Source of the DNA: a virus
Virus record (IMG/VR): IMGVR_UViG_3300044837_000085
Span: 1-64,000 of that record
DNA: 64,000 bases
Direction: 5' to 3' (one strand)
The position numbers were made by a program, and so were the translations under genes. This document shows positions 1 through 64,000 of the stretch, piece by piece. Each line of letters starts with the position of its first letter. The stretch's first letter is position 1. The notes under the pieces were generated by a model. The model was not told the DNA's origin and ran no database searches. It was given only the letters and a program-made list of their open reading frames with translations.

Positions 1-63
1 GTAGAAGCTCCCCCAAGGTCAGTAAGACTGACCATACCCCCCATGCCTTTGATGTTGCTGGTT

Positions 64-276
64 TTATTCGCCCATTTCGCAACAGCGAATAGCGTCTAAC
101 TGCGCGTTCAATGGCTTAGCTTTCCGCATTGCAATGCGCCGCAATAGCCTGGCCTTGCCACCGTCATTGCTCGAGCTCGAGCGCCGGGCGCTATCATCTC
201 CGAACAACGCTGCAGCTATTGCCGCTTCGCATTCGATATCGAACCTTGAACGGAACGGGATGATATCGGCCGACAT
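64..276 (-). CDS. hypothetical protein, 70 aa
   Basis: Unrecognised small protein. The start is placed at an internal ATG beginning MSADIIPFR, an N-terminus that looks natural, whereas the longer reading begins with an implausible leader. The C-terminal half is basic (KARLLRRIAMRKAK). It runs opposite to the genes on its right and shares the intergenic region with the HTH gene at 484. An overlapping plus-strand frame (134-361) has no coding character and was not chosen. Confidence 0.45.
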   Translation of the reverse strand: MSADIIPFRSRFDIECEAAIAAALFGDDSARRSSSSNDGGKARLLRRIAMRKAKPLNAQLDAIRCCEMGE

Positions 277-402
277 GCTACCGTCCCAAAAGCAAACCCG
301 CCGAGCTGTTAGCTGGCGGGTTGCGGTCACACTTCTAAGTATGCCTGACAGATGTTGCTAACCGTCACGCTTAGTCAATAGGGCGTGGTCTAGGGATAGT
401 GG

Positions 403-411
403 TTATTCACA
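403..411 (+). promoter_or_regulatory. single DnaA-box-like 9-mer
   Basis: TTATTCACA fits the DnaA box consensus TTATNCACA exactly. It is a single copy in the intergenic region before the HTH gene. One box is weak evidence, but this element encodes its own DnaA (37700-38953). Confidence 0.25.
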
Positions 412-452
412 GGGTACACACAAGCGCAAACCGCGAACTGCAAACCTATTTC

Positions 453-469
453 CTTTCCATAATAGAAAG
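453..469. promoter_or_regulatory. palindromic operator, copy 1
   Basis: CTTTC-N7-GAAAG palindrome (CTTTCCATAATAGAAAG) 15 bp upstream of the HTH gene at 484. A near-identical copy lies just downstream of that gene at 743-759. Paired operators flanking a small HTH gene suggest autoregulation. Confidence 0.55.
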
Positions 470-483
470 CCTAGATATGAGGG

Positions 484-738
484 ATGGATATGCTGGCACC
501 TAGAAAGCGCAGAGTTGGGCGCCCGTCGCTCAATGAGCCTAGGGCGCCACGTATGACCGCGCGCCAGTTTAACGCATGGCAAGCCACGCTAGGGCTAACA
601 GACAGCCAGGCAGCGCGACACCTGGGCACGTCACCTAGCACCATTGCCCGATACCGATCCGCCGGCGGTCCTGCTTTGCTAGGGCTGGCTTGCGCTGCAG
701 TTGCGGCCGGATTGTCTAGCTGGAACAATGCCAAATAG
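484..738 (+). CDS. small helix-turn-helix regulator
   Basis: 84 aa. Residues about 24-62 read as a helix-turn-helix: TARQFNAWQATLGLTDSQAARHLG followed by TSPSTIARYRSAG, the layout of XRE/YdaS-type DNA-binding proteins. The N-terminus is basic (RKRRVGRPS). The gene is bracketed by two copies of a 17-bp palindrome (453-469 and 743-759), consistent with autoregulation. An in-frame ATG at 490 is an alternative start with better SD spacing. The regulated targets are unknown; the downstream block is the obvious candidate. Confidence 0.7.
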   Translation: MDMLAPRKRRVGRPSLNEPRAPRMTARQFNAWQATLGLTDSQAARHLGTSPSTIARYRSAGGPALLGLACAAVAAGLSSWNNAK

Positions 739-742
739 TTCC

Positions 743-759
743 CTTTCTATAATGGAAAG
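743..759. promoter_or_regulatory. palindromic operator, copy 2, with embedded TATAAT
   Basis: CTTTCTATAATGGAAAG, 15 of 17 bases identical to the site at 453-469 and also palindromic. The centre contains a perfect -10 hexamer (TATAAT), so binding would block a rightward promoter for the genes from 888 on. A degenerate third copy is at 786-802. Confidence 0.55.
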
Positions 760-851
760 GAAATTAGAGAGGTTCTAAACATTTTCTTTCTATTTTGGCA
801 AACTAACTATTGCATCCCGCATTTAAGGGAGTAGATTGCACCTATCGAAAC

Positions 852-880
852 CGCGCGAACGTGCGCAACGGAATAAGGGA
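852..880 (+). promoter_or_regulatory. hairpin leader, copy L1
   Basis: Stem GCGC, loop GAACGT, stem GCGC, then AAC and a purine-rich SD (AATAAGGGA) before the ATG at 888. One of eight related 5-prime leaders in the left block. Confidence 0.5.
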
Positions 881-887
881 ACCGGCC

Positions 888-1019
888 ATGATTGAACTCG
901 CAATCACTCTCTTGATTATCGCTGCAGGCTTAGGCTTTTGGCTTGGCGATATCCGCGCGACTCGCAAATGGCAGAATGAAGCCATGGCGCGGAACGCTGT
1001 TCTCTCTATTCGCCACTAG
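888..1019 (+). CDS. small membrane protein
   Basis: 43 aa. Starts MIELAITLLIIAAGLGFWLG, a single N-terminal transmembrane segment, followed by a short basic tail. Start chosen at 888 because the SD AAGGGA and the hairpin leader sit directly upstream. Function unknown. Confidence 0.55.
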   Translation: MIELAITLLIIAAGLGFWLGDIRATRKWQNEAMARNAVLSIRH

Positions 1020-1027
1020 ATCAATCA

Positions 1028-1056
1028 ACGCGCGATTGTGCGCAACGGAAACAGGA
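1028..1056 (+). promoter_or_regulatory. hairpin leader, copy L2
   Basis: GCGC-GATTGT-GCGC stem-loop followed by AACGGAAACAGGA (SD) before the ATG at 1066. Same layout as the leaders at 852, 4240, 5592, 7413, 7901, 9946 and 16305. Confidence 0.5.
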
Positions 1057-1065
1057 ATGCCGAAC

Positions 1066-1548
1066 ATGAAACGAGCAAAGACACATTATGCGGAGCGCGG
1101 CGCATTCAGGATTGAGGGCGCAAGCAAGAGCGAAGCGAAAGCCAATCTTGATTCCGCACTAGACTGGATTTGCGAACAACCATCTTCCTTAGTCGAGACA
1201 CGTTTCGGCCTAGTGTTGTTCGTTTCCGCAACCCTTTATGGCTACGAAACGCGCGTGATAGATCCCGCAGAGTTGGACCATGGCAAGCGTTTCTATTCTT
1301 CGTGCCAATATGGGCGCGGAACGTTTGCCGATATGGTGCAACACGTTCGCAACCATGCGGCGCAATACGCTTGGAAAGCGGAAACGTCCGATGATTCCGC
1401 ATTCGTCGCAATGACCGGATTGAATGCCGATAAGGCAAATGATCTGGCGCGATGGATCAAGTTTCAGCGTTCTTACATCGAATTCAGATCGGCCGGGCAT
1501 ACGCCTAACGAGTGCCATCGTTTGGCTTGTGAAGCCTCTTACAACTAG
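1066..1548 (+). CDS. hypothetical protein, 160 aa
   Basis: Unrecognised soluble protein. Start taken at MKRAKTHYAERG because the SD CAGGA lies 9 nt upstream; an ATG at 1057 overlaps the SD too closely. Features are a Lys/Ala-rich N-terminal helix (GASKSEAKANLDSALDWI), a beta-rich middle (FGLVLFVSATLYGYETRVID) and a C-terminal Trp/Arg-rich helix. Preceded by hairpin leader L2. Confidence 0.6.
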   Translation: MKRAKTHYAERGAFRIEGASKSEAKANLDSALDWICEQPSSLVETRFGLVLFVSATLYGYETRVIDPAELDHGKRFYSSCQYGRGTFADMVQHVRNHAAQYAWKAETSDDSAFVAMTGLNADKANDLARWIKFQRSYIEFRSAGHTPNECHRLACEASYN

Positions 1549-1562
1549 GGATTCGGGCAATG
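1547..1562 (+). promoter_or_regulatory. AGGGA-type initiation motif overlapping a start codon
   Basis: TAGGGATTCGGGCAATG. Variants of this motif (AGGGAGTCCGGACAATG) precede the genes at 2009, 2292 and 4677. The stop codon of the previous gene (TAG) forms its first bases, coupling SD, stop and start. Confidence 0.4.
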
Positions 1563-1862
1563 CGCACAATTTCCACACTTGAGCCGACTCGTTATGAAAT
1601 TACTGCGCGTCACGTTGACGGCCGCGCCTTCCTGATCTGCTATGCGGGCGGGAGTCCGTCGCGCCAGCGTCTATTGCGCGCGCTGCAGTCTAAGGGCGAT
1701 TGCATCATTTCCAAATGCGGCATTGGCGCGGACGATATCATGACGTTTGCCACGAAACCGCGCCCTAGCGCGACCATTGCCGGATGGACTCTCGCCTATA
1801 CCGGCAGAACGCAACGCGACGTTAGATCGTGCGGTTCGGAACTTGAGTTTATCGCAATCTAA
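1560..1862 (+). CDS. hypothetical protein, 100 aa
   Basis: No recognised family. Mixed alpha/beta composition with no signal or membrane segment. It follows the 1066 gene with an SD inside the AGGGATTCGGGCA motif, so translation is probably coupled. Confidence 0.55.
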   Translation: MRTISTLEPTRYEITARHVDGRAFLICYAGGSPSRQRLLRALQSKGDCIISKCGIGADDIMTFATKPRPSATIAGWTLAYTGRTQRDVRSCGSELEFIAI

Positions 1863-1897
1863 ACCGGCAATCATGCCAAACCAAAAGGACTAACGCC

Positions 1898-1996
1898 ATG
1901 TCTGCCAAGTATCGTTCCCACAAGTATGACCGCAAGCGAATCCGTCGCACGATTGCGCGGTATGGGAAGTTTGCTTTCCTGAATTCCAACCAATAG
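1898..1996 (+). CDS. very small basic protein, 32 aa
   Basis: ATG at 1898 preceded by AAAAGGAC (SD). The product is extremely basic (MSAKYRSHKYDRKRIRRTIARYGKF...), so nucleic-acid binding is plausible. Its stop TAG leads straight into the AGGGAGTCGGGACAATG initiation motif of the next gene. Confidence 0.4.
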   Translation: MSAKYRSHKYDRKRIRRTIARYGKFAFLNSNQ

Positions 1997-2008
1997 GGAG
2001 TCGGGACA

Positions 2009-2278
2009 ATGCGTTACCGTTGCGACACCAAAGAGGTTCAAGCGGACGGTTCGATAGCCTGGTTTGCAAAATGGCTTGGCGGACCTAGTCTTGCCAAGAT
2101 CGAGAATTGCCAGCTCGCAAATCTTGCTGGCGATATGCGCCGCACCGTGACGATAACCGGCGAGCCGGACACTTACTTTTCACAACCGGCCGAATGTAGC
2201 ATCGCCGGTTGTAAGGTCCGGGGATATGTGACCGGGGACGATTCCGGGAACCTCGTTTTCCGCCAAGTCTATTATTGA
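2009..2278 (+). CDS. hypothetical protein, 89 aa
   Basis: No recognised family; likely beta-rich. Start set by the motif AGGGAGTCGGGACAATG. Two cysteines are spaced EC..GC in the C-terminal half. Part of the left small-gene block. Confidence 0.55.
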   Translation: MRYRCDTKEVQADGSIAWFAKWLGGPSLAKIENCQLANLAGDMRRTVTITGEPDTYFSQPAECSIAGCKVRGYVTGDDSGNLVFRQVYY

Positions 2279-2291
2279 GGGAGTCCGCGCC

Positions 2292-2390
2292 ATGAACCGC
2301 TATTCCGCAAGGCTTAGAGTCTCCCGCATTAGGACGTTGCGCGTTTTGCGACGAATGAACCGAGTCGCGTTTATGGAGTCGCTCCGATGA
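2292..2390 (+). CDS. very small basic protein, 32 aa
   Basis: ATG at 2292 preceded by AGGGAGTCCGCGCC. Arg-rich peptide (MNRYSARLRVSRIRTLRVLRRMNR...). The stop TGA overlaps the ATG of the next, transposon-split gene (ATGA), which supports real coding. Confidence 0.4.
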   Translation: MNRYSARLRVSRIRTLRVLRRMNRVAFMESLR

Positions 2391-2423
2391 AACGCAAAAC
2401 CGCAACTATCAAAGACCGCAATG

Positions 2424-2431
2424 AGCTATTC
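2424..2431. repeat. 8-bp target site duplication, left copy (AGCTATTC)
   Basis: Repeated at 4078-4085, immediately outside the inverted ends of the element at 2432-4077. IS1595-family elements make 8-bp duplications. Confidence 0.9.
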
Positions 2432-2447
2432 CATGCCTATCCGGTTA

Positions 2448-3494
2448 TCACCCATGATCGCTAACCCTAGGGTGTTCCCATTCGCCGCTGTAAAGTTCGT
2501 CATAGGTCGGGCTCTCATTTCCCGCGCCGATTCCGAGCAGCGAACGGAACGCGTTGAACGGGTAGAACCGACGATTAAACCGGAAGGTAAATTCGTTGAG
2601 GTAGGCTTGCAGGTGTTGCGGGCTGATCGCGCCGTGATGGGTGCCCTGCAGCCAAGCTTTGAGGTTGCTGAAAACAAGGTGGACGATGGGCAGGTATTCT
2701 TCTGCGACTTCCGGGTCGCCAGCTTCGACCACGGGAAGGTGATCAAATCCCCGCTTGGCGAGTGTCGCGTAGCTCGGCGCGGCATCGGTCACCACCATCG
2801 CGCCGGGCGCAACGGCGGCTTCGACGAAACCGACCAAAGACTTAGCCGTCCGGTCCGGGATGACTTCCATCCGCAGCCGTCCTGCGTAGCGCCCGCCCCG
2901 CCGCGTTGGCTTGTCGCCTTTCTTTGGTGGATGGGTGCGAACTTCGACGGCGGCGATCACAATCGACTTATCCTCGGCATGGGTGCCGCGCCCTTCACCA
3001 CGGATCGAGCCGCCGATGTAGGTTTCGTCAACCTCGACGTGATCGCGAACGCCGATAGCGCCGCCGATACGGTCCCGGCCTTGGCGGACCATTCCGGCGC
3101 GCAGCTTGTGCAAAATCTGGAAGGCGGTCTCATATCGCGAGAGGCCAAGCTGCCTCTGGAATTGCATAGCCGAAAAGCCCGGCGTCATACTGGAAACGAG
3201 ATAAGCGCCCCAAAACCACGTCGTCAGGGGCGTTCGGGTGCGTTCCATCACAGTCCCGGCCGTCAGAGCCGTGTCCTGCCTGCATGCCCTACAACGCAGA
3301 ACGCCGGGGCGGGCGGCGAACCGATACGGCTCGCCTTTGGCGTCGCACGATGCGCAGACGAATCCTTTTTGCCACCGCACGCGCTCCAGGTAGGCGGCGC
3401 AAGCGGCGTCGTCCGGGAACAGCTTTTGGAAGCTGGGCAGGGATTTGGGGAACGGCAGATGTTCCCATTTGAGTACGTCGGCATAGGGAGGCAT
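2448..3494 (-). CDS. IS1595-family transposase
   Basis: 348 aa. An N-terminal zinc ribbon (CASCDAKG at about 47-50 and CRACR at about 73-76) is followed by the DDE catalytic fold: VEVDETYIGG (first Asp), VVTDAAPSY (second Asp) and NEFTFRFNRR (Glu), the usual IS1595 catalytic triad. It would cut and paste the element bounded by 2432-4077. The start MPP...ADVLKWEHLPFP is typical. No frameshift is seen, so it is probably active. Confidence 0.93.
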   Translation of the reverse strand: MPPYADVLKWEHLPFPKSLPSFQKLFPDDAACAAYLERVRWQKGFVCASCDAKGEPYRFAARPGVLRCRACRQDTALTAGTVMERTRTPLTTWFWGAYLVSSMTPGFSAMQFQRQLGLSRYETAFQILHKLRAGMVRQGRDRIGGAIGVRDHVEVDETYIGGSIRGEGRGTHAEDKSIVIAAVEVRTHPPKKGDKPTRRGGRYAGRLRMEVIPDRTAKSLVGFVEAAVAPGAMVVTDAAPSYATLAKRGFDHLPVVEAGDPEVAEEYLPIVHLVFSNLKAWLQGTHHGAISPQHLQAYLNEFTFRFNRRFYPFNAFRSLLGIGAGNESPTYDELYSGEWEHPRVSDHG

Positions 3495-3497
3495 GGC

Positions 3498-3731
3498 TCA
3501 GTTCATCCCGAGTTTACGGAGACACGTCGCGCACTTGGCCTCGATAAACAGGTCCAAGCCCCAGCCGTAAGCCGGGCGAAGCCCACAAGCCGCCGCCCGA
3601 GGTCCGATGCCCAAAAACGTATCATCATTGTCAGCGTTAACGGCGTGCAATCTCCAGCCGCGCTGGCCCGCGTCGAAGCCCGTCGCCGGGCTCCGGGGGT
3701 TGGGGGCTGTCGTGAGCCATTGGATTTTCAC
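3498..3731 (-). CDS. transposon passenger ORF, 77 aa
   Basis: Lies inside the IS1595-like element, 3 bp upstream of the transposase and on the same strand. It contains CATC near the C-terminus and Trp/Gly-rich stretches. No family recognised. Passenger genes are common in this IS family. Confidence 0.45.
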   Translation of the reverse strand: MKIQWLTTAPNPRSPATGFDAGQRGWRLHAVNADNDDTFLGIGPRAAACGLRPAYGWGLDLFIEAKCATCLRKLGMN

Positions 3732-3734
3732 GGC

Positions 3735-3950
3735 TCAGCCCTCCCTTCCGTAAAGTTCGTCAACCAGTTCCGCGCCCTTCCAAATCTGGACCTTGACGAT
3801 CCGGCTGGAGGCTTCGTTCGCCACGCGCTCTTCTTCGCTCATCATGTACTTAGCCCGCTGCTTTGCTTCCTTGATCGTGTCCGCGCTGGACTCGGCGTCA
3901 TATCCGGTCTCGGCGTTGCGGTTTGTGTAGCCTTCGAGGCGGTAGGTCAT
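3735..3950 (-). CDS. transposon passenger ORF, 71 aa
   Basis: First gene of the three in this element (3950, 3731, then transposase 3494). The protein resembles small dsRBD- or DUF-like folds: beta start (MTYRLEGYTNR), acidic middle, helix KEAKQRAKYMMSEEERVANEA, and an IVKVQIWKGAELVDELY strand. No family assigned. Confidence 0.5.
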   Translation of the reverse strand: MTYRLEGYTNRNAETGYDAESSADTIKEAKQRAKYMMSEEERVANEASSRIVKVQIWKGAELVDELYGREG

Positions 3951-4004
3951 CTGTCGTCTCCGTGGTTGGCGTTTCGATGGACCTTATATGCCACGTCTAA
4001 CTGT

Positions 4005-4028
4005 GGGTGTCAACCGGATAGGATGCAG
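4005..4028. repeat. internal second right end of the IS1595-like element
   Basis: TGGGTGTCAACCGGATAGGATG resembles the reverse complement of the left end at least as well as the true right end at 4051-4077 does. It suggests an alternative, shorter transposable unit or a nested insertion event. Confidence 0.5.
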
Positions 4029-4239
4029 AAAGATGAAAATATATTTAGGGGGTGTAGGCGACAACCGGATAGGCATGAGCTATTCGACCGATTAAAGAAT
4101 TGCGGAACCCTGATTATGCATCAGGGTCACAAGCTGGAAACGGCCGCGCGTGAATTTGAAGCGGAAGGATTGGCGACGATAGCCGAGACTTCGCATTTTC
4201 AGCGTGACGCTTTGAGAATTGAACGGGCTTGGAAGTAAC

Positions 4240-4268
4240 CCGCGCTATTGTGCGCAATGCAAAGGAAT
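4240..4268 (+). promoter_or_regulatory. hairpin leader, copy L3
   Basis: GCGC-TATTGT-GCGC stem-loop, then AATGCAAAGGA (SD), before the ATG at 4275. Confidence 0.5.
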
Positions 4269-4274
4269 AGAGCT

Positions 4275-4680
4275 ATGTGTCGATCACAGCAAACCGAAAT
4301 GTTTCGTTTCGAGACCGCTAACTTTATCGTTCGCGCTACTATTCAAGAGGACTCGGATTGCGATTTGTCTTTTGACGAAACCGGCGAAACGCGGGAAAAT
4401 ATCGAGTCCGGCGAGTGGCAATGTTTTGGAACCGTGGTCACGGTTTCGCATAAGGGAATTGAACTTGGCGAGGACTCGCTATGGGGTTCGATCTATGCAT
4501 GCCGAACCGCGCGACTTTTTCCGGGAACATATCGGCCTAGTTGCAAAGTCGCGCGCCGATGGCCGGAATTATGGCTGTTACTTTCCCGGTATGGTCAGAG
4601 AGGCAATCGCGCAAGCTCGCAAGGCGATTGCGACCATGCCAAAGGTTAGGGAGTTGAATATCAGGGAGTCCGGACAATGA
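4275..4680 (+). pseudogene. frameshifted gene (4-bp ATGC duplication)
   Basis: The first frame (ATG 4275) runs MCRSQQTEMFRFETANFIVRA...GEDSLWGSIYA. After about 4497 the homologous-looking continuation EPRDFFREHIGLVAKSRADGRNYGCYF...ARKAI lies in another frame that ends at 4680. The junction reads ATGCATGC; removing one ATGC restores ...SIYAEPRDFF... in a single frame. I recall this protein type from rhizobial phages and plasmids but assign no function. In the given sequence the first frame ends at 4649. Confidence 0.7.
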
Positions 4681-5030
4681 CCGGCTTTTCCGTTACCTTT
4701 GAACGCTACTTTCCCCATGACGACTCGGAAGATATTTGCGAGCCGGACGAACGCGGATTCGTGATTGAAAACGTTTCGTTGAGAGATGCAATGCGCCTTG
4801 GGTTGGAATATCGGGAACCGTCATGGTCCGGACCTTGCGAGCCGGATTCCTATCCTTCGCGGAATGTCCGATGGTTAACGTTCTATGATTGGAACGTTTG
4901 TTCGCGGGACGATATGGAGCGCGGGATAAAGGAATATCGCGCGTTACATTTCCCGCGCCACCTTACCGAATCGTCCCGCTTGCGTATCTGCCGATTGTTT
5001 GGCGCATACGGCGCAACTCGAAAGGATTGA
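4677..5030 (+). CDS. hypothetical protein, 117 aa
   Basis: Starts inside the motif CAGGGAGTCCGGACAATG. The stop of the frameshifted upstream gene overlaps the start (ATGA), indicating an operon. Acidic N-terminal half (DDSEDICEPDERG), aromatic centre (RWLTFYDWNV), basic C-terminus. No known domain. Confidence 0.6.
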   Translation: MTGFSVTFERYFPHDDSEDICEPDERGFVIENVSLRDAMRLGLEYREPSWSGPCEPDSYPSRNVRWLTFYDWNVCSRDDMERGIKEYRALHFPRHLTESSRLRICRLFGAYGATRKD

Positions 5031-5032
5031 CC

Positions 5033-5395
5033 ATGCCCGAATTCATTCTTGACCACGGATCTGCCGAAACCGCGAAACAATTCGACGCGCTCGACTCCTT
5101 TACGCAAGGTTACATTGAGGCTTTGTTTTTCACTGACGAGGAGCAATTGTGCGAAGAGTCCGGCGGGGAAATGCCGAACGTGGCAATCGACCTGGAAACG
5201 ATGGAGTCGCGATTTGTCGGCGGGGACTCTCCGGGCTTTGGCGATTTAGCGGCCGAAACGCTGGCGCAGATCATAACCGATTGTCAGGCGTTCCAGTCTC
5301 GAAACGTCCAATTGCTGACAATGGCCTATTCCCGCGACTATGACGCGGCGCAAGCCGGGCGCGATTTTTGGTATACGCGCAACGGGCGGCGTTAG
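5033..5395 (+). CDS. hypothetical protein, 120 aa
   Basis: Start at 5033 (SD AAAGGA) 3 bp after the previous stop. Rich in acidic residues (DEEQLCEESGGEMPNVAIDLE). It resembles small plasmid/phage proteins of unknown function that often extend further C-terminally, so this one may be shortened. Bases 5396-5591 hold no gene I can support apart from a GGGGCCAGA repeat. Confidence 0.55.
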   Translation: MPEFILDHGSAETAKQFDALDSFTQGYIEALFFTDEEQLCEESGGEMPNVAIDLETMESRFVGGDSPGFGDLAAETLAQIITDCQAFQSRNVQLLTMAYSRDYDAAQAGRDFWYTRNGRR

Positions 5396-5556
5396 TCACG
5401 AATGCGCCGGAGCTCTGCAGGCCGACAACGATCAAGCCGTATGCGGTTCCAGCACGTCGCGCGACTATCTCCGCGACCGTTGCACCCGAATAAGCGAGGA
5501 TTTGGCGCGCAAGCTGCACCCTGCCCTATTCCGCTATCTCAAAGCGGGTTAGGCGG

Positions 5557-5571
5557 GACCACGGGGCCAGA
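5557..5571 (+). repeat. GGGGCCAGA-family repeat
   Basis: ACCACGGGGCCAGA, upstream of the 5627 gene. One of about ten copies of a CCCC-NN-GGGGCCAGA unit between 5.5 and 16.7 kb. Confidence 0.5.
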
Positions 5572-5591
5572 TGAAATTGATCCTGCTACCA

Positions 5592-5616
5592 TCGCAATTC
5601 TGCGAAACATGAAAGG
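5592..5616 (+). promoter_or_regulatory. hairpin leader, copy L7
   Basis: TCGCA-ATTC-TGCGA stem-loop followed by AACATGAAAGGA (SD). The stem sequence differs from the GCGC copies but still pairs, which supports an RNA hairpin. Confidence 0.5.
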
Positions 5617-5626
5617 AAAATTGAAT

Positions 5627-6577
5627 ATGGGTTACACTCATTATTTTCAGCAAAACCGCAACTTCACTAAGGCAGAATGGGAAATTGTTTCGGCCGATCT
5701 AAAGGCCATCGTTGACTACGCGCAACACGAATGCGGGATTCCGCTTGCCGGTGGTAGCGGCGAGGGCGGGACTACGCCCGAATTCGCCGGTAGCGTCATT
5801 TCGTTTAATGGCGTTGGCGATGACGCGCACGAAACTTTTATTATTCAGCGCGTTCGCGTTCTCGAAAGCTATCAAACGCCTGATCGCCTTGGTTGGTCGT
5901 TTTGTAAGACCGCGCGCAAGCCTTACGATGACGTTGTGACCGCTTGCCTTTGCTATCTTGGTTCGGTCACGCGCCGCGATTTGAACGGTGAACCTATCCT
6001 GGGGACGGAAGTCTTTAGCTCTAGTTCGGATGGTGACGGTTCCGACTTTCTTAACGGCCTAGACCTTGCGCGCAAGGCGCTACCGCGCGTAGCTAATCAA
6101 CTCGATATTCCCATGCAAGTCATGGAATCTGATCGATGGTGCGCGCCTTGGGTTAACGATACGGCCAAAGGTTACGAAGTGCACTTTTGCGTTGACGGTC
6201 GCGGCTATGTGCTGAAACCGAAAACCGGCGAATCCTATTGCTTCGAGTCGCATGTTGCTTTGGCTCAATTCCTGGAGGGAACGAAGCGCGTTGACTTCAA
6301 ACGAAGTCATATCGTTAGCTGGCATAGTTCATACCGGGAAGATTATCGGATTGAGCCGAATATCTGGAACGCAATGGGTTCATTCGACAAAGCGCGTCAC
6401 GCCCGGATTGCCAAAGCGCAAGCGAAGGTGTTGGCGAAACTGTTCCCCGTTGACCCCGCCTGCAGCCATCAACCGCCAGCCTATGTCCGGCCTGGCGAAA
6501 TGCCGGACAATGCGGGCCGCAAGTTTTGCTATAGTATAGCGGAACTTTTGGCTTCACTCGATACCAAGGCGGCTTAA
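5627..6577 (+). CDS. conserved plasmid/phage protein starting MGYTHYF
   Basis: 316 aa. MGYTHYFQQNRNFTKAEWEIV... GVGDDAHETF ...GWSFCKTARKPYD is a signature I recall from hypothetical proteins on proteobacterial plasmids and phages; the biochemical role is unknown. Start at 5627 chosen from the SD AAAGGA; the frame is open further upstream, but without coding character. The C-terminal 30 residues are Pro/Cys-containing. A GGGGCCAGA repeat pair follows the stop codon directly. Confidence 0.75.
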   Translation: MGYTHYFQQNRNFTKAEWEIVSADLKAIVDYAQHECGIPLAGGSGEGGTTPEFAGSVISFNGVGDDAHETFIIQRVRVLESYQTPDRLGWSFCKTARKPYDDVVTACLCYLGSVTRRDLNGEPILGTEVFSSSSDGDGSDFLNGLDLARKALPRVANQLDIPMQVMESDRWCAPWVNDTAKGYEVHFCVDGRGYVLKPKTGESYCFESHVALAQFLEGTKRVDFKRSHIVSWHSSYREDYRIEPNIWNAMGSFDKARHARIAKAQAKVLAKLFPVDPACSHQPPAYVRPGEMPDNAGRKFCYSIAELLASLDTKAA

Positions 6578-6611
6578 CCCCTCATGGGGCCAGAAGACCC
6601 CCTCTAGGGGC
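6577..6611 (+). repeat. two GGGGCCAGA-family repeats
   Basis: ACCCCTCATGGGGCCAGA and CCCCCTCTAGGGGCCAGA in tandem, starting at the stop codon of the 5627 gene. Each can form a small CCCC/GGGG hairpin. Confidence 0.6.
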
Positions 6612-6798
6612 CAGATAATTCCAACCATAGGAGAATGAAAATGGAATTCATGGCAAATGTTGATAATCAAATTGCAATTCTCGAGCATAGCGACGACTTG
6701 CGGGACTATGCGGCGAAAGCAGTGTTACGCGAATTGGCTGATTCGTGGCGTGATGCGATGCGCGATGGAACGCCGCCTAGTGAATGCTTGATTGATTT

Positions 6799-7332
6799 TA
6801 TGCTTATCCGGTTAACGCACACAAACGTTGAGGCATACTAGATGTTGAGCAAATCGCAAATCAAACACATGGTGGATCGTTTTCTCGGCTGGAAATTGCC
6901 GGAGAACTTCGCCCCCGATGCAGGGATCAGCTTCAAGCCAGCCTTCAACGAACACACGGCTCACCCGTCCAAGCATGAGCCGTCCGGGACTAACCTGTTC
7001 GACGCCACACAGGCGGACGCGATGGTCCGTTATATGGTCGAGGAAATTCCCTCAAATCCTGATTTCCGATGGCTGATCGAAGCCCCCGGAACGCGCTATC
7101 TCGCGGTCCAGCGGCTTCATATGTCCGACAATTTTGAATGGACCACCGACCACGACAGGGCGCTAGCCTTCCGTTCTAAAGAGCAGGCCGATGCCCTCAT
7201 GATGGCAGTCCGCCAAATGGACCGCACATACGCAGCCGGAGCGCTGTTCGCCTTTGAAATCACACTTGGTAATGCAGCCGCCGTCGAACATGGCTGGATG
7301 TAGTGGCTGTGTGTGACAACCGGATAAGCATA
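6799..7332. mobile_element. non-autonomous IS1595-like element A (cargo, no transposase)
   Basis: 534 bp. Ends TATGCTTATCCGGTTAACGC (left) and, reverse complemented, TATGCTTATCCGGTTGTCAC (right); 8-bp duplication ATTGATTT at 6791-6798 and 7333-7340. The only gene inside is the 153-aa ORF at 6842. The left 50 bp, including an SD-like TTGAGG and the ATG, are almost the same as in the element at 51953-52344, whose cargo is unrelated. Confidence 0.92.
6842..7303 (+). CDS. cargo protein of element A, 153 aa
   Basis: Begins 43 bp inside the transposon end: MLSKSQIKHMVDRFLGWKLPENFAPDAG... The same N-terminal pattern recurs in phage and bacterial hypothetical proteins I remember, but no activity is known. 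The ATG and its SD lie in the conserved transposon end, so translation is supplied by the mobile element. It ends 29 bp before the right terminus. Confidence 0.7.
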   Translation: MLSKSQIKHMVDRFLGWKLPENFAPDAGISFKPAFNEHTAHPSKHEPSGTNLFDATQADAMVRYMVEEIPSNPDFRWLIEAPGTRYLAVQRLHMSDNFEWTTDHDRALAFRSKEQADALMMAVRQMDRTYAAGALFAFEITLGNAAAVEHGWM

Positions 7333-7389
7333 ATTGATTTGGATATAGTCATAGCCGCGCTCGTTAATTGCAAGGCGGCTTTATCCTAG

Positions 7390-7408
7390 ACCCTCTTACG
7401 GCTGATTT
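7390..7408 (+). repeat. CTACGGCTGATTT-family repeat
   Basis: ACCCTCTTACGGCTGATTT directly after the stop codon of the split gene (TAG 7387-7389). Confidence 0.6.
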
Positions 7409-7412
7409 GTAC

Positions 7413-7440
7413 CCGCGCAATGGTGCGCAACTGAAAGGAA
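7413..7440 (+). promoter_or_regulatory. hairpin leader, copy L4
   Basis: GCGC-AATGGT-GCGC stem-loop, then AACTGAAAGGA (SD), before the ATG at 7447. It lies directly behind a CTGATTT repeat. Confidence 0.55.
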
Positions 7441-7446
7441 ACGAAG

Positions 7447-7851
7447 ATGAAAAAAGAGAATCCTAATAAAGATATGGCGCGGCGTTTGGCCCAAAAGATT
7501 GCAGCAATGTCAGATGCAGAGCGCGCGGAATTCGCCGCGCGTTGTCCGGTTGTTCTGACAATCGATGGCCGGCCGATATCAGGTAAGAATGCCATGCTTG
7601 CGGCGATGCAATGCCAGACTGTGACTATTGTGGGCGGATTCCGGCAATGGCTTGCGGCCGGCCGCGCGGTGCGACAAGGTGAAAAGGGAATTTACATATT
7701 CGTTCCTAGTTCGCGAAAGTCCGAACCTGGGGCGGACGCTGGCGCGGAAGGCGCGGCCGATAGCGGCGAGTCCATCCGGTTCCTAATGGCTGCAGTCTTT
7801 GACGTTTCGCAAACGGACGCGGTAGAGATCGAAACAGCTAACGCGGCGTAA
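7447..7851 (+). CDS. ArdC-like antirestriction protein (N-terminal ssDNA-binding type)
   Basis: 134 aa. The core VGGFRQWLAAGRAVRQGEKGIYIFVP plus IRFLMAAVFDVSQTD matches the ArdC-like ssDNA-binding domain (DUF1738) of plasmid antirestriction proteins. The C-terminal metallopeptidase half of full-length ArdC is absent, so this is the short form. Known relatives protect incoming plasmid DNA from host restriction. The neighbour at 7941 (DUF3560) is a common plasmid partner. Confidence 0.75.
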   Translation: MKKENPNKDMARRLAQKIAAMSDAERAEFAARCPVVLTIDGRPISGKNAMLAAMQCQTVTIVGGFRQWLAAGRAVRQGEKGIYIFVPSSRKSEPGADAGAEGAADSGESIRFLMAAVFDVSQTDAVEIETANAA

Positions 7852-7897
7852 CCCCTGTTTACGGCTGATTTTGTTACCCCGGCTTACGACTGATTCC
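7851..7897 (+). repeat. two CTACGGCTGATTT-family repeats
   Basis: ACCCCTGTTTACGGCTGATTTT and ACCCCGGCTTACGACTGATT in tandem, starting in the stop codon of the ArdC-like gene and ending at hairpin leader L5. Confidence 0.65.
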
Positions 7898-7900
7898 AAA

Positions 7901-7927
7901 CCGCGCATACTGCGCAACTGAAAGAGG
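7901..7927 (+). promoter_or_regulatory. hairpin leader, copy L5
   Basis: GCGC-ATACT-GCGC stem-loop, then AACTGAAAGAGGAGA (SD), before the ATG at 7941. Confidence 0.55.
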
Positions 7928-7940
7928 AGATTCGCATACC

Positions 7941-9870
7941 ATGACAACATACACCGCGACCTATTCGCCCGATGATAACAAGCTGCGGCTTTATGCGAGT
8001 TCGCGACTTGACAAAGAAACCTATGACCGCGTGAAAGCGGCCGGTTTCAAATGGGCACCTAAGCAAGATCTGTTCGTTGCGCCGATGTGGACTCCGCAAC
8101 GGGAAGATTTGTTGATTGAACTCGCCGGCGAAATTGGCGACGAGGACACAAGCTTGTGTGACCGCGCAGAAGAACGCGCCGACCGTTTCGAGGTTTACGG
8201 GGAAAAGCGCCTGGCCGATGCAGAACGCGCCCGCAATGCCGTTGCGGCGATTGCGGACAATATCCCGTTTGGTCAACCGATTCTGGTTGGTCATCATTCC
8301 GAACGGCACGCGCGCCGCGATGCTGAAAAGATCGAAAACGGAATGAGGAAAGCCGTCAAGATGTGGCAGACGTCGAAATATTGGGAAAGCCGCGCGGCCG
8401 GCGCGTTGCGTCATGCCAAATATAAAGAACTCCCGGCCGTTCGCGCCAGGCGGATTAAGACCATTGAAGCGGAGAAGCGGAAAGTCGAGCGAAGCAAAGC
8501 TAATGCCTTAAAGCAGATCAAGGCGTGGCAGATCGTTGCCGGGATCAATGACCCTGACAAGCAGCGCGCGGCCGGATTGGCCGTCGCCAATTGCGCTGAC
8601 TATTGGTCGCTTTCATTCCCTCTAGCCAAGTATCCGCGCAACCCGCCAGCCTCGCAATATGAGGGGCCTATGGGACTTTGGTCCGCAATCGACGGGGGAG
8701 TCATCACGGCGGCACAAGCCGCAGAGATTGCTATCCCGGCTTATGAGAGATCGTTGCCACGTCAAGACCGCTGGTTAGAGCATTACGAAAACCGCCTGGT
8801 TTACGAACGGGCAATGCTCGACGAGGCCGGGGCGTCGCACCTCTTTTTTGGCACCAAAGCCGCGCCGCGAACTTGCGCCGCTTCTGAACTACCGCGCGGA
8901 AGGCGGTTCGATCACCACCGAAAACCAGTGGAACCGGGGAACGCTGATAACCTATCCGCAGATTGACATGACGAAAGCCGAATATGCGGCAATAAATGTT
9001 GACTACAAAGGCGCGCGATTGAGCCAGGATAAGACACACCGATTCCGAACCGCGATGCGCAAGCATAGCTTGGTTGCCGTATTCTTGACTGATAGCAAGG
9101 TTCACGAATTGCCAACCAAGCCCGAACCGGCCGTGCCGTCCGATGATGTGGCCGAAAGCCTGGCGGATCTCGACGCCGCCGATGATGCAGCCAAGGCGGC
9201 CGAGCTCACAGCCGAACCGGAAGCCGATCCCGTGGCCGTCGCGCTGGCGCTGGCCGATCAAATAGCCGCACCCGTGGTTACGGCTGATTTGCCAGACCCC
9301 TCGCCTACGGCTGATTTTGAGGCGATGGCGGCCACGCTACGGAATGGCGGCGTCAAGGTGGTATCTGCGCCGCAACTATTCCCGACGCCGCAGCCGCTTG
9401 CGGAATTGGCGGCCGAGATAGCCGACCTGCAGCCCGGCCATAGGCTCTTGGAACCGAGCGCCGGCACCGGCTCATTGCTCGACGTCGCGCGCCGTTCGGT
9501 TGACGGTAGCCTTGACGTTGTGGCGGTTGAGATCAGTTATGCACTTGCGGACGGCTTGGCCAGGCGCTTTCCTAGCGTGACCGTCATCAATGCGGACTTT
9601 CTCGACATGGCCGGTGCTGCTACCCCTAACGCCAAGTTTGACCGGATCTTGATGAACCCGCCTTTCGTCAACGGCGCGGACATCAAGCATATCGAGCACG
9701 CCCGCAAACTCCTAAAGCCAGGCGGCCGGCTTGTGGCGATCTGTGCAGATGGCCCGCGCCAGCGTGAACGATTGCAGCCGATCGCGTCCGAATGGCGCAG
9801 CCTGCCGGCCGGCACGTTCAAGGACTCCGGAACAATGGTCAATACCGCCTTGCTCGTCATTGACGGGTGA
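7941..9870 (+). pseudogene. DUF3560 - DNA methyltransferase-like fusion, broken by a one-base frameshift
   Basis: The N-terminal frame (MTTYTATYSPDDNKLRLYASSRLD...) is a DUF3560-type plasmid protein with a long basic helical region. Near 8842-8848 the run TTTTTT breaks the frame; with one T fewer the text continues ...HLFLAPKPRRELAPLLNYRAEGGSITT... for a total of about 642 aa. The C-terminal third is a class I SAM methyltransferase: LLEPSAGTGSLLDVA (motif I) and DRILMNPPFVNG (NPPF, as in N6-adenine methylases). An acidic Ala-rich linker joins the two and contains two CTGATTT repeats in frame. It could be a pseudogene, a sequencing error or slippage on T6. Confidence 0.75.
9271..9318 (+). repeat. 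two CTACGGCTGATTT repeats inside a coding region
   Basis: CCCGTGGTTACGGCTGATTT and ACCCCTCGCCTACGGCTGATTTT lie in frame in the linker of the DUF3560-methyltransferase ORF (translated VVTADL and SPTADF). These are the only copies found within a gene body rather than at a gene end. Confidence 0.65.
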
Positions 9871-9877
9871 GGCTCTA

Positions 9878-9931
9878 CCCCCTCACGGGGCCAGATAGTC
9901 CCCATGGGGCCAGAACGGCCATGGGGCCAGA
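9878..9931 (+). repeat. three GGGGCCAGA-family repeats
   Basis: CCCCCTCACGGGGCCAGA, CCCCATGGGGCCAGA and GGCCATGGGGCCAGA within 54 bp, beginning just after the stop codon of the methyltransferase frame (TGA, 9868-9870). Confidence 0.65.
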
Positions 9932-9945
9932 AGAAGGATTCCGAT

Positions 9946-9971
9946 CTGCGAATTTTCGCAAACAGAAAGGA
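9946..9971 (+). promoter_or_regulatory. hairpin leader, copy L8
   Basis: TGCGAA-TT-TTCGCA stem-loop, then AACAGAAAGGA (SD), before the ATG at 9981. The stem differs from the other copies but is still self-complementary. Confidence 0.5.
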
Positions 9972-9980
9972 CAATGCGCC

Positions 9981-10136
9981 ATGAGAATCTGGAGGATCTA
10001 TTGCCACCTCGCAGACGAGCGACCGCACAAACGATGGCCGGTCAAGGGCACTAGGGGAAAGACCTATGCCGAACTCCTGGCTATTGTGATGCAGATGAAC
10101 GTCAATCCGGATGGTGAACGGTTCTTTATCGGATAA
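9981..10136 (+). CDS. hypothetical protein, 51 aa
   Basis: Starts MRIWRIYCHLADERPHKRW at 9981 with the SD AAAGGACA. Small and basic; no family. Followed immediately by a GGGGCCAGA repeat. Confidence 0.5.
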   Translation: MRIWRIYCHLADERPHKRWPVKGTRGKTYAELLAIVMQMNVNPDGERFFIG

Positions 10137-10151
10137 CCCCACGGGGCCAGA
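10137..10151 (+). repeat. GGGGCCAGA-family repeat
   Basis: CCCCACGGGGCCAGA right after the stop codon at 10136. Confidence 0.6.
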
Positions 10152-10322
10152 CGGGTAATTTTGAGGAGGATACAAATTGAGTTTTTTCAGAAGGAAACCT
10201 GCGGCATTAGGTAGCAAACTCACCAAATCCAAATACGACAGAATTGTTGACCATTTCCAAACTCTTGGAAGGGTTGCGAAGCTATTCTCACAAGCCCTTG
10301 CCAAACACTTGGGAGTAGCCTA

Positions 10323-10814
10323 ATGATGATTCTCGGCAAGTGGAGATCGTCGGTGGAAAATGTTTTGAAGCATACGCTTCTGGTCGAATACAAGGAAATT
10401 GTAGCGAAAATTTCCGAGTCTCAGCAGGCCATAAAACATCTGGCACCTCGTCAAGATGCGCTGGCGAAGCTGCTCGAAGCATATGGGTGGCTGGCGGACA
10501 TAGAAAAGTTGGAGGCTGACGATGATCTCGCGACCGAAAGCGGCAAGTCCAAAGGCAAGAAAATCGAGGAACTGACCGTGCTCTTTTTTGCCGATAACAA
10601 CAATCAATGGACCCGCTTGTCGGATGTCTATGTGTATCTCACCGAGAAGGGCCTTTATGTCGGCGGCAAGAATCCGAACTCGCTCTTGAGCGCGCACCTG
10701 TCGAACAGTGAGCTTTTTGAGGGTGATAGGACGAAAGGTTGGCGAATAAAGCCGGAGCACTTCGTCGACAAGCGGCCCAAGGGCGGCATTCGGCCGCGCG
10801 AACTGGCTGAATAA
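10323..10814 (+). CDS. passenger protein with winged-helix-like C-terminus
   Basis: 163 aa. The N-terminal half is helical/coiled (VAKISESQQAIKHLAPRQDALAKLLEAYGW). The C-terminal half, KIEELTVLFFADNNNQWTRLSDVYVYLTEKGLYVG followed by LLSAHLSNSELFEG, resembles the HARE-HTH/winged-helix layout of DNA-linked proteins. Likely a DNA-binding accessory protein carried by the transposon; target unknown. Confidence 0.6.
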   Translation: MMILGKWRSSVENVLKHTLLVEYKEIVAKISESQQAIKHLAPRQDALAKLLEAYGWLADIEKLEADDDLATESGKSKGKKIEELTVLFFADNNNQWTRLSDVYVYLTEKGLYVGGKNPNSLLSAHLSNSELFEGDRTKGWRIKPEHFVDKRPKGGIRPRELAE

Positions 10815-10817
10815 GAC

Positions 10818-10847
10818 AAGGCCCGAACGATTTCTCGTTCGGGCCTT
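10818..10847 (+). terminator. strong hairpin after the passenger gene
   Basis: AAGGCCCGAACGA-TTTC-TCGTTCGGGCCTT, a 13-bp perfect stem 4 bp after the stop codon at 10814. No uridine run follows, so it may be a bidirectional or Rho-assisted terminator. Confidence 0.55.
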
Positions 10848-10856
10848 CGTAAACTC

Positions 10857-10927
10857 GGGGATGGCGTAGTGCGGGCTGTCGGTTGTCCACCCAGCGGCCC
10901 GAGGGTGCAAATCCCTCCGTCTCCACC
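10857..10927 (+). tRNA. degenerate tRNA-like sequence
   Basis: The acceptor stem GGGGATG/CGTCTCC pairs over 7 bp, with discriminator A and only CC after it. The T-arm GAGGG-TGCAAAT-CCCTC is good, and a D-arm GTAG/CTGT is possible. The anticodon arm does not form a clean 5-bp stem with a 7-nt loop, so no identity is given. Read it as a tRNA remnant or mimic carried inside the transposon. Confidence 0.3.
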
Positions 10928-11059
10928 TTCCTCTCCTGTCGTCAAACGGGAGAGTCGGAAGGCCTCGTAAAGAGGCCGGGAACGGGGTCGCTGTCTTTTG
11001 ACGGGCGGCGACCCCAGTTCTTCCACTCTTTATATAGAGTACTGGCGAATCGGTCCAGC

Positions 11060-11296
11060 TTAAACCGCGTTAACAATCTTGGAACCACTGATTCCATTCG
11101 ATTTATCGTCGCCAAAGAATGAAATCCCGCCCTTTTCCAGAGCAGCTTGAATTGCCGCTAGGTTGTTCCTGGTCGGTTCGCGGCGGCCTGCCTCAAAGTC
11201 CCGAACGGTCGAAACGCCCACGTTCGCGGCTTTTGCAAGCGCGTCTTGAGGCCAATTTAGCCATGCTCGGGCGGCCCGACACTGTTCCGGAGTCAT
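11060..11296 (-). CDS. XRE-family helix-turn-helix regulator
   Basis: 78 aa. MTPEQCRAARAWLNWPQDALAKAANVGVSTVRDFEAGRREP is a canonical HTH_3 domain with the turn between helices 2 and 3 at about residues 28-32. It sits divergently upstream of the transposase gene, so it may repress transposition. No second domain. Confidence 0.8.
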   Translation of the reverse strand: MTPEQCRAARAWLNWPQDALAKAANVGVSTVRDFEAGRREPTRNNLAAIQAALEKGGISFFGDDKSNGISGSKIVNAV

Positions 11297-11404
11297 TCTC
11301 GCAAAATAGTGATGTAAAGGAATTAGGTCAAGGTCAACGATTTAAGTTGACGCCATTACTCTCAACGCTTATCAATGAGGTCAACGGAAAACGTTGGTCT
11401 CAGA

Positions 11405-12370
11405 ATGTCTCAGCACTTCCTCCTTTCGGCAAAGGCCCGTTCGCTAAGTTTAGCGAAGGTCGCCCGTTTGTCGGACGAGGAAGCCTATCAGACCTTCAAG
11501 CTGGTCCGTTGGGCCGCCACTGACGGCGCGCCATTCTGCCCTCGCTGCGGCTGTGTCGCGGTCTACACCTACGCGACCCGCAAGCTGTTCAAGTGCAAAG
11601 CCTGCAACCATCAATTCAGCGTCACGTCCGGGACGATCTTCGCCAGCCGCAAGCTTTCAATCCGCGATTACCTCTTGGCGATTGCGATCTTCGTGAACGG
11701 TGCGAAGGGTCACAGCGCCTTGCAATTGAGCCGTGACCTGGATTGCCAGTACAAGTCGGCGTTCGTCATGGCGCACAAAATCCGCGAAGCCCTCGCTTCG
11801 GAGTCGCGCGGCGCAACTGTCGCCGGTGAGGTCGAAATTGACGGTGCATATTTCGGTGGTCATGTGCGCCCGGCCAACAACAAGATCAATCGCCGCGACC
11901 GTCGCCTTGCTGAAAACCAAACCGGCAAACGCCGCGTGGTTGTCATCATGCGCGAGCGCGGCGGTCGCACGCTGCCTTTCGTGTTCAAGTCGGAAGATGC
12001 TTCCGTTGTGACGATTGCTCGCACCGTTGCTCCGGGCAGCATCGTTCATGCCGACGAAGCGACGCATTGGGACGCGCTACATGCGCGCTTCTTGACCAAG
12101 CGTATCAATCACTCTGAGGCGTACTCGACTGAGGAAGCCAACACCAATCAGGCGGAGTCGTTTTTCTCTCGCCTGCGCCGCGCTGAAATCGGCATCCACC
12201 ACCATATCGCCGGTCCGTATCTGTCGGCCTACGCGAGCGAAATGGCATGGCGGGAAAACAATCGCCGCGTCAGCAACGGCGAGCAATACCTAATGACGAC
12301 CAGCGCAGCGCTCACGCATCCGGTCTCACGGCAATGGAAGGGCTATTGGCAGCGATCATCCAATAGTTGA
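11405..12370 (+). CDS. IS1595-family transposase (second subgroup)
   Basis: 321 aa from MSQHFLLSAKARSL. Zinc ribbon CPRCGC...CKACNHQF at about 35-60; DDE motifs EVEIDGAYFGG, VHADEATHWD and SEMAWRENNRR; HHHIAG before the last acid. Same subgroup as the truncated transposase at 19596-20265, clearly different from those at 2448 and 49128. Its gene is full length with no frameshift. Confidence 0.92.
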   Translation: MSQHFLLSAKARSLSLAKVARLSDEEAYQTFKLVRWAATDGAPFCPRCGCVAVYTYATRKLFKCKACNHQFSVTSGTIFASRKLSIRDYLLAIAIFVNGAKGHSALQLSRDLDCQYKSAFVMAHKIREALASESRGATVAGEVEIDGAYFGGHVRPANNKINRRDRRLAENQTGKRRVVVIMRERGGRTLPFVFKSEDASVVTIARTVAPGSIVHADEATHWDALHARFLTKRINHSEAYSTEEANTNQAESFFSRLRRAEIGIHHHIAGPYLSAYASEMAWRENNRRVSNGEQYLMTTSAALTHPVSRQWKGYWQRSSNS

Positions 12371-12655
12371 GCCGGGGCAAATTTTCCCCAATATCTTGTG
12401 GATAGGGCAGCAAATGGCTGAAAATAGATTGGATGCGGCGGCACGAAATAGCTGATTCCCGTTAACCGTTCACCAAGTAAGTACATGAAATAACATGATA
12501 TTTTCGAGTCGCGGGGTCCATACACCCGAACCTAGATTCTGTCAACGATTAGTTTGTGTATAAGGTCCTTACCCTATAAAATGCTCCTACGAATCGTTTT
12601 GAGGAGGTCGCCCGCCGCCCACGGCGGGCGCAAACACGATTCGCGGGAGATTCCG

Positions 12656-12868
12656 ATGACTACTACCAACAAGAACCAGCGCAAATTTGGTCCGGTAGAG
12701 TGGTCCCCTTCAGTTTTGGAGAAGATTTACAACTGCCCTACCGAAAATAATGATTCGGTGGTCACCCTGGACACGGTGAAGGGCTGGGTCACCTACTTTG
12801 AGAGCCACGAACAGGGATTCCGCGATAGCCATAAGGGAATACTTGCGCAAATTGAGGGGACTCTGTAA
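12656..12868 (+). CDS. transposon passenger, 70 aa
   Basis: Starts MTTTNKNQRKFGPVEWSPSV after the SD GGGAGA. Acidic, Trp-containing, no recognised domain. It stands 26 bp before the 12895 gene and is probably co-transcribed with it. The 12371-12655 stretch contains no other gene but holds a TGTGTATAA DnaA-box-like word near 12557. Confidence 0.45.
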   Translation: MTTTNKNQRKFGPVEWSPSVLEKIYNCPTENNDSVVTLDTVKGWVTYFESHEQGFRDSHKGILAQIEGTL

Positions 12869-12894
12869 ATCGCGCGCGTAGAGGTACACCTCGA

Positions 12895-13476
12895 ATGGAT
12901 CGTATCGCAGTACGGACGGGCTTTTTTGTCAAAATTTACTCCGGTCTAAAGCGCATTCTGCCAGAGATTTATGGGCAGACAAATTTCGATTCCAAAGACG
13001 AGCATTACCTCATTCATCTATTTTTCTTGATGAATGATCGCTACAAAGAACTGCGCCTTCAGAGCGCCACCCACAGAACAAATGACACGAAAAAGGCCGC
13101 GTTGACCGTTGCGGCCATCATGGCGATGAGACCCATTACCGGCCCGCCCGATGCGTCAACCAGCCTGAAGCAATTCTACGCTAACCCCATCTTTGCATTG
13201 GCATGCGCCACAGCCATCATCAGGAAGCCTCTCTACGCCGGGGTAGAAGCAGAAAAAATCCACTTTTATACTTGGTTGGATACGCTCAGATGGCCGTCTA
13301 CTGAGCCATTTATCAGGGACGCGGAAGCGCAGGCAAATACCACCCCGGACCCGTTGGCGCTGACCCTAACGGAAATATCGCAAATCGATATGATCGTCTT
13401 GAATTTGGTCTCCTCTAGTCGCTGCATCGATCTAGAGCAACGACTGTTAGACTTAAATCCAGACGAGGAAGTCTAG
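12895..13476 (+). CDS. transposon passenger, 193 aa, function unknown
   Basis: Helical protein (MDRIAVRTGFFVKIYSGLKRILPEIYG...). No nuclease, kinase or membrane motif could be recognised. It is paired with the small gene at 12656 and ends 3 bp into the convergent passenger at 13473. A two-gene cargo of small plus medium protein could be a toxin-antitoxin or defence pair, but nothing in the sequence proves it. Confidence 0.5.
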   Translation: MDRIAVRTGFFVKIYSGLKRILPEIYGQTNFDSKDEHYLIHLFFLMNDRYKELRLQSATHRTNDTKKAALTVAAIMAMRPITGPPDASTSLKQFYANPIFALACATAIIRKPLYAGVEAEKIHFYTWLDTLRWPSTEPFIRDAEAQANTTPDPLALTLTEISQIDMIVLNLVSSSRCIDLEQRLLDLNPDEEV

Positions 13477-13916
13477 CTCTTCCCCCGATCTATCTCCCAC
13501 AGCATGTATTGCCCCGGTCCCTGATCGCAGCGGACAACCCCGTTTTCCCGCTGGCCTCGGAGCGCGACCCCGACCCGCTTTGTCATGAGCCGCAACAGCC
13601 GCATGTCGCTCTTATCCAAGGCCCGCTCGACAAGTAGCTGCAAGGCAATGTCGCGTGTGGTGAGCGGTTCTGCGGCTTGGCGCAGCACGCTCAGGATAAT
13701 GCGGGACATCTGGCCCCGGTTGCTCCAATCCTTCGGCGGGCGGAACGCCTTGGGCTTGATGGTTTCGACCTGAAAATCAGGGTCAAACTGGACAATGGTG
13801 GCGTCCAGGCTTTCAAGGTCCAGCACCATCTTTCGCAGGGATTCATGGGTGTTTTCGATATCGCCCGCCAGTTGGGCGCGGCGCTTTACCAGCCCGCTCA
13901 AAACAAACTCGTTCAT
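13473..13916 (-). CDS. conserved IS1595-associated passenger protein
   Basis: 147 aa. The N-terminus is coiled-coil (LVKRRAQLAGDIENTHESLRKMVLDLESLDATIVQFDP), then a basic linker, then a small winged-helix-like part: RGQMSRIILSVLRQAAEPLTTRDIALQLL. A relative with the same layout is at 17815-18261, next to the end of another IS1595 remnant and in the same relative orientation. This suggests a conserved accessory role, for instance end binding or regulation. Confidence 0.65.
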   Translation of the reverse strand: MNEFVLSGLVKRRAQLAGDIENTHESLRKMVLDLESLDATIVQFDPDFQVETIKPKAFRPPKDWSNRGQMSRIILSVLRQAAEPLTTRDIALQLLVERALDKSDMRLLRLMTKRVGVALRGQRENGVVRCDQGPGQYMLWEIDRGKS

Positions 13917-14307
13917 GGCTATCTCCCCTGAAAACAGGCGGAGATAGTAGGATTGCAGGCAGCATTGCCGCCAGCCGTGCTAAGGTGAGTTTGCTACCTA
14001 ATGCCGGAAACCTGAGCAGCTATCTTCCGCCGAGTTGCTGGATCTGGTTCGCGACCCAATGTTGACGGAGCAACTGCGATTAGCAAAAGAGCGCGGAGAG
14101 CTCGGCGTGTTGTCTCGTCAGACACGCGACATAGACATTGAAGCCGCGACAATGGAAACGCTAGACACTGCTCTCGCTGAGTGCCGATGCTGGCATGCCA
14201 CTTATCCAGAAACGGATGACTGGGAACTGGTTTCGTGGCTTGAAGCTAGAATCCAGGATGAGATTATGACCAGGGCAATCAGTAAGATCGCAGGCGGTCA
14301 AAGAATA

Positions 14308-14349
14308 CCCCACGGGGCCAGATAAGAATTATACACCCTTGGGGCCAGA
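14308..14349 (+). repeat. two GGGGCCAGA-family repeats at a gene end
   Basis: CCCCACGGGGCCAGATAA supplies the last codons and the stop of the split 111-aa gene. CCCTTGGGGCCAGA follows at 14336. Confidence 0.65.
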
Positions 14350-14351
14350 AC

Positions 14352-14395
14352 GAACTGATTTTGCCTTACCCCTGGATGCGGCTGATTTTGAGGAG
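14352..14395 (+). repeat. CTACGGCTGATTT-family repeats running into an SD
   Basis: GAACTGATTTT at 14352 and ACCCCTGGATGCGGCTGATTTT at 14368, followed directly by GAGGAGG, the SD of the 14404 gene. The repeat thus forms the 5-prime untranslated leader. Confidence 0.65.
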
Positions 14396-14403
14396 GATTT
14401 TTA

Positions 14404-14730
14404 GTGGTGTCGAAATATTCAGGCTATCTAAAGCCTCATGAAAAGAGGATTCGAGGGCTCGCGCGCAAGGGTAAAAGTCCCATGGAAATTGGACGTATCC
14501 TTTACGACGAAGGCGTGCGTTCGCCGTTAGATACCAAGCATGACGGCGCAACTCGCGGCATCGACCATGCCAGGACATTCGGCGGGCTGGTGCGCCACAT
14601 GCTAAAGCAGGAGGATGAGAAGGCGCTGCGGGAACGCATTAAGCACGCGAAGAAAGAACTGCGAGATGCAGAGCGACTCCTTGGTTCTCTCATTGCGCGC
14701 CGGGAAAAGAAAGCCGCAAAGGCTCAATAA
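14404..14730 (+). CDS. hypothetical basic coiled-coil protein, 108 aa
   Basis: GTG start after GAGGAGGATTTTTA. N-terminal part KYSGYLKPHEKRIRGLARKGKSPMEIGRILYDEGVR looks like an HTH-type segment. The C-terminal third is a Lys/Arg/Glu-rich helix (EKALRERIKHAKKELRDAERLLGSLIARREKKAAKA). Possibly DNA binding; no family named. Confidence 0.55.
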   Translation: MVSKYSGYLKPHEKRIRGLARKGKSPMEIGRILYDEGVRSPLDTKHDGATRGIDHARTFGGLVRHMLKQEDEKALRERIKHAKKELRDAERLLGSLIARREKKAAKAQ

Positions 14731-14751
14731 CCCCCGGCTACGATTACTTTT
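14730..14751 (+). repeat. diverged CTGATTT-family repeat
   Basis: ACCCCCGGCTACGATTACTTTT right after a stop codon; it has the same frame as the consensus with changes in the last third. Confidence 0.4.
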
Positions 14752-14787
14752 CACCCCGACTTGCGCCTTAATAGAGAGGAGGAGAAA

Positions 14788-15258
14788 TTGTACGTTCACT
14801 ATTCGCCGCGCCGAGTTGACGTTGTTCAATCGCTCGAACAGGAATCAATTGCGCACTTCAAACCAAACGGCCTTTGGATTACCATCGAAGGAGAGGACGG
14901 TTGGAAAGATTGGTGCGAGAATAACGATTGGAGTAAGACATCGCTCAAGTTTGCCCATGACGTTTTGCTGAGCAACGACGCCAAGATACTGCGCATTTCG
15001 TCAGCGGCCGATATCTATGACCTGACGGATCGCTACACGCCAGCGAAGTCCAGAGATCATCCGTACTCGATGCGAATGATCGAATGGAAGCGGGTCGCCA
15101 AGGACTATCAAGGCATCCTAATCGTGCCCTATATTTGGTCCGAGCGTCTTAGCGAAACCAATCGCTGGTACTATGCCTGGGATTGCGCCTCTGGCTGCAT
15201 TTGGGATGCTGATGCTATCGAATCAATCCGCGTTCGCGCAATGGAATCCACGCCATGA
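14788..15258 (+). CDS. hypothetical protein with TTG start, 156 aa
   Basis: TTG at 14788 sits 4-5 nt after AGAGGAGGAG, the strongest SD nearby; the reading then is LYVHYSPRRVDVVQSLEQ... The sequence is rich in Trp (GLWITIEGEDGWKDWCENNDW; YIWSERLSETNRWYYAWDCASG). It recalls phage proteins of the ADP-ribosyltransferase-like or unknown type, but no catalytic motif can be fixed. The stop overlaps the next ATG (ATGA). Confidence 0.55.
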   Translation: MYVHYSPRRVDVVQSLEQESIAHFKPNGLWITIEGEDGWKDWCENNDWSKTSLKFAHDVLLSNDAKILRISSAADIYDLTDRYTPAKSRDHPYSMRMIEWKRVAKDYQGILIVPYIWSERLSETNRWYYAWDCASGCIWDADAIESIRVRAMESTP

Positions 15259-15491
15259 TCGACACCGTAGCCAAGGCGATCATGCAATGGGCTATCCCGT
15301 TTAACGATTGGGATAGTCAGACAGAGGAAGTGCGCGAGCGGTGGCGAGGCGCGACTAGGGTTGTGATTGAAGCGATGCGCGAGCCGACAGACATAATGAC
15401 ACTCCAGCATGGCGGCAGAATCACAAATAATGAGGCTGCTTACGTCTGGCGAGACATGATCGACGCAGCACTCACCCCCGCTGACGGCTGA
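15255..15491 (+). CDS. hypothetical protein, 78 aa
   Basis: MIDTVAKAIMQWAIPFNDWDSQTEEVRERWRGATRVVIEAMREP: helical. The pattern resembles short phage proteins that start with IDxVAKAIxxA and WxxLxEExRxRWR, of unknown role. Its stop codon TGA lies within a CTGATTT-type repeat. Confidence 0.6.
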   Translation: MIDTVAKAIMQWAIPFNDWDSQTEEVRERWRGATRVVIEAMREPTDIMTLQHGGRITNNEAAYVWRDMIDAALTPADG

Positions 15492-15522
15492 TTCCACGCT
15501 ACCCGTGGCTACGACTGATTTT
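15474..15522 (+). repeat. two CTACGGCTGATTT-family repeats bridging two genes
   Basis: ACCCCCGCTGACGGCTGATT overlaps the stop codon of the 15255 gene; ACCCGTGGCTACGACTGATTTT follows and leads into GGAGAGGAGG, the SD of the RF2-like gene. Confidence 0.7.
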
Positions 15523-15537
15523 GGAGAGGAGGATAAG

Positions 15538-16299
15538 ATGGACGAGGACGACTATAGAAATCCCAATCCGGATGACGCGACCGAGGTTGCTGCGATCGAG
15601 CTTTGCCGCATAGTTGGTCTTCTGCCCTGGGTTTGCGGTGATCAGCCCGGATTTCAAGGCGACTACAATATGAATTGGGCGCGTCATGAAATTGACCACG
15701 CGCTCGCCGTTCGATCTGCGATGTTGAAGGCGGGACTTCTTAATCCAAACGCATCGCCTGAGTTTGAATATCCAGACGGTCCTCGGGTTCGGATTGAAAT
15801 TGCGGCCGGATCCGGAGGCATCGAACCACAAGACTTTGCAATAATGATCCGACGAATGTACCTGCGATGGGCGGAGCGAAATGGAATCAAGGTAGAGCCC
15901 GGAAAAAGTCCCGGCGAGACGCTAGAATTTTCTGGAGAGCGAGCCGCGATGCTTCTCTCGGAAAATGGAGTTCACAGGATGGTGCGGATCAGTCCGCACG
16001 ACCGCGAGAACAGACGCCATACCAGCTTTGTCGCAGTCAAGGCCGCGCGATTGGTCAACCGTTGGGCGGTCCTGAGCGTCAATAGGCGCGAGTCGCATCT
16101 TTGGGGAAACCAGATTCGCTCCTACGTTTTTGATCCTTACAAAATGGTGAAGGACTTGCGAACCGGCGTTCAGCGCGAAGACGTTGATAATGTTCTCGAC
16201 GGAGACATTGACGATTTTCTCTTAGCAGCCAAGGCCGCTGGCTTTCCGCACAATCATGACGAAAACGGTCCAACTCCCGAAGCTGCGGTTATGGATTAA
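15538..16299 (+). CDS. release-factor-2-like protein lacking the GGQ domain
   Basis: 253 aa against about 365 for RF2. Residues 84-164 match RF2 domain 2: GSGGIEPQDFAIMIRRMYLRWAERNG..., GVHRMVR and RRHTSF. The codon-reading SPF tripeptide appears as SPH (152-154). After HTSF only about 24 unrelated residues follow before the RF2 C-terminal signature WGNQIRSYVFDPY, VKDLRTGV and VLDGDIDDFL (189-228). The catalytic domain with GGQ, which in RF2 lies between these blocks, is missing. The ORF is intact with a strong SD (GAGAGGAGG), so it is unlikely to be random decay. A competitor or modulator of termination at UGA/UAA, or a ribosome-bound decoy, is inferred. Confidence 0.85.
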   Translation: MDEDDYRNPNPDDATEVAAIELCRIVGLLPWVCGDQPGFQGDYNMNWARHEIDHALAVRSAMLKAGLLNPNASPEFEYPDGPRVRIEIAAGSGGIEPQDFAIMIRRMYLRWAERNGIKVEPGKSPGETLEFSGERAAMLLSENGVHRMVRISPHDRENRRHTSFVAVKAARLVNRWAVLSVNRRESHLWGNQIRSYVFDPYKMVKDLRTGVQREDVDNVLDGDIDDFLLAAKAAGFPHNHDENGPTPEAAVMD

Positions 16300-16304
16300 A
16301 TATC

Positions 16305-16331
16305 ACGGGCGCTTAATGCCCAACTGAAAGG
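16305..16331 (+). promoter_or_regulatory. hairpin leader, copy L6
   Basis: GGGC-GCTTAAT-GCCC stem-loop, then AACTGAAAGGA (SD), before the ATG at 16340. The stem shows compensatory change relative to GCGC/GCGC. Confidence 0.55.
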
Positions 16332-16339
16332 ACACAACC

Positions 16340-16690
16340 ATGTCACCCCCAAGATTCGTCCATAAGAAGATCACCGCAACCGACTTCAACAACGAACTCG
16401 CACGCCAGGGCATGAGCCCGCAGACCTTCACCCGGATCTGGTGCCAGAACCTCACCACCACGACACGATGGGCGAACGGGCAGAACGATATCCCGACATG
16501 GGTTCCGATCGCGTTGACGATGATGACGCTACCGAACGCCATGAGTACGGCAAGAACCGCAGCAGCAGCGATGATCGAGAAGGACACGCTTAACCCGCAC
16601 TTGGGGGACTTCCCTTATCTGCGGGCACGGCAGTTGCCGGAGGATGCGGACGACCCCATGGGGCCAGATGACGGTCGTGGGGCCAGATAA
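16340..16690 (+). CDS. small HTH-like phage protein
   Basis: 116 aa. ITATDFNNELARQGMSPQTFTRIWCQNLTTTTRWANGQNDIPTWVPIALTMM looks like a transposed HTH (MSPQTF..RI plus TTTTRWANG), a pattern I recall from rhizobial phage proteins. The last 13 residues (DPMGPDDGRGAR) are encoded by two GGGGCCAGA repeats. Function unknown. Confidence 0.6.
   Translation: MSPPRFVHKKITATDFNNELARQGMSPQTFTRIWCQNLTTTTRWANGQNDIPTWVPIALTMMTLPNAMSTARTAAAAMIEKDTLNPHLGDFPYLRARQLPEDADDPMGPDDGRGAR
16654..16689 (+). repeat. two GGGGCCAGA-family repeats forming the 3-prime end of a gene
   Basis: CCCCATGGGGCCAGA and CGTGGGGCCAGATAA; the latter provides the stop codon of the 16340 gene. Confidence 0.65.
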
Positions 16691-16696
16691 TCAAGG

Positions 16697-16744
16697 CCCC
16701 AGCCTACGACTGATTTCCGGTCACTCCCGGCTACGGCTGATTTT
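16697..16744 (+). repeat. two CTACGGCTGATTT-family repeats
   Basis: CCCCAGCCTACGACTGATTT and CTCCCGGCTACGGCTGATTTT. They are the last copies in the window; the repeat-rich block ends here. Confidence 0.65.
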
Positions 16745-16771
16745 GCGAGACGCCCATGGAATATCCGGTAC

Positions 16772-16835
16772 TGGCCCCTTTCCATCCGAAATTTCGGAGG
16801 GTGGTCCCTTTTGATTTTTGGAGTGGTCCCTTTTG
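16772..16835 (+). repeat. short direct repeats TGGTCCCTTTTG
   Basis: TGGTCCCTTTTG at 16802 and 16824, with a diverged TGGCCCCTTTCC at 16772. Spacing is 22-30 bp. It may be the end of another mobile element; no partner end was found. Bases 16836-16909 contain no gene. Confidence 0.4.
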
Positions 16836-16888
16836 GTAGTTGTAGAATGTCCGCTTTGGTATTGGGGTCTGGCTTCATGTTGGAAAAT

Positions 16889-16907
16889 GTACTGCATTAT
16901 GCAGTAC
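16889..16907. promoter_or_regulatory. 19-bp palindrome GTACTGCATTATGCAGTAC
   Basis: Perfect palindrome about the central T. A related half, TGCATGATGCAGTACA, is at 16934. They sit at the end of the toxin-like gene and could be regulator sites or a structured RNA. Confidence 0.4.
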
Positions 16908-16909
16908 AG

Positions 16910-17221
16910 TCAAGCGAATTCGCTTGCGCTGTGATGCATGATGCAGTACATTAACCGTGCGTTGGGGGTAGCATCCGTATCGACCACATCAGCATGGAAA
17001 TAAGAAACGTAAGACTTACCTCTGATGAATTTGTGCCCTGATGTTAATATGCAGGTGCCGTCGCCCCTCTGGTGCCAACTACAAATGGACACTAAAAGAT
17101 TTTTCTTATTGGGACATGGATCATTGAGGACGATATGCAGATGCCCCCGCTCCCTGTCATGTTTGGGACCAGTGCCCGGAATATGAAGAGTGGTTCGTTG
17201 GAGTGGGTAAAATAGTTTCAT
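16910..17221 (-). CDS. candidate toxin downstream of a Panacea-type antitoxin
   Basis: 103 aa. GHLHIVLNDPCPNKKNLLVSICSWHQRGDGTCILTSGHKFI contains regularly spaced H, C and D residues as in small RNase-like or MazF-like toxins, but no family is proven. Its ATG overlaps the stop codon of the upstream gene (ATGA), the usual toxin-antitoxin coupling. Identity rests mainly on this partner. Confidence 0.5.
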   Translation of the reverse strand: MKLFYPLQRTTLHIPGTGPKHDRERGHLHIVLNDPCPNKKNLLVSICSWHQRGDGTCILTSGHKFIRGKSYVSYFHADVVDTDATPNARLMYCIMHHSASEFA

Positions 17222-17756
17222 GAACCGAAAAGGGAAGAAACTCTCCTCCGATAAGAAATTTCTTGCTCAATGTGATCCGGATCGGACTCACCAACCGCTT
17301 CTGCCATTTCACGATATGTGATTGGTAGGCGACCGCTTTTGACTTCCTTGTATTCTGGGCAATTGTCGTGGGTCCATTTTCGAATTTGGTGAGATGTCAT
17401 TTCACCAAACCGCTTCCAAATATTTCCCAACACATCCATTTCAGCATCGCTTAGTTCATCCAGAGATTCCCTCTCAATGACGCGCCGCGCGGGCTGAACT
17501 TTTTTGTTATCCTTCAAACTTACGAGAGATGACCACCCATCTTTGTCAATGTTACCATTGATGCCATTGAGTACGCTGGAACAGACGGGGCCGTCCTTCA
17601 TGGAAAATAGTTCGTCATAGAGCATGGGTTGCCCATGCCTAGAAACGAACTCTCGTTCTGCTAGGTAAATCAACTTAATAAGTTTGAGCTTTTCGATACC
17701 TGGCTGCCGACCCGCGAAGTAGGCCACAGCCTGAGCAGCCTTTCGGCTCTGAAATC
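17218..17756 (-). CDS. Panacea (SocA/DUF4065-like) antitoxin, 5-prime end displaced by a transposon
   Basis: FQSRKAAQAVAYFAGRQPGIEKLKLIKLIYLAEREFVSRHGQPMLYDELFSMKDGPV is typical of the Panacea domain that neutralises diverse toxins. Everything before this point on the minus strand is transposon sequence from 17757 on, so the native start codon is lost. A read-through start at 17823 would give a 201-aa protein with a foreign Trp/Arg-rich leader. Expression, if any, must now come from inside the element. Confidence 0.65.
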
Positions 17757-17814
17757 CGGTATTATGGCGCAAACGCCACAAGAATTTCAGGCATCGCCAC
17801 CATAGCTTGCGGCT

Positions 17815-18261
17815 ATGCCACACGCCAAGATACTAACCAAGCAAGCCCTCTATACCCTCAGCCAATTGCATAGCGAGTTGGCGGGGAAGCTGAGCGCCAA
17901 CCGGCGGGAGACCAAGCGGCTACGGCTTTCGATATTCCAGGTTGAGGCCGTCATGAAGCTGCTCAGCCCGGAAGTGAATTTGCGGCTGATCGCGCCCAAG
18001 CGGCGAAATGTCGGCAATCCGTGGTTCAAGCGCGGGACACTCTCTAGGGCCGTCATAGACACGCTACGGCGGTCGGCGGAGCCCATGACGACCCGCCAGA
18101 TTACGGACGCTCTATTGGTTGGGAAGCAGCCAACAGCCAACCGGCACCAAACCATGGTCCTGCAAGCGGCGGTTCTGGCGATCCTGCGAAGGCGGAATGG
18201 GACGGCGGTAGTCGGCGGCGATACCGTGCCGCAACGGTGGCGTTTGAAAGAGACCGCTTGA
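17815..18261 (+). CDS. conserved IS1595-associated passenger protein (paralogue)
   Basis: 148 aa. Coiled-coil N-terminus (LSQLHSELAGKLSANRRETKRLRLSIFQVEAVMKLL), then FKRGTLSRAVIDTLRRSAEPMTTRQITDALL, the same order and spacing as in the protein at 13916-13473. Both start about 60-90 bp inside a transposon end and read inward. Confidence 0.65.
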   Translation: MPHAKILTKQALYTLSQLHSELAGKLSANRRETKRLRLSIFQVEAVMKLLSPEVNLRLIAPKRRNVGNPWFKRGTLSRAVIDTLRRSAEPMTTRQITDALLVGKQPTANRHQTMVLQAAVLAILRRRNGTAVVGGDTVPQRWRLKETA

Positions 18262-18315
18262 GAAGGTGGAATCAGTGATATCGTGCTGGAGGCGGTCTAT
18301 CTGGGGAGGAATGCC

Positions 18316-18429
18316 ATGGGATGGTTTAGCGGGAAAACAGCGATAGGCGGCAGTCAGATTTCCAATTGGGTACTCGTTCTAGTGGCTGTCATGGTAATCT
18401 GGTTTATCTACGCATTCGCCGTGCGCTGA
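18316..18429 (+). CDS. tiny membrane protein, 37 aa
   Basis: MGWFSGKTAIGGSQISNW followed by one hydrophobic segment (VLVLVAVMVIWFIYAFAV). SD GGGGAGG upstream. Inside the transposon remnant; function unknown. Confidence 0.4.
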   Translation: MGWFSGKTAIGGSQISNWVLVLVAVMVIWFIYAFAVR

Positions 18430-18479
18430 GTGAAGGGTCACTGGCGGCCAGCCCGGCGCGGTGGAGGTTGAAGGCGGCC

Positions 18480-18572
18480 TCATAAAAGCTTGAAGAACAC
18501 AAAGGTGAGGCCGCCCACTAACAGAGCCATCCAGATCAGCGACAGACGAAAATACAGGTCGGGGCGGTTCAT
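18480..18572 (-). CDS. tiny membrane protein, 30 aa
   Basis: MNRPDLYFRLSLIWMALLVGGLTFVFFKLL, one transmembrane segment, on the opposite strand to the 18316 gene. Short, so uncertain. Confidence 0.3.
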   Translation of the reverse strand: MNRPDLYFRLSLIWMALLVGGLTFVFFKLL

Positions 18573-19108
18573 CGGGCCAAGCCCTCGCCGACTAAGACGA
18601 CCAACTTAGCGCTCTTGCGGGAGCGCCAACCGGAACGCTAGCACCCGGTTCCGTGGCCGGAAAGCGAAATTGGGAAAAAGCGGCAATTGGCTGCTTCGGA
18701 ACCAAAGACCCGCAAAATCAGTTGGAATAGTCGGGTGCGCTCGCGGATCGAGCGCTACCGAGCTAAGCGGTCTCAGCCCTCCCCCTGGGTTGGGGCCGTT
18801 TCTTTTGGGTCTCAAGAACCATGAGGGCAACGGTGTGATACAGATCAAAGATAAATATCCCGCAAGGTGGCAACTGAATAGCGTTTAGGCGAAGAATCGG
18901 TCAAAAACCGCCCCATTCTGGGCAGGCCCAACCGCGTAAACCAAGACGAAGTAAAGCTCAAAAACGCCCCTAAATTGCGTGTTAGAGCCTTGATTTCCGC
19001 AAATTGGACGCGAATATTAAGGTTGCTACAACTGAACCAAGGGCAGACTGGCCCCTACTACCGTGGTGGGAAGTTCTGCATCTGCAAGCCTTCGGTTGGA
19101 GAATTACC
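18573..19108. other. 536 bp with no supported gene, several inverted repeats
   Basis: No open frame here has coding character. Local stems are seen: AGCGCTC/GGGAGCGC near 18607, GGAACGCT to GGTTCC near 18630, and GCTCGCGGATCGAGC near 18738. It could encode a structured RNA of the transposon or just be non-coding cargo. Confidence 0.35.
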
Positions 19109-19321
19109 ATGGCCTCGACTATTTTGGATTATTTGGGTTACGTCTCGGTTGCGATGATGGTTGTTCTAGCGGTCGTTAACCTACTTGTAATTGCCGATCA
19201 AAAGTACCATCGTTCGGGGATAGTAGAACGCGGTGTCAAGCGCGCGCAGTTTTATATTGGTGTGTTACGTTTCGGGGGTGGTGGCGCTCGCGGCTTCGAT
19301 GGGCCTCACCATGAAGGGTAA
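19109..19321 (+). CDS. small membrane protein, 70 aa
   Basis: Starts MASTILDYLGYVSVAMMVVLAVVNLLVIADQKYH (one or two membrane segments); the stop TAA overlaps the next ATG (TAATG). Passenger of the transposon remnant. Confidence 0.45.
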   Translation: MASTILDYLGYVSVAMMVVLAVVNLLVIADQKYHRSGIVERGVKRAQFYIGVLRFGGGGARGFDGPHHEG

Positions 19322-19599
19322 TGGCGCTTGGTGTTTATGAGACTTATGGGGTTGGAGTTCTGGGTAGTGTAGCTATCGAGATTGCCGCAGCGTTGAAATT
19401 AGCTGTGAAGATGGATGGCATATGCCCTCCAATATACAAGCGTCCCTTCTTCGTCGGCCTACGAATAATTTTCGCTCTACTGGCGGCCGGCCCATTGTCG
19501 GTGATGATGGATGCGCCAAGCTATTGGGCAGCATTTTATTATGGTGTTACAGCCCCCGTTCTGTTTGATCGACTGGCGCGCGGGCTACAGCCAGATTAG
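19321..19599 (+). CDS. small membrane protein, 92 aa
   Basis: Three hydrophobic stretches (GVGVLGSVAIEIAAAL, VGLRIIFALLAAGPLSVMM, YWAAFYYGVTAPVLF). Translation is coupled to the 19109 gene. The ends of this gene and of the convergent transposase overlap at 19596-19599. Confidence 0.5.
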   Translation: MALGVYETYGVGVLGSVAIEIAAALKLAVKMDGICPPIYKRPFFVGLRIIFALLAAGPLSVMMDAPSYWAAFYYGVTAPVLFDRLARGLQPD

Positions 19600-20265
19600 C
19601 CGCCAACGTGGCGCTGCCAGTAGCCGGTGAAATCCACCGACTTGCCGCGCTTCATCGCCAGCGCCGCTACGCGGCTCACCTGATCGCCATTCGAGACGCG
19701 GCGGTTATCCTCCCGCCATGAACTTTCCTGCGCATAGCGGAGCAGATACGCGCCAGCGATATGGTGGTGGATGCCGATTTCGGCGCGGCGCAGGCGGCTA
19801 AAATATTCTTCAGCTTGGTTCGTGCAGGCACCGTCAAGGCTGTAAGCCTCTTGATGGTTGATGCGCTTCATTTCAAACCGTTCATGAAGGCCATCCCAAG
19901 ACGCGGCTTCGTCGGCATGAACCGTTGTGCCCCTCGCGATGCGGGCGCGAATGAAGGCGGAGGCTTGGCTTTCGGTATTGAACACGGCGGGCACTGAGTT
20001 GCCGCCGCGCTCGCGGACCACAACCACGACCTTGCGCTTGCCGTTCTGGTTACGCTGCAAGCGGCGATCGCGGCGATAGTCCTTTTGGTTGGCGGGCTTC
20101 ACATAGCCGCCGAAATAGCCGCCATCAACCTCAGCGGTTTTGCCTTCACCGCCGACAACGCGGCCACGCATTTCCTCAGCCATTGCTTCGCGCAGCTTGT
20201 GCAGCAGAACGAAAGCACACTTATAGGAAACGTTCAGATCGCGAGAGAGCGCCAGCGCGGACTTG
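19596..20265 (-). pseudogene. IS1595-family transposase, N-terminally truncated
   Basis: Retains CKSALALSRDLNVSYKCAFVLLHKLREAM, the DDE motifs AEVDGGYFGG, VHADEAASWD and ESSWREDNRR, and the HHHIAG block, but lacks the zinc-ribbon domain. The frame upstream of about 20265 codes for unrelated sequence (up to an ATG at 20357), so a fused start is formally possible. Close to the transposase at 11405-12370. Confidence 0.8.
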
Positions 20266-20278
20266 CAAGCGGCTGCGC

Positions 20279-20686
20279 GAAAATGACCCCATTCACCACC
20301 AAGAACTACTCGGTCGGCAACGCACTCGCGCGCAGCAACGAAAGGATGAGGCGGCAAAATATGTTTTCGATTATCTTTGTGACAATCCCTGCGTCGATTG
20401 CGGTGAGATCAATCCGCTCAAGCTGACGTTCGATCATGTTCGCGGGGTAAAGGTGTGCGATGTCAGCACGGCCCACACAACAAAGCGATGGCCGCTCGCG
20501 CTGGTGCGTGAGGAGATAAGCAAATGCGATGTTCGCTGCTGGAACTGCCATATGGAACGAACAGCCCGTTTGCGCGGATATCGGCGGGTCAAGCTTTGGG
20601 ATGAGCATTGCCGTAAGTTGGCACCGGGTGAAGGTAACGCTCCCTCGTCTTCGGTTTTGGAGACCGCTGCTCTGCTATTGAGCTAA
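20279..20686 (+). CDS. HNH endonuclease, 5-prime end truncated
   Basis: EAAKYVFDYLCDNPCVDCGEINPLKLTFDHVRG with CxxC, then DHVRG, then CDVRCWNCHMERTARLRGYRR: the C-x2-C ... H ... C-x2-C-H arrangement of phage HNH nucleases. Upstream of about 20279 the frame enters transposon sequence, so the start codon is missing or displaced. The 3-prime end of the frame runs antisense across the tRNA-Trp gene. Confidence 0.65.
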   Translation, partial: ENDPIHHQELLGRQRTRAQQRKDEAAKYVFDYLCDNPCVDCGEINPLKLTFDHVRGVKVCDVSTAHTTKRWPLALVREEISKCDVRCWNCHMERTARLRGYRRVKLWDEHCRKLAPGEGNAPSSSVLETAALLLS

Positions 20687-20692
20687 CCCGAT
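20619..20692 (-). tRNA. tRNA-Trp (CCA), last of the array
   Basis: Acceptor ATCGGGT/ACCCGGT, D-arm GCTC/GAGC, anticodon loop CTCCAAA, T-stem GAGGG/CCTTC, encoded CCA. The T-loop AGCGTTA departs from TTCRANN, so it is divergent. Confidence 0.7.
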
Positions 20693-20696
20693 AAAA

Positions 20697-20773
20697 TGGT
20701 ACTGACGCAGTGATTCGAACACTTTCCACGAGATTCACAGTCCCGCTGCTCATTGCCATCGAGCATCGTCAGC
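20697..20773 (-). tRNA. tRNA-His (GTG)
   Basis: Acceptor GCTGACG/CGTCAGT, D-stem GCTC/GAGC, anticodon stem CGGGA/TCTCG with loop CTGTGAA, T-loop TTCGAAT, CCA encoded. The discriminator is A and the base before position 1 is T, so the usual G-1/C73 His identity pair is absent. Confidence 0.75.
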
Positions 20774-20774
20774 A

Positions 20775-20845
20775 TGGTCGCGAACGCGCGTGTCGATCGC
20801 GCCTGACAGCCGTATGAAAACCGTTTCCTCGCCGGAGGGATCGCG
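20775..20845 (-). tRNA. tRNA with CAT anticodon (Met or Ile2)
   Basis: Acceptor CGCGATC/GTTCGCG (one T-T mismatch), short D-arm, anticodon stem CGGTT/GGCTG with loop TTCATAC, T-stem GCGCG/CGCGC, CCA encoded, 71 nt. Compact and divergent, but it fills the gap in the array exactly. Confidence 0.6.
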
Positions 20846-20852
20846 TTGATTT

Positions 20853-20926
20853 TGGCAGCCGGTGACTGAATCGAACAGTCGTTCCAGGATTCAAAGTCCC
20901 GTCTCTTGCCACTAAAGGAACCGGCC
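20853..20926 (-). tRNA. tRNA-Gln (TTG)
   Basis: Acceptor GGCCGGT/ACCGGCT, anticodon stem CGGGA/TCCTG with loop CTTTGAA, T-arm GACTG-TTCGATT-CAGTC, CCA encoded. Confidence 0.85.
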
Positions 20927-20931
20927 ATAAT

Positions 20932-21006
20932 TGGTAGAGCCTGCGGGTGCCGACCCCGCTCCTGCGACTTGAAAGGCCGCGATCCTAGCCGATAGACGAA
21001 GGCTCC
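20932..21006 (-). tRNA. tRNA-Glu (TTC)
   Basis: Acceptor GGAGCCT/AGGCTCT, anticodon stem GCGGC/GTCGC with loop CTTTCAA, encoded CCA. Five bases separate it from the tRNA-Gln gene and from the tRNA-Gly gene. Confidence 0.85.
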
Positions 21007-21011
21007 ATGAA

Positions 21012-21086
21012 TGGCGCGGACTGCGTGAATCGAACACGCTTCACTAGGTTGGAAGCCTAGGGCAACAGCCAATATACCAAGCCCGC
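21012..21086 (-). tRNA. tRNA-Gly (TCC), first of the array
   Basis: Acceptor GCGGGCT/AGTCCGC, anticodon stem CTAGG/CCTAG with loop CTTCCAA, T-loop TTCGATT, CCA encoded. The 3-prime end of the upstream protein gene overlaps it. Confidence 0.88.
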
Positions 21087-21796
21087 ATTGAATTGGCGGA
21101 GTAGGGCGAGAACGATTCGTGAAGCGGCAATGTCCGAGTATATGCCGGAGACGGCTCCTTGCGCCAATCGCGCGGTGTCGGCTGGGTCTGGAACATTTCA
21201 TCATGAGCGGCCTGCATAGCCCGAACGTTGGACTCCACATTAACCACCGTCTTCTTCTTTGAAGTTGATTCCCAACTCGACGAATCAATCCAGCCTCCTC
21301 TCCCGCCATTGTGCCAGTCTTGAAACTGGTGACTCTCATAAAAATCAGACGATGGAGTTTTGATATTTCCGTGATTGTAATCTCGCTGCGACGGTCTCCC
21401 GAAAGTCATCGCCACTTCGGCATCCTTCGGGCGAACCGGACACCAATGCCATCCATAGCCAAGTGGATTATCCTTGGCCGCGATGTCATCCATGTACGAC
21501 ACAACTTCCTGATGATTAAATGTCGGAATGTCGTGCTTCGAGAGAAACAACCGAAACTCCTCGACCATGATGTCTTGAGACGACAGGCCGATGGCTTCTG
21601 CGGTCTCGAGGTAGTCCGCGATTTGCGCCTCATGCATCACGGCATGGTCAACGCGCGGAGAAATCTTTTTTGGAGCACTCTCCAGACGCTGAGTTACCTG
21701 CGGTGCCTCAATGGTAGCGACCAAGCCACCGGCACTCTCCATGCCGGTCCACTTACCAGAATCAACTACTTGCGATTTTCGATCAAACAAACCCAT
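21044..21796 (-). CDS. hypothetical protein, 250 aa, ending inside the tRNA array
   Basis: Starts MGLFDRKSQVVDSGKWTG. Mostly polar, with acidic and aromatic patches (GYGWHWCPVRPKD) and a Ser/Thr-rich part. No known domain. The last codons lie within tRNA-Gly, so the transcript must be processed or the two signals share the sequence. This is the most distal protein gene of the leftward early operon. Confidence 0.6.
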   Translation of the reverse strand: MGLFDRKSQVVDSGKWTGMESAGGLVATIEAPQVTQRLESAPKKISPRVDHAVMHEAQIADYLETAEAIGLSSQDIMVEEFRLFLSKHDIPTFNHQEVVSYMDDIAAKDNPLGYGWHWCPVRPKDAEVAMTFGRPSQRDYNHGNIKTPSSDFYESHQFQDWHNGGRGGWIDSSSWESTSKKKTVVNVESNVRAMQAAHDEMFQTQPTPRDWRKEPSPAYTRTLPLHESFSPYSANSMRAWYIGCCPRLPT

Positions 21797-21813
21797 AGCT
21801 CATTCTCCCTTGG

Positions 21814-22017
21814 TTAGACTTCAAACACGCGCCATTCGACCCATGTCAAAACGGCGTTTACGCCAGCAAGAAACGAATTGATAGCAACGAGACCATAGGA
21901 ACCATTCGACCACGATAGAGAGCCGAGTAGCACAGCCACTAGAAAAGCGAGCGGAGCGCCAATGCGCAGACTCATCAGAAGTACAGTTTGAGCCTGACCT
22001 TCGACCTTAATCTTCAT
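21814..22017 (-). CDS. small membrane protein, 67 aa
   Basis: Two hydrophobic segments (LMSLRIGAPLAFLVAVLLG and SYGLVAINSFLAGVNAVLTWV). The ATG overlaps the stop of the 22238 gene. Function unknown. Confidence 0.6.
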   Translation of the reverse strand: MKIKVEGQAQTVLLMSLRIGAPLAFLVAVLLGSLSWSNGSYGLVAINSFLAGVNAVLTWVEWRVFEV

Positions 22018-22238
22018 AGACTACCCTCCCTCAACTCTCCCGTTTCAACGAACCGATACAACAGCCGAATCAGGTCCGCCGCCATTTGCTGTGTGAGGTG
22101 CATCCTTTCATTATCGACGCCAAGCCAGATGCAATATTCAGTCGCGATAGAACTTTCCTGGATGCTACAGTCCTTTCCGTAGCGATCCTTGAATTCCCCT
22201 CGCATAAAGCCGCGCTCGGTTGGCGCTAGATCAATCAT
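22014..22238 (-). CDS. conserved phage protein (DRYGKDCSIQESS type), 74 aa
   Basis: GEFKDRYGKDCSIQESSIATEYCIWLGVDNERMHLTQQMAADLI is a motif I recall from many alphaproteobacterial phage proteins with no assigned role. Compact alpha/beta. Co-transcribed with its neighbours. Confidence 0.65.
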   Translation of the reverse strand: MIDLAPTERGFMRGEFKDRYGKDCSIQESSIATEYCIWLGVDNERMHLTQQMAADLIRLLYRFVETGELREGSL

Positions 22239-22252
22239 GCTGTCTTCACCTT

Positions 22253-22276
22253 ATCCGCCTTTAGGCGGGGAGGTTT
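22253..22276. terminator. hairpin CCGCCT-TT-AGGCGG
   Basis: Perfect 6-bp stem followed on the plus strand by GGAGGTTTTAT. It sits between the 22279 and 22238 genes, so it may attenuate rather than end the leftward operon. Confidence 0.35.
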
Positions 22277-22278
22277 TA

Positions 22279-22440
22279 TCATTCGCCGCTACACTTCTGT
22301 GTGACGACGACAACGATCCCCATCCACTGCGCAATCTTAAATGCAATAAATAGGAGCGTTCCGTTGGCCGCCTGTCTACCAGCCCAACCGGACCACGTTT
22401 CTCCTTCTGGTTTTAGCCAAGTGGATGCTGAATTGCTCAC
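22279..22440 (-). CDS. small membrane protein, 53 aa
   Basis: GTG start at 22440, 1 nt after the upstream stop. MSNSASTWLKPEGETWSGWAGRQ leads to a hydrophobic segment (LLFIAFKIAQWMGIVVVV). Too short for most gene callers, but well placed in the operon. Confidence 0.5.
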   Translation of the reverse strand: MSNSASTWLKPEGETWSGWAGRQAANGTLLFIAFKIAQWMGIVVVVTQKCSGE

Positions 22441-22441
22441 T

Positions 22442-22966
22442 TCAGTTCTCCCGTCTCAACGAACCGCCACTCTCATTCAAAACCGCAAATTCGATATCTC
22501 TCCATTTCGTTTCAGGTGGGCCATCTTGCTTCCACCGTTCATAAAGCGACCTGTAAAATGGCAACCGCTCTACTGGCTTTAGTTCACTCCAGCACTGTTC
22601 GCAAAGTGGAAACATTCCGCGACCATCTGCATATTCCGTTGAGTGGCCTTCAACGAAATGCCAATTCGTATGACATCTGCTACACGCGCTATATCCTGGC
22701 GCGAACCAATCGCTGATGCGACCGATGCGCAGTTTGAAAACCACCTTGAGCCAGTAAAGCGGTTTCCACTTGGCGCACGACGGGCATAGTTGGGTCTGAC
22801 ACCATGCGCTCCCGTCATCGCTCAGGACGAAAACAGGCGTTAGCCACTTCGCTTGGATAACATCCCGCTCTTCGTCGATACCGCACCCGTGACAGGCGCA
22901 GGTAATACGGATTCGCCATGACCGCGGTTCTTCGCCATCGTCGCGCTTCCCGAACGTTCCGTGCAT
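22442..22966 (-). CDS. zinc-ribbon protein, 174 aa
   Basis: Cysteine pairs CACHGC, CPSC, CSRCH and CEQC are spread along the sequence, suggesting two zinc-binding sites. The centre is basic and aromatic (KWKPLYWLKVVFKLRIGRISDW). Function unknown; possibly nucleic-acid binding. Confidence 0.6.
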   Translation of the reverse strand: MHGTFGKRDDGEEPRSWRIRITCACHGCGIDEERDVIQAKWLTPVFVLSDDGSAWCQTQLCPSCAKWKPLYWLKVVFKLRIGRISDWFAPGYSACSRCHTNWHFVEGHSTEYADGRGMFPLCEQCWSELKPVERLPFYRSLYERWKQDGPPETKWRDIEFAVLNESGGSLRREN

Positions 22967-23193
22967 TACACCCTCCCCTGCCGTCTACTCGCAACCGCTT
23001 TCACCAATCGCCTAACCCCAGCAGGATCGTTGACCGATACTTTGTTTATCACGACCGGCGTCGGTTCCTTGATCGGGATTATCGTCCATGGCGTACAGAA
23101 GTCGCCGTCTCCCTGATCTGTTCCGAAACTCGCCGCTTCCTCTGCGGTTTTGAATGGGCCATGCAGAAGTCCTAGATATGAAACTACGAACAT
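22966..23193 (-). CDS. hypothetical protein, 75 aa
   Basis: MFVVSYLGLLHGPFKTAEEAASFGTDQGDG is a beta-alpha start typical of small single-domain phage proteins. It overlaps the next gene by one base (stop/start TGATG type). No family. Confidence 0.55.
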   Translation of the reverse strand: MFVVSYLGLLHGPFKTAEEAASFGTDQGDGDFCTPWTIIPIKEPTPVVINKVSVNDPAGVRRLVKAVASRRQGRV

Positions 23194-23198
23194 TGTCG

Positions 23199-23942
23199 TC
23201 AGCCTCTCTTTTGAACACCTCGATAAATTTTATCCCTCGTCGCATGAACTACTTTAGACCCACCTCTATCTGGAGGTGGAGCGTCTGTTACTTTTGCTTT
23301 TTCGGTTCGGATATTTCGAATGGGTCGAATTTCTTCGCCCGTCTTCGCGTCCGTTTTTGTTTTCGAGTCGGGCCACCACATATCCGCAAGCGCATCGAGT
23401 CCGTTTCTGAATTTCCACCCCGCTTGGCGAACGTATGGCGTCCACTCGCCATCGAATCTTGGATCATACAATTCGCGAGCCGCAGATTCGATCGACATTC
23501 CCAAAACCGTCACGCGATGAACAATTGCAAAATCGCGCGGATACAAACGTCTCTTGGCTTCGCTCACGGTTTCCGCAGCGAGTAGAAATGTCAGGGCTGG
23601 TGTCGGAGATAATCCTGACGATCCCCTAGCTCTATCAAAGTCCATTGATCCACCGGACGAAGCATAAGTCATATCGTGCGCGCAGCGATATCGATCGCCG
23701 GCCGCGTATTGCAGTTGAGATATCTGCCGACGATTAAACATCGATGTTAAACTATCCGAAACTCGATCGACGATTTCAGTAGATCCATCGAGTCGAGGAT
23801 GACTTACTTCATCACGCTCAGTCCTTGGTCTCGCAGTAGGCTTGGTCTCGCGCTTACGTTTAGTATTTGCCAAAAGCGTATTCCCTGATTTCAAACTTCT
23901 TTGGTCGAATACGCTGACCGAACCTGCCGTGCCATGCCTCAC
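23199..23942 (-). CDS. DUF6456-like protein, 247 aa
   Basis: The middle (MFNRRQISQLQYAAGDRYRCAHDMTYASSGGSMDFDRARGSSGLSPTPALTFLLAAETVSEAKRRLYPRDFAIVHRVTVLGMSIESAARELY) recalls the DUF6456/HTH-like proteins of rhizobial phages. The N-terminus is basic (NTKRKRETKPTARPRTERD). Likely DNA binding. The start is uncertain because the frame continues up to the GGNNN tract. Confidence 0.6.
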   Translation of the reverse strand: MRHGTAGSVSVFDQRSLKSGNTLLANTKRKRETKPTARPRTERDEVSHPRLDGSTEIVDRVSDSLTSMFNRRQISQLQYAAGDRYRCAHDMTYASSGGSMDFDRARGSSGLSPTPALTFLLAAETVSEAKRRLYPRDFAIVHRVTVLGMSIESAARELYDPRFDGEWTPYVRQAGWKFRNGLDALADMWWPDSKTKTDAKTGEEIRPIRNIRTEKAKVTDAPPPDRGGSKVVHATRDKIYRGVQKRG

Positions 23943-23943
23943 C

Positions 23944-24190
23944 TAAACGCGCCGATACCCGGCCTAAGCTTAACTCTCCCCACCGCACCTGCCACAACCA
24001 CACCCATCCTGACCGCACCTGCCGTTACCTACCTCAACACATCGCACCGCATCGCGCCGTGCCCTACCGAACCCCACCTGCCTGACCAGACCATTCCGAA
24101 CCTTTCCTTGCCAAGACGGACCCCACCTCACCTTGCCAGACCGGGCCGGACCAAATCATCGCCCGCCTTACCTGCCTCACCTAGAAGGAT
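23944..24190 (-). repeat. degenerate GGNNN pentanucleotide repeat tract
   Basis: On the minus strand the sequence reads GGTCC GGCCC GGTCT GGCAA and so on, with G or GG at nearly every fifth base for about 245 bp, crossing the space between two genes. The phase shifts once or twice. No stable ORF is kept. A period of 5 cannot be due to codons. Confidence 0.7.
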
Positions 24191-24221
24191 GCGCGCCGCC
24201 CGTAGGCAGCGCGCGTTATCG

Positions 24222-25083
24222 TTATTGGTTTGCCGAAGCGCCGTTCTGCTTGCCCTTCGCCTTGATCGCCGGAAGTTTCTTCATCGCAGCGCTGACTTCA
24301 TCGGACGGAACAACCTTCTCGCGGTTCTTTACTTCCTGCTGGAACCAAGTCAGCAGCTCCTCGGTTTCCGCATCGTAAGTATCTGCGTCTGCGATGGCCT
24401 TGATCTGAGCCGCCCGTCCTTGCGTCTTTTTTTTTTTCACAATGCGGATGAACTCCTCGTCGCGGTCATCGGCTACGCGGAATTTGCCGTAACTCATTCC
24501 CTTTTGCGGACGACCGTCGCCTATGCCAACAATGATGCCGGCGGCGGCAAGGAGGTTGATGACCTGACGCTCCTTGATTAGGCTGGACACGAACGAAACC
24601 TCGATCGTGCAAGCCCACTCAGGGAAGATCGCACGAGTCCGGACGTCCGGCGTCCGCGCCATATCACTGGAGCGGACCATCGCCATGTGAAGCTTTGGAA
24701 CGCCGAACACATTGATCTGCGTCCACGCTTGTCAGGCGAAGCATCTGACTTTTCGACGCGTCAGGAATATCGAGCGCGGCGTTGGCAATCGCCTTTGAGA
24801 AGGTTTCGGACGGTAGATGAACGCGCGAAGGCGTACTGTCATCCCGATTCAGGTAGATCGTATCACGGAATTCAGAGATCGGGTCGTGCTTCAGGTTCGA
24901 TGCTTTTTCAGCCCGGTTGACCGGACCTTTCGGCATCAACAATTCCCGCCGCGCCTTTGCACTGAAGCGGTGCATCAGCAGCGGCGTCGTTCCAACGATA
25001 TTGCAACGCAGACGACCCATTGAGATTTCCTGTATCTCGATTGCCGCTGTCTCTTTCTGTTTAGCCATTGTCATTGTCTCCAT
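24222..25083 (-). pseudogene. conserved phage early protein, apparently frameshifted
   Basis: The first frame METMTMAKQKETAAIEIQEISMGRLRCNIVGTTPLLMHRFSAKARREL...LPSETFSKAIANAALDIPDASKSQMLRLTS ends at 24664. The continuation WTQINVFGVPKLHMAMVRSSDMARTPDVRTRAIFPEWACTIEVSFV...GRPQKGMSYGKFRV lies one frame off and ends at 24222. I recall the two halves as one protein in related phages. The break is near 24720-24735. It may be an indel, a sequencing error or a programmed shift. Confidence 0.65.
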
Positions 25084-25210
25084 CAGCGCTCGGCGCTAGC
25101 AGGCCCCGAGCACAAGGGTTCGTTTTCACGAAACCGAGCGCCGATGAAGCGATCGATTGTCGTGCTCTGACCGCGCTGCTAGACGCGGGTTCAAATTGTT
25201 CAAAACTCAT
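25061..25210 (-). CDS. hypothetical protein, 49 aa
   Basis: ATG at 25210 follows the stop of the zinc-finger gene within 10 bases. Ser/Ala-rich; its end overlaps the start of the next gene at 25083. Confidence 0.4.
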   Translation of the reverse strand: MSFEQFEPASSSAVRARQSIASSALGFVKTNPCARGLLAPSADGDNDNG

Positions 25211-25218
25211 ATTCACTC

Positions 25219-25398
25219 TCACAAAAGTTTCTGCGGCAACTTCGTCTTCATCCACTTCACCGCACAATCGATGCTGCAGAAGTCCACACCGAACGCAAAG
25301 GGTGCCTGCGGTATTTCAATCGATAAGCATATAGGCCCGTAGAGATCGCCTACCGGCTTCTCGCATTGATCGCAGCGAAATTTGGTCTCGCGGCTCAT
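25219..25398 (-). CDS. small zinc-finger protein, 59 aa
   Basis: MSRETKFRCDQCEKPVGDLYGPICLSIE...FAFGVDFCSIDCAVKWMKTKL: two CxxC pairs (CDQC, CSIDC), as in the small treble-clef proteins of phages. Its ATG overlaps the stop of the DUF3606 gene (ATGA). Confidence 0.55.
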   Translation of the reverse strand: MSRETKFRCDQCEKPVGDLYGPICLSIEIPQAPFAFGVDFCSIDCAVKWMKTKLPQKLL

Positions 25399-25589
25399 AC
25401 GGCTCGCTTCGCGATCTGATACCCAATAACGAACGCCGCAACCTTGACCCGGCTCCGTCCCGCTTCTTCATGTGCGAGCCGGATCAGCTTCTGAGTGACA
25501 CCGAGTTTCTTGGCGAGGTATTTTATCTCATGCTTCTCGCTGGAGAGAAGCTTGCGGTCCATTTTGTGTGTTCGCTTCTTCATTGTCAT
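25395..25589 (-). CDS. DUF3606 protein, 64 aa
   Basis: MDRKLLSSEKHEIKYLAKKLGVTQKLIRLAHEEAGRSRVKV fits DUF3606, a small three-helix protein frequent in Hyphomicrobiales and their phages. The LGVTQKLIRLA stretch has HTH character. Role unknown. Confidence 0.75.
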   Translation of the reverse strand: MTMKKRTHKMDRKLLSSEKHEIKYLAKKLGVTQKLIRLAHEEAGRSRVKVAAFVIGYQIAKRAV

Positions 25590-26365
25590 GATCCTTCCGT
25601 TTTAATTATCCAATAGTCCGATCCGTACTTCGATGATCCGAGATAGGCTTGCGGTATGAAGCAGTCACCCTTGCTCCCCCACGTCGCGCTCCACGAATTT
25701 CGTGCCGTGAAGTGATTGGCATGCTGGTTGTAGCCGCAAATATAAACGCAATGTCCGCCCAACATCGCTTCTCCGGTCTTCGGCATCGGCACGATTCCGG
25801 TAGATGCAACAGCATCGCTCTCGAAACTCTCGAATACCGCGAACCCGACGATCACCGGATATCCAGCAGCAAGCGCAGACTTGATGGCGTAGGTTGATAT
25901 CGCTACGCGCTCGTAGCTGATCGCGCGAAACTTCACCGCATCCGCATAAGCGCTCGCTGGCGGCTTGGTTTTGAATTTACCAATCGAGTACGGCCACAGC
26001 TTCTCATGTGCGACGCCAATTTTAGCGGCGCATTTGATCCCATCACGGATCGATGCGCCCGCATCTGATTGAACCGTGCCCTCCATGTTGCGTTCGTCGT
26101 AGTAAAGCTGGAGGCGCGACATGGGAAAATCTTTTTGGCCGGCGTTGATCAGCGCGTGACGAAGCGCGCCGGTTATGCCGTGGCTTGTGCAAGCGCCCAG
26201 GGCACCTTGGTCCATCACTGGCGGGCAATGCGCGCGTAAATCCACAACTGCCGGAATTCTCGCCACAGTCGGCACGTAGAGATGATCGCGCGGATCGCGT
26301 AAATCTCTGATGCAGCCGTACCAGGCGTTGCGATGTTCCGATTTGGTGGTCTTTGATGAAGTCAT
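25586..26365 (-). CDS. papain-like (C1) cysteine protease
   Basis: 259 aa from MTSSKTTKSEHRN; the start overlaps the previous stop (ATGA). The catalytic pattern is complete: MDQGALGACTSHG (oxyanion Gln and active Cys), GGHCVYICGYN (His) and ARNSWSATWGSKGD (Asn), followed by the typical C-terminal GYFxxP-like strand. There is no signal peptide or propeptide, so it should act in the cytoplasm. A protease amid replication genes could process phage or host proteins early in infection; this role is inferred. Confidence 0.85.
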   Translation of the reverse strand: MTSSKTTKSEHRNAWYGCIRDLRDPRDHLYVPTVARIPAVVDLRAHCPPVMDQGALGACTSHGITGALRHALINAGQKDFPMSRLQLYYDERNMEGTVQSDAGASIRDGIKCAAKIGVAHEKLWPYSIGKFKTKPPASAYADAVKFRAISYERVAISTYAIKSALAAGYPVIVGFAVFESFESDAVASTGIVPMPKTGEAMLGGHCVYICGYNQHANHFTARNSWSATWGSKGDCFIPQAYLGSSKYGSDYWIIKTEGS

Positions 26366-26628
26366 GACGATGTTTCCTCTGGTGAGATCAAAGCCCTCGC
26401 ATTTATTGTTGCTGTCGTATCGGAATATCCAGCAGCTTCCCACGTCCGGTAAAAGGCGCACATCTTGCCGCGTTCGAATTCATTCCTGACGCCACCGTGA
26501 AGGCATTCTGTTAATTCACGATCGATAAATGTCTTGAGGTCTTGGCGATATCGCTCGCGTCGATATCCGCGCTTGAACTCGCCGATGAAATCTCGGAACG
26601 CGCTCACGCTGCACTCTCCGGTTTGCAT
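26362..26628 (-). CDS. hypothetical protein, 88 aa
   Basis: Start at ATG 26628 or GTG 26607; the latter overlaps the previous stop. FRDFIGEFKRGYRRERYRQDLKTFIDRELTECLHG is helical and charged. No family. Confidence 0.45.
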   Translation of the reverse strand: MQTGECSVSAFRDFIGEFKRGYRRERYRQDLKTFIDRELTECLHGGVRNEFERGKMCAFYRTWEAAGYSDTTATINARALISPEETSS

Positions 26629-26846
26629 CCTTTTGCGTCGTAATTTTCCAACGCGAGTTTTACGAGTATTCGATCTCCGGACCTCGCCGCAGCAATGACG
26701 GACAACATCCGGTAGTAGTGATCGGCGTAGACGGTTTGAAGCGCGGGCTCGCCTACTCTCATTGACCACATCGGAGCTGGTGCCATCTCTACCGCTTTCG
26801 GTAGTTCAAATCGTTTATAGTTCTTTGGAATTTTGAAGGGCTTCAC
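26604..26846 (-). CDS. hypothetical protein, 80 aa
   Basis: Starts MKPFKIPKNYKRFELPKAVEMAPAPMW; overlaps the upstream stop (ATGA). No domain seen. Confidence 0.55.
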   Translation of the reverse strand: MKPFKIPKNYKRFELPKAVEMAPAPMWSMRVGEPALQTVYADHYYRMLSVIAAARSGDRILVKLALENYDAKGCKPESAA

Positions 26847-27139
26847 GCAGCATTCTCCGCACCTGATGGAGCGAATAGCGCGCAGAAGAAGTTAGGCCCG
26901 GTTATCAACTGAGCCACATACTCGCTACCGTCTTGGACGTAGGCCCGCGAGGCTCTGAGAGCGTCTTGCCTGACTTGCTGAAACTCTTCAGCGCGCTTGG
27001 GTGATGCCTCGTCAGTGATCTCCCAGCGCTCGCGGACAGCCTTACAGATATGGAAGCCAACAGCTTTGGCCTCCCAATCGTAACCATCATCGTCTACACC
27101 CCAATGGCGGCATTTATCGCAACGCGGTGCTTCACTCAT
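26843..27139 (-). CDS. zinc-binding phage protein, 98 aa
   Basis: MSEAPRCDKCRHWGVDDDG with a CxxC at the N-terminus and later C...C (GFHICKAV, FFCALF) gives a possible zinc site of a type seen in phage hypothetical proteins (CDxCRHW). Overlaps its neighbours at both ends. Confidence 0.6.
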   Translation of the reverse strand: MSEAPRCDKCRHWGVDDDGYDWEAKAVGFHICKAVRERWEITDEASPKRAEEFQQVRQDALRASRAYVQDGSEYVAQLITGPNFFCALFAPSGAENAA

Positions 27140-28083
27140 GCCGCAGCCTCATCGTCAGAGGATCCGACACGTTCGCCGAAATCATTGAAACCTTCAGCCC
27201 AGAGCGTCGCGAAGTACCAACCGCGGCGCCCGGTAACCCGGCCGTTTTCATCTTTGTGATCGCAAATCTGTGTGCCGTGCCCGGTTCGCTCAAACGAGAC
27301 AGTTTGGTGCGAATTCCATTCTTCGGTGCCCTCGTCTACCCAGACCTTTCCGTTCGACACGATCTGTAGATGGGGAATCAGTTCGTGAGCTGACATCACA
27401 GCGCTATCGCAATAGACCAGCGAGACCATGTCTTCTTTTCGATTAAGCAGCGGCGTACAGGCCGTGGAAATCGTATTTGGCGAAATGCCGGCGGCGAGCC
27501 AGACATCGATCTGATTGAGATCGGGGACCGACCACTTCTTCCCAGATCGGATCGCTGCCAACATCACGCGAAGTGCAAGTGCCTGTTTTTCATGGCCTTC
27601 GTCCAATTCAACCGCCTCTGCAGCCGCAGTGGCTTTGGAAGTGGAATTTGGTTCTTGCTTCTTTGTTTTATCCCTAGGCTTTTTGGGAGGGTTAACCCCA
27701 CCCTTATCATCATTAATCAATTCAGGATTACCACCAGTTGAACCCCAGTCCTTTGCCTGTTGCGCCTTAGCTCGATCTCGAACCATCTTCCTAGAATAGA
27801 TCACCTTGTCTTCGGTGCGGCTGTAAACTCCGGCAACTTCGAGCTCGCACATATATTTCATGACTTCAGGCAGACCGATGCCAGCAAGTTGAGCCAACTG
27901 CTTGTTACTGACGGCGATGCCGTTGTTGATCAGATGCCCGTATGGCTCAGCGTCGTGCATGATGCATAGCATCTCCATCCACAGGCCGCGGGCGCCGATT
28001 GTGCAAAGGCGCAGCTTCGTATTCCCTCGCCAGTTAGCCGGGAAAAACTTGAACCAAGGATGCTTGTCTTTAGGCTTCGCCAC
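27136..28083 (-). CDS. phage replication initiator/replisome organiser-like protein
   Basis: 315 aa. GTG at 28083 overlaps the upstream stop (TAGTG). N-terminal winged-helix part: KHPWFKFFPANWRGNTKLRLCTIGARGLWMEMLCIMHDAEPYGHL, then ISNKQLAQLAGIG. A Lys/Pro-rich linker follows (PPKKPRDKTKKQEP), then a C-terminal domain. This layout is that of O-like phage replication proteins, which bind the origin and load helicase. With DnaA and DnaN in the same operon it points to self-directed replication. No iterons were found inside the gene. Confidence 0.7.
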   Translation of the reverse strand: MAKPKDKHPWFKFFPANWRGNTKLRLCTIGARGLWMEMLCIMHDAEPYGHLINNGIAVSNKQLAQLAGIGLPEVMKYMCELEVAGVYSRTEDKVIYSRKMVRDRAKAQQAKDWGSTGGNPELINDDKGGVNPPKKPRDKTKKQEPNSTSKATAAAEAVELDEGHEKQALALRVMLAAIRSGKKWSVPDLNQIDVWLAAGISPNTISTACTPLLNRKEDMVSLVYCDSAVMSAHELIPHLQIVSNGKVWVDEGTEEWNSHQTVSFERTGHGTQICDHKDENGRVTGRRGWYFATLWAEGFNDFGERVGSSDDEAAA

Positions 28084-28634
28084 TATAGCTTGCTCTCTGC
28101 CCATTCGATGACCTGTTTGGCGCAACCGAGTGGATCTCGCCAAAGTTCAGACCCGGTAAATCTGAAAATCTCATAACCGTTTTCTTGAGCCTCGCGGTCG
28201 CGAGCGCGATCCTTTGCTGCTTGCTCTTTTGTTCGTTCGTGGAAGTCGTGGCCGTCGCACTCGACAATAAGCTTCTTCCAGCCAACGACTCCGGCCCCTG
28301 GATTTCGAAGCCAACTGGCATGCGCGTGAACGATGAAATCGACACGCCAATCTGGAAGCTGCGCCTGCTTCTCGACTATGAGCCATTCACTGGCGTCTTT
28401 ACGAGTTTTGTAGCGTTCGATATTCTCGCTCTTAACGAACACCGCCTTGGTGTACCAAGTGTCCTTTACGTATTCGAGCCGTAAAACGACGGCCGTAAAT
28501 AGAAGCCTCTCGATTGGAGTGTCGCCGTAGTTAGCTAAACCTTCTCCCTTACTACCGCACCTGAATGCCACAGCGCCTGCAACATGGTCTAATATCTGTT
28601 GTTGAAGCAGTTCAAATCCAAAAACCTTTTCCAT
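28083..28634 (-). CDS. PD-(D/E)XK-like nuclease (DUF559/MTES_1575-like)
   Basis: 183 aa. WRVDFIVHAHASW...KKLIVECDGHDFHERTKEQAAKDRARDREAQENGYEIFRFTGSELWRDP contains the VDF...ECDGHxFHE catalytic pattern and the DRxRD helix of Vsr/DUF559-type nucleases common in phages. Start MEKVFGFELL overlaps the previous stop (TGATG). Probable role in recombination or host DNA breakdown. Confidence 0.8.
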   Translation of the reverse strand: MEKVFGFELLQQQILDHVAGAVAFRCGSKGEGLANYGDTPIERLLFTAVVLRLEYVKDTWYTKAVFVKSENIERYKTRKDASEWLIVEKQAQLPDWRVDFIVHAHASWLRNPGAGVVGWKKLIVECDGHDFHERTKEQAAKDRARDREAQENGYEIFRFTGSELWRDPLGCAKQVIEWAESKL

Positions 28635-28864
28635 CACGAAACGACCCCCTCCATTGCGCCAACAGCCTCGCAAGTCGGAGTCCCCTCACCCTCAACCCGA
28701 TCCAACCCCCGCCAGAATTCCGTGCGGAACGTCTCCCGCAATCCGTCCCATTCGTGCCACGTCACCTTGACAAGCCCGCATCGCAAGCACTCGCGCTCCG
28801 TCTTTCTCGGCAGTGCGACTGCGTTTGGGACTCGTGTTGGCTCGCTCCATGTGTGGCGCGTCAT
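28634..28864 (-). CDS. small zinc-binding phage protein, 76 aa
   Basis: MTRHTWSEPTRVPNAVALPRKTERECLRCGLVKVTWHEWDG: CLRCG site in a fold I recall from phage hypothetical proteins. Its N-terminus is repeated in the neighbouring gene at 28861-29109. Confidence 0.6.
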   Translation of the reverse strand: MTRHTWSEPTRVPNAVALPRKTERECLRCGLVKVTWHEWDGLRETFRTEFWRGLDRVEGEGTPTCEAVGAMEGVVS

Positions 28865-29109
28865 GGCTTGCATCCCTCGATCAGCGCTGAGAACGACTTA
28901 ACCGGAACGGCCGAGCGGCCCATGTCCTTTACGAATACGCGGCAAGGATTGTTAATATCCCTTGAAACTTCGGCGTAGCTCGAACCGCCTTCGGTTTCGA
29001 AGCCGTGGTCGCTGCAGCCAGCGAGCATCAACACAGCAACCATTAACAGTGCGGTTGCGTTGGGGACGCGGGTTGGATCTGCCCATGAGTGGCGCCCGCG
29101 CTTATTCAT
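28861..29109 (-). CDS. lipoprotein-like protein with a duplicated leader
   Basis: The first 20 residues (RGRHSWADPTRVPNATAL) copy the N-terminus of the gene at 28864. What follows, MVAVLMLAGCSDHGF, is a signal sequence with a lipobox (LAGC). The functional start is therefore probably the internal ATG of MVAVLM (about 29043), making a small envelope lipoprotein. A partial 5-prime duplication joined to a lipoprotein gene explains the layout. Confidence 0.55.
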   Translation of the reverse strand: MNKRGRHSWADPTRVPNATALLMVAVLMLAGCSDHGFETEGGSSYAEVSRDINNPCRVFVKDMGRSAVPVKSFSALIEGCKP

Positions 29110-29302
29110 CGGCCTGCCCCGGCAGCGTAATCTTTCGCTTTTGCTTTAGACCCTTCGCTCTACGGAGTAGCCCCATCTTGGTCCCGACAACGGCGAACCT
29201 TGGGAATTTCAAAGATCGTTTTCGTCCAACCCGGCTTCTGGTGTTCCCATGAGGGTCCGACTGCTCGGAAATCTCTTCGAGCGCTTCGATTTCATCGTTC
29301 AT
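29102..29302 (-). CDS. hypothetical protein, 66 aa
   Basis: Acidic N-terminus (MNDEIEALEEISEQSD), basic C-terminus (GRKRSLKFPRF, LKQKRKI). Overlaps its neighbours. No family. Confidence 0.45.
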   Translation of the reverse strand: MNDEIEALEEISEQSDPHGNTRSRVGRKRSLKFPRFAVVGTKMGLLRRAKGLKQKRKITLPGQADE

Positions 29303-29715
29303 ACCGCATCCCCATCCGCATTGATCTGCGCGCCGTAGAGGCGGTTTGGTGCAACCAATGGTTTGAAGTAGTAGCCGGGATCATCGGTCAGAACGTCTGG
29401 CTCAAGCTGGCTAATCACACAGTCACCGATCGCATATATTTGGCGGCCATCCTCCATATCGAGGTGCGTTGGCTTTTCGAAATGATAGCGACCCGGCTTT
29501 GCATTCCGGACGACTGGAAAGCCGCTTGACATAGGGCGATAGTAAATAGTCTCACCCTCAGACGAGCCAAAGTAATCCGGGAGGATTGGCGTAAACCCCG
29601 CCATAGAGCGTATGGCGTTTGGCGTCATTGCGGTAGACGCCAACTCTTTCGCCACCGCAGGCGCAACCAACGGTGCCGCAGCTAATAGTCCGAAGAACTC
29701 CCGACGTGATGTCAT
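29299..29715 (-). CDS. Tat-exported protein, 138 aa
   Basis: MTSRREFFGLLAAAPLVAPAVA is a twin-arginine signal (SRREFFG) with an A-x-A-like cleavage site. The mature part shows YYRPMSSGFPVV and DMEDGRQIYAIGDCVI and is probably beta-rich. A cell-envelope product inside the early operon is unusual. Confidence 0.6.
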   Translation of the reverse strand: MTSRREFFGLLAAAPLVAPAVAKELASTAMTPNAIRSMAGFTPILPDYFGSSEGETIYYRPMSSGFPVVRNAKPGRYHFEKPTHLDMEDGRQIYAIGDCVISQLEPDVLTDDPGYYFKPLVAPNRLYGAQINADGDAV

Positions 29716-29951
29716 GGCTGCGCCCTATAGCAATGGACGAATATTGGTTTTTCGTTAGCGCGCGATTCCATCGTCGCCGTGAACGTGATTGTCCACAGCC
29801 GTTCGAACGGAAGACCGTTTTTGATCGGCCATCTGATCGCGATATCCGCAACGTTGGTCCGGCGATCAACAGGCCCGCGGTATAACCCGTCGATGTTCTT
29901 GCAGGTTCCGTACCACTGGCCGGATTTACCCTTCTCGATTACAATCCTCAT
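29712..29951 (-). CDS. hypothetical protein, 79 aa
   Basis: MRIVIEKGKSGQWYGTCKNIDGLYRGP begins with a beta hairpin. No known domain. Overlaps on both sides by ATGA. Confidence 0.5.
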   Translation of the reverse strand: MRIVIEKGKSGQWYGTCKNIDGLYRGPVDRRTNVADIAIRWPIKNGLPFERLWTITFTATMESRANEKPIFVHCYRAQP

Positions 29952-30127
29952 GACGGGACGCGCTCCAATTCATGGATCGGGCAATCCGAAGAGAGATGCA
30001 GTTGCTCCGGCCATCGACGTTGTTCCGGGCATGTGCAGCCAAGTCCAATCGCCTTCTCGCTCCATGGAAACGGGTCGAAGTCGCGAGCCTTCGCGTCTGG
30101 CGGAATATCGCAAACGAACACGCTCAT
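29948..30127 (-). CDS. hypothetical protein, 59 aa
   Basis: MSVFVCDIPPDAKARDFDPFPWSEKAIGLGCTCPEQRRWPEQLHL: cysteines C6, C31, C33 and C49 with two His. Start and stop both overlap neighbouring genes by ATGA, a strong sign of coding despite its size. Confidence 0.55.
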   Translation of the reverse strand: MSVFVCDIPPDAKARDFDPFPWSEKAIGLGCTCPEQRRWPEQLHLSSDCPIHELERVPS

Positions 30128-30318
30128 GCCGCGGACTCCTTCGCCTTCTCGCGGGCAATCCGCCGGCCGCGCGCTATCAGTTCCCGAGCTTCGTCTTCAT
30201 CGCATTGCAACAGGCCCTTGACGGACGCGACGCGCTCCGCTTTCGGCAGCATCCTTGCCACTTCATTGGCGATTCCAGCTTTCACATCGCGCATTTTGTT
30301 GTCGGATACTTTTTTCAT
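30124..30318 (-). CDS. hypothetical protein, 64 aa
   Basis: Lys/Arg/Glu-rich helices (MKKVSDNKMRDVKAGIANEVARML...RRIAREKAKESA). No family. Confidence 0.5.
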   Translation of the reverse strand: MKKVSDNKMRDVKAGIANEVARMLPKAERVASVKGLLQCDEDEARELIARGRRIAREKAKESAA

Positions 30319-30536
30319 TTCGTTTCACCTGAAACGTGTTTCACATGAAATAGACGTCGATACTCTCGAGCCATGCGGGCTTGCTCCGCTCGCCAGCGCC
30401 GCTGATAGGCGGCATGGCATAGGTGACAGAGCCGCTGTCCTTGGCGATCATGCGTCGCGTTACACTCGGCACAGAGCGGCGTGCCGTCTGGAACGCCCAG
30501 CGACTGCCTCCTGCGAGTCTGGTAGGTAGCAGCCAT
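30315..30536 (-). CDS. small zinc-finger protein, 73 aa
   Basis: CAECNATHDRQGQRLCHLCHAAYQRRWRAEQ: two CxxC pairs, then basic helix. Start MAATYQ overlaps the thyX stop (TGATG). Confidence 0.55.
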   Translation of the reverse strand: MAATYQTRRRQSLGVPDGTPLCAECNATHDRQGQRLCHLCHAAYQRRWRAEQARMAREYRRLFHVKHVSGETK

Positions 30537-31270
30537 CACGACGTCTTGGCCTCCCAAGCAGCCATGCAAACGGGTGCAACGGTGCAAGCAAGTTCCCGCA
30601 TTGCGTCGGCATAGACCCGGATTTCATATTGGGCGTGACCGTCGCACCGAAGCGTCAGAAATTTGAGGAGGTTCAGCAAATCGACCGTTGCAAACATATG
30701 GCTATAGGTCGCTACCGGCAGCACCGAACGTGCCAGCTCTCGCGCAACCCCCATCGCCAGCATGTCCTTGTAAGTGTCGAAGGCCGCTGCGCAAGCTTCC
30801 TGAATCTTCCCGACCTGGGTCGAGGCCCACTGCTGGCTGACAACTTCGTCGGAACGGCCCTGCTTGTTGTCCGTGGACTGCTTGGCGATGACGTCCAGAG
30901 CGGGCACGTAGAACTCCTCCGGCAACTCCCGATAGCGGGCGCTTAGTTCGTTGAAACTCCATGTACGATGCCGGTGCCACTGCCGAAAAACGAAGATTGG
31001 GGCCTTGACTTCGAAAGTGAATGTCACGGCCTCGAACGGCGTTGTGTGGTGGTTTTTCCAGAGATAGCGAATCAATTTAGCGTCGCTGCCGGCATCCTCA
31101 CCAGCGCGCCATGCCGCGTCGTAGGAGACACGCGCGGCTCGCGCTACCGACAAATCGCTACCCATGCTATCGACGAGACGAACAAAGCCATGATCCAAGA
31201 CCTTCCGAAACGTTCGGTCTTCGTGCTGAGCGGCGGCGTGGCGCGCATCGGCGCCAGTCAAATAGTTCAT
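30536..31270 (-). CDS. thyX: FAD-dependent thymidylate synthase
   Basis: 244 aa. The ThyX signature RHRTWSFNELSARYREL is complete, with the upstream HHTTPFEAVTFTFEVKAPIFVFRQW block and the late LRCDGHAQYEIRVYADAM segment. It makes dTMP from dUMP using methylene-tetrahydrofolate and NADPH, feeding phage DNA synthesis. Start MNYLTGADARH overlaps the DUF3310 stop. Full length, no missing motif. Confidence 0.96.
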   Translation of the reverse strand: MNYLTGADARHAAAQHEDRTFRKVLDHGFVRLVDSMGSDLSVARAARVSYDAAWRAGEDAGSDAKLIRYLWKNHHTTPFEAVTFTFEVKAPIFVFRQWHRHRTWSFNELSARYRELPEEFYVPALDVIAKQSTDNKQGRSDEVVSQQWASTQVGKIQEACAAAFDTYKDMLAMGVARELARSVLPVATYSHMFATVDLLNLLKFLTLRCDGHAQYEIRVYADAMRELACTVAPVCMAAWEAKTS

Positions 31271-31509
31271 TGCGGAATCCTTTTCACAAAATCGGCCAGA
31301 TAATTCGCGTACCATGCGGCCTTGGCGTAATCTTCCGCGCCGTTCTTTTTCATCGCCCTCGCGTTGTACTTGATGATGTTAAACTTGAGCGCACCGATGA
31401 ATTCCTCGCGCGTCAGCCAAGCCTCAAGAACTTTGATGACCTCGAACGGATTCCCGACGCCGCCGTAGTGCGCAGGATTATTGACAGCGTCATTGCTCAC
31501 GTCACTCAT
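31267..31509 (-). CDS. DUF3310 protein (nucleotide-metabolism-associated)
   Basis: 80 aa. NNPAHYGGVGNPFEVIKVLEAW...GALKFNIIKYNARAMKKNGAEDYAKAAWYANYL is the DUF3310 pattern found in phages, often next to thymidylate synthase. Here it lies directly upstream of thyX, overlapping by ATGA. Confidence 0.85.
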   Translation of the reverse strand: MSDVSNDAVNNPAHYGGVGNPFEVIKVLEAWLTREEFIGALKFNIIKYNARAMKKNGAEDYAKAAWYANYLADFVKRIPQ

Positions 31510-31763
31510 TCGCCGCTCCGCATGATGTTTTCAGCCTTGACGCCAATCATGCCGCCTTGCTCGAGCATCTTTTTTACGATGATGCGGACGCAATCCAGCG
31601 TGTGGTCCTTGCCCTGAAAGCGCAGCGAGAATGCCAATAGCCCGCCGAATGTCGTCGCCATCGCACCCGTGACGCGGGCCAACGCCTCCGCATCACCTTT
31701 CAGCGCCAACGGATGGTGCTTTGCAATCAGGGCGGCTAACTCGGTTCCGAAGGATTCATTCAT
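31506..31763 (-). CDS. hypothetical protein, 85 aa
   Basis: Helical (FGTELAALIAKHHPLALKGDAEALARVTGAMATTFGGLLAFSLRFQG). Start MNESFGTE overlaps the previous stop. No family. Confidence 0.55.
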   Translation of the reverse strand: MNESFGTELAALIAKHHPLALKGDAEALARVTGAMATTFGGLLAFSLRFQGKDHTLDCVRIIVKKMLEQGGMIGVKAENIMRSGE

Positions 31764-32068
31764 GCCGAGCCTCCCATGAGGTCTACCAGCGCGCCGATCG
31801 GGCCGGACGGCTTCCCGTCGGCGTCCCGCGTGATGGCGTGGCTGATGGTCTCGATCGGGACACCGTGCTGCAAGGCGAGGCTGAGCAGCACGGCAGAGTC
31901 GCGCGCCAAAGTCTCCGCCTGGGTTCCGGACTTCGCGCAGTTCAGGAACACTTCCGCCACAGGTCCGGACGGCCTCGCGCGACCGAGGCCAACGACGTAC
32001 TTCTGGCCCCAATGCTCAAAGCGGAGCGTTTCGTGGGTCCGCCGATTTGGAAGCGTTGTGCGAGTCAT
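31760..32068 (-). CDS. TSCPD-domain protein (ribonucleotide-reductase-related)
   Basis: 102 aa. GPVAEVFLNCAKSGTQAETLARDSAVLLSLALQHGVPIETISHAI is the TSCPD-type module that occurs at the C-terminus of B12-dependent ribonucleotide reductases and as stand-alone phage proteins. Here it stands alone, beside other dNTP-related genes (DUF3310, thyX). A direct catalytic role is not supported. Confidence 0.7.
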   Translation of the reverse strand: MTRTTLPNRRTHETLRFEHWGQKYVVGLGRARPSGPVAEVFLNCAKSGTQAETLARDSAVLLSLALQHGVPIETISHAITRDADGKPSGPIGALVDLMGGSA

Positions 32069-34776
32069 TCCGCCGCCTCCGAGTCGATAGGAGCGAATAG
32101 GCTTCCTGGCTCGAACGGTGCTTTGTCTTTCCCGAGTTGCTTGACCATGTGACGGGAGCCCTCTTCCCGGCCCATAAACGCAGCCTCGATGCGCGCTTTG
32201 GCGAGCGTGGCGTATTCCGGGTTCAGTTCTATTATCGTGCTGTTGCGCCCCAGCGTGGCCGCTACAAGGGCCGTAGTGCCGGAGCCGCCGAACGGATCTA
32301 ATACCTTGGCCGGCTCCGGTTCATGTTCTGGGCAATCGCATGAGGGCGTCCACCCAGTAGTGACGGATCGTGCGGGGCTAACCATAGTACCGCTTGTGCC
32401 AGTCCGCGTGCCGCGCTCTTCATTGCGCGCCGTCTTCCGAATAACCATCGCTGTTTTTTCGGTCTCACGGGACCAAGGTGAGCCGCAGTGTGGGCAGTTG
32501 CCCGCTTCCGATGTGCCTGCCTTTATCAGCGGCTCGATCAACGCGACTGGGAAAGTATTGCCGGTAATGAAAGGCTTGCCAGCACGGCGCGCTACCCAGA
32601 ATGTTGATTCAACAGAAGGGCACCAAACTGTACCGGAATATCGTTCCCTACCGATCGGCGTATGCACGCCATCTGCACTGCGCAAAGTGAGCCAGCGACC
32701 ATCAGTAAGATATAAAACGAAACAGCCTTCTTTTTTCGGCGCAATATGGCCGCGCCAACCGAGGCGCATACCCATACCTTGGATGATGTCCAGAAAACCT
32801 CGATCTTTCTGAACTACACAGCATCGACCGTCAGATCGGCGATGGCCGTCGCCGTCGATAACAGCGTCAACAAACGCTCGAATCTCTGAAATCGGCCATG
32901 ATAGCCAAGACCACGATGCATCCTTGCGGGGGCTTGCCATGTAGAGAGACTCCGCCACGTCCCCTCTCACTGAAAAGACGATCTCAATACTTGGGCGACC
33001 GCGCCATTCACGCGAGCGTTTGCTTTCTTTGAAGTCCGCTCCTAATTCACGGAGCAATGAGCGGATCGCTTCAACCTTCTTGGGATTTGCGCTTAATGAT
33101 TGGTATATCCTGATCCATTGGCCGCGTTTTTTCTCGCCCTCCGTAAGATACCATCCAAGCAGCGCCGCAAAAGTCTCGCCGTATCCGGGAGATTCAGACA
33201 CAACCAAATTTGCAGAGACGGGAACCTGCATACCAGGTTTTAGTTTTCCGGCTTCAACGACGCCCTCGCCGCTAACTCTGCGACGGACTAGGCAGCGATG
33301 GTTCTCGGTTAGCCGCTGAGAACTGTCGCGCTTTTCGATAGCCACAAGTTCGCCGTCAAACGGGTAGCGATGGAATGTAGCGCGTTGCCAGAACGCAATA
33401 CCCTTATCCCTGTCGTAGGCCGCAATTTCGTCGCCGTCACTTAGCTCTGCGTGCAATCGCCAGCCCCGCGGCGTGAGCGCCTCAGTAGCATCATCAACAC
33501 AAGCAAAATGGGCCTCGCTGAAGCCTTGAGGATTGGCATCGATCGCCAGCGGCGTCCCGTCGCCGTCCGATATCAAGCCGAAAGGAATTTCGATCGACGA
33601 AAAGAAAAGGTCGGTGTTGCGGAAGTTGCGTTCATTGAGAACTTCCGTGGTGCTTTCGTGCCACGAATCTTTCGCTTTGATATTCGTCTCATCGCCTACC
33701 GATTTTGGCGTAACGCCGGGCTTGCGGACAACCGCCTTCATATTCCCGTTTGTCTTCGCCCCACCGTTGGCGCGCGCTGACCCGGTTTGCGAGGCCACGT
33801 TCTGCGCAACCCGCGAATTAGTTGATGCAGAAGCGGCCTTGCGCACCGCGTCCGCGTCATACCAATAACGTTCCGATTTCGTCAGCAGCGCCACTTGCTC
33901 CAGAGAGTTCGCCGGACGATCCGTGACTGATTCCGGCATGCCGTTCCGCTTGATCCACGGCAGCTTTGAGCGAATCCACCAACCGTCGTCCTGAAGCGCG
34001 ATAAATAGCCGCTCCGGGACCATGCACAAATCCTTCGCTTTGAGGTATCCGCCACCGCGCCAGCGCAGCCCATCGTCACGCAAGCCCCAACCACCAACGT
34101 CAACGTCATCCCTGTCTTCGCCTGCGGTTATGCGCTTGCCGTTAGCGACGATCCTGCCGGTATTTCCCGCCTGCCCACCTGATCCTTTATTGCCGCTCCT
34201 GCCGCGACGATCTCCAGATTCGTGATCCGGCACAAATATTGGTCCGACTGTCGAGAACGGTTTATCCCGGAAGGTGCGATCATCATCGCCCTTCAGTTTT
34301 GTGTCCGCCGCACTTCGGCCGTTCGGTGCCGTGGCGTAGCAGTCGCCGTAATTGATCCAACAGACGCCAGTCGGCTTAAGGACGCGGCGCACCTCACGAA
34401 AGACATCGACCATGACGGAGATATGCTCGGCAAGAGTCGACTCCATACCGATCTGTTCGTCGACATAGACGGCCTCACACTTTGAACAATGGCCACCAGT
34501 AAACTTCGTCATGTTGGCGTATGTGTCGCCGTTCTTGCCTGGGTTTCCCGGACCCTTGACAGAATTCGCCCATGGTGTGCGATCGGTGCCAACTCGATCG
34601 TGTTGGCAATCAACGTCTCCACCTTCCCACTTTCCAGTTCCGTAATTCCGAAGTCCCCAGTAGGGCGGCGAGGTGCAGACACAATCAAAATGATCGTCCG
34701 GCAACGTCTTGAGCATTGCTCGCACGTCCCCGAGAAGCATCGTAACCTTGCCGTTGAGAAAAGTTTCAGCGGTCAT
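32065..34776 (-). CDS. DNA methyltransferase (beta class) interrupted by an intein
   Basis: 903 aa including the intein. Extein: VCTSPPYWGLRNYG (motif IV, residues about 33-46) comes first and DPFGGSGTTALVA (motif I, about 827-839) last, the order of beta-class N4-cytosine/N6-adenine methylases; RFMVPERLF-like and HFATFPVALIEP blocks are typical. A CPHCGSPW...CDCPEH zinc site lies near the end. The intein (residues 426-740) splits HFA from TFP, a conserved site next to the SAM pocket, so activity needs splicing. Start overlaps the 34773 stop (ATGA). Likely protects phage DNA or sets methylation-dependent regulation. Confidence 0.93.
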   Translation of the reverse strand: MTAETFLNGKVTMLLGDVRAMLKTLPDDHFDCVCTSPPYWGLRNYGTGKWEGGDVDCQHDRVGTDRTPWANSVKGPGNPGKNGDTYANMTKFTGGHCSKCEAVYVDEQIGMESTLAEHISVMVDVFREVRRVLKPTGVCWINYGDCYATAPNGRSAADTKLKGDDDRTFRDKPFSTVGPIFVPDHESGDRRGRSGNKGSGGQAGNTGRIVANGKRITAGEDRDDVDVGGWGLRDDGLRWRGGGYLKAKDLCMVPERLFIALQDDGWWIRSKLPWIKRNGMPESVTDRPANSLEQVALLTKSERYWYDADAVRKAASASTNSRVAQNVASQTGSARANGGAKTNGNMKAVVRKPGVTPKSVGDETNIKAKDSWHESTTEVLNERNFRNTDLFFSSIEIPFGLISDGDGTPLAIDANPQGFSEAHFACVDDATEALTPRGWRLHAELSDGDEIAAYDRDKGIAFWQRATFHRYPFDGELVAIEKRDSSQRLTENHRCLVRRRVSGEGVVEAGKLKPGMQVPVSANLVVSESPGYGETFAALLGWYLTEGEKKRGQWIRIYQSLSANPKKVEAIRSLLRELGADFKESKRSREWRGRPSIEIVFSVRGDVAESLYMASPRKDASWSWLSWPISEIRAFVDAVIDGDGHRRSDGRCCVVQKDRGFLDIIQGMGMRLGWRGHIAPKKEGCFVLYLTDGRWLTLRSADGVHTPIGRERYSGTVWCPSVESTFWVARRAGKPFITGNTFPVALIEPLIKAGTSEAGNCPHCGSPWSRETEKTAMVIRKTARNEERGTRTGTSGTMVSPARSVTTGWTPSCDCPEHEPEPAKVLDPFGGSGTTALVAATLGRNSTIIELNPEYATLAKARIEAAFMGREEGSRHMVKQLGKDKAPFEPGSLFAPIDSEAAE
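32557..33501 (-). other. intein with LAGLIDADG homing endonuclease
   Basis: 315 residues from Cys (CVDDATEALTPRGWRLHAE) to Asn, followed by Thr of the C-extein. Block B LTENHRCLV, two dodecapeptide motifs (AALLGWYLTEG and FVDAVIDGDGH), then the C-terminal block VWCPSVESTFWVARRAGKPFITGN. The penultimate residue is Gly, not His, a variant seen in some phage-type inteins. Both splicing and homing parts look complete. Confidence 0.92.
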
Positions 34777-34982
34777 TCCGAAGCGGCCTCGCGCCAATAA
34801 ACCCATTTGAACGTAGACCCCTGAACCGTCTGCGCCCTCCGCTTGATCTTCCCTTCCTCGCTTAGTTTGTAGAGATTCTGACCGACTGTTTCTTCAGCCC
34901 AGCAGTCTAGTGTTCGCCATATCTCGCGAGTCGAGAGCGCGTTTGATTCTCCGAATGGCACATGAGGTGTGACGTCGATCAT
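34773..34982 (-). CDS. winged-helix-like protein, 69 aa
   Basis: ALSTREIWRTLDCWAEETVGQNLYKLSEEGKIKRRAQTVQGSTFKWVYWRE: helix, helix, wing pattern as in small MarR/ArsR-like or replication-associated proteins. Start MIDVTPHVPF overlaps the dnaN stop. Confidence 0.6.
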   Translation of the reverse strand: MIDVTPHVPFGESNALSTREIWRTLDCWAEETVGQNLYKLSEEGKIKRRAQTVQGSTFKWVYWREAASE

Positions 34983-36079
34983 GCCGCCACCGCCTTTCGC
35001 GTCTTCGATCCGCACGGCATGAGAACGTTGACCGCGCTCGGCTCCGATCGATCGACAATCCGCAGCGGCTCGCGCTCGCTCTTGATGTAGAGGTCGAGTT
35101 TTTCACCGCGCATCGACTTCAGGGCTTCGCTGAACTGCGCTGCGCGAAGGCAAACGAACTTACCCTCCGCAGATTCGCATTCGATTGTTTCGGCGCCGTC
35201 CGCAACGCCGGTTGCCGAGATTGATATCTCGTCAGCGCCAACTGAAATATCGATCAGGTCCGAGCCGCTGAAATCCCCTACCGCCCGAAGTCGCGTCAGG
35301 CATTCCAGCATCGCGTCCTTATCGACCGTGATGCATCCTTCGACAGCAGCGGGGATTGTGCGACGATAGGTCTCCGGAAATGTCGAGTCGATGATCTTCG
35401 AACTGTAGACGCGCCCTTCGGAACTGATCGAAATGATGCGGCTCGAGATCGTGAGTTCGCCGCCACCGATCTTGATAATTTCGTCCGCCGCAGTGCGTGG
35501 GATGATCGCGCCCACGAATCCCTTCGCTTCCAAGCCGGTCGAGAACCGCATCAGGAAGTTGCCGTTGGTCGCCACGGAGCAGACCTTGCCTTCGTCGCTG
35601 TGCAAGTAAAATCCCTGAAAACACAGCCGAGACTCCTTGACGTCGATCGTCGGGCGAGGTCGGACAAGCAGTTGTTCAAGGTCCGCGGAGGATACGGACA
35701 GCTTGAACCCATCCTCAGCGGTCAGTGCGTTCGGCATGTCGGCGGCTGGTAAAATCGGTAGCTTGTACCTGGATCGCCCCGACTTGATGATCGCGTCCTG
35801 ACCAATAACCTCGATCGCGACGCTCGCCGCCTTGGGCAGACCGGCAACCAGCCGAGCGAACGGCGCGCCTGGGATTGCACAGGCACCGGGCGCGGCGACT
35901 TCAGCTTCGATCGTCGCTTCGCTGGAAGAATCCAGATCGTGTCCGAGCAGAACAAGTTTGTCGTCTACTGCCTCGCACCGCACATGCTGCAAGATCGGAA
36001 TAACGGTATGCGGCTTGGTGCGGTCACAGGGGCCGCGAAGTGCGGTCGAGAGATCGCCCGCATTTACGGTGCATTTCAT
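34979..36079 (-). CDS. dnaN: DNA polymerase III beta subunit (sliding clamp)
   Basis: 366 aa, the normal DnaN length. Three repeated clamp domains can be followed: an N-terminal MKCTVNAGDLSTALRGPCDRT..., a middle FKLSVSSADLEQLLVRPRPTIDVKESRLCFQGFYL, and a C-terminal part ending in RIVDRSEPSAVNVLMPC, the usual (P)xMP-like end. It should encircle DNA and tether the polymerase. Carrying a clamp is rare in phages of this size. No phage DNA polymerase lies in the window, so it probably works with host Pol III. Confidence 0.92.
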   Translation of the reverse strand: MKCTVNAGDLSTALRGPCDRTKPHTVIPILQHVRCEAVDDKLVLLGHDLDSSSEATIEAEVAAPGACAIPGAPFARLVAGLPKAASVAIEVIGQDAIIKSGRSRYKLPILPAADMPNALTAEDGFKLSVSSADLEQLLVRPRPTIDVKESRLCFQGFYLHSDEGKVCSVATNGNFLMRFSTGLEAKGFVGAIIPRTAADEIIKIGGGELTISSRIISISSEGRVYSSKIIDSTFPETYRRTIPAAVEGCITVDKDAMLECLTRLRAVGDFSGSDLIDISVGADEISISATGVADGAETIECESAEGKFVCLRAAQFSEALKSMRGEKLDLYIKSEREPLRIVDRSEPSAVNVLMPCGSKTRKAVAA

Positions 36080-36399
36080 GGCTTCCGCCCCACCGCATCA
36101 TGAAGTCTGACGATGGCTCGATTTGCTCTTTCGGACTGCGGGACGTCGAATTTCAGCGGGGCGACACGCTCGCATTCATCCAGGAATGCATGGATCGCTT
36201 CCTCTGCATGATCTTCGACGTCGTCTCCGGTATCTTCGAGTTCGATAATCTCGCCCTGAAGTTCCTCGATCCGCGCTTCCTTCTTGTCCAGATGGCTATC
36301 CGCGTCGACCAGCAGCTTTTGCAGCCGTGAAATCTCTTCATGACAGCGCGTCACGGTCTTCGGATATTCAACGTCGCTTTCGTCAAGCAAATAGCTCAT
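36076..36399 (-). CDS. coiled-coil protein, 107 aa
   Basis: TRCHEEISRLQKLLVDADSHLDKKEARIEELQGEIIELEDT is a long coiled coil. The stop overlaps the dnaN start (ATGA). Function unknown, possibly a clamp or replisome accessory. Confidence 0.6.
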   Translation of the reverse strand: MSYLLDESDVEYPKTVTRCHEEISRLQKLLVDADSHLDKKEARIEELQGEIIELEDTGDDVEDHAEEAIHAFLDECERVAPLKFDVPQSERANRAIVRLHDAVGRKP

Positions 36400-36641
36400 G
36401 CCGATACCTCCACAAGTCGATATCCCTTGCCGCGGACGTTGTTCACGTCGAAACCGTAGGGCCGAAGCTTCTTTCTCAGATTGCAGACCCAGACTTTGCG
36501 AGAGCCTTTATTGTGGTTCCTGCAGTGGGGAAGAATCTTTGGATAGGATTCGCGCAGATCGGTGAGTAGCCGCGCCTCAGCCGGCCGCAGACCGTAGACG
36601 CGGGCCGCGATGATCTCGCCTTCGTTGAGGAACGTCACCAT
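36396..36641 (-). CDS. OmpR/CtrA-type winged-helix DNA-binding domain, stand-alone
   Basis: 81 aa. GLRPAEARLLTDLRESYPKIL...RKVWVCNLRKKLRPYGFDVNNVRGKGYRL follows the C-terminal effector domain of OmpR/PhoB regulators (LRKKL...VRGxGYRL); the receiver domain is absent. CtrA belongs to the same class, so in an alphaproteobacterial phage it may act on CtrA-like sites. Overlaps the gcrA-like gene by TGATG. Confidence 0.75.
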   Translation of the reverse strand: MVTFLNEGEIIAARVYGLRPAEARLLTDLRESYPKILPHCRNHNKGSRKVWVCNLRKKLRPYGFDVNNVRGKGYRLVEVSA

Positions 36642-37183
36642 CACGCAACGTTCCTTTGCGCTCTGCGATATTCCTGCGTTCGTAACTGAACGATCTGCGC
36701 TCGTTCTAGCTGTGTGCGCTTGATGGGATTGCGGACGATCTCCCAACAATGCGGGCAGTAGCTTTCGCCCTTTCGCGTTTCGTTACCGCATGCGAGATAG
36801 CCCGGTCCTGGCGGTTCGTCCGCGATATATCGACACTGGTTGGGCGACTCGTTCTTGAAGTCGCGAAGATCGGCAAACGGAATACGCAGATCGCCAACGT
36901 ATGGCGCTGGTTTGATGGGTGGAAAATCTGCCATCTTCTTTTCCTCATTGGGCGCCCGGTGGCGGTGGTTACGGTCGTAAAGTCTCTGGCGCTCGTTTCG
37001 TCTGCGCTGCAATTCCTCTTGGGGTAAGCGCGGCTTTGTCGCCCGGCTCGGGAGGTTAAGACGGCTGCATTTTCCTATTGCCGCATTCCTCGTGATCCCC
37101 ATTGCTGCTGCTATTTCGGACATGGACATGCCGGTCGCATGAAGGCGTTTTAGTTCTGCGGTTTTGTAGTCATTCCAAATCAT
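36641..37183 (-). CDS. gcrA: GcrA-type cell-cycle regulator
   Basis: 180 aa. The N-terminal HTH WNDYKTAELKRLHATGMSMSEIAAAMGITRNAAIGKCSRLNL is the GcrA fold. The C-terminal NQCRYIADEPPGPGYLACGNETRKGESYCPHC matches the sigma-interacting zinc-like part (CRxPIGxP...FCGxxxxxGxxYCxxH). GcrA works with sigma-70 at methylated GANTC promoters in Alphaproteobacteria. Phage copies may redirect host transcription in S phase. Confidence 0.85.
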   Translation of the reverse strand: MIWNDYKTAELKRLHATGMSMSEIAAAMGITRNAAIGKCSRLNLPSRATKPRLPQEELQRRRNERQRLYDRNHRHRAPNEEKKMADFPPIKPAPYVGDLRIPFADLRDFKNESPNQCRYIADEPPGPGYLACGNETRKGESYCPHCWEIVRNPIKRTQLERAQIVQLRTQEYRRAQRNVA

Positions 37184-37725
37184 GCCACCCTCGCGAATTC
37201 GCCAAAGTGCTCATGAGCCGCGCGGACATATGCGGAGTGCGCCTCTTCCGCAGTATGGAAGTAGCCCAGGAAAATGAGACGCTTGTTGCCGTTCTCGTTG
37301 ATCTTTATTTGACTTCGCCACTTCATGCCTTTGCGACAGGCGTGATAGAACGCGCCCTTCAATCCGGCGCGATTGTTCGATTGAGCTCCCCTGTTCTGCT
37401 TTTGCTCGGAAGATGTCGCTATCCGGAGGTTGTCGATGGCATTATTGGAAGGATCGTTATCCTTGTGATCTATTTCGGCGCCGCCGATCTGGATTCCATG
37501 AATATAAATCCAAGCTAGCCGATGCGCGGCAAACTGCCCAAGTCCTTTAACGCCAATGTAAATATAACCAAGCCGCCTCTTGGTCCCTGCGATATCTCCA
37601 GCCTTTCTCTTGCCGCCGCGCGTATCATTCTTCCAGCGGAATATTCCTGTCGCGTGATCGTAGCTAAACAGTTCGTGCAACAGCGCTTGGTTGGGAAGCT
37701 TACGCAATCGACCCTCCAAGCTCAC
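37180..37725 (-). CDS. HNH homing endonuclease with AP2 domain
   Basis: 181 aa. [45 protein letters not shown] is the HNH_3 motif, followed by an AP2-like DNA-binding part ([49 protein letters not shown]). A selfish gene sitting between dnaA and gcrA; it starts within the end of dnaA (26-bp overlap). Confidence 0.88.
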
Positions 37726-38953
37726 GGGTTATCGCTTCGACATCGGCATTAAGCTGAGCGTCAATTCTGCGCAGTTCGCTTATCTTTTTAGCGCCGTGAT
37801 AAACCGAACTGTGATCTCTTCCGCCGAACCTGCGGCCAATCTCCGGCAGAGACTTGAGGGTCAGCACCTTCGAAAGATAATAACCAACTTGGCGCGGCCT
37901 CACGACGGCTGCGGTACGTCGCGCCGACAGAATGTCGGAACGAGTCACGCCATAATGCCGGGCGCAAGCTACCTGTATTTCGTCGATCCTGATCTTGCGG
38001 GGTTCCGTTGGAAGTATCAGATCGCGTATTTCGCGCTCCGCCATATCCAATGTGATGACGCATTCATTGAGTTTGCTTTGAGCCAAAAGCCGATTGACTG
38101 CGGCCTCGATGTCGCGCCCGCATTTGACAACCGCGCCTACAATGAATTCCCGAACCGTATCCGGGATATCAAACGTCGGATGATAGAGCCGCGCAGCCTC
38201 GATCCGATGCTGCAGAATGTCTATCCGTTGCTCCTCAGCCGGCCTTCCGATCTCAACGACAAGGCCAGCGACGAGGCGCGATCTGGTCCTTTCATCCAGT
38301 ATCTCAAGATCGCTCGGCAAACGGTCGGCGGCTAGGACAACTTGTCTGCCACCATCGAGCGCGGCGTTTACCGTATGACAGAACTCGGCATGGGTCGGTT
38401 TGCCCTGCAGGAACTGGAGGTCGTCGATGATAAGCACGTCAAGACAGCGAAGCGAATGTTTGAACTCCACCGCCGCTTGCCGCTTGATCGAGTCAAAGAA
38501 GCTGTAGACGAATTTTTCAGCCGTGAGATAAAGCACCTTGCGGTCTTCGCAATTTCCCGCCAGCGCGATTGCTTGGAGTAGATGTGTTTTGCCGAGCCCT
38601 ACGCCAGCATGAATGTAGAGCGGATTGAACATGACCGGATCGCCACGGCGTCCGTCAGCGATCTGACGGGCTGCGGCATGGGCAAGATTGTTGCTGCGAC
38701 CAATTGAAAATCCGGCGAAGGTGAGCCGCGGATCAAGCGATGACCCTCCCAGGTCATGATGCGCCTTGGCGTCGGCCATCGGATCTTTCGCACGGACGAT
38801 CGCGGCCTTCGGCACAGGGATATCCAGCATGACGGTTGCTTTCCGCGGTGAATTGAAAAGACGGTCTCGGCGGTCCTTGCGCGCAGCGATGCGTTCCGTG
38901 AGCGGGACGTCGAGATAGGGGTCGTGCTGAACGAGCATCGCAATTGCTTCCAT
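37700..38953 (-). CDS. dnaA: DnaA-like replication initiator
   Basis: 417 aa. AAA+ domain III with Walker [11 protein letters not shown] and Walker [12 protein letters not shown], sensor-like DERTRSRL; domain IV with the DnaA signature [15 protein letters not shown]. The N-terminal 85 residues replace domain I (no helicase/DiaA-binding domain of host type). It should bind DnaA boxes and ATP. A phage DnaA could seize host initiation or serve its own origin; no cluster of DnaA boxes was seen near the gene. Confidence 0.92.
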
Positions 38954-38978
38954 TTGAAAATCTCTCCCTACTCACAAT

Positions 38979-38992
38979 GTCCGAAACCGGAC
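38979..38992. promoter_or_regulatory. inverted repeat GTCCG-AAAC-CGGAC upstream of dnaA
   Basis: Perfect 5-bp arms 26 bp before the dnaA start codon on its upstream side. The 158-bp gap (38954-39111) holds no gene and probably contains an internal promoter of the leftward operon. Confidence 0.4.
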
Positions 38993-39111
38993 AAACCAAA
39001 TTCCGGAGCAAAAGCCAGCGTTCATCGGGCCGGTTCCCGATTTTTCTTCCAGCCTCAGAAATCCCGCTGAGGCCCGCACTGTTAGGATTGTGATGCTACT
39101 GGAACTAAAAC

Positions 39112-39516
39112 TTAGCCAACCGTGGTCTTGTTCTGCGCTTCCGCCGTTTCATGTTCGGCAATCCGTCGCTTAACTTCCGTCATCGCCGCAGCGCTTATCA
39201 GTTTGAACTGAAGTGGAGCGAGCATCGTCCTTGCGCAGTCGATAAAGGTTTCCTCGAAGCCGCGAATGGCCTGACGCCGCAGGTGAGCGCGCTGGCGCAG
39301 TTCGCTAATCTCGGTCTGCATGGCAAGTTTTCGCAGACCGAGTTCTTTCTTCTCGCTACGCCCCGCGTTTTTAATTCTATCCTCAAGGATCGAAAGTCCC
39401 TCCTTCAACTGTCGCAGTTGCTCTTCTGAAGACAGTTGCTCGGTTCCATTCACCCAATCTCTTGGGGTTCCCTGGTGCAGAACTTTTTGGCGTCTGTCGG
39501 ATGCAACCTTGTACAT
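39112..39516 (-). CDS. coiled-coil protein, 134 aa
   Basis: EEQLRQLKEGLSILEDRIKNAGRSEKKELGLRKLAMQTEISELRQRAHLRRQAIRGFEET is a long charged coiled coil. No enzymatic motif. First gene of the group leading to dnaA. Confidence 0.55.
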   Translation of the reverse strand: MYKVASDRRQKVLHQGTPRDWVNGTEQLSSEEQLRQLKEGLSILEDRIKNAGRSEKKELGLRKLAMQTEISELRQRAHLRRQAIRGFEETFIDCARTMLAPLQFKLISAAAMTEVKRRIAEHETAEAQNKTTVG

Positions 39517-39528
39517 TTAGTGCAGACC

Positions 39529-39951
39529 CTATTTCGCTGTAACGTGATCGACGTTATCCAGACAGTCCTTCAACGGTCGCGCGGCTTGCTGGATCTTCCG
39601 TCGCTCGTTCGGTGTGAAGACGCCATCCATCGCCGCCTCGAGAACGGTGAATGCAAAGTGCCCGGCCGCCCTAGAGAATTCCGCGATGATGTGGAAGACG
39701 CTCGCTACCGGCGCCGGATTGACCTTGCGAGCAATCAAATCGAACCCGCTTTCGCGCGCCAGTTCCTTGAGGAAGAAATTGCCCGATGCCCGATCAAGAT
39801 CAACCCAATGGTCAATCGGGATGTATCGCGTGTTGTCTGGGTTGCACCAATAGCTCAACTCGGTTTCGGAAACGCCAAGCATCTTCGAGACGTCGTGGCG
39901 GCTTCCCGTGCGCTCAATCGCATGGGCTGTGAGTTCTTTGAGGTCGGACAT
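39529..39951 (-). CDS. CII/CP76-like phage regulator
   Basis: 140 aa. GSRHDVSKMLGVSETELSYWCNPDNTRYIPIDHWVDLDRASGNFFLKELARESGFDLI resembles the CII/CP76 family (HTH plus a TGD/SGN-x-x-x-LL region) that decides lysogeny or controls replication timing. It stands as first strong regulator gene of the leftward operon. The C-terminal region is helical. Confidence 0.65.
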   Translation of the reverse strand: MSDLKELTAHAIERTGSRHDVSKMLGVSETELSYWCNPDNTRYIPIDHWVDLDRASGNFFLKELARESGFDLIARKVNPAPVASVFHIIAEFSRAAGHFAFTVLEAAMDGVFTPNERRKIQQAARPLKDCLDNVDHVTAK

Positions 39952-40031
39952 TTTACAAAACCTCCCCGGTTAAAACATTCCATTTATGTTCGCTATCGCA
40001 ATAAACGTGCAGAAAATTCAGCGCGGGCACA

Positions 40032-40274
40032 TCATCCAGGCATTAAAGGAGGTGCCTTATGTTGGATTTTTGCCTGCTCTCGATTATCGGAATTAGCCTG
40101 ATCGCCGCCGCGCTTGCGGGACATGGCATTCTGTGTGAGATCAAGCGCCGTGACATTGCTGTCCATGTCGCGCTGCATCCGGATACGCGCAGCACGAATT
40201 TCGATGAGGATGACGCCGATCATGCATGATGCGATGAAAAGCAGCGCCGCTCCTATGTTGGGCTGCCACGTCAT
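40032..40274 (-). CDS. small membrane protein, 80 aa
   Basis: One transmembrane helix (NIGAALLFIASCMIGVILIEI), then a basic cytoplasmic tail. Its start overlaps the stop of the 376-aa gene (ATGA), which supports translation. It overlaps an antisense candidate on the other strand. Confidence 0.5.
   Translation of the reverse strand: MTWQPNIGAALLFIASCMIGVILIEIRAARIRMQRDMDSNVTALDLTQNAMSRKRGGDQANSDNREQAKIQHKAPPLMPG
40059..40229 (+). CDS. antisense small membrane protein candidate, 56 aa
   Basis: ATG at 40059 preceded by AAAGGAGGTG, a nearly perfect SD. It gives MLDFCLLSIIGISLIAAALAGHGILCEIKRRD... It lies exactly opposite the 40032-40274 gene. One of the two is real, or both are. Confidence 0.4.
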   Translation: MLDFCLLSIIGISLIAAALAGHGILCEIKRRDIAVHVALHPDTRSTNFDEDDADHA

Positions 40275-41401
40275 GCTGAAACGCCTGCCAGTTTGAGCAA
40301 TGAGCCGATGATGCTGCGCGTTCGTTCTGGATGGAAAACTTCATCGAGATCGAGATCGCGCGGGTGACTGTCGAGACAGATCGGCAACGGGTAGACCGGC
40401 GGATCATCGAAATCGCCGACATCATCCGGCTCTTTGATTTCCTCGAAGAGCGATTGGAAATTTGGCGCTGCATGGCGCTCAACTTTTGGAAGCGGTGGCG
40501 AGATTTTGTCCTTGCACCGACGCGCTGCGTAAACGGAAAAGAGTTCGGGTATGTATTGCGTCTCGGAATCAGGAATTGATGCGCCATGCGAGGCTCCCGG
40601 TGGCGCCCGGTATGTGACGGCCCTCGCTGCTAGATCATCGGCGTTGCAGTCCTTTCCGATGACCTCGACCTTCTTAGGTGCGCTCTTACCCGAGCCCGCG
40701 TCCACTTCAGATGCTCGGCTGTTTTCGCTTCCGGTCTCGCAAAGTGGCTTGGAGATCGGACCTAGTGCTGCGGTCGGTATTGAATTAGCTGCCCCGAAAA
40801 TATCGCGTTCGGGGCCACACGCGGCAGGAGCTGTACTGCTTGCCGATCCCGCGTTCAGGGATGTGTTTTCAAGTGCGGTCGGCGCTTCATCTAAATCTAA
40901 AGCCGATGTTATAAATGAAGGAGTTATAGGGTCATGGCAGCCTCCTGCGTTGGCCCGGTCGATCGACATCCCTGATGCAATCGATGGGCTGGGCCTTGCG
41001 GGCACATCATGGCCTTCGCAAGGGATTCCTGAATTAGAAAAAGCGGCGGGCGCTGGAATTTGCAGGTCAGCGCCCGCCGAATTCGGTGCATCAACCTGGG
41101 CAGGTAGTGACGCGACCGAGTCTGAATTGGAAAAATCGGCTGGTGCAGAAGGGGGAGCAACGGCACCAGCCGCCGACGCGTCACAAGGGGCGGCCGAGGA
41201 CGCGGCGGATAGGGATTCGCCCGCTGCATATACCGATGTCTCCAACGGCACGGCCTCTCCCGAAGGCAGAGGTTCGAAAGGGACAGCGGGCGAAACAGGA
41301 ATAACAACGGTCGCCGCCACGGGGGTTAGGGCATGGGAGACGACGACCGTATCCGCGCTGGTGGCGGAATTGAATTCGAATGGATTAGGAAGCTTCGTCA
41401 T
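40271..41401 (-). CDS. long disordered Ala/Ser/Pro-rich protein, 376 aa
   Basis: N-terminus MTKLPNPFEFNSATSADTVVV, then about 230 residues of low-complexity A/S/P/D sequence. The last 110 residues are more ordered (ARRCKDKISPPLPKVERHAAPNFQSLFEEIKEPDDVG...PLPICLDSHPRDLDLDEVF). No domain. The opposite strand is open for 300 codons as a composition effect. Overlaps neighbours by ATGA. Confidence 0.6.
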   Translation of the reverse strand: MTKLPNPFEFNSATSADTVVVSHALTPVAATVVIPVSPAVPFEPLPSGEAVPLETSVYAAGESLSAASSAAPCDASAAGAVAPPSAPADFSNSDSVASLPAQVDAPNSAGADLQIPAPAAFSNSGIPCEGHDVPARPSPSIASGMSIDRANAGGCHDPITPSFITSALDLDEAPTALENTSLNAGSASSTAPAACGPERDIFGAANSIPTAALGPISKPLCETGSENSRASEVDAGSGKSAPKKVEVIGKDCNADDLAARAVTYRAPPGASHGASIPDSETQYIPELFSVYAARRCKDKISPPLPKVERHAAPNFQSLFEEIKEPDDVGDFDDPPVYPLPICLDSHPRDLDLDEVFHPERTRSIIGSLLKLAGVSA

Positions 41402-41706
41402 GCTTCCACCTTTTGAGAAGCGGAGCGGAGGATTTCATGAGCGAATTCGATAGAAGTCTCGCGCTCTGTGACAGGACGAAAACGATCGAGGCGGAAACTA
41501 GGCTCCGAATCCTCTGCGTTAAGCCAAGATGCAACGGGGTTACGAAGTTCCTCAAGCAGCACACCAACAGTGTTTACTGCAGTGATGAATGGCAGATCGC
41601 GAATAGTGTAAATATTTCCGCGCACCGGATACATGCGGAAGAGGACGAAGCGTTCATCCATGGAATCATCAACGCAAACCACTTTTTGCCCAACATGAAA
41701 TGTCAT
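41398..41706 (-). CDS. conserved small phage protein (SH3-like), 102 aa
   Basis: MTFHVGQKVVCVDDSMDERFVLFRMYPVRGNIYTIRDLPF...VGVLLEEL...FRLDRFRPV matches a beta-barrel-like phage family in which FxxGxKVVCVD and GxxYTIR recur. Start chosen because the preceding gene ends in TGA overlapping this ATG. Confidence 0.65.
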   Translation of the reverse strand: MTFHVGQKVVCVDDSMDERFVLFRMYPVRGNIYTIRDLPFITAVNTVGVLLEELRNPVASWLNAEDSEPSFRLDRFRPVTERETSIEFAHEILRSASQKVEA

Positions 41707-41807
41707 GCGCGCGTCCCCGGAGTGAATAAGGCGTAAGCCACGAGACACGCAGCCAGTAAGCCGAATGCGATTGGAGCGATATCGAGGATGAGTTGGAAGT
41801 AGGTCAT
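41703..41807 (-). CDS. tiny membrane protein, 34 aa
   Basis: MTYFQLILDIAPIAFGLLAACLVAYALFTPGTRA, a single membrane helix. Start and stop overlap both neighbours by four bases. Confidence 0.5.
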   Translation of the reverse strand: MTYFQLILDIAPIAFGLLAACLVAYALFTPGTRA

Positions 41808-42199
41808 GAAGCACCCCGTTGAAATGGTGCGACGTTAGTTGTGTTGCGTGGAAGGTTTTCAGCGATGTCGAAGTCGAAGCCATACGGCCCGGCTTCCGGA
41901 ATTGAGTTTCCGATGATGGCGGAGCATGTGACGCGGTCACGCGCCCTTCCCTGTCTAATCGACCTGGGCTGTTGGATGCTTGGGCCATCACCGGAACTGG
42001 AATTAAGCGCTCCGGCCACCGTTGGGGCTGAGTTGGTGACCGGAGCTATCGCATCCAACCGGACATCGGATGCAATCTGTAAAAGAATTGCTGAGATCAG
42101 CGCAGCTTCGCATTCGTCGCACAGCAGGAAGCCTAGCTCGACCTCAACCGCTGCGGGATGTGCGCATTCAGCGCATTGGAGGGTGCTGTTGCGATTCAT
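41804..42199 (-). CDS. zinc-binding protein, 131 aa
   Basis: MNRNSTLQCAECAHPAAVEVELGFLLCDECEAAL has two CxxC pairs forming a zinc site; the rest is low complexity. No family. Confidence 0.5.
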   Translation of the reverse strand: MNRNSTLQCAECAHPAAVEVELGFLLCDECEAALISAILLQIASDVRLDAIAPVTNSAPTVAGALNSSSGDGPSIQQPRSIRQGRARDRVTCSAIIGNSIPEAGPYGFDFDIAENLPRNTTNVAPFQRGAS

Positions 42200-42333
42200 G
42201 CGGCGTGACCAAATCTTGTTCCAAAACGGAACCGATTGTGGCGAGATGCCGAAAAAATATTTTTCAAATCCCAGTTGTGTAACGTGCCGTACACAGTCCA
42301 GAATACATCTCTTGCGTGCGGCAGGGGGTGACA

Positions 42334-42591
42334 ATGGGTTCGCCAAAAATGGTCGATATTCCGGGCATTCCGGAATACTTCATGACGGAAGTTGGAAGGA
42401 CGGAAGGTGCGGGCGGCGACTGCGTCAGGATTTACAACTGTGTCGAGCGTGGCGGATTTTTGATCCCGCAATGCACAGTGATAATTCCGGCGAGAAGCCT
42501 GATCGTTGCGTCGCGCGTCGTTTCCGAGGCGGCGCAGAAGGTGTTCGCAATCGAGCATGCGGAAAAACGGCAACCGATCCGCCATCACTGA
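42334..42591 (+). CDS. conserved phage protein on the opposite strand, 85 aa
   Basis: ATG 42334 after GCAGGGGGTGACA. MVDIPGIPEYFMTEVGRTEGAGGDCVRIYNCVERGGFLIPQCTVIIPARSLIVASR matches a phage hypothetical family I recall. It is convergent with the Cro-like gene (7-bp overlap at the ends), so it is transcribed against the leftward operon. Confidence 0.6.
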   Translation: MGSPKMVDIPGIPEYFMTEVGRTEGAGGDCVRIYNCVERGGFLIPQCTVIIPARSLIVASRVVSEAAQKVFAIEHAEKRQPIRHH

Positions 42592-42827
42592 GCCTCCCCG
42601 AATATTTTTTCGTGGGTCTCGATGAGGTCGGGGCGAAGGTCTTTTGCTGGGATGCCTGTTCGTTCGGCGATCCCCGGCAGAAGATGGGGCTCGATCTTCC
42701 GGATGCCCTTTTCCCATCGAGCAACGGTGGTTTTGGAGACGCGAAGCTTGCGCGCCAGGTCCGCCTTGGTGAGCGGCGGCGTCTGGCTTTGCCTGTAGAT
42801 TCGGAGGGGATGCACGGCGGCGTTCAT
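42585..42827 (-). CDS. Cro-like helix-turn-helix regulator
   Basis: 80 aa. MNAAVHPLRIYRQSQTPPLTKADLARKLRVSKTTVARWEKGIRKIEPHLL is a classic HTH_3/YdaS-type domain. It starts 10 bp from operator O1 and is transcribed leftwards toward the early operon. With the divergent HTH gene at 42923 it forms a lysogeny switch; which of the two is the lysogenic repressor is not proven. Confidence 0.8.
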   Translation of the reverse strand: MNAAVHPLRIYRQSQTPPLTKADLARKLRVSKTTVARWEKGIRKIEPHLLPGIAERTGIPAKDLRPDLIETHEKIFGEAQ

Positions 42828-42836
42828 GCGCCATTG

Positions 42837-42853
42837 GTAACCGCTCCGGTCAC
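42837..42853. promoter_or_regulatory. operator O1, GTAACCGCTCCGGTCAC
   Basis: First of five 17-bp sites of the form GTRACC-N5-GGTYAC; 10 bp upstream of the Cro-like start codon. Confidence 0.75.
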
Positions 42854-42871
42854 GATCCGTCAAGAGGGAAA

Positions 42872-42888
42872 GTGACCATTCCGGACAC
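42872..42888. promoter_or_regulatory. operator O2, GTGACCATTCCGGACAC
   Basis: Second site of the right cluster, centre 35 bp from O1; an A/T-rich run follows it. Confidence 0.7.
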
Positions 42889-42913
42889 TTTTTTTGTGGG
42901 TGGATCGGCTACA

Positions 42914-42930
42914 GTAACCGGCATGGTTAC
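42914..42930. promoter_or_regulatory. operator O3, GTAACCGGCATGGTTAC
   Basis: The most symmetric site. It covers the start codon of the 42923 HTH gene, so its occupation would repress that gene. Confidence 0.75.
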
Positions 42931-43246
42931 CCGTTCTAAGCCTCAGATCGTCTATCCTCGCCTATGGCGGAAGTTCATGGGCGTTAAGCCAGGACTGCTT
43001 GCCGCGGCCCTAAAGATAGATGAAAAGTCCTATTTCAGGCTTGAGCGAGAGACGTGGCGGATCGAGCTGCCGGAACTCGCGATTCTCGCCAAGGTCATTG
43101 GCATAAGGATAGAGCAGCTATTCTGGCCGCCGCCGAAGCCTGGGGAAAAGCCGGTTGTTAGCTTGGACGAACTAGCCAAGGAGGCCACCCCGGAGAAGCG
43201 GGCCGCGATAGTGGGTGCCGTCAGGGGCATTTTGGGTAGTAGCTAG
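42923..43246 (+). CDS. XRE-family phage repressor-like protein
   Basis: 107 aa. WRKFMGVKPGLLAAALKIDEKSYFRLERETWRIELPELAILAKVIGIRIEQLF is an HTH_3 domain (helix 2/3 LAAALKIDEKSYFRLER). The C-terminal tail TPEKRAAIVGAVRGIL could oligomerise; no LexA-type protease domain. It is flanked by three operators upstream and two downstream. Ends with a strong intrinsic terminator. Confidence 0.75.
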   Translation: MVTRSKPQIVYPRLWRKFMGVKPGLLAAALKIDEKSYFRLERETWRIELPELAILAKVIGIRIEQLFWPPPKPGEKPVVSLDELAKEATPEKRAAIVGAVRGILGSS

Positions 43247-43270
43247 GGCCAGTGTCCAATTCGAATCGCG

Positions 43271-43296
43271 AAAAGCCCGCCTTTTGGCGGGTTTTT
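43271..43296 (+). terminator. intrinsic terminator after the repressor gene
   Basis: CCCGCC-TTTT-GGCGGG stem followed by TTTTT, 29 bp behind the stop codon at 43246. Confidence 0.85.
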
Positions 43297-43313
43297 ATTG
43301 CGTCCAAAAATAA

Positions 43314-43330
43314 GTAGCCGCTCCGGTCAC
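43314..43330. promoter_or_regulatory. operator O4, GTAGCCGCTCCGGTCAC
   Basis: Differs from O1 at one base. Together with O5 it forms the second cluster in front of the rightward operon. Confidence 0.72.
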
Positions 43331-43348
43331 TTTTGCTATTGACGAATG

Positions 43349-43365
43349 GTGACCAACGCGGTTAC
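43349..43365. promoter_or_regulatory. operator O5, GTGACCAACGCGGTTAC
   Basis: Fifth copy, with GTGACC and GGTTAC arms; overlaps the likely rightward promoter before 43415. Confidence 0.72.
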
Positions 43366-43414
43366 CTTCTCCCCACGCTCGGCAAATCCCCGCTGAGTGG
43401 TCTGGGAGTGGCAG

Positions 43415-43807
43415 ATGGCCGATGGGAATTTTTCGATCAGTGACAGGACGCTAGCGAACTTCTCTAAAATCCTGCGCGACCGCTCGCTTTGGCCAACATG
43501 GTTTGTTGAATGGGATTATGGCGATTGCGGCAAATGCGCGATGGGCTTGGCCTGCGCCGTTTGGGGAGGACCGTATCCATGCGCGCTTGCCATGGCCCAA
43601 ATGTTTTCGTTTCCGTTGCGCGATGCAAAGACAATCTTTCTTGGCGCACATCACATTCTCGGCGTTCGGTTTTCGAGCATCACGCCTGAGAATATCGCCG
43701 ACCTGATCGACCGTCGTCTCCAGCCCGTCGTCTTGCACAAAACGGATATCAGCGCGCTGAAGGCTCTCTTGCTCCCCGGCGCTAAGATTCCAGAGGGCGC
43801 ACAGTAG
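43415..43807 (+). CDS. hypothetical protein, 130 aa
   Basis: Starts MADGNFSISDRTLANFSKILRD. Contains CGKCAMGLACAVWGGPYPCA, a cysteine-rich patch. First gene of the rightward operon controlled by O4/O5. No family. Confidence 0.6.
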   Translation: MADGNFSISDRTLANFSKILRDRSLWPTWFVEWDYGDCGKCAMGLACAVWGGPYPCALAMAQMFSFPLRDAKTIFLGAHHILGVRFSSITPENIADLIDRRLQPVVLHKTDISALKALLLPGAKIPEGAQ

Positions 43808-43809
43808 TC

Positions 43810-44148
43810 ATGTCCGACGCCGCCACCATCACCCACGCGATGTGCGAATTGGATGAGCGGATTTCGCGCGGCGAAGGAAGCTTGCTCTATGCAATCTCGC
43901 GACCGGGTCCGGGCGGTTCGAAGCACTCGCACATGCTGCGCGTCATGTCGATTTCATATCCGGACGCGGATTATCCATGGATTGAAGTTTCGGAGCCGGG
44001 AGGCTGCGGCTGCGTAGCGCGGATTTCGCTGGCCCAACTGGCGCACGTCCTGATCAACACGTCGATGCCGGAGCTTCTTGGCTTGGCTGCGCGCGAAGTC
44101 TGTCCGCATGGACACCCTCATCACGGCGAGAGGGACGAGCAAGCATGA
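43810..44148 (+). CDS. hypothetical protein, 112 aa
   Basis: Starts MSDAATITHAMCELDERI; the first residues resemble those of the next gene (MTDAATIS), suggesting duplicated initiation regions. Gly/His-rich C-terminus (CPHGHPHHGERDE). Confidence 0.55.
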   Translation: MSDAATITHAMCELDERISRGEGSLLYAISRPGPGGSKHSHMLRVMSISYPDADYPWIEVSEPGGCGCVARISLAQLAHVLINTSMPELLGLAAREVCPHGHPHHGERDEQA

Positions 44149-44861
44149 CCGACGCCGCCACCATATCCCTAGACGTTACCCCAGCAATGGCGGAACTGCT
44201 GCGCGCGGGTGCGGCGGATGCGCGTGGGTTGTGCTGCAGTCCGGGTCGGGTGGAAAAGAATTTCGCGACACTGCATGAATGCGAGAAACTTGGATTTATC
44301 CGGTTTCTCGATATCGAGCGTCCATGGATTACGGATAAGGGCCGGGCCGCAATAGGCGAGCCCTCGGGCGCCGAAGCTAGCCTGGCTCGTCTGCGAGCGT
44401 TTTCGCGAGAGCGTCGCAGGCTCGAGCCAGAGAAGCGGGCCGATCCGCGAACGGACTTCGACTACCGCGCCTATAAATCAATGAACTGGGTTTGCACGCT
44501 CGCCATCCGCCAGCCCGATCCGCGCGAGAAGCCGCAGACGATTCGCGTCGGGAAGTCGCTGCACAGCGAAGCGCAATATCTCGGCGGCAAAAATTCAATC
44601 GTCCAGCCGGAGAGCGAAGGACGGTTCGTGCTCACGCTTGTGCCGAACTGGATGACGCGACCGATCACGAAGCTGGGGCGCTTGGCGCCTGCAATCTTCT
44701 CAAGCTATCCACTCGCGCTCGATCCCGACGATCCGGATTTCACGGAGGAGGAACGCGCGCTTTGGGATCGACTGCGGAACGTTTGTTTTTCAGTCAACTC
44801 CCGCATCCGGAATGCGGGTCGGCGTCCGCATGAGAAGCGTCGTTTCGGGGAGTATGCGTAA
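44145..44861 (+). CDS. hypothetical protein, 238 aa
   Basis: MTDAATISLDVTPAMAELLRAGAADARGLCCSPGRVEKNFATLHECEKLGFIRFLDIERPWITDKGRAAI reads as a winged-helix-like domain (as in phage-encoded transcription factors with WxTxxGRxAI). The C-terminal half is beta-rich. Overlaps both neighbours. Confidence 0.6.
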   Translation: MTDAATISLDVTPAMAELLRAGAADARGLCCSPGRVEKNFATLHECEKLGFIRFLDIERPWITDKGRAAIGEPSGAEASLARLRAFSRERRRLEPEKRADPRTDFDYRAYKSMNWVCTLAIRQPDPREKPQTIRVGKSLHSEAQYLGGKNSIVQPESEGRFVLTLVPNWMTRPITKLGRLAPAIFSSYPLALDPDDPDFTEEERALWDRLRNVCFSVNSRIRNAGRRPHEKRRFGEYA

Positions 44862-44980
44862 TGAACAAGCATCTCGCGAACGTCGTTGCATTCCGCAAGC
44901 CGCTTGAAGCACTGCGGCGAGACGAGATCGTCCTGCGCGATTGTGGCATCAACGGTCAGTTCGTTCGGTTGAGGGACTGA
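44861..44980 (+). CDS. small protein, 39 aa
   Basis: MNKHLANVVAFRKPLEALRRDEIVLRDCGINGQFVRLRD. The ATG overlaps the preceding stop (TAATG) and its own stop overlaps the next ATG (TGATG). Confidence 0.45.
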   Translation: MNKHLANVVAFRKPLEALRRDEIVLRDCGINGQFVRLRD

Positions 44981-45162
44981 TGATGCATCCGGGATGGAAA
45001 GTATTCATGCAGGGTTGGGGTTGCGGCATGTTCATTGTCGCCACCATGGCGTGGTTAGCGCGCGGCGACATTCTAGGCGCGTCCGTCTGCGGAACGATTT
45101 TCATTCTGACGTTTGTATGCGGCGGGCTGAATGCGGATCGATTGAAACGGGTGGCAACATGA
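44980..45162 (+). CDS. small membrane protein, 60 aa
   Basis: MMHPGWKVFMQGWGCGMFIVATMAWLARGDILGASVCGTIFILTFVCGGL: two membrane helices. Overlaps the DUF968-like gene by ATGA. Function unknown. Confidence 0.55.
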   Translation: MMHPGWKVFMQGWGCGMFIVATMAWLARGDILGASVCGTIFILTFVCGGLNADRLKRVAT

Positions 45163-45623
45163 CACTCCGTCAACGCGATCCGAGAATTAGGGACGATCTT
45201 CATTTGAAGTTTGTCCGCGGGAAACCCTGCTGTGTCTGCGGGTCAATGCGCGAAGTTGAAGCAGCTCACTTACGCATGCGACGTCCGGGCAAGGAATCGG
45301 GATTGGGCGAGAAGCCGCATGATTTTTTTGTGACTCCATTGTGTGCGTACCACCACCGCACAGGCATTCTAGCGCAACACAAAATTTCGGAAGAGCACTT
45401 CTGGTTCGAAATTCACGGCCTCAACCCGTTCCAGATCGCATCCCGTCTCTGGATCGAATCCGGTGGCGCAGCGCGAGCGCTTGAACCGAAGCCCGCGAAA
45501 CGTCCCCGCAAGATCGCTGCACGCAAGCCGCAAGAACAGCGCGCTAAGATCCGGTCACGCGCCACGTTCCCGCAAGGACGCAAGCTTCAATCTCGCGGTT
45601 TCGAGCGGGGGAGGCCCGCATGA
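45159..45623 (+). CDS. DUF968-like HNH-type nuclease
   Basis: 154 aa. FVRGKPCCVCGSMREVEAAHLRMRRPGKESGLGEKPHDFFVTPLCAYHHRT: CCVCG, AAHLR, PLCxYHH form the zinc/HNH-like core of the DUF968 family found in phage ninB-like regions. The C-terminus is very basic (KPAKRPRKIAARKPQEQR). Probable structure-specific nuclease or recombination accessory. Confidence 0.75.
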   Translation: MTLRQRDPRIRDDLHLKFVRGKPCCVCGSMREVEAAHLRMRRPGKESGLGEKPHDFFVTPLCAYHHRTGILAQHKISEEHFWFEIHGLNPFQIASRLWIESGGAARALEPKPAKRPRKIAARKPQEQRAKIRSRATFPQGRKLQSRGFERGRPA

Positions 45624-45868
45624 CCTCCCTCGCCTATCCCGTCACACAGCCCGTTGAATTCTGGACGTACAGCAACGATGCGCGCGAGACCTGGCCACAA
45701 TGGGTGCAGCGCCGAACGATCACGATCGACGGCGAGTTGGTGCATGAGCACTGGTCCGGCCGGCAGGTGTTGTATCGCGGTGAGACTTTGGTTCGCGAAC
45801 TCGACGGCGCGCAGAATTTTTATACGCCCAGTGAGTTTGAAGGAGCGTTTGAAGTGAGACCAGCATGA
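45620..45868 (+). CDS. hypothetical protein, 82 aa
   Basis: MTSLAYPVTQPVEFWTYSNDARETWPQWVQRRTI: Trp-rich beta structure. Overlapping ATGA at both ends. No family. Confidence 0.55.
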   Translation: MTSLAYPVTQPVEFWTYSNDARETWPQWVQRRTITIDGELVHEHWSGRQVLYRGETLVRELDGAQNFYTPSEFEGAFEVRPA

Positions 45869-45963
45869 TCGACCTCCTGCAAGACATCTTCTGCATCCTG
45901 GCTGTGCCGACGATTCTATTGGGTATTGCTGTAGCGCGCGAGTATGGGCTCGCACGGTGTTGA
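45865..45963 (+). CDS. tiny membrane protein, 32 aa (paralogue of 47763)
   Basis: MIDLLQDIFCILAVPTILLGIAVAREYGLARC. The N-terminal 17 residues match the peptide at 47763-47858 (MIDxLQxxFCILAVPTxL). Confidence 0.5.
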   Translation: MIDLLQDIFCILAVPTILLGIAVAREYGLARC

Positions 45964-45976
45964 AGGAAGAGGGCTG

Positions 45977-46303
45977 ATGGCTAACTGGCAAAGAACGCTT
46001 CGCCTCAACCCCGAGTGGGAGCAGGCGCAAGAGCATGAAATTTCAACGCAGGAATTGGCTGGAGCGGTGGCTACAAAGCTGAAACTGCTCAAGCCATTTA
46101 AGGCCGAATGGGATGACATCAATACCGAGCGCGACGACATCGCTGATGAATTTCTCAATCTCGCTGAGGACGAGGCCGCCACGCAGCAGAACTTCAATTA
46201 TGTGATGCAGTCGCTCTATGACTGGGGCGACCAGCGTCTCGACGGTGATTGGAACGGCAAGAAAGTTTGCTGGATCGATACCATGTCAAAGGTGCCCGCA
46301 TGA
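45977..46303 (+). CDS. hypothetical acidic helical protein, 108 aa
   Basis: EHEISTQELAGAVATKLKLLKPFKAEWDDINTERDDIADEFLNLAEDEAATQQNFNYVMQSLYDWGDQRLDG. No catalytic motif. SD GAAGGAAGA upstream. Confidence 0.55.
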   Translation: MANWQRTLRLNPEWEQAQEHEISTQELAGAVATKLKLLKPFKAEWDDINTERDDIADEFLNLAEDEAATQQNFNYVMQSLYDWGDQRLDGDWNGKKVCWIDTMSKVPA

Positions 46304-46378
46304 CCCCGTGACCGGGCCACTCACGGCAAGTTGACGAATTTCCCGCGCCTCGGGGACTCAGGGGCAGGAGAAGAGAAG

Positions 46379-46687
46379 ATGATTAACCACCCTAACCGCA
46401 GCAAGCAAAATGGAGAACGCGCCGTTATCGTCACGACCGCGCACCGAGGCGTGTTCTTCGGCTACGCCGAAGATACGGACGGCGACGTTATCAAGCTGCG
46501 CGGAGCCAGGAATTGCGTCTACTGGTCAACCGGCGTCCGTGGTTTCATGGGTCTTGCCGCCACTGGACCGGACAAACAATCGAAAGTTGGTCCCGCCGCT
46601 GACATCGAAGTGCGCCAAATCACTAGCGTGATCGAGTGCACTCCGGGTGCCGTTAAGGCTTGGGAGGCTGCGCCATGGAGCCGGTAA
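46379..46687 (+). CDS. DUF6948-like phage protein, 102 aa
   Basis: RAVIVTTAHRGVFFGYAEDTDGDVIKLRGARNCVYWSTGVRGFMGLAATGP is a conserved phage pattern (HRGVFFGY, ARxCxYW, GFxGLAxxGP). Function unknown. Confidence 0.75.
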   Translation: MINHPNRSKQNGERAVIVTTAHRGVFFGYAEDTDGDVIKLRGARNCVYWSTGVRGFMGLAATGPDKQSKVGPAADIEVRQITSVIECTPGAVKAWEAAPWSR

Positions 46688-47346
46688 TTCTTAGAGGCGA
46701 ACCGGCGAAGCTGGCGAGCCTTTACGGCTCCGGCTCCGGCTCCGGCTACGGCTCCGGCGACGGCGACGGCTCCGGCTCCGGCTCCGGCTCCGGCTACGGC
46801 TACGGCTACGGCTCCGGCTCCGGCTCCGGCTACGGCTACGGCTACGGCTACGGCTCCGGCGACGGCGACGGCTACGGCTCCGGCTCCGGCGACGGCTCCG
46901 GCTCCGGCTCCGGCTACGGCTACGGCTCCGGCTCCGGCTCCGGCTACGGCTCCGGCTACGGCTACGGCTCCGGCTCCGGCTACGGCTCCGGCTCCAAAGA
47001 CTATTGGCAAGCCACTATTCTTAACTTCGCGGCTAAATGGCCAGAAGCCCAGCGCGCAAGGCTAACCGACGCGAAGTTAAGCGGAGCAACGATCGCCTTT
47101 TGGCGATCGAGCGACAAGGGTCTCCCGTCAAACGGCGGCGGGAAGATCGAGCCCGCTGCGCCCGGCGTGATCCATACCGCACCAGGGCCACTGCAAACCT
47201 GCCACAGCGGTACGCTGCACGCGACGCTGATCCCACCGAAATGGGAGGGGGCGCGCTGGTGGATCGTCGCGCTTCATGGCGAAGTCGTCGGTGATGAAGA
47301 AAAGTATGGCTGCCTGAAGCGTGAAATCTTGGGCGAGGCGACATGA
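46675..47346 (+). CDS. phage protein with Gly-Ser/Tyr/Asp hexanucleotide repeat domain
   Basis: 223 aa. N-terminus MEPVILRGEPAKLASLYGSG; residues about 17-107 are only Gly alternating with Ser, Tyr or Asp; then SKDYWQATILNFAAKWPEAQRARLTDAKLSGATIAFWRSSDKGLPSNGG and a structured C-terminal domain (GTLHATLIPPKWEGARWW). The repeat could be a flexible linker or phase-separating tract; repeat number is probably variable. I recall similar GYGSG proteins in other phages, all without known function. Confidence 0.7.
   Translation: MEPVILRGEPAKLASLYGSGSGSGYGSGDGDGSGSGSGSGYGYGYGSGSGSGYGYGYGYGSGDGDGYGSGSGDGSGSGSGYGYGSGSGSGYGSGYGYGSGSGYGSGSKDYWQATILNFAAKWPEAQRARLTDAKLSGATIAFWRSSDKGLPSNGGGKIEPAAPGVIHTAPGPLQTCHSGTLHATLIPPKWEGARWWIVALHGEVVGDEEKYGCLKREILGEAT
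46723..46995 (+). repeat. 6-bp repeat array GGC(TCC/TAC/GAC), about 45 units
   Basis: In-frame tandem array coding for Gly-Ser, Gly-Tyr and Gly-Asp units. The unit mix is irregular, and no spacers are present. Susceptible to slippage in multiples of two residues. Confidence 0.95.
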
Positions 47347-47468
47347 CCCCGACACCGAGCACCCCAGCCATTATTCGGGAGGTAGAAATGACATCGGATA
47401 CCTATGCCGGTTTGGTCGTATCGACGGTCGCTATCGCGGCTCTTGCTGCGGCTTGGTGGTTCGCATGA
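47343..47468 (+). CDS. small membrane protein, 41 aa
   Basis: MTPTPSTPAIIREVEMTSDTYAGLVVSTVAIAALAAAWWFA, a C-terminal membrane helix. An internal ATG (47388) with SD GGGAGGTAGAA is a likely alternative start. Overlaps neighbours by ATGA. Confidence 0.5.
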   Translation: MTPTPSTPAIIREVEMTSDTYAGLVVSTVAIAALAAAWWFA

Positions 47469-47605
47469 CCGCTGCACCTAACAGCATTCAGCCTAACATT
47501 GTGGAACGCATTCGTTCGCGCATCCATGATGCGCCTATGCCGATTGAGCATCTTCTGGACGAGGCCGCCGACCGCATCGAGGCGCTTAGGTTCATCAAGC
47601 CATGA
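47465..47605 (+). CDS. hypothetical protein, 46 aa
   Basis: MTAAPNSIQPNIVERIRSRIHDAPMPIEHLLDEAADRIEALR; the DEAADRIExLR end is common in phage proteins that regulate DNA metabolism genes. Overlapping start and stop. Confidence 0.55.
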   Translation: MTAAPNSIQPNIVERIRSRIHDAPMPIEHLLDEAADRIEALRFIKP

Positions 47606-47766
47606 CCGGCTCCGTCCCGTTTTATCTGTTCTGCGCGGGTGCGGTCCTGCTGTTCGTCGCCGTTTGGCTGGACGGAAAGTACGACTGGATATTCAAGACA
47701 TGGCCATGGTGGTTGCCCATTACGTTCGCGGCAATCGTTCTGGTGCAGATGGAAACATTCCGATGA
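47602..47766 (+). CDS. small membrane protein, 54 aa
   Basis: Two membrane helices: SVPFYLFCAGAVLLFVAVWL and WWLPITFAAIVLVQM. Overlaps both neighbours by four bases. Confidence 0.5.
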   Translation: MTGSVPFYLFCAGAVLLFVAVWLDGKYDWIFKTWPWWLPITFAAIVLVQMETFR

Positions 47767-47858
47767 TCGACATTCTCCAGAACTGGTTCTGCATCCTGGC
47801 AGTCCCGACCGCGCTTTTCTGGTACGTCCGCGCAAATGAATTGAGGCAGAGCCGATGA
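47763..47858 (+). CDS. tiny membrane protein, 31 aa (paralogue of 45865)
   Basis: MIDILQNWFCILAVPTALFWYVRANELRQSR. See 45865-45963; the pair suggests duplication of a regulatory or leader peptide in this operon. Confidence 0.5.
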   Translation: MIDILQNWFCILAVPTALFWYVRANELRQSR

Positions 47859-48375
47859 CGATAGTTTGCAGCCGTTGCAACGGCCCACACATGCGATCAG
47901 AGTGTCCGACGACAGGGCTACGGCCATTCTCCACTGACACCACCAAAGTCCTCGATGAGGCTCGGCTCCCGGCGCAGGAGGTGTTTGAGGCGTTCGCTTC
48001 AATCTCGCGTGCTGTGTACCGCATTCGCGAATGGGCAAAGGGCGAAGGTCCGTACTCTGAGTTCATCAAAGAGGCGGCTATTATCGAGCGCCGCCTAGAA
48101 CAAATCGTCCTCGCCCTTCCCTTGCACGGTGTTGCCCAATCTGCACCGGAGCCTCAAACGCTCGCCGGCATGATCCATGCGATTTACGATGGTATGGACG
48201 CTGAAGATTGTTCTTTCATTGATTTTGAATGGGCGAGACAGCGCGGCTACATCTTGCCCGACAACGGCGCTGGTAAGCTTGCCCAAGCGGAAACAGAGCA
48301 CGTTAAGGCGATTATCCGGTACTTGACTGGTGCCCGTGCGCCATGGCATAGGATTCTCCGACAGGGCGGCGCTGC

Positions 48376-49062
48376 TTATTTAGGGTCCCAAGGAACTTGC
48401 CGTTCGGTTGGCCATCCGGGGAACGGCTTTCTGACTAGCGGCTGTTCTTGCCATCCAACGATCACCGCTGGACTTGGGATGTCCGGCGATGGCTCCATCG
48501 GTAAGTATCTGCCGATGCTCAAGCCGGTGCTCTCCGCTAGGGCTGTCATCATCTTACTGGCTAATTCCTCTTTTGGTTCGTACACGAGAACTCCAAAAAA
48601 GGCCCCTGGAATGAATGTGTACAGTGGCTTCCACTCGGACTTAACGCCCGCCTTATGCAGCGCAATTGTAAGCACTACGCCAAAACGTTGCGCTTCTCGA
48701 TCAGGGATTGAATACACGTTTAGCTCTGTGACCATGCCTTTAATTTTGGCCACGAACTTTTCAATTTGCTCTGCGTTGATATCTCTAGGCTCAGTTTCCT
48801 TTAGAAGAGCAAGACGGGCGCCCCTTTCGATTTCTAGTTTTTTATTTGCTTCAAGTGTATCCGCCTCAGAGATCGCCGCTCTTTGGTGGAGATCAGCAAT
48901 GCTTTCTTCAAAATCGTGGTCGCGGACGCGAGTTCCGAGCCACAATAACCCGACGCCACACATTGTGATGACCGCCCCCGCGACGGAGGCGCGCCATCCC
49001 CATGCGTAAAACTGATTCGCGCGATCAATTGAAATATCAAAAAAATCGGCAATCCATCCCAT
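48376..49062 (-). CDS. transposon passenger: membrane-anchored coiled-coil protein
   Basis: 228 aa. N-terminal membrane segment (WRASVAGAVITMCGVGLLWLG), a coiled coil (ESIADLHQRAAISEADTLEANKKLEIERGARLALL), then a soluble C-terminal domain (AEQIEKFVAKIKGMVTELNVYSIPDREAQRFGVVLTIALHKAG). The arrangement resembles passengers I recall from rhizobial IS1595 elements. Activity unknown. Confidence 0.6.
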   Translation of the reverse strand: MGWIADFFDISIDRANQFYAWGWRASVAGAVITMCGVGLLWLGTRVRDHDFEESIADLHQRAAISEADTLEANKKLEIERGARLALLKETEPRDINAEQIEKFVAKIKGMVTELNVYSIPDREAQRFGVVLTIALHKAGVKSEWKPLYTFIPGAFFGVLVYEPKEELASKMMTALAESTGLSIGRYLPMEPSPDIPSPAVIVGWQEQPLVRKPFPGWPTERQVPWDPK

Positions 49063-49127
49063 GGGGTCCGCTCGCCTTAATAGCTTTTGCCCTTTTGTGG
49101 GGGTGGTTGATGTTATGGCTTAGTTTC

Positions 49128-50039
49128 TCAGCACCCCTCAATCGCCGTTCCGAAAATGTCATCGTTGAAGCGATTATTATACCTGAATTGGAACTCTGCA
49201 ACGTAAAGTGGCAAATACTTGGCGCTGACTTTGTGAAACGAACCAACGATACCGCGCTTGAAGATCGACCAGAAGCCCTCAATCGTTTGAGTATGCACCG
49301 CGCCGACAACGTACTGCCCCTTGGCATGATCGACGGTCGCGTGAGGAAATTTCACGCCAAGGTGCTTGTAGCCCGCCCAACTATCGGTGCAGAGCAAACT
49401 AACCTTATCCGAGACGGCTTCGTTCACGAACGCTTCCAACGTGGTGGCGCGGACGTTCTCGATCACGCGGGCGATGATGCTACCCTTGCGGCGCACTGCA
49501 CCAGCAACAATCTCTTTCCCAACACCTCCGGTCCCGAGACCCTTTCCGCGCTTGTCCTTGTGCTTGTTCTTGGCGAGACCGCCGATCAGGGTTTCGTCAA
49601 CTTCGACAATGCCGCCCAGCTTGGTTTCGGGTTCGATCAGAGCCGCGCGGATTTTGTGACACATGGAATGCGCGGTTTCGTAAGAGCCGAACCCCATGTG
49701 GCGTTGAACTTGGAGCGCGCTGATACCCTTTTTGCTGGTGAGCATGAGATGCACCACCTTGAACCACTGGCGAAGCGGCTTGTTGGTGTTCTCGAAAATG
49801 GTGCCCGCGATATGCGAGAAGCGATAACCGCCGCCCTTGACCGTCTCACACTCGTAGCACTGCCATTTAAGGCTCATCGTTTTGACGGGGAAAACGTTGA
49901 CGTTGCCGCAACGGGGGCAGTTAACCCCATCGGGCCAGCGGCGCTTAACCAGATACTCACCGCAAGCCTGTTCATCGGGGAACATGGCTTCAAACTGGCC
50001 TTCGGTAAGCTGGTGAACTGGCTTAGGTCTGCGGGCCAT
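49128..50039 (-). CDS. IS1595-family transposase (third subgroup)
   Basis: 303 aa from MARRPKPVHQLTEGQFEAMFPDEQACGEYL. Zinc ribbon CPRCGN...CYEC; DDE acids in VEVDETLIGG, LLCTDSWAGY and AEFQFRYNNR. Complete and intact. Distinct from the other transposases in the window. Confidence 0.94.
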   Translation of the reverse strand: MARRPKPVHQLTEGQFEAMFPDEQACGEYLVKRRWPDGVNCPRCGNVNVFPVKTMSLKWQCYECETVKGGGYRFSHIAGTIFENTNKPLRQWFKVVHLMLTSKKGISALQVQRHMGFGSYETAHSMCHKIRAALIEPETKLGGIVEVDETLIGGLAKNKHKDKRGKGLGTGGVGKEIVAGAVRRKGSIIARVIENVRATTLEAFVNEAVSDKVSLLCTDSWAGYKHLGVKFPHATVDHAKGQYVVGAVHTQTIEGFWSIFKRGIVGSFHKVSAKYLPLYVAEFQFRYNNRFNDDIFGTAIEGC

Positions 50040-50366
50040 TTGGCTCCCCCTGTCTATAGAGGCCAATATGGCATGTAATTCTAGACCAGTCAAGTCCCGG
50101 ATAATCGCCCACGTTAAAACCCTTCAAAGGCTTGTCACGGAATACAAAGCCCGTGCGATCGAAGTAGCGCGCGTGGGTGCCCAATCTGCACCAGAGCCCG
50201 GTGACTTGGCCACTCGCGGCGCAATCGCTCAGACATTCCTGGATGAGTGCTACGACGGTTGCGACAGCCACGACTTGGCCGACATCATGCTCAAGCACTG
50301 GGACGTGCGTTGGAAGGCATCCCAGATCTCATCGACTCTGCGCTCATCCCCCTCGGAGAAAGAATA

Positions 50367-50597
50367 ATGCCGAATAGCAAGATCAGAGCGCAGCAACGCG
50401 TGAATTCGAGAAAGCTTGACGAGGAAGGAATGCTGTTAGTCCGGCAACGAAATTTTCCGAAGCCGACCAATTCGGTCAGCCTGCGCTATCGCAGCGAAAG
50501 AGAAATTGACCGGCGCAAACGCCAGATCGCGCGAGGGCAGCTTACGGAAAGCAACGGACTGGCGGTTTCCTCCACACCTCTTGGAGGCGGCAAGTGA
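50367..50597 (+). CDS. hypothetical basic protein, 76 aa
   Basis: MPNSKIRAQQRVNSRKLDEEGMLLVRQRNFPKPTNSVSLRYRSEREIDRRKRQIARGQL. Starts inside the stop of the split gene (TAATG). No family. Confidence 0.5.
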   Translation: MPNSKIRAQQRVNSRKLDEEGMLLVRQRNFPKPTNSVSLRYRSEREIDRRKRQIARGQLTESNGLAVSSTPLGGGK

Positions 50598-50782
50598 GCT
50601 ACGTCACGGTCGGTCAAATCCTAGATGCTCACGCTCAGTTCGGCCAGCTTGATCTTGAAATGGTCAAAAGGGCGATGGGGCCAAATTTTCCCGAGAGCTG
50701 GAACATCATTCCGAATGGTCAGGGAATTTTCAAGGCCGCATCCCTACACACTCCGGCAGATCGCCAGAGTGAGGCGTCATGA
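50594..50782 (+). CDS. hypothetical protein, 62 aa
   Basis: MSYVTVGQILDAHAQFGQLDLEMVKRAMGPNFPESWN. Overlaps neighbours at both ends (GTGAG/ATGA). Confidence 0.5.
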   Translation: MSYVTVGQILDAHAQFGQLDLEMVKRAMGPNFPESWNIIPNGQGIFKAASLHTPADRQSEAS

Positions 50783-51039
50783 CCATATTTAAATCTGAGG
50801 GCTTGTCGTCGGCTGCGATCGAGATGATCGGCCAGCTCTACGTCAGCGGCCCCACATGGGACGGCAATGTCTGTTCAAAGCAGGGGCGTGGTGAGCTTTG
50901 CCGCGCCGGGCTGGCATGGCACGAACACGGCTATGCCTCGCTGACCCCGGAGGGCGTTCGGACAGCCGTTGAATGGCCTATTGCAGACCTCCGGCGCCGT
51001 CACGACGACCGCTGGCTCAAGAAGCGAAGGGAGTCCTGA
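50779..51039 (+). CDS. hypothetical protein, 86 aa
   Basis: Winged-helix-like pattern: SAAIEMIGQLYVSGPTWDGNVCSKQGRGELCRAGLAWHEHGYASLTPEGVRTAVEW (helix, helix, LTxEGxRxA). Possibly DNA binding. Confidence 0.55.
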   Translation: MTIFKSEGLSSAAIEMIGQLYVSGPTWDGNVCSKQGRGELCRAGLAWHEHGYASLTPEGVRTAVEWPIADLRRRHDDRWLKKRRES

Positions 51040-51042
51040 CCT

Positions 51043-51336
51043 ATGGAACACGCAATAACCGTCGAATTCATCAGCCATAAGCGCAAAGCACAGTGCGCGC
51101 CAAACCCGGCCTATCCGAACGGCATTGACCTGGACCTGACGGACGGCGCGAAGGTCGCTTGTTTGGCTGACTTACCCTATCCAGCCGAATGCTGCGGCGT
51201 TCTGATCGTGCGCTGTCAGAAGTGCGGATCAGGGCACGCTATCACAACCGCCGGCCGCACCGATGACCCGAAGTCGGTCAAGCTTCCGTGCCACGGGGCA
51301 TCCTCTGTGTCTTCGCAGGAGCAAAAGACCCCATGA
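51043..51336 (+). CDS. hypothetical zinc-binding protein, 97 aa
   Basis: ECCGVLIVRCQKCGSGHAITTAGRTDDPKSVKLPC contains RCxxCG and a later C, a phage pattern (VxCxxCG..VAxTAAGRxDDPxSVxxPC) I recall as conserved. Function unknown. Confidence 0.65.
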   Translation: MEHAITVEFISHKRKAQCAPNPAYPNGIDLDLTDGAKVACLADLPYPAECCGVLIVRCQKCGSGHAITTAGRTDDPKSVKLPCHGASSVSSQEQKTP

Positions 51337-51539
51337 GTATCGATGGCGAAGATAATGATTTCATTTTCAGGCAAGTTAGCCGCTCAGTCACGCTTGATCT
51401 TATTCAGCGGCTGGAGCGCGTTCGATTAGCTCTTCGTGAGGACAGATGGATGGCGGCGGCGGAAGTGATATCGGATGCAATTTCCGAAATTTCCGCGTTA
51501 AGAGCAGCAACATCTTCGCAGACGCGGGGAACCCCATGA
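51333..51539 (+). CDS. hypothetical protein, 68 aa
   Basis: MSIDGEDNDFIFRQVSRSVTLDLIQRLERVRLALREDRWMAAAEVISDAISEISAL: helical. Overlaps neighbours by ATGA. Confidence 0.5.
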   Translation: MSIDGEDNDFIFRQVSRSVTLDLIQRLERVRLALREDRWMAAAEVISDAISEISALRAATSSQTRGTP

Positions 51540-51766
51540 GGCGCGCTCAATCATCACGCGATGTTGAGATTCCCGCGGAAATGATCGGGCTCGCCGAGCG
51601 ACGTACAGAATTTCTTTTCCGGCATATGCAATACGGCCCGAACCCGATGAAGATGATTCTTGCCAGCGCTTACATACAGGGCATGAACGATATGTTCGAC
51701 GCGCTAGAAAACGCCGGACTTATCGGTCCCACGGTCTCGCGCCCGCACGGAGGAACCCATGACTAA
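51536..51766 (+). CDS. hypothetical protein, 76 aa
   Basis: MRRAQSSRDVEIPAEMIGLAERRTEFLFRHMQYGPNPMKMILASAYIQGMNDMFDALENAGLI. ATG lies directly behind GGGGAACCCC. Confidence 0.5.
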   Translation: MRRAQSSRDVEIPAEMIGLAERRTEFLFRHMQYGPNPMKMILASAYIQGMNDMFDALENAGLIGPTVSRPHGGTHD

Positions 51767-51952
51767 AGCGAAGAAGACGGAGCCAAATGCAGCGAAGCTT
51801 TCGGTCGGGCATCATTCCGGAGAACATATTTGGGGATACGAGGTTTTTGGCGATGGAAGGATTCAGTTATCGCCAGGATTTGCCGATCGATTTTGCAGGA
51901 TTGTGGATCGCGAAGGCGGCCTACAGGCCATGCAGGAAAACGTCAATCGTTT

Positions 51953-52344
51953 CATGCTTATCCGGTTAACGCACACAAACTCTGAGGCATACTAAATGTT
52001 GAGATGGTGTTGGCATCGATGGGAGAAACGACCGAGCGAGTTAGGTTGCTACGGTATGGGGCTTGAAACATTCGAGATGCAGCAGTGCGCAAAATGCCAT
52101 CATTGGCGAGATCGTTTGAAAGGCTTAAAGCCCGATGGCCGAAGCCGTTATTCATGGGAGTGGACAGATCGTCCAGCCGTCAATTGGCGAACTCTGCCCA
52201 AGTCTGAACTTGCCGAATTATCATGCATCATCGATTGCCGGGATGGCGCGGTCATGAGCGAACGAGACGAGGCGATTCAGAAAGCGCGGAAAGAGTGTCA
52301 TGACCACAACATCTAGGGCTGTGTGCCCAAACCGGATAAGCATG
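51953..52344. mobile_element. non-autonomous IS1595-like element B (cargo, no transposase)
   Basis: 392 bp. Ends CATGCTTATCCGGTTAACGC (left) and, reverse complemented, CATGCTTATCCGGTTTGGGC (right); duplication AATCGTTT at 51945-51952 and 52345-52352. The first 50 bp repeat those of element A, with only five or six differences. Confidence 0.92.
51996..52316 (+). CDS. cargo protein of element B, 106 aa
   Basis: MLRWCWHRWEKRPSELGCYGMGLETFEMQQCAKCHHWRDRLKGLKPDG contains CAKCHHW, a zinc-binding-like motif. Unrelated to the cargo of element A except for the first two or three codons supplied by the transposon end. Function unknown. Confidence 0.6.
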   Translation: MLRWCWHRWEKRPSELGCYGMGLETFEMQQCAKCHHWRDRLKGLKPDGRSRYSWEWTDRPAVNWRTLPKSELAELSCIIDCRDGAVMSERDEAIQKARKECHDHNI

Positions 52345-52525
52345 AATCGTTTTGTTGCCGATGAATTGACGCGCACTCACAAAGAGCGCCGCGACTGGTG
52401 GAGCGAATTATCTAAGGATACTGGGATCGACCCAGCGAAAAACTATGTGTTCGACATAAGGACTAGATCAATAGTTGAGCAAAAAAAGCCCGATCCTCCG
52501 TCTCCACAGGAAGGCGGGGAAGCCC

Positions 52526-52777
52526 ATGAGTGACATGCATTATGACGATCATCTTGACGGCGAATGCTGGCAGTGCGGCGGCGAAGGCCGCGTGGCCGGA
52601 ACCTGCATCGATGGCTGCTGTCTGGAACAGGATGATCCGGACTGCCCGTATTGCTCGCGTCGCTGTGACGTTTGCAATCCGCCAACGCCAGAACAGGTCA
52701 AGCGCGGCAATGAGCTGCGACAAATCCTAGCGGATGCGCTCAATGCTGTGTCCTCACCACTGAACCCGGAGAAATAA
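52526..52777 (+). CDS. zinc-ribbon (DnaJ-CR-like) protein, 83 aa
   Basis: CWQCGGEGRVAGTCIDGCCLEQDDPDCPYCSRRCDVC: CxxCxGxG-type cysteines binding zinc, a common phage protein type. Start at 52526 directly behind GGGGAAGCCC. Confidence 0.65.
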   Translation: MSDMHYDDHLDGECWQCGGEGRVAGTCIDGCCLEQDDPDCPYCSRRCDVCNPPTPEQVKRGNELRQILADALNAVSSPLNPEK

Positions 52778-52779
52778 GG

Positions 52780-53292
52780 ATGATGGCAAAAACCAAAGCG
52801 CTTCCATGGACTATTCTCGGCCGAGAAATAGGAACGGCGACTGGCTGGGACCAAGCAGATACATTCATCATGCAACTGTACGATTTCATGCCTGCGGCTG
52901 GTGTTGACCTTCCATCAGGAACCATCTCCATAAATTTCGAGACCGGCATGGTTGAGAGCTGGGACGATAATGGGCAGATCATCAAGGCCAGGGATATCGT
53001 TACGGCCGTCTGCGCGCTTTCGTGTTTTTCACAGAAGCCGCCAGTGAGTAGGGAAATGGAGAAATACGTCGAGATTCGCCCCGTAGTAATGGAAGGCTCG
53101 CCGGATGCCCACAATGTCTTCTTAAAGGTGACAAACCAGAGCTTTTGCGTCACGCCATACGGCTGCGAGACAAAAGAAGATGCTGAGTGGAGCCGCGACA
53201 TGCTCTGCGTGGCGCTCGAAAAAATCGTGGCTGACGCGGGGGCCGGCGATAATGTGTCCGAACCACCTACCCCGGAGAGCGGCAATGGGTGA
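52780..53292 (+). CDS. hypothetical protein, 170 aa
   Basis: ADTFIMQLYDFMPAAGVDLPSGTISINFETGMVESWDDNGQII and later SREMEKYVEIRPVVMEGSPDAHNVFLKV. No recognised domain. SD AATAAGGA. Confidence 0.55.
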   Translation: MMAKTKALPWTILGREIGTATGWDQADTFIMQLYDFMPAAGVDLPSGTISINFETGMVESWDDNGQIIKARDIVTAVCALSCFSQKPPVSREMEKYVEIRPVVMEGSPDAHNVFLKVTNQSFCVTPYGCETKEDAEWSRDMLCVALEKIVADAGAGDNVSEPPTPESGNG

Positions 53293-53617
53293 GAGTTTTT
53301 TCACAATTTGGGAGCGCGTCATCAAAATTCGCTTTTGTCCCCGGTGCCGCCTTCAGTCAGCGGAAGCCTTGGCGATTGATTGTGTCTGTGACTTTGCTGA
53401 AAAAGAACGCGCTCGTAGCTCAGCCGGATTAGAGCAGCCGCCTTCTAAGCGGCAGGTCGCAGGTTCGACTCCCGCCGAGCGCACCACGAAATCAGCCCCA
53501 GCGGATGGAGCGTCTCATCTTCGCGTTGAGCGTGATCCGTCAGAAATGCCGGATTCCCCTGGGGCTGATACCCACTCTCGCGCAGTTGTGGGAAATGCGG
53601 GGAAGCCCCATGAGTGA
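53285..53617 (+). CDS. small zinc-type protein whose frame runs through the tRNA-Arg gene
   Basis: MGESFFTIWERVIKIRFCPRCRLQSAEALAIDCVCDF has a CPRC...CVC motif and a proper start overlapping the previous gene. From 53409 the same frame is the tRNA-Arg gene and goes on to 53617. The protein may have lost its natural 3-prime end to a tRNA insertion. Confidence 0.4.
   Translation: MGESFFTIWERVIKIRFCPRCRLQSAEALAIDCVCDFAEKERARSSAGLEQPPSKRQVAGSTPAERTTKSAPADGASHLRVERDPSEMPDSPGADTHSRAVVGNAGKPHE
53409..53486 (+). tRNA. tRNA-Arg (TCT)
   Basis: GCGCTCG/CGAGCGC acceptor, D-arm GCTC/GAGC, anticodon loop CTTCTAA with stem CCGC.../GCGG, T-loop TTCGACT, CCA encoded. Canonical, in contrast to the divergent six-gene array. 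Lies 1.1 kb upstream of the integrase gene, so it may be (or derive from) the attachment target. Confidence 0.95.
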
Positions 53618-53843
53618 GTCCAATCTTCTACCCTGCCCGTTCTGTGGCGGCGAGGCCCGACTAATCACCGGCCAGCACAACTTCGTTGATGCGCAAGTTA
53701 GTTGCTTGGACTGCGGTACATCAGGCCCGGACTTCGATCATGATCCGGCAATAGGCGCTTTCGATCATGATCCAAGCACGTCGGCGGCTAAGCATTGGAA
53801 CACTCGCATCAATGGTGAGCGAACTACACCGGGGAAGCCATGA
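53610..53843 (+). CDS. Lar-family restriction alleviation protein
   Basis: 77 aa. LLPCPFCGGEARLITGQ...VSCLDCGTSGP...AAKHWNTRI: two CxxC knuckles and the A...WNxR end define the Lar family, which modulates type I restriction. Matches the anti-restriction genes on the left. Confidence 0.85.
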   Translation: MSESNLLPCPFCGGEARLITGQHNFVDAQVSCLDCGTSGPDFDHDPAIGAFDHDPSTSAAKHWNTRINGERTTPGKP

Positions 53844-53884
53844 GCCCTGATCGCCGCATGACGCTAAAGCAGGCCGCCGAATGA
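53840..53884 (+). CDS. putative 14-codon mini-ORF
   Basis: MSPDRRMTLKQAAE between two genes with overlapping ATGA at both ends; may be a translational coupling leader or an excisionase remnant. Confidence 0.25.
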   Translation: MSPDRRMTLKQAAE

Positions 53885-54444
53885 GCCGCGCCGTCACTTT
53901 CACGCAGGCCCAGGTGCGCCGCGCCGTCAAGGCTGCGGAGAGCGCCGGGCTGCGCGTGCAGTCGATCACCATCGAACCCGATGGGACGGTGAATGCAGAC
54001 GGTCCACTCCTGCACCGGCCTGATCGATTCTTTGAATTAGACAGGGCGGCCGCCTATTGCCGTAGTCGGCCAGATCAATTCAAGGCCATGATCAAGGTGG
54101 GTATATTTCCGCAGCACGGGCCAAAAAAGCTATGGGACCGTAAGCTGCTCGATACTTCACTTAAATCCGCAACGCCTGAGGTCAGGCCGGGCGGTGGCCG
54201 AGTTTACTTTCTAGCCGTTGATAAGTTCATCAAGATCGGGTTTTCCGCTGGTGGCACCCTGGGACGGGTTGCTCAGATGCAAACCGGGTCGCCATTTGAA
54301 ATTGTTTTAATCGCGGATGTGCCCGGTACCGAACAAGCCGAGCAAGCCCTGCACGATAAATTCAAATTCCTGCATGAGCGCGGCGAATGGTTCAGGCGAG
54401 ACGCCGGACTGTTGGCTTACATCGACTGGTTGCAAGGCAAATGA
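53881..54444 (+). CDS. T5orf172/GIY-YIG-like protein
   Basis: 187 aa. The N-terminus MSRAVTFTQAQVRRAVKAAESAGLRVQSITIEPDGTV resembles that of the following 72-aa gene. C-terminal domain: RVYFLAVDKFIKIGFSAGGTLGRVAQMQTGSPFEIVLIADVPGTEQAEQALHDKFKFLHERGEWFR, the T5orf172 (Mug113) variant of the GIY-YIG fold. May cut DNA at the attachment region; precise function unknown. Confidence 0.8.
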   Translation: MSRAVTFTQAQVRRAVKAAESAGLRVQSITIEPDGTVNADGPLLHRPDRFFELDRAAAYCRSRPDQFKAMIKVGIFPQHGPKKLWDRKLLDTSLKSATPEVRPGGGRVYFLAVDKFIKIGFSAGGTLGRVAQMQTGSPFEIVLIADVPGTEQAEQALHDKFKFLHERGEWFRRDAGLLAYIDWLQGK

Positions 54445-54659
54445 CCCGCACCATCCCCTTCACCGCAGCGTCGCTTGCCAGAGCCATCAAAGGCGTTGAG
54501 CTGGCGGGCCGGTTTGTCGTCGGCGTCAAGCCTGACGGCACCCTGATCGTGGGGGATAAGCCCGTCGAAACCACTTCCTTAGTTCCGGCAGTTGAGCAAC
54601 CCTCACCCCGAAAATTCGGGGAGAAACTAGGTGGTCAAGGTGCATCTGGCAGGGCTTAA
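54441..54659 (+). CDS. small DNA-binding/excisionase-like protein, 72 aa
   Basis: MTRTIPFTAASLARAIKGVELAGRFVVGVKPDGTLIV shares its layout with the first 37 residues of the preceding protein. Small genes of this type precede rhizobial integrases, so an excisionase or directionality role is plausible. Overlaps the integrase start. Confidence 0.55.
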   Translation: MTRTIPFTAASLARAIKGVELAGRFVVGVKPDGTLIVGDKPVETTSLVPAVEQPSPRKFGEKLGGQGASGRA

Positions 54660-55773
54660 AATCGTCCGCTCCAAGGGCAAATATTACGTCTATGTCCGGG
54701 CGACTGGAAAGGCGTTGCTGCGCGGGTTCGATGGCGACGAGGCGGCCCTACGCAAGCGCCTAGCGCTACCTGACATGATCGGCGCCTACAATGCCCCACG
54801 CAAGCGCGAGACGTATCCGGAGAAGACGCTAGGCTGGCTAGTGGCATGGTTCACCGATTCCGAGAAGTGCGACGAGTTCAAGAACTTGAGCGCGAGCAGC
54901 CAGGATCAGTACGGCGATGGCCTTCGATATCTTGAACCCGAATTTGACTTCCCCCTTGCCGACCTGACCGCAGCCGGCGTCTATGCAGTCCGCGACCGTT
55001 GCATCAAGGATAAGTGGCCGGTCTTTGCTGATAAGATGGTGACGGCGCTCTCGACCATGTTCAATCTCGCGGTGCAGCGTGGCTGGATGCCGACCAATCC
55101 AGCGCTGGGCATCAGGCGGGCCTACAAGTCAGACCCGAACGCCAACCGGGAATGGCGCCCTGAGGAATGGCAAACCGTAAAAGAGCGCGCGCCCCTCGCG
55201 TTGCTAATCCCGTACATGCTGGCACGGCACGTCGGATATCGCAGTCAAAGCGTCGTCGCCGTGGCGTGGCCGAACTACCAGCCAGACCCCCGGTTCGGCA
55301 TGTGCTTCCGGATGCGCCACAAGAAGAACGCCGAGGAGCATTGGCTGCCGGCGTCGCCAGAGATTCAGATGTTCCTCGCGTCGCTCAAGGTCCGCACGCC
55401 GGATGGGCCGATCGCGCTGAAGCGCAACGGTAAGCCTTGGGACAGCGAGGAGCAGCTACAGAAGCGCTCCAGCAACTTTCTGACCGGGCTGGCGCGCAAG
55501 GGACTGGTTGGGCCGGGGCTGACCGAGCACGGCCTGCGGGCAACGTTCGCGGCCGAGATCAAGCGCCTGACCGGCGCCAATGACGACCAGGTGGCTGCCG
55601 CCCTCGGGGACCGCGACGTTCGCATGGGCGCGCATTACACGCGCCACGTTAAGCAGGAGAACAAAATCCTTTTCCTGTGGGCACAGCGAACGAGAACAGA
55701 ACGAGATTTGGAAAACCGGAGCACTCAGGTTTTCCAGCAAGGCGAAAATGATGGTAATATCAGCGGCTTATAG
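54631..55773 (+). CDS. int: tyrosine site-specific integrase
   Basis: 380 aa, GTG start. N-terminal arm-binding region, core-binding helix bundle (FTDSEKCDEFKNLSASSQDQYGDGLRYL), catalytic domain with LARHVGYRSQS (Arg), TEHGLRATFA (HxLR box) and MGAHYTRHV (nucleophile Tyr). Full length. Mediates integration/excision; repeats at 55704-55890 may be its arm sites. Confidence 0.95.
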   Translation: MVKVHLAGLKIVRSKGKYYVYVRATGKALLRGFDGDEAALRKRLALPDMIGAYNAPRKRETYPEKTLGWLVAWFTDSEKCDEFKNLSASSQDQYGDGLRYLEPEFDFPLADLTAAGVYAVRDRCIKDKWPVFADKMVTALSTMFNLAVQRGWMPTNPALGIRRAYKSDPNANREWRPEEWQTVKERAPLALLIPYMLARHVGYRSQSVVAVAWPNYQPDPRFGMCFRMRHKKNAEEHWLPASPEIQMFLASLKVRTPDGPIALKRNGKPWDSEEQLQKRSSNFLTGLARKGLVGPGLTEHGLRATFAAEIKRLTGANDDQVAAALGDRDVRMGAHYTRHVKQENKILFLWAQRTRTERDLENRSTQVFQQGENDGNISGL

Positions 55774-55890
55774 CAATGAAGAGGACGCTGAGAATGTTAT
55801 CCTATCCCTGTTTTTACTGATATTTTTTGGAAAACCGCCATGGCGCGACCCACTAGAAGTCCCGTGAACAAAGACAGATTTGGAAAACCG
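55704..55890. repeat. three direct repeats TTTGGAAAACCG, likely integrase sites
   Basis: Copies at 55707, 55824 and 55879, the outer two extended to AGATTTGGAAAACCG, and an inverted partial copy (GGTTTTCC) at about 55728. They span the end of int and the adjoining non-coding 250 bp (55774-56026). Confidence 0.6.
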
Positions 55891-56026
55891 AAACATGCAG
55901 AGAACAATGGACGAGATCAAGGCGCTGACGCCGGAACAGAAGAATTGAAATCGGTCGAAAGGCCGCTCAGGGCGGCAGGAGGATGACGATGAAGATGACG
56001 AGAGGCGACTTGAGGAACGCGACCAA

Positions 56027-56299
56027 ATGGAGCTCCCAGCTCGACCCCAAGCCGAGCGCGACGCGGAGAACCTGCTGCCCTTCAACGTAGTCGGGATTGT
56101 CATAGACACCGGCGAAGGTGGCCTGAAACCTCACCGTATTGAGCGGGGCGGCGGTACGGGCACCGGCACGATATCTCATATTAGTTGGGCTGACGATTTG
56201 CAGCGGGAGTTCACGAATGCACTGCACCGGGTATTCCAGCAACGTGTTTTGGATGCCGAAAAGGAATTAGCCTCCCTCGGCATTGAGACGGCTGCCTAG
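56027..56299 (+). CDS. hypothetical protein, 90 aa
   Basis: MELPARPQAERDAENLLPFNVVGIVIDTGEGGLKPHRIERGG. The frame is open further upstream with an acidic run (RQEDDDEDDERRLEERDQ) lacking an ATG, so the start is uncertain. Confidence 0.4.
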   Translation: MELPARPQAERDAENLLPFNVVGIVIDTGEGGLKPHRIERGGGTGTGTISHISWADDLQREFTNALHRVFQQRVLDAEKELASLGIETAA

Positions 56300-56319
56300 T
56301 CCGGCAAGGAAGGCACAAC

Positions 56320-56538
56320 ATGGCGAAGCGTAAGGAACATCTGCCGGTACGCCGGGTGGCTGGCAAGGCCCGGAAGCCTAAGCCGGTTATGGCCTGGGGC
56401 GGGTTCGTTGACGGCAAGCTGTGCGAATGGCTGAGCGGGTTCTACGACGTGGAGCACCTATCGGTCTTCCGGACGCGGCGGGACGCTAGGCGATGCTGTG
56501 AGGACGTTCGGCGGGTTGAAATCCGGATAGTCCGGTAG
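56320..56538 (+). CDS. hypothetical basic protein, 72 aa
   Basis: Basic N-terminus (AKRKEHLPVRRVAGKARKPKPVMAW), then VDGKLCEWLSGFYDVEHLSVFRTRRDARRCCEDVRRVEIR. No family. Confidence 0.5.
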   Translation: MAKRKEHLPVRRVAGKARKPKPVMAWGGFVDGKLCEWLSGFYDVEHLSVFRTRRDARRCCEDVRRVEIRIVR

Positions 56539-56557
56539 TTTGGCAAGGAGATCGCCA

Positions 56558-56638
56558 GTGCCCCTTGAATTGATCCCGGTTTTCGCGGTGGAGACAATCT
56601 TGATTTGGCTGTTTCTCCGCTGGGTTTTTAGCCACTAG
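56558..56638 (+). CDS. tiny membrane peptide, 26 aa
   Basis: GTG start after AAGGAGA; MPLELIPVFAVETILIWLFLRWVFSH is one membrane helix. Confidence 0.35.
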   Translation: MPLELIPVFAVETILIWLFLRWVFSH

Positions 56639-56662
56639 GCAAGGGGATCGAGGAACTGAGGC

Positions 56663-56881
56663 ATGACGAGACCCGGAACATTCAAGGATCACGTTCGCCA
56701 AGCCTTCACTGAGGCTGTGGAGAACGGCCGCGAGGTCGAGCGGCTGCTAAAGCTGATCCAATGGTGCAGGCCGCGCCTTACCAGAGATTGCTACCGCGAG
56801 TATGTCGATAAATGTTTGGCTGATCCGTCGCTGCTTGACCCTGATCCGGACATGCAGGGCAAGATGACGAACGGTAGCTAA
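56663..56881 (+). CDS. hypothetical protein, 72 aa
   Basis: MTRPGTFKDHVRQAFTEAVENGREVERLLKLIQWCRPRL: helical. No domain. Confidence 0.5.
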   Translation: MTRPGTFKDHVRQAFTEAVENGREVERLLKLIQWCRPRLTRDCYREYVDKCLADPSLLDPDPDMQGKMTNGS

Positions 56882-56930
56882 AGCGGTGATCAGTAGGCAC
56901 CACCACACCGCGGCAACATTGGAGAGACCT

Positions 56931-57377
56931 ATGGCTGATGCAAAACCAAAGACTTCGACCTTCACGATCCACCACGACCGCTGCAAGCCCAACGATTGGT
57001 CGCTGGCGCAATGGAAGCTGCTGCAAGATTTCATCCGGGAGCCGCTAATGCAAAGAGCGGCGGCGCTTTCCCGGCTTGGCATTCAGTTGGTGCTGTCGGA
57101 GCACCACGAACCGCTTGGCGGGTCTCTTGAGAGCTTCGGATGGACGGATGATCGAGGGATGCCCCACCCCGACAGCATTAGCGACGACCTGAACGACATT
57201 GCCGAGGACGATATAACCCCCGTTGTCGAGGTCTATCGAGGGCCGACCAAGTACGCAGTCCGATTCGGCGTCGATGACGGCCATGGCGAGTTCGGCGGGT
57301 ATGAGTTCGAGATCAAGGAGACCGAGGCGGAAGCCGAGGAGTTCCTAAAATCGCTACATGAGCCGGAAACGGTCTGA
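56931..57377 (+). CDS. hypothetical protein, 148 aa
   Basis: Start MADAKPKTSTFTIHHDRCKPNDWSLAQWKLLQDFI; acidic C-terminal half (DDLNDIAEDDITP; ETEAEAEEFLKSL). No family. Confidence 0.55.
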   Translation: MADAKPKTSTFTIHHDRCKPNDWSLAQWKLLQDFIREPLMQRAAALSRLGIQLVLSEHHEPLGGSLESFGWTDDRGMPHPDSISDDLNDIAEDDITPVVEVYRGPTKYAVRFGVDDGHGEFGGYEFEIKETEAEAEEFLKSLHEPETV

Positions 57378-57383
57378 TGCTTT

Positions 57384-57411
57384 CGAATGGTCACCATGGA
57401 GGTGAGGCGTG
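57384..57411 (+). repeat. duplicated translation-start region, copy 1
   Basis: GAATGGTCACCATGGAGGTGA(G/A)(G/A)CGTG occurs here and at 57777-57803. It contains the palindrome GGTCACC and ends at GTG start codons of two different genes. Confidence 0.75.
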
Positions 57412-57672
57412 AAGGGTACATTTGAAGGGCTAGACATAATCGCCAAGCTTCGAATTTCTGCGCAAGATGGCCGGGAGATCATCGAGCCATGGCAGATGGA
57501 CCCGAACCTTTATGATGAAGCGGCCGATGAAATCGAGCGATTGAGGAAGATGGCCATCGATATGCAGGAAATCAAACTGATCGCCAGCGATTGGCGCTAT
57601 TCGTCAGAGGCGGTCGGGATCGCATTCCGCAATAGGCTGAGACTATCAACAGACACCGAGAGCGTGACGTGA
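57409..57672 (+). CDS. hypothetical protein, 87 aa
   Basis: GTG start provided by the duplicated leader. NLYDEAADEIERLRKMAIDMQEIK contains the DEAADEIERLR helix common in phage early proteins. Confidence 0.55.
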   Translation: MKGTFEGLDIIAKLRISAQDGREIIEPWQMDPNLYDEAADEIERLRKMAIDMQEIKLIASDWRYSSEAVGIAFRNRLRLSTDTESVT

Positions 57673-57776
57673 GAGACAGCGGCGGCACCTATAGCCGTCG
57701 CGGGGAGTCGCCGCATACAAATGCCACTCAGCCCGGCGGCTCCCCAAATTCTCACTCAGCGATCCTGACCGACAAC

Positions 57777-57803
57777 GAATGGTCACCATGGAGGTGAAAC
57801 GTG
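57777..57803 (+). repeat. duplicated translation-start region, copy 2
   Basis: Same 27-bp leader as at 57384, directly upstream of the 57801 gene. Confidence 0.75.
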
Positions 57804-58142
57804 AAACTTGATCGGCACATCAACATCGATAAGCGCGGCAAGTATGCGCTCCTGAAACTGCGGCGGCTGGACGACTGGCTGCAAAGCGGCGCTTTCGCGG
57901 AGGTGCCACAATCAATCCAGGATGCCCTCAAGACCCTGGAGGGCGCGGGTATGGTCGATTATGGGACCTCCGGCACGGAATCCGAGTTCTTCGTGATGAG
58001 GCTCAAGGACAAGTACGCCGCCAGTGGCCTCTACGGTTACGCCAATGCGGCGTATATCGACGATCCGGAGTATGCCGAGGAAGTTGAGGGTCTGGCGCGG
58101 CGCGCTGGACCGGCAAGCCCGTTCTGCAAAAAGCCGGACTGA
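57801..58142 (+). CDS. hypothetical protein, 113 aa
   Basis: MKLDRHINIDKRGKYALLKLRRLDDWLQSGAFAEVPQSIQDALKTLEGAGMVDYG. No known domain. GTG start in the duplicated leader. Confidence 0.55.
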   Translation: MKLDRHINIDKRGKYALLKLRRLDDWLQSGAFAEVPQSIQDALKTLEGAGMVDYGTSGTESEFFVMRLKDKYAASGLYGYANAAYIDDPEYAEEVEGLARRAGPASPFCKKPD

Positions 58143-58173
58143 TTGTGCTGACAGATCATCGATGGACTGAGGC

Positions 58174-58599
58174 ATGAAGAAAATTGAAAGCTACTCGGAC
58201 GTTATCAGGGGCACGGTTACCTATGAGATCGGCGGTGGTCGATATATTACTCTCGACACGCGCACCGTTCAGGAATTTGGGCTCGCTAAGGTGATGGAAT
58301 CCTACGGCGTGGAAATACCGACAGAGCGGGTTCCGGTAATGCGATATGGGCGTCGCGTCGGCACCGTACCGGGGGACTTCGATCTGTCGTTTGCGCGCAG
58401 CCGATCGCCATTCTATGACGTGAGGCCGGGCGACCTTACCCGCCAAGGTGATGTTTGGGTCGCAGCTCGAAACATGGGCGCGAGCGATCTGGATTGCCTA
58501 ATCGGCTTCAGACGCGATGACAGCATTGAGCATGAGAAGCGCCAGGAAGAGATTCGGGATGAGACGCTGACCGCGCTTGGCGTCCCACTACCCCGATGA
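58174..58599 (+). CDS. hypothetical protein, 141 aa
   Basis: Mixed alpha/beta; MKKIESYSDVIRGTVTYEIGGGRYITLDTRTVQEFGLAKVMESYG. No family. Confidence 0.5.
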   Translation: MKKIESYSDVIRGTVTYEIGGGRYITLDTRTVQEFGLAKVMESYGVEIPTERVPVMRYGRRVGTVPGDFDLSFARSRSPFYDVRPGDLTRQGDVWVAARNMGASDLDCLIGFRRDDSIEHEKRQEEIRDETLTALGVPLPR

Positions 58600-58620
58600 T
58601 GAGCAGTCACGGAGGATGGC

Positions 58621-58794
58621 ATGGCATTCAACGGCGAGGGCACTTGCTCAGAATGTTACGAGGGTGGATATAAGGACGCCTTTGAAACGGTCATTGAGCA
58701 CTTCAAGAAGTCACAGGCGTTCTATAGCGGGCACGGAGATGTAATTGCCGCCGAGGTAGAGGCTCTGTTGAAGACCGAACTACCCTACTCCTAA
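58621..58794 (+). CDS. hypothetical protein, 57 aa
   Basis: MAFNGEGTCSECYEGGYKDAFETVIEHFKKSQAFYSG has CSEC. ATG follows GGAGGATGGC. Confidence 0.45.
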   Translation: MAFNGEGTCSECYEGGYKDAFETVIEHFKKSQAFYSGHGDVIAAEVEALLKTELPYS

Positions 58795-58814
58795 GCGACA
58801 ACCGAGGAAGCCCC

Positions 58815-58979
58815 ATGGATAGAGAGACCGCAATCGAATTGCTCAAGATGGAGCAGAGGAACGGCGACACTGAAGCGGCTCATTCAAACGCCGATGGTGT
58901 TCTGTGTGAACTCCTGAAGGCTCTCGGCTATGGGGATGTTGTGGACGAGTATATCCAAGTCGAGAAGTGGTTCGCCTGA
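58815..58979 (+). CDS. hypothetical protein, 54 aa
   Basis: MDRETAIELLKMEQRNGDTEAAHSNADGVLCELLKALGYGDVVDEYIQVEKWFA; a helical pattern (DxExAHxxADxxLxxLLxxLG) frequent in phage proteins. ATG behind GAGGAAGCCCC. Confidence 0.6.
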   Translation: MDRETAIELLKMEQRNGDTEAAHSNADGVLCELLKALGYGDVVDEYIQVEKWFA

Positions 58980-59140
58980 CGCCACACCCTCGCGCTGCTG
59001 GCCAATGAGAGGGACACCCGATGGAGTCGAACCATCCGTCGAACTCGGCAGAACGGCGATCAACCCGAACCGCAATGAGCCGCCCGCCCATGGCAAGCCA
59101 TTTTCCGGCGGAAGTGTCTGAGACGATGCCTATCACAAAC

Positions 59141-59175
59141 AAAAAGGCCGCGCCATCCCGAAGGACAGCGCGGCC
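59141..59175 (-). terminator. intrinsic terminator of the leftward gene group
   Basis: GGCCGCGC / GCGCGGCC stem followed on the minus strand by TTTTT. It lies downstream of the 59616-59245 gene. The rest of 58980-59244 shows no supported gene. Confidence 0.75.
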
Positions 59176-59244
59176 AGTTTCAACAGAGTGCCAGAGGGAG
59201 GAAATCTGGCAAGCTACCGCCGGAAGGGAATCCAGGCGGATTGG

Positions 59245-59616
59245 TTAGAGGGCTGCGGGCTTATTGACGTAGCCGTTCGCCTGACGCTGTACCCCGGCTG
59301 AGTTTGTGTATTGCAGGACCACGGTGTTCTGCCCGCTCCGCATTGCGGTACGCGGCCATGTGAACATGCAATAGTACTTTGGACAGGTGATGAGGAGTTT
59401 GCCATTCCCGTAGATCGAGATCGACTTCACTCCGGCCGGATCGACAATGTTCGCCAACATGAACACGTCGTGGTTAGCATCCATGTTCATTGGCATCGAT
59501 AGGATAACAGGATTTGGTCCGCCCACGTTGTTGCCGATTGTATTATAAACCAGCGCATTATCGGCAAGCGCGGGACCAGCGAGCAGCAGCATAAAAACGG
59601 CGGCGAGTTTCTTCAT
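59245..59616 (-). CDS. secreted protein with signal peptide, 123 aa
   Basis: MKKLAAVFMLLLAGPALA is a Sec signal with an ALA cleavage site. Mature part beta-rich, with SISIYGNGKLLITCPKYYCMFTW. Probably a periplasmic product; it may alter the lysogen. Confidence 0.65.
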   Translation of the reverse strand: MKKLAAVFMLLLAGPALADNALVYNTIGNNVGGPNPVILSMPMNMDANHDVFMLANIVDPAGVKSISIYGNGKLLITCPKYYCMFTWPRTAMRSGQNTVVLQYTNSAGVQRQANGYVNKPAAL

Positions 59617-60050
59617 GCTTGTTTCCTTCTAGCAGGGTGACCGTGCTTGGCTATCTGTTCGCGCATCCGATCTGACGCCTTGGCGCGCTCCCCTGGTCTC
59701 TGGTAGCGCCGCCACGCGGCCTCACTCCTGTTCTGGCGCTCGGTCTCCGATGCATAGCGGCGCTTTGCCGCCGCACTCAACTTGGCTCGGTGCTCAGGAG
59801 ACCAGCGCACGGCCCTCTTGGGCTGAGGTTTCTTGACACACCCAGTGATCCGGTGGAGGCAGCCGCAGTGCGTGGCGGCCCCGGAGATTAAATTGGAGAC
59901 GTAGATCACGCGTTCGTTGCCGCATATGCATAGACAACGCCATACCTTCCCTTTGTGCCGGCCGACGACTTCCAGACAGCCAAACATCGCTCCGGTCAAG
60001 TTGCGTCGCGGCGGCTTCCCATCAGACCAGATATGCCCCATGGCAAGCAC
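59613..60050 (-). CDS. phage protein with Zn-knuckle N-terminus and basic tail
   Basis: 145 aa, GTG start in TAGTG. GAMFGCLEVVGRHKGKVWRCLCICGNERVIYVSNLISGAATHCGCLHR is a cysteine module (FGxLxV...WxCxCxCG...L..G...CGC) I know from many phage proteins; then a basic repetitive helix RWSPEHRAKLSAAAKRRYASETERQNRSEAAWRR, resembling NUMOD-type repeats of homing nucleases without a nuclease domain. Confidence 0.7.
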   Translation of the reverse strand: MLAMGHIWSDGKPPRRNLTGAMFGCLEVVGRHKGKVWRCLCICGNERVIYVSNLISGAATHCGCLHRITGCVKKPQPKRAVRWSPEHRAKLSAAAKRRYASETERQNRSEAAWRRYQRPGERAKASDRMREQIAKHGHPARRKQA

Positions 60051-60301
60051 TACGTCAGCATCCCAGATTCTCGCCGCGCGAAATACTCATGCGAAACCCG
60101 GAGCCAGTACCGCGCCCTTTCAAGCGGGACGTGGTTTTCTCTGTGATGGTGCAGCCCCGATAGCCGCGCCGTATCCATGATGGAACCCGGCGGATGCCTG
60201 GGAAAGGCCGCAATCAACGTTCCCCAACTCGGCCGCCGGTTTATCGCGTAAATCGCATGGAGCCTGCGTATTTCGTGATTGGTCCATGTGGCGTATTTCA
60301 T
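60050..60301 (-). CDS. Myb/HTH-like small protein, 83 aa
   Basis: MKYATWTNHEIRRLHAIYAINRRPSWGTLIAAFPRHPPGSIMDTARLSGL has the three-helix Trp-spaced shape of SANT/GcrA-like domains. Overlaps on both sides. Confidence 0.55.
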   Translation of the reverse strand: MKYATWTNHEIRRLHAIYAINRRPSWGTLIAAFPRHPPGSIMDTARLSGLHHHRENHVPLERARYWLRVSHEYFARRESGMLT

Positions 60302-60519
60302 TTGCAGGGATCAGGCTTCCCGGCGCTGTAAGCCTCACTCATAGCCTGATATCGTCCCCCGCCCTTGCATAGTTGTTTCCATTTCTTTAGCTGCTGGCGG
60401 TCGAGATAGGCTTTGCTGAACGTCCCAAAGACCGGCTGTCCGTCGAACATATCAGCCCTCGCCTGCACGCAGGTTGCGACAAGCAGACAGGCCGCGAATA
60501 TCAGAACGGTCCAGCGCAT
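60298..60519 (-). CDS. small secreted protein, 73 aa
   Basis: MRWTVLIFAACLLVATCVQARA signal peptide; mature part DMFDGQPVFGTFSKAYLDRQQLKKWKQLC. Unknown function. Confidence 0.55.
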   Translation of the reverse strand: MRWTVLIFAACLLVATCVQARADMFDGQPVFGTFSKAYLDRQQLKKWKQLCKGGGRYQAMSEAYSAGKPDPCK

Positions 60520-60562
60520 GACGGCCTCGATTGTGATATGATGATTTGAGCAGGCGGCACAA

Positions 60563-61063
60563 ATGGTCTACTTTCGCAGCATAGTTAGAAGCCGAGGAAA
60601 GAAGCGCCCGAAAGTGACAGACGCTGAACAGCAATTATTTGAGACTGCCGCAACCGAACCAGCCGCCAAGCCGTCCCGGCAGCGCTGCACATATTGCGAT
60701 CGCGAGATGATCCGGCGTCGCGTCGCGTTCGGCAAAGTACATATTGGCCTCGCTAAGACGAAGGATCACGTTTTCCCCTATTCGCGCGGGGGCCGTAAAA
60801 CTGTTCCGGCGTGCTATGCGTGCAACCACGCTAAAAGCGACATGCCCCCGGAGATTTGGGAACTGTTCATGGCGGACAACCCGTCATGGTGGCTGCTGGA
60901 GAAGAAGGATTTGAGGAAGGCGCGAAAGAAGGCCATCCTAGCGACCGCTGAATTTAAGCGCGTGGCAATGACGGTCCCGCCGCCAGCAGTAGACGATCAC
61001 AGCGCCCTGAGAGAGCATTGGATTTTTATAGTGCGCTGCATGCGGCAGTCCCCAACCCCATAA
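60563..61063 (+). CDS. HNH endonuclease
   Basis: 166 aa. QRCTYCDREMIRRR...TKDHVFPYSRGGRKTVPACYACNHAKSDMPP: CxxC, DHVxPxSRGG, N..H...AKSD, a typical HNH fold. Isolated on the plus strand; likely a free-standing homing endonuclease or packaging nuclease. Start GTG/ATG at 60563. Confidence 0.85.
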   Translation: MVYFRSIVRSRGKKRPKVTDAEQQLFETAATEPAAKPSRQRCTYCDREMIRRRVAFGKVHIGLAKTKDHVFPYSRGGRKTVPACYACNHAKSDMPPEIWELFMADNPSWWLLEKKDLRKARKKAILATAEFKRVAMTVPPPAVDDHSALREHWIFIVRCMRQSPTP

Positions 61064-61071
61064 ACCGGCGG

Positions 61072-61097
61072 CCGGGCGGGGTGATGCTCCCGCCCGG
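61072..61097. terminator. bidirectional hairpin between convergent genes
   Basis: CCGGGCGGG / CCCGCCCGG, 9-bp GC stem, 8 bp after the HNH stop and just beyond the stop of the leftward 61468 gene. No clear T-run. Confidence 0.6.
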
Positions 61098-61102
61098 TAG
61101 TG

Positions 61103-61468
61103 TTACGGAGACGGCGTAAGGTTCGGTGTCGCCGGATTAGCCGTCACGGCAGAATCCACAGCATCCGCGGTGCTCGTCAGCGCAGTAACGACATCGTTGA
61201 TGGCACTCTGCGTTGCGGGATCTTGCGTCGGGATTGCCGCTAGCTGCGCGGCAAGCGCGGTGTTCTGGTCCTTTAGGGCCTGTAGCGCTGCAAGTGCGGC
61301 AGTATCGCTGGCCTGCAACCGCGCAGCAACAGCTTGTAGTGCAGATACGTCGATCATGATGGTCTCCTGGTTCTTGAGTATGAGGTCCGTTGAATGCTGG
61401 ATAACCTCAAGCCGGTTTAGGACCACAGTATCCGGCAGGAAGTGGTGATAGACATCTATCTTGATCAT
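61103..61468 (-). CDS. phage small structural-type/coiled protein, 121 aa
   Basis: MIKIDVYHHFLPDTVVLNRLEVIQHSTDLILKNQETIM, then Ala/Thr-rich helices (ALQAVAARLQASDTAALAALQALKDQNTALAAQLAAI). An internal start at 61357 has a good SD (AGGAGA). I recall this KIDVYHHF-type protein next to tail/lysis genes. Confidence 0.6.
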   Translation of the reverse strand: MIKIDVYHHFLPDTVVLNRLEVIQHSTDLILKNQETIMIDVSALQAVAARLQASDTAALAALQALKDQNTALAAQLAAIPTQDPATQSAINDVVTALTSTADAVDSAVTANPATPNLTPSP

Positions 61469-61472
61469 GGTG

Positions 61473-61610
61473 TCACGCTAGCCCGAATAATCTAACGAGC
61501 GCTCGCGTGATCTGGACAATGAGGAAGTTGCCGAAGCCCCAACCCATCGCCGCGCCGAATAGTGCGATAAAGAATGCGCAGCACGTCTGCCATGTGCATG
61601 TGATTGGCAT
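61473..61610 (-). CDS. small membrane protein, 45 aa
   Basis: MPITCTWQTCCAFFIALFGAAMGWGFGNFLIVQITRALVRLFGLA; one membrane helix, amphipathic end. Confidence 0.45.
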   Translation of the reverse strand: MPITCTWQTCCAFFIALFGAAMGWGFGNFLIVQITRALVRLFGLA

Positions 61611-61622
61611 GGTAGCCTCCTG

Positions 61623-61856
61623 TTATTGCCACTCATCTTCGGTAAACTTCAATCCTCGGCTCTCGAAAGTTTCAGCCAACATCTTCGCCGTTGCTTGTGC
61701 TGCGGCCAGCCTAGTCTCGGCGGTCGCCACCTCGCTCTTGGCGTTTGCTGCCGCGCCTGTGAAGTTCATGACATCGGCGCGGTATTTGGACACAAGCGCG
61801 TTGAGGTCCATAATTTGGCTTTGTATCGCATCCCATTGATCCTGCGGCGTCGTCAT
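61623..61856 (-). CDS. coiled-coil protein, 77 aa
   Basis: MTTPQDQWDAIQSQIMDLNALVSKYRADVMNFTGAAANAKSEVATAETRLAAAQATAKML. Start overlaps the DUF3309 stop (TAATG). Confidence 0.55.
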   Translation of the reverse strand: MTTPQDQWDAIQSQIMDLNALVSKYRADVMNFTGAAANAKSEVATAETRLAAAQATAKMLAETFESRGLKFTEDEWQ

Positions 61857-62020
61857 TAAAGTCGTCCGAGCAAAAGCAAGATCAGAACAACCACGAGCAC
61901 CAAACCAATCCCGCCTCCAAGATATGGACCGCCGCCATAAAATGGCCCGCCGCCAATTCCTGAGAATCCGCCGACCAGTAAAATGATGAGAATGATCACG
62001 ACTATCGTTCCAATTGACAT
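61856..62020 (-). CDS. DUF3309 membrane protein, 54 aa
   Basis: MSIGTIVVIILIILLVGGF...GGGPYLGGGIGLVLVVVLILLLLGRL: two hydrophobic segments around a Gly/Pro/Tyr hinge, the DUF3309 pattern common in Hyphomicrobiales. Confidence 0.75.
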   Translation of the reverse strand: MSIGTIVVIILIILLVGGFSGIGGGPFYGGGPYLGGGIGLVLVVVLILLLLGRL

Positions 62021-62049
62021 AACGGTCATCCTTTATGTTTCGTGATGCT

Positions 62050-62247
62050 CTACGGCGACATCGCCGTGATTGGTGGTTGGATTTCCTCAAACGTCACGCG
62101 GTAAAACTTGCCGCGCTTCAACCTGCCGCGACGCGGGTCCAGATTGTTGGTTACAGTTTCGATTTCAAGCTTCAGGAGGCTGACTTCATAGCCACTATCC
62201 ATCAGCACTGCGGCCATGCACTCGGCCTCGAACACAATGGGAGGCAC
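62050..62247 (-). CDS. hypothetical protein, 65 aa
   Basis: MPPIVFEAECMAAVLMDSGYEVSLLKLEIETVTNNLDPRRGRLKRGKFYRVTFEEIQPP. No family. Confidence 0.45.
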   Translation of the reverse strand: MPPIVFEAECMAAVLMDSGYEVSLLKLEIETVTNNLDPRRGRLKRGKFYRVTFEEIQPPITAMSP

Positions 62248-62248
62248 T

Positions 62249-62662
62249 TCAATGCTGCCTCAAGAGCGCTACAGCCAAACTTCCAAACGCTGTCAGTATA
62301 GAGAGGGCTGATCCAATGATAACCGCGAGCAACCAAACGCCTGATGATTTTCCGCCTGTCTCCCAGCGGAATTGCTCCAGCTTGGCTGTTCGGTCTGAAA
62401 GATCGTTCTTGACCTCTTTGAGCTGCGTGGCGAGAAGCGTAGAGGCCGCATCCTGATTGGCGCGGAGAACCTTTGCCAGTTCGAGATCGAACGTTTGTTT
62501 TTGTGCTGCCAGTTCATTGATGCGCCGGGTTTCGGCTTCTCTCAGCTCGTCCTGCCTCCGATCGCTTCTTTCCCTTAAATCGTCCTGTCGCCGGATGGCC
62601 GCTTCAACGAGGTCAAGTACGTTCTTGGTCGGGTCAATGACCGTCTTGTATTGATCTGGCAT
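62249..62662 (-). CDS. coiled-coil membrane protein, 137 aa
   Basis: MPDQYKTVIDPTKNVLDLVEAAIRRQDDLRERSDRRQDELREAETRRINELAAQKQTF coiled coil, then a C-terminal membrane helix (GVWLLAVIIGSALSILTAFGSLAVALL). The shape fits a phage envelope/lysis accessory; I recall the sequence from prophages next to similar genes. Confidence 0.65.
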   Translation of the reverse strand: MPDQYKTVIDPTKNVLDLVEAAIRRQDDLRERSDRRQDELREAETRRINELAAQKQTFDLELAKVLRANQDAASTLLATQLKEVKNDLSDRTAKLEQFRWETGGKSSGVWLLAVIIGSALSILTAFGSLAVALLRQH

Positions 62663-62691
62663 TCTCGCCCCCGAAAGGGGCAAAGGCCCCG

Positions 62692-62898
62692 CTAGTGAAT
62701 GTCACCTTTGTCAATTTCAAAGCCATTGGCGAGCACGACATCGTTTAGACGCATCGAAGACCTGACTAAATCCTGCGTTGCGTTTGCGAGTTTGAGCCTG
62801 GCTTCATGGAGCTTTGTTTCCTGCTCCGTGAAGTCCCTATCATTCTGCCCGTAGTCGTCATAAAGCCTACGAAGCTGACTCAGTATCGCGTTCATCAC
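62692..62898 (-). CDS. coiled-coil protein, 68 aa
   Basis: MMNAILSQLRRLYDDYGQNDRDFTEQETKLHEARLKLANATQDLVRSSMRLNDVV. Overlaps the 63176 gene stop. Confidence 0.5.
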   Translation of the reverse strand: MMNAILSQLRRLYDDYGQNDRDFTEQETKLHEARLKLANATQDLVRSSMRLNDVVLANGFEIDKGDIH

Positions 62899-63176
62899 TT
62901 TGACCTTACTTCTGCGGCCAAACTCTCAAGCGCGCGGGCTGCATTGTTTGCAGCGATGGCGCTGCCGTGGATCGCTTCGCCTATCCTGTCCGCCGCATCT
63001 ATTCTCTCGTCATAGCTTTCGCGAAGCTGGTTCTCCAACATCTGAATGCGGGCATCCTTTTTCTCTTCGCGCTTCTCGGATTTGTAGAGAAAAACCCAAA
63101 GGATCACGGCTATGAGGCCGGGCGGCCCCCATGCCTTAATAAATTCTTGCAGAATGTCCACTTGGCATTTCCTCAT
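62895..63176 (-). CDS. holin-like membrane/coiled-coil protein, 93 aa
   Basis: One membrane helix near the N-terminus (WGPPGLIAVILWVFLYKS) followed by a charged coiled coil (EKREEKKDARIQMLENQLRESYDERI). Compatible with a one-helix holin or spanin-type partner; not proven. Confidence 0.5.
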   Translation of the reverse strand: MRKCQVDILQEFIKAWGPPGLIAVILWVFLYKSEKREEKKDARIQMLENQLRESYDERIDAADRIGEAIHGSAIAANNAARALESLAAEVRSK

Positions 63177-63209
63177 TCCTAGCTCGTTAACTTCTGTCCG
63201 CTAGGAATC
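63176..63209. terminator. inverted repeat ATTCCTAGC / GCTAGGAAT
   Basis: Nine-bp arms around 15 bases, between the 63299 and 63176 genes; may be an attenuator or regulator site. Bases 63210-63298 show no gene. Confidence 0.35.
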
Positions 63210-63298
63210 ATCCCAGCCGTCGATCGGGATTGCGCCCGGTTGGCGGTCAGGGTCGTCGCTGCGCCTCGAACGCAACGGCGGCCCGCCTCTTAATTCCT

Positions 63299-63901
63299 TT
63301 ATTGCCCGTTACGCAGTCGTGACATCTTGTCCTTGGCGTCCTGCATGTCACGTTCGTTCTGCTTGATGAATGTCTCCAACTGAAGAACGCGGGTCTGCAG
63401 CATTGTGTCGTTTTGATCTTTGGATAGTGCCAGCTTGACCGTGGCGAGTTGCCCCTGCAATGACTGCAACTGCGTGAATGCAAGCTTGGAAGCCATTTCT
63501 GCCGATTCCATCGCGGATGCGTTCTGGCTCTTGGAGATGGTGCCAAGCGTCTTGGTTAGCTCCCCGAGGCTTCCGGTGATTTCTGTTTTGATGTCGTTCT
63601 GATTCTTGACCACTTCCCTTTTGGTGTCGTCGATCTTGACTCCGACCTCCTTCTTCACGCCACTTATCGACTCCTCCAGTGTTCGATCTGTGACCAGGGT
63701 CTTGCCGCCCATACCAACCCAGCCCTGCCACGCGAAGCCGAGTACGGTGACTACCGCGATGATGATCAACGCTCCCTTGTAGTACGGACCCATCTTCTTG
63801 TTGAAGCTGTTGACGAGAACAGGATTGTTTTCGCGCAACTCCCGCTTGGTGACGGGATGAGGTCGAGTTCGACGCCGCACCGTCTTCTTTGGTGCACTCA
63901 C
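63299..63901 (-). CDS. membrane-anchored coiled-coil protein, 200 aa
   Basis: GTG start in GGTGAG overlapping the previous stop. Basic N-terminus, one membrane helix (GALIIIAVVTVLGFAWQGW), then a long coiled coil (SGVKKEVGVKIDDTKREVVKNQNDIKTEITGSLGELTKTL...). Ends KDKMSRLRNGQ. Possibly in the lysis/tail gene group. Confidence 0.6.
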   Translation of the reverse strand: MSAPKKTVRRRTRPHPVTKRELRENNPVLVNSFNKKMGPYYKGALIIIAVVTVLGFAWQGWVGMGGKTLVTDRTLEESISGVKKEVGVKIDDTKREVVKNQNDIKTEITGSLGELTKTLGTISKSQNASAMESAEMASKLAFTQLQSLQGQLATVKLALSKDQNDTMLQTRVLQLETFIKQNERDMQDAKDKMSRLRNGQ

Positions 63902-63999
63902 CTGATAATCTGCACTGGCAATGTCTTTGGCTGGACTGCAAGCGTGGCGGCCATCCGCTGGCTTCCCCTGAGCATCATGCGATCACCGAACCAGAATCC
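63898..63999 (-). CDS. partial gene entering from the right
   Basis: The last 33 codons (…FWFGDRMMLRGSQRMAATLAVQPKTLPVQIIR) of a longer leftward gene; the stop overlaps the GTG of the 63901 gene. The product cannot be identified from the fragment. Confidence 0.5.
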   Translation of the reverse strand, partial: GFWFGDRMMLRGSQRMAATLAVQPKTLPVQIIR

Positions 64000-64000
64000 A

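What the first reader, a model, noticed from the sequence alone, without database searches (positions are those of the whole stretch)
23944..24190. Degenerate GGNNN pentanucleotide tract on the early-operon strand
For about 245 bp G or GG recurs every five bases with the other three bases nearly free. No codon or known repeat explains period 5. Strand-asymmetric G pairs could form G-quadruplex-like or R-loop-prone DNA, mark a recombination or replication start, or template a binding array.
Basis: seen in the sequence. Interest (0 to 1): 0.7.

Follow-up and report, generated by a model that had tools for sequence, protein, structure and literature searches.

The report
Phage VIPR guide-RNA array
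The odd five-base G-rich tract is an array of guide RNAs of a recently described phage weapon (VIPR, a CRISPR-like system thought to predate CRISPR), sitting just downstream of its own, apparently broken, guide-binding protein gene.

Summary
On the minus strand, 23914-24184 reads as about 54 GGYNN pentamers; the third base is a pyrimidine, not free. Phase is reset mainly by a four-base unit, GGCA. The tract lies 37 bp after the stop of a gene of family phrog_4652.

That family is Vipr (PDB 36pp, E=4.6e-41; fold close to Cas7/Csm3). The tract is therefore a vrRNA array of a VIPR system (preprint PMC13142463, 2026), whose guides are GGY/NN repeats with NN read against DNA at a one-base skip.

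Independent tests support this. The scanner recovers exactly four arrays around vipr in phage SUSP1. Of 72 loci found by Vipr protein alone, 67 carry an array within 700 bp downstream. In related phages, guides match phage genes (terminase, protease, another Vipr) under the one-base-skip rule and not under other rules.

GGCA/GGCG punctuation delimits modules of mostly 10-11 pentamers and is nearly confined to one Vipr clade (98/104 loci against 1/40). The window's copy has a frameshifted vipr and lacks the clade's usual accessory gene, so it may be broken or trans-acting. No convincing target was found for its own guides.

The parts
23914..24184 (-). vrRNA array: about 54 GGYNN pentamers with GGCA punctuation
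   Evidence: Phase HMM, about 75-80 nats; autocorrelation
24083..24172 (-). guide module 1, 18 pentamers (possibly two fused guides), NN = AA GG AT TT CC CC CT AA GA GG CC TT AA AA TC AT CT CA
   Evidence: HMM parse
24024..24078 (-). guide module 2, 11 pentamers, NN = GG TC AG AC GC GC GC GT GA AG AC
   Evidence: HMM parse; modal module size of the clade
23994..24019 (-). short stretch of 5 pentamers plus one extra T before a GGCA
   Evidence: Read from the sequence
23929..23989 (-). guide module 3, 12 pentamers with one extra base
   Evidence: Read from the sequence
24079..24082 (-). GGCA punctuation; others at 24173-24176, 24020-24023, 23990-23993 and 23925-23928
24664..25083 (-). vipr gene, N-terminal part (phrog_4652 positions 2-98)
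24222..24710 (-). vipr gene, C-terminal part with the GIGDGRP glycine-rich loop (phrog_4652 positions 128-189), in another frame: the gene is split by one frameshift between about 24700 and 24735
24191..24214 (-). 10-bp GC-rich hairpin with a TACG loop between the vipr stop and the array; role unknown, not general in the clade
   Evidence: 50-nt flank z = -2.8
23199..23942 (-). downstream ORF (phrog_21451, start uncertain; the first part of the ORF overlaps the array); not the accessory gene of this clade

Best explanation
The tract is the vrRNA (guide RNA) array of a VIPR system carried by this phage. It is transcribed from the minus strand together with vipr. Each GGY triplet is held by one Vipr subunit (a Cas7-like RAMP protein), and the two free bases of each pentamer pair with DNA so that together they spell a target in which every third base is skipped. 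Bound complexes would silence genes of competing phages. GGCA marks the border between successive guides of mostly about 10-11 pentamers. Shown here: the tract, its grammar, the adjacent Vipr homologue, the clade-wide association, and the one-base-skip code in relatives. Taken from the preprint: RNA expression, RNP formation, DNA binding and repression. Inferred: that this array is transcribed and processed, and that GGCA is the guide border. As sequenced, the vipr reading frame is broken and the usual accessory gene is absent, so this copy may be inactive or depend on Vipr supplied in trans.
For: GGYNN grammar. 88 of 109 array-bearing loci carry phrog_4652 in the locus, usually directly beside the array and on the same strand. 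All 66 aligned members hit phrog_4652. The profile hits PDB 36pp 'SUSP1 Vipr protein' at 4.6e-41. AF2 model pLDDT 89.9, best PDB folds are Csm3/Cas7 at about 3e-6. SUSP1 control: exactly four arrays around its vipr, 1 on one side and 3 on the other, as in the preprint (PMC13142463). Protein-only search: 67 of 72 loci have an array within 700 bp 3' of vipr at a chance rate of under one. Perfect NN matches of 18 or more bases: 6 with skip 1 against 0, 1 and 0 with skips 0, 2 and 3, and 0 for shuffled guides at all skips; the best sense-strand targets have the skip at the codon wobble.
Against: The window's vipr is frameshifted. The accessory gene of its clade is missing from the window and the rest of the record that was searched (all but the last 614 of 104614 bases). 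No convincing target was found for this array's own guides: the best, 20-21 of 22, are chance-level or repetitive. No transcription data. The phylogenetic placement rests on the C-terminal half of Vipr.
Confidence: 0.93

Rival explanations
1. Same origin, but a dead remnant: a VIPR locus that lost its accessory gene and its Vipr reading frame, with the array now drifting.
For: Frameshift in vipr while 77 of 80 relatives are covered by one unbroken alignment in a single frame and the other 3 are truncated records or partial matches; accessory gene absent.
Against: The array is no more degraded than those of its clade (perfect GGY 0.722 against 0.708), and the two vipr halves show one frameshift and no other in-frame stop, so the damage is recent or an assembly error.
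Confidence: 0.4
2. A G-rich DNA element (two-layer G-quadruplex or R-loop zone) acting in replication or recombination.
For: GGNNN repeats can in principle form two-tetrad quadruplexes, and the G-rich strand is the RNA-like strand.
Against: G at position 3 is avoided (0.9%) and pyrimidine selected, which a quadruplex would not need; punctuation and linkage to a RAMP protein are unexplained.
Confidence: 0.03
3. A tandem repeat made by replication slippage, without function.
For: Repetitive look.
Against: Units are nearly all different; TRF finds nothing here; the same grammar recurs in more than 100 unrelated viral contigs beside one gene family.
Confidence: 0.01
4. Protein-coding sequence with a period-5 bias, for example the 226-aa plus-strand ORF 23901-24581.
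For: Long open frames overlap it.
Against: All three minus-strand frames have stops inside the tract (3, 4 and 6); the GGYNN grammar itself removes most stops on the other strand; frame-shifting 4-nt units.
Confidence: 0.01

Closest known systems
VIPR systems (Viral Interference Programmable Repeat; PMC13142463, bioRxiv 2026.04.26.720920)
   Same: Vipr RAMP homologue, phage-borne, intergenic GGY/NN repeat RNA next to vipr; one-base-skip target code confirmed here in relatives
   Different: This Vipr lies in another major clade than the type II SUSP1 Vipr (tree). The array is one continuous run with GGCA punctuation instead of separate guides, each followed by a 3' tail. vipr is frameshifted and the accessory gene missing. 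It may equal the preprint's 'staggered arrays' (fig. S18), which could not be read.
Class 1 CRISPR-Cas backbone (Csm3/Cas7 RAMPs)
   Same: RRM fold with glycine-rich loop; protein predicted to line a guide RNA at a fixed period
   Different: No CRISPR repeats found here, guide period 5 with only 2 readable bases per unit, a single RAMP, no cas gene recognised among the genes scanned
TRAP (trp RNA-binding attenuation protein) targets (own knowledge)
   Same: RNA with a triplet plus 2-nt spacer repeated about 11 times, read by a multimeric protein
   Different: Unrelated protein, GAG/UAG instead of GGY, spacer carries no information in TRAP

Membership tests
VIPR | Vipr protein (RAMP homologue with glycine-rich loop) | tested here: met
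   phrog_4652 in two frames; family profile hits PDB 36pp Vipr; fold match to Csm3/Cas7 for a close relative. Reading frame broken in this copy.
VIPR | vrRNA of alternating GGY/NN, 9-16 units per guide | tested here: met
   Consensus and HMM; modules of 11, 12 and 18 units, plus one short stretch of 5
VIPR | Array intergenic and next to vipr | tested here: met
   37 bp from the vipr stop to the array start, same strand
VIPR | Accessory (vap) gene, typical but not stated to be universal | tested here: not met
   Clade's accessory family (phrog_15946) found in 72 of 77 sequences compared but not in the window or in L002-L003
VIPR | Structured 3' tail on each vrRNA (described for the SUSP1 clade) | tested here: inconclusive
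   Stem downstream of the array but 3' flank z only -0.5; no tail between modules
VIPR | NN bases specify DNA targets by the one-base-skip rule | tested here: inconclusive
   Met in relatives; no convincing target for the window's own guides
VIPR | vrRNA is expressed and co-purifies with Vipr; complex represses targets | not testable with these tools
   Needs bench work
CRISPR array | Identical direct repeats separated by unique spacers | tested here: not met
   No such repeats here; units almost all different
G-quadruplex/R-loop element | Function depends on G runs only | not tested
   Position 3 pyrimidine and the GGCA grammar speak against it

The most novel reading that the evidence does not exclude
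The four-base GGCA/GGCG unit is a so far undescribed guide-delimiting signal of one VIPR clade: it breaks the pentamer register and so lets one long transcript be loaded or cut as consecutive guides without the tails seen in SUSP1. The window's phage keeps such an array beside a broken vipr and without the accessory gene, as an orphan guide bank read by another element's Vipr.
Probability: 0.25. Interest if true: 0.75.

Novelty: new member of a known kind. Interest (0 to 1): 0.62.

Why it matters
VIPR is a 2026 discovery proposed as the forerunner of CRISPR. This locus was reached without prior knowledge of it, from the periodicity alone. It extends the system to a clade far from the characterised SUSP1 type. 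That clade's arrays independently obey the one-base-skip code against competing phages' genes, including another phage's vipr. They also carry a sharp punctuation rule that predicts where guides begin and end and can be tested by small-RNA sequencing.

Tried and rejected
Fourier test at period 5 alone: weakened by phase resets, replaced by autocorrelation and a phase HMM. Tandem repeat finder: nothing. Rfam on the window: no RNA at the tract; Rfam on 15 related loci: none, so no hammerhead there. BLAST of the tract against phages: none. Downstream ORF (phrog_21451) as accessory protein: rejected. Search for close kin of the window's own flanking proteins in IMG/VR: none. Targets of the window's guides: four viral scans and one genome scan; the two 20-21/22 matches sit in a repetitive ORF and in a region of unclear gene content, and about one such match is expected by chance (rough estimate from collection size). 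Searching host-relative genomes for targets was not possible for a virus record. Genome-wide search for the Vipr subclade gave no confirmed relative. General leader or tail hairpin in the clade: not found for the 5' side; about a quarter of arrays are followed by a strong stem, several with a T run like a terminator. Fold of the clade's accessory protein: confident model, no PDB match.

Full report
OBSERVATION. The tract is real. On the minus strand G recurs at lags 5, 10 and 15 with z of 7.5, 6.7 and 5.9, never reached in 5000 shuffles. A phase HMM places it at 23914-24184 with about 75-80 nats; shuffled versions of the tract reach 18, shuffled 64-kb windows give nothing, and 0.9 Mb of other viral DNA gives at most 16. 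The unit is GGYNN. It is unique in the 104,614-base virus record. TRF and BLAST see nothing, and Rfam has no match at the tract.

A WIDESPREAD FEATURE. Across 210 arrays in 116 of these loci the consensus is G 0.95, G 0.93, C 0.69 or T 0.25 (G 0.009), then two free bases. The dominant in-array phase break is a four-base unit that is GGCA in 165 cases.

NEIGHBOUR. Arrays usually start within about 15 bases of the stop of a same-strand gene of about 200 aa. A family profile finds this gene in 88 of 109 array loci, usually directly beside the array and on the array's strand. In the window it is the gene at 24222-25083, split by one frameshift. The family is phrog_4652 (66 of 66 members). Its profile matches PDB 36pp, 'SUSP1 Vipr protein', at 4.6e-41. 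An AF2 model of a close relative (pLDDT 89.9) is nearest to Csm3/Cas7 RAMP proteins.

WHAT IT IS. The only paper found with these terms (PMC13142463) describes VIPR: Vipr protein plus vrRNAs of 9-16 YNNGG repeats whose NN bases recognise DNA with a one-base skip, used between competing phages. The GGYNN grammar and the gene link were derived here before the paper was found. As a control, the scanner run on 50 kb of SUSP1 finds exactly four arrays around its vipr, one on one side and three on the other, as the paper reports.

INDEPENDENT TESTS. Searching by Vipr protein alone gave 80 loci; of 72 with 700 bp of room, 67 carry an array within 700 bp 3' of vipr. Two alphaproteobacterial plasmids (Sulfitobacter NZ_CP136687, Paracoccus NZ_CP040759), also found by protein only, carry arrays too. 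For the code, all guides were scanned against 1.6 Mb of masked loci with 0-3 skipped bases. Perfect matches of 18 or more NN bases were 6 with skip 1, against 0, 1 and 0 with skips 0, 2 and 3, and none for shuffled guides; reversed guides gave one each at skips 0 and 3 and none at skip 1. Perfect matches of 20 or more bases occurred only with skip 1 (three cases). The matched genes, judged by their sequence, look like a terminase (its KNGKTE motif), a prohead protease and the vipr gene of two related phages, with the skipped base at the codon wobble; a 19 of 20 match lies in an ATPase.

PUNCTUATION. In the Vipr clade that holds the window's protein (100/100 support), four-base units number 633 in 49 kb and occur in 98 of 104 loci (GGCA 505, GGCG 98). 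In the other clade, which holds SUSP1, there are 4 in 15 kb, in 1 of 40 loci. Module length peaks at 10-11 pentamers. Many arrays both begin after and end with GGCA. That GGCA separates guides is an inference. It may be what the preprint calls staggered arrays, which could not be read.

THIS COPY. Relatives in the subclade have vipr, a gene of about 160 aa (phrog_15946, a likely accessory gene) and the array; the window lacks that gene. Its vipr is frameshifted while 77 of 80 relatives are covered by one unbroken alignment in a single frame. Its array is as well kept as the clade's (GGY intact 0.722 against 0.708). So either the frameshift is an assembly error, the damage is recent, or the array is used in trans. 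Exact scans with its guides gave no convincing target.

VERDICT. A genuine VIPR guide array: a new member of a kind described in 2026, in a clade with its own punctuated array grammar, and with doubtful function in this particular genome.

Noticed in passing
L110:4599-5048 (-): Array of GGTNN with a different punctuation, GGCTA-ATG, in place of GGCA.
   Followed up: partly
L112:1964-3548 (-): 1.6-kb array in super-blocks separated by a nearly identical spacer of about 40 nt (GCACGGGAGCAGCAGCATCCGGCGYAAAGGGATGGAC); no Rfam match.
   Followed up: partly
L191 guide against L202:3775 and L203:3787: A guide of one phage matches 18 of 18 NN bases in the vipr gene of two related phages: VIPR against VIPR.
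   Followed up: yes
L099:910-1374 (+) and relatives (alignment A4): Accessory family phrog_15946: confident mostly helical model with no PDB match.
   Followed up: partly
L125 (Quico), L126 (Donkeykong), L128 (Ecliptus), L129 (Pipp), L127 (Cy-LDV1): Cultured actinobacterial phages and a cyanophage record carry unannotated VIPR arrays in the early region near repressor, antirepressor or excisionase genes.
   Followed up: partly
window 46723-46995 (+): 273-bp repeat of CGGCTC/CGGCTAC type, period 6 and 42, possibly a Gly-Ser-Tyr coding repeat.
   Followed up: no
window 20622-21086 (-): Cluster of four tRNA matches overlapping ORFs.
   Followed up: no
window 25586-26461 (-) and 28083-28673 (-): Papain-family cysteine peptidase and a DUF559/MTES_1575-type endonuclease among the neighbouring phage genes.
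   Followed up: no
window 19596-20357 (-): IS1595/ISXO2-like transposase inside the virus record.
   Followed up: no
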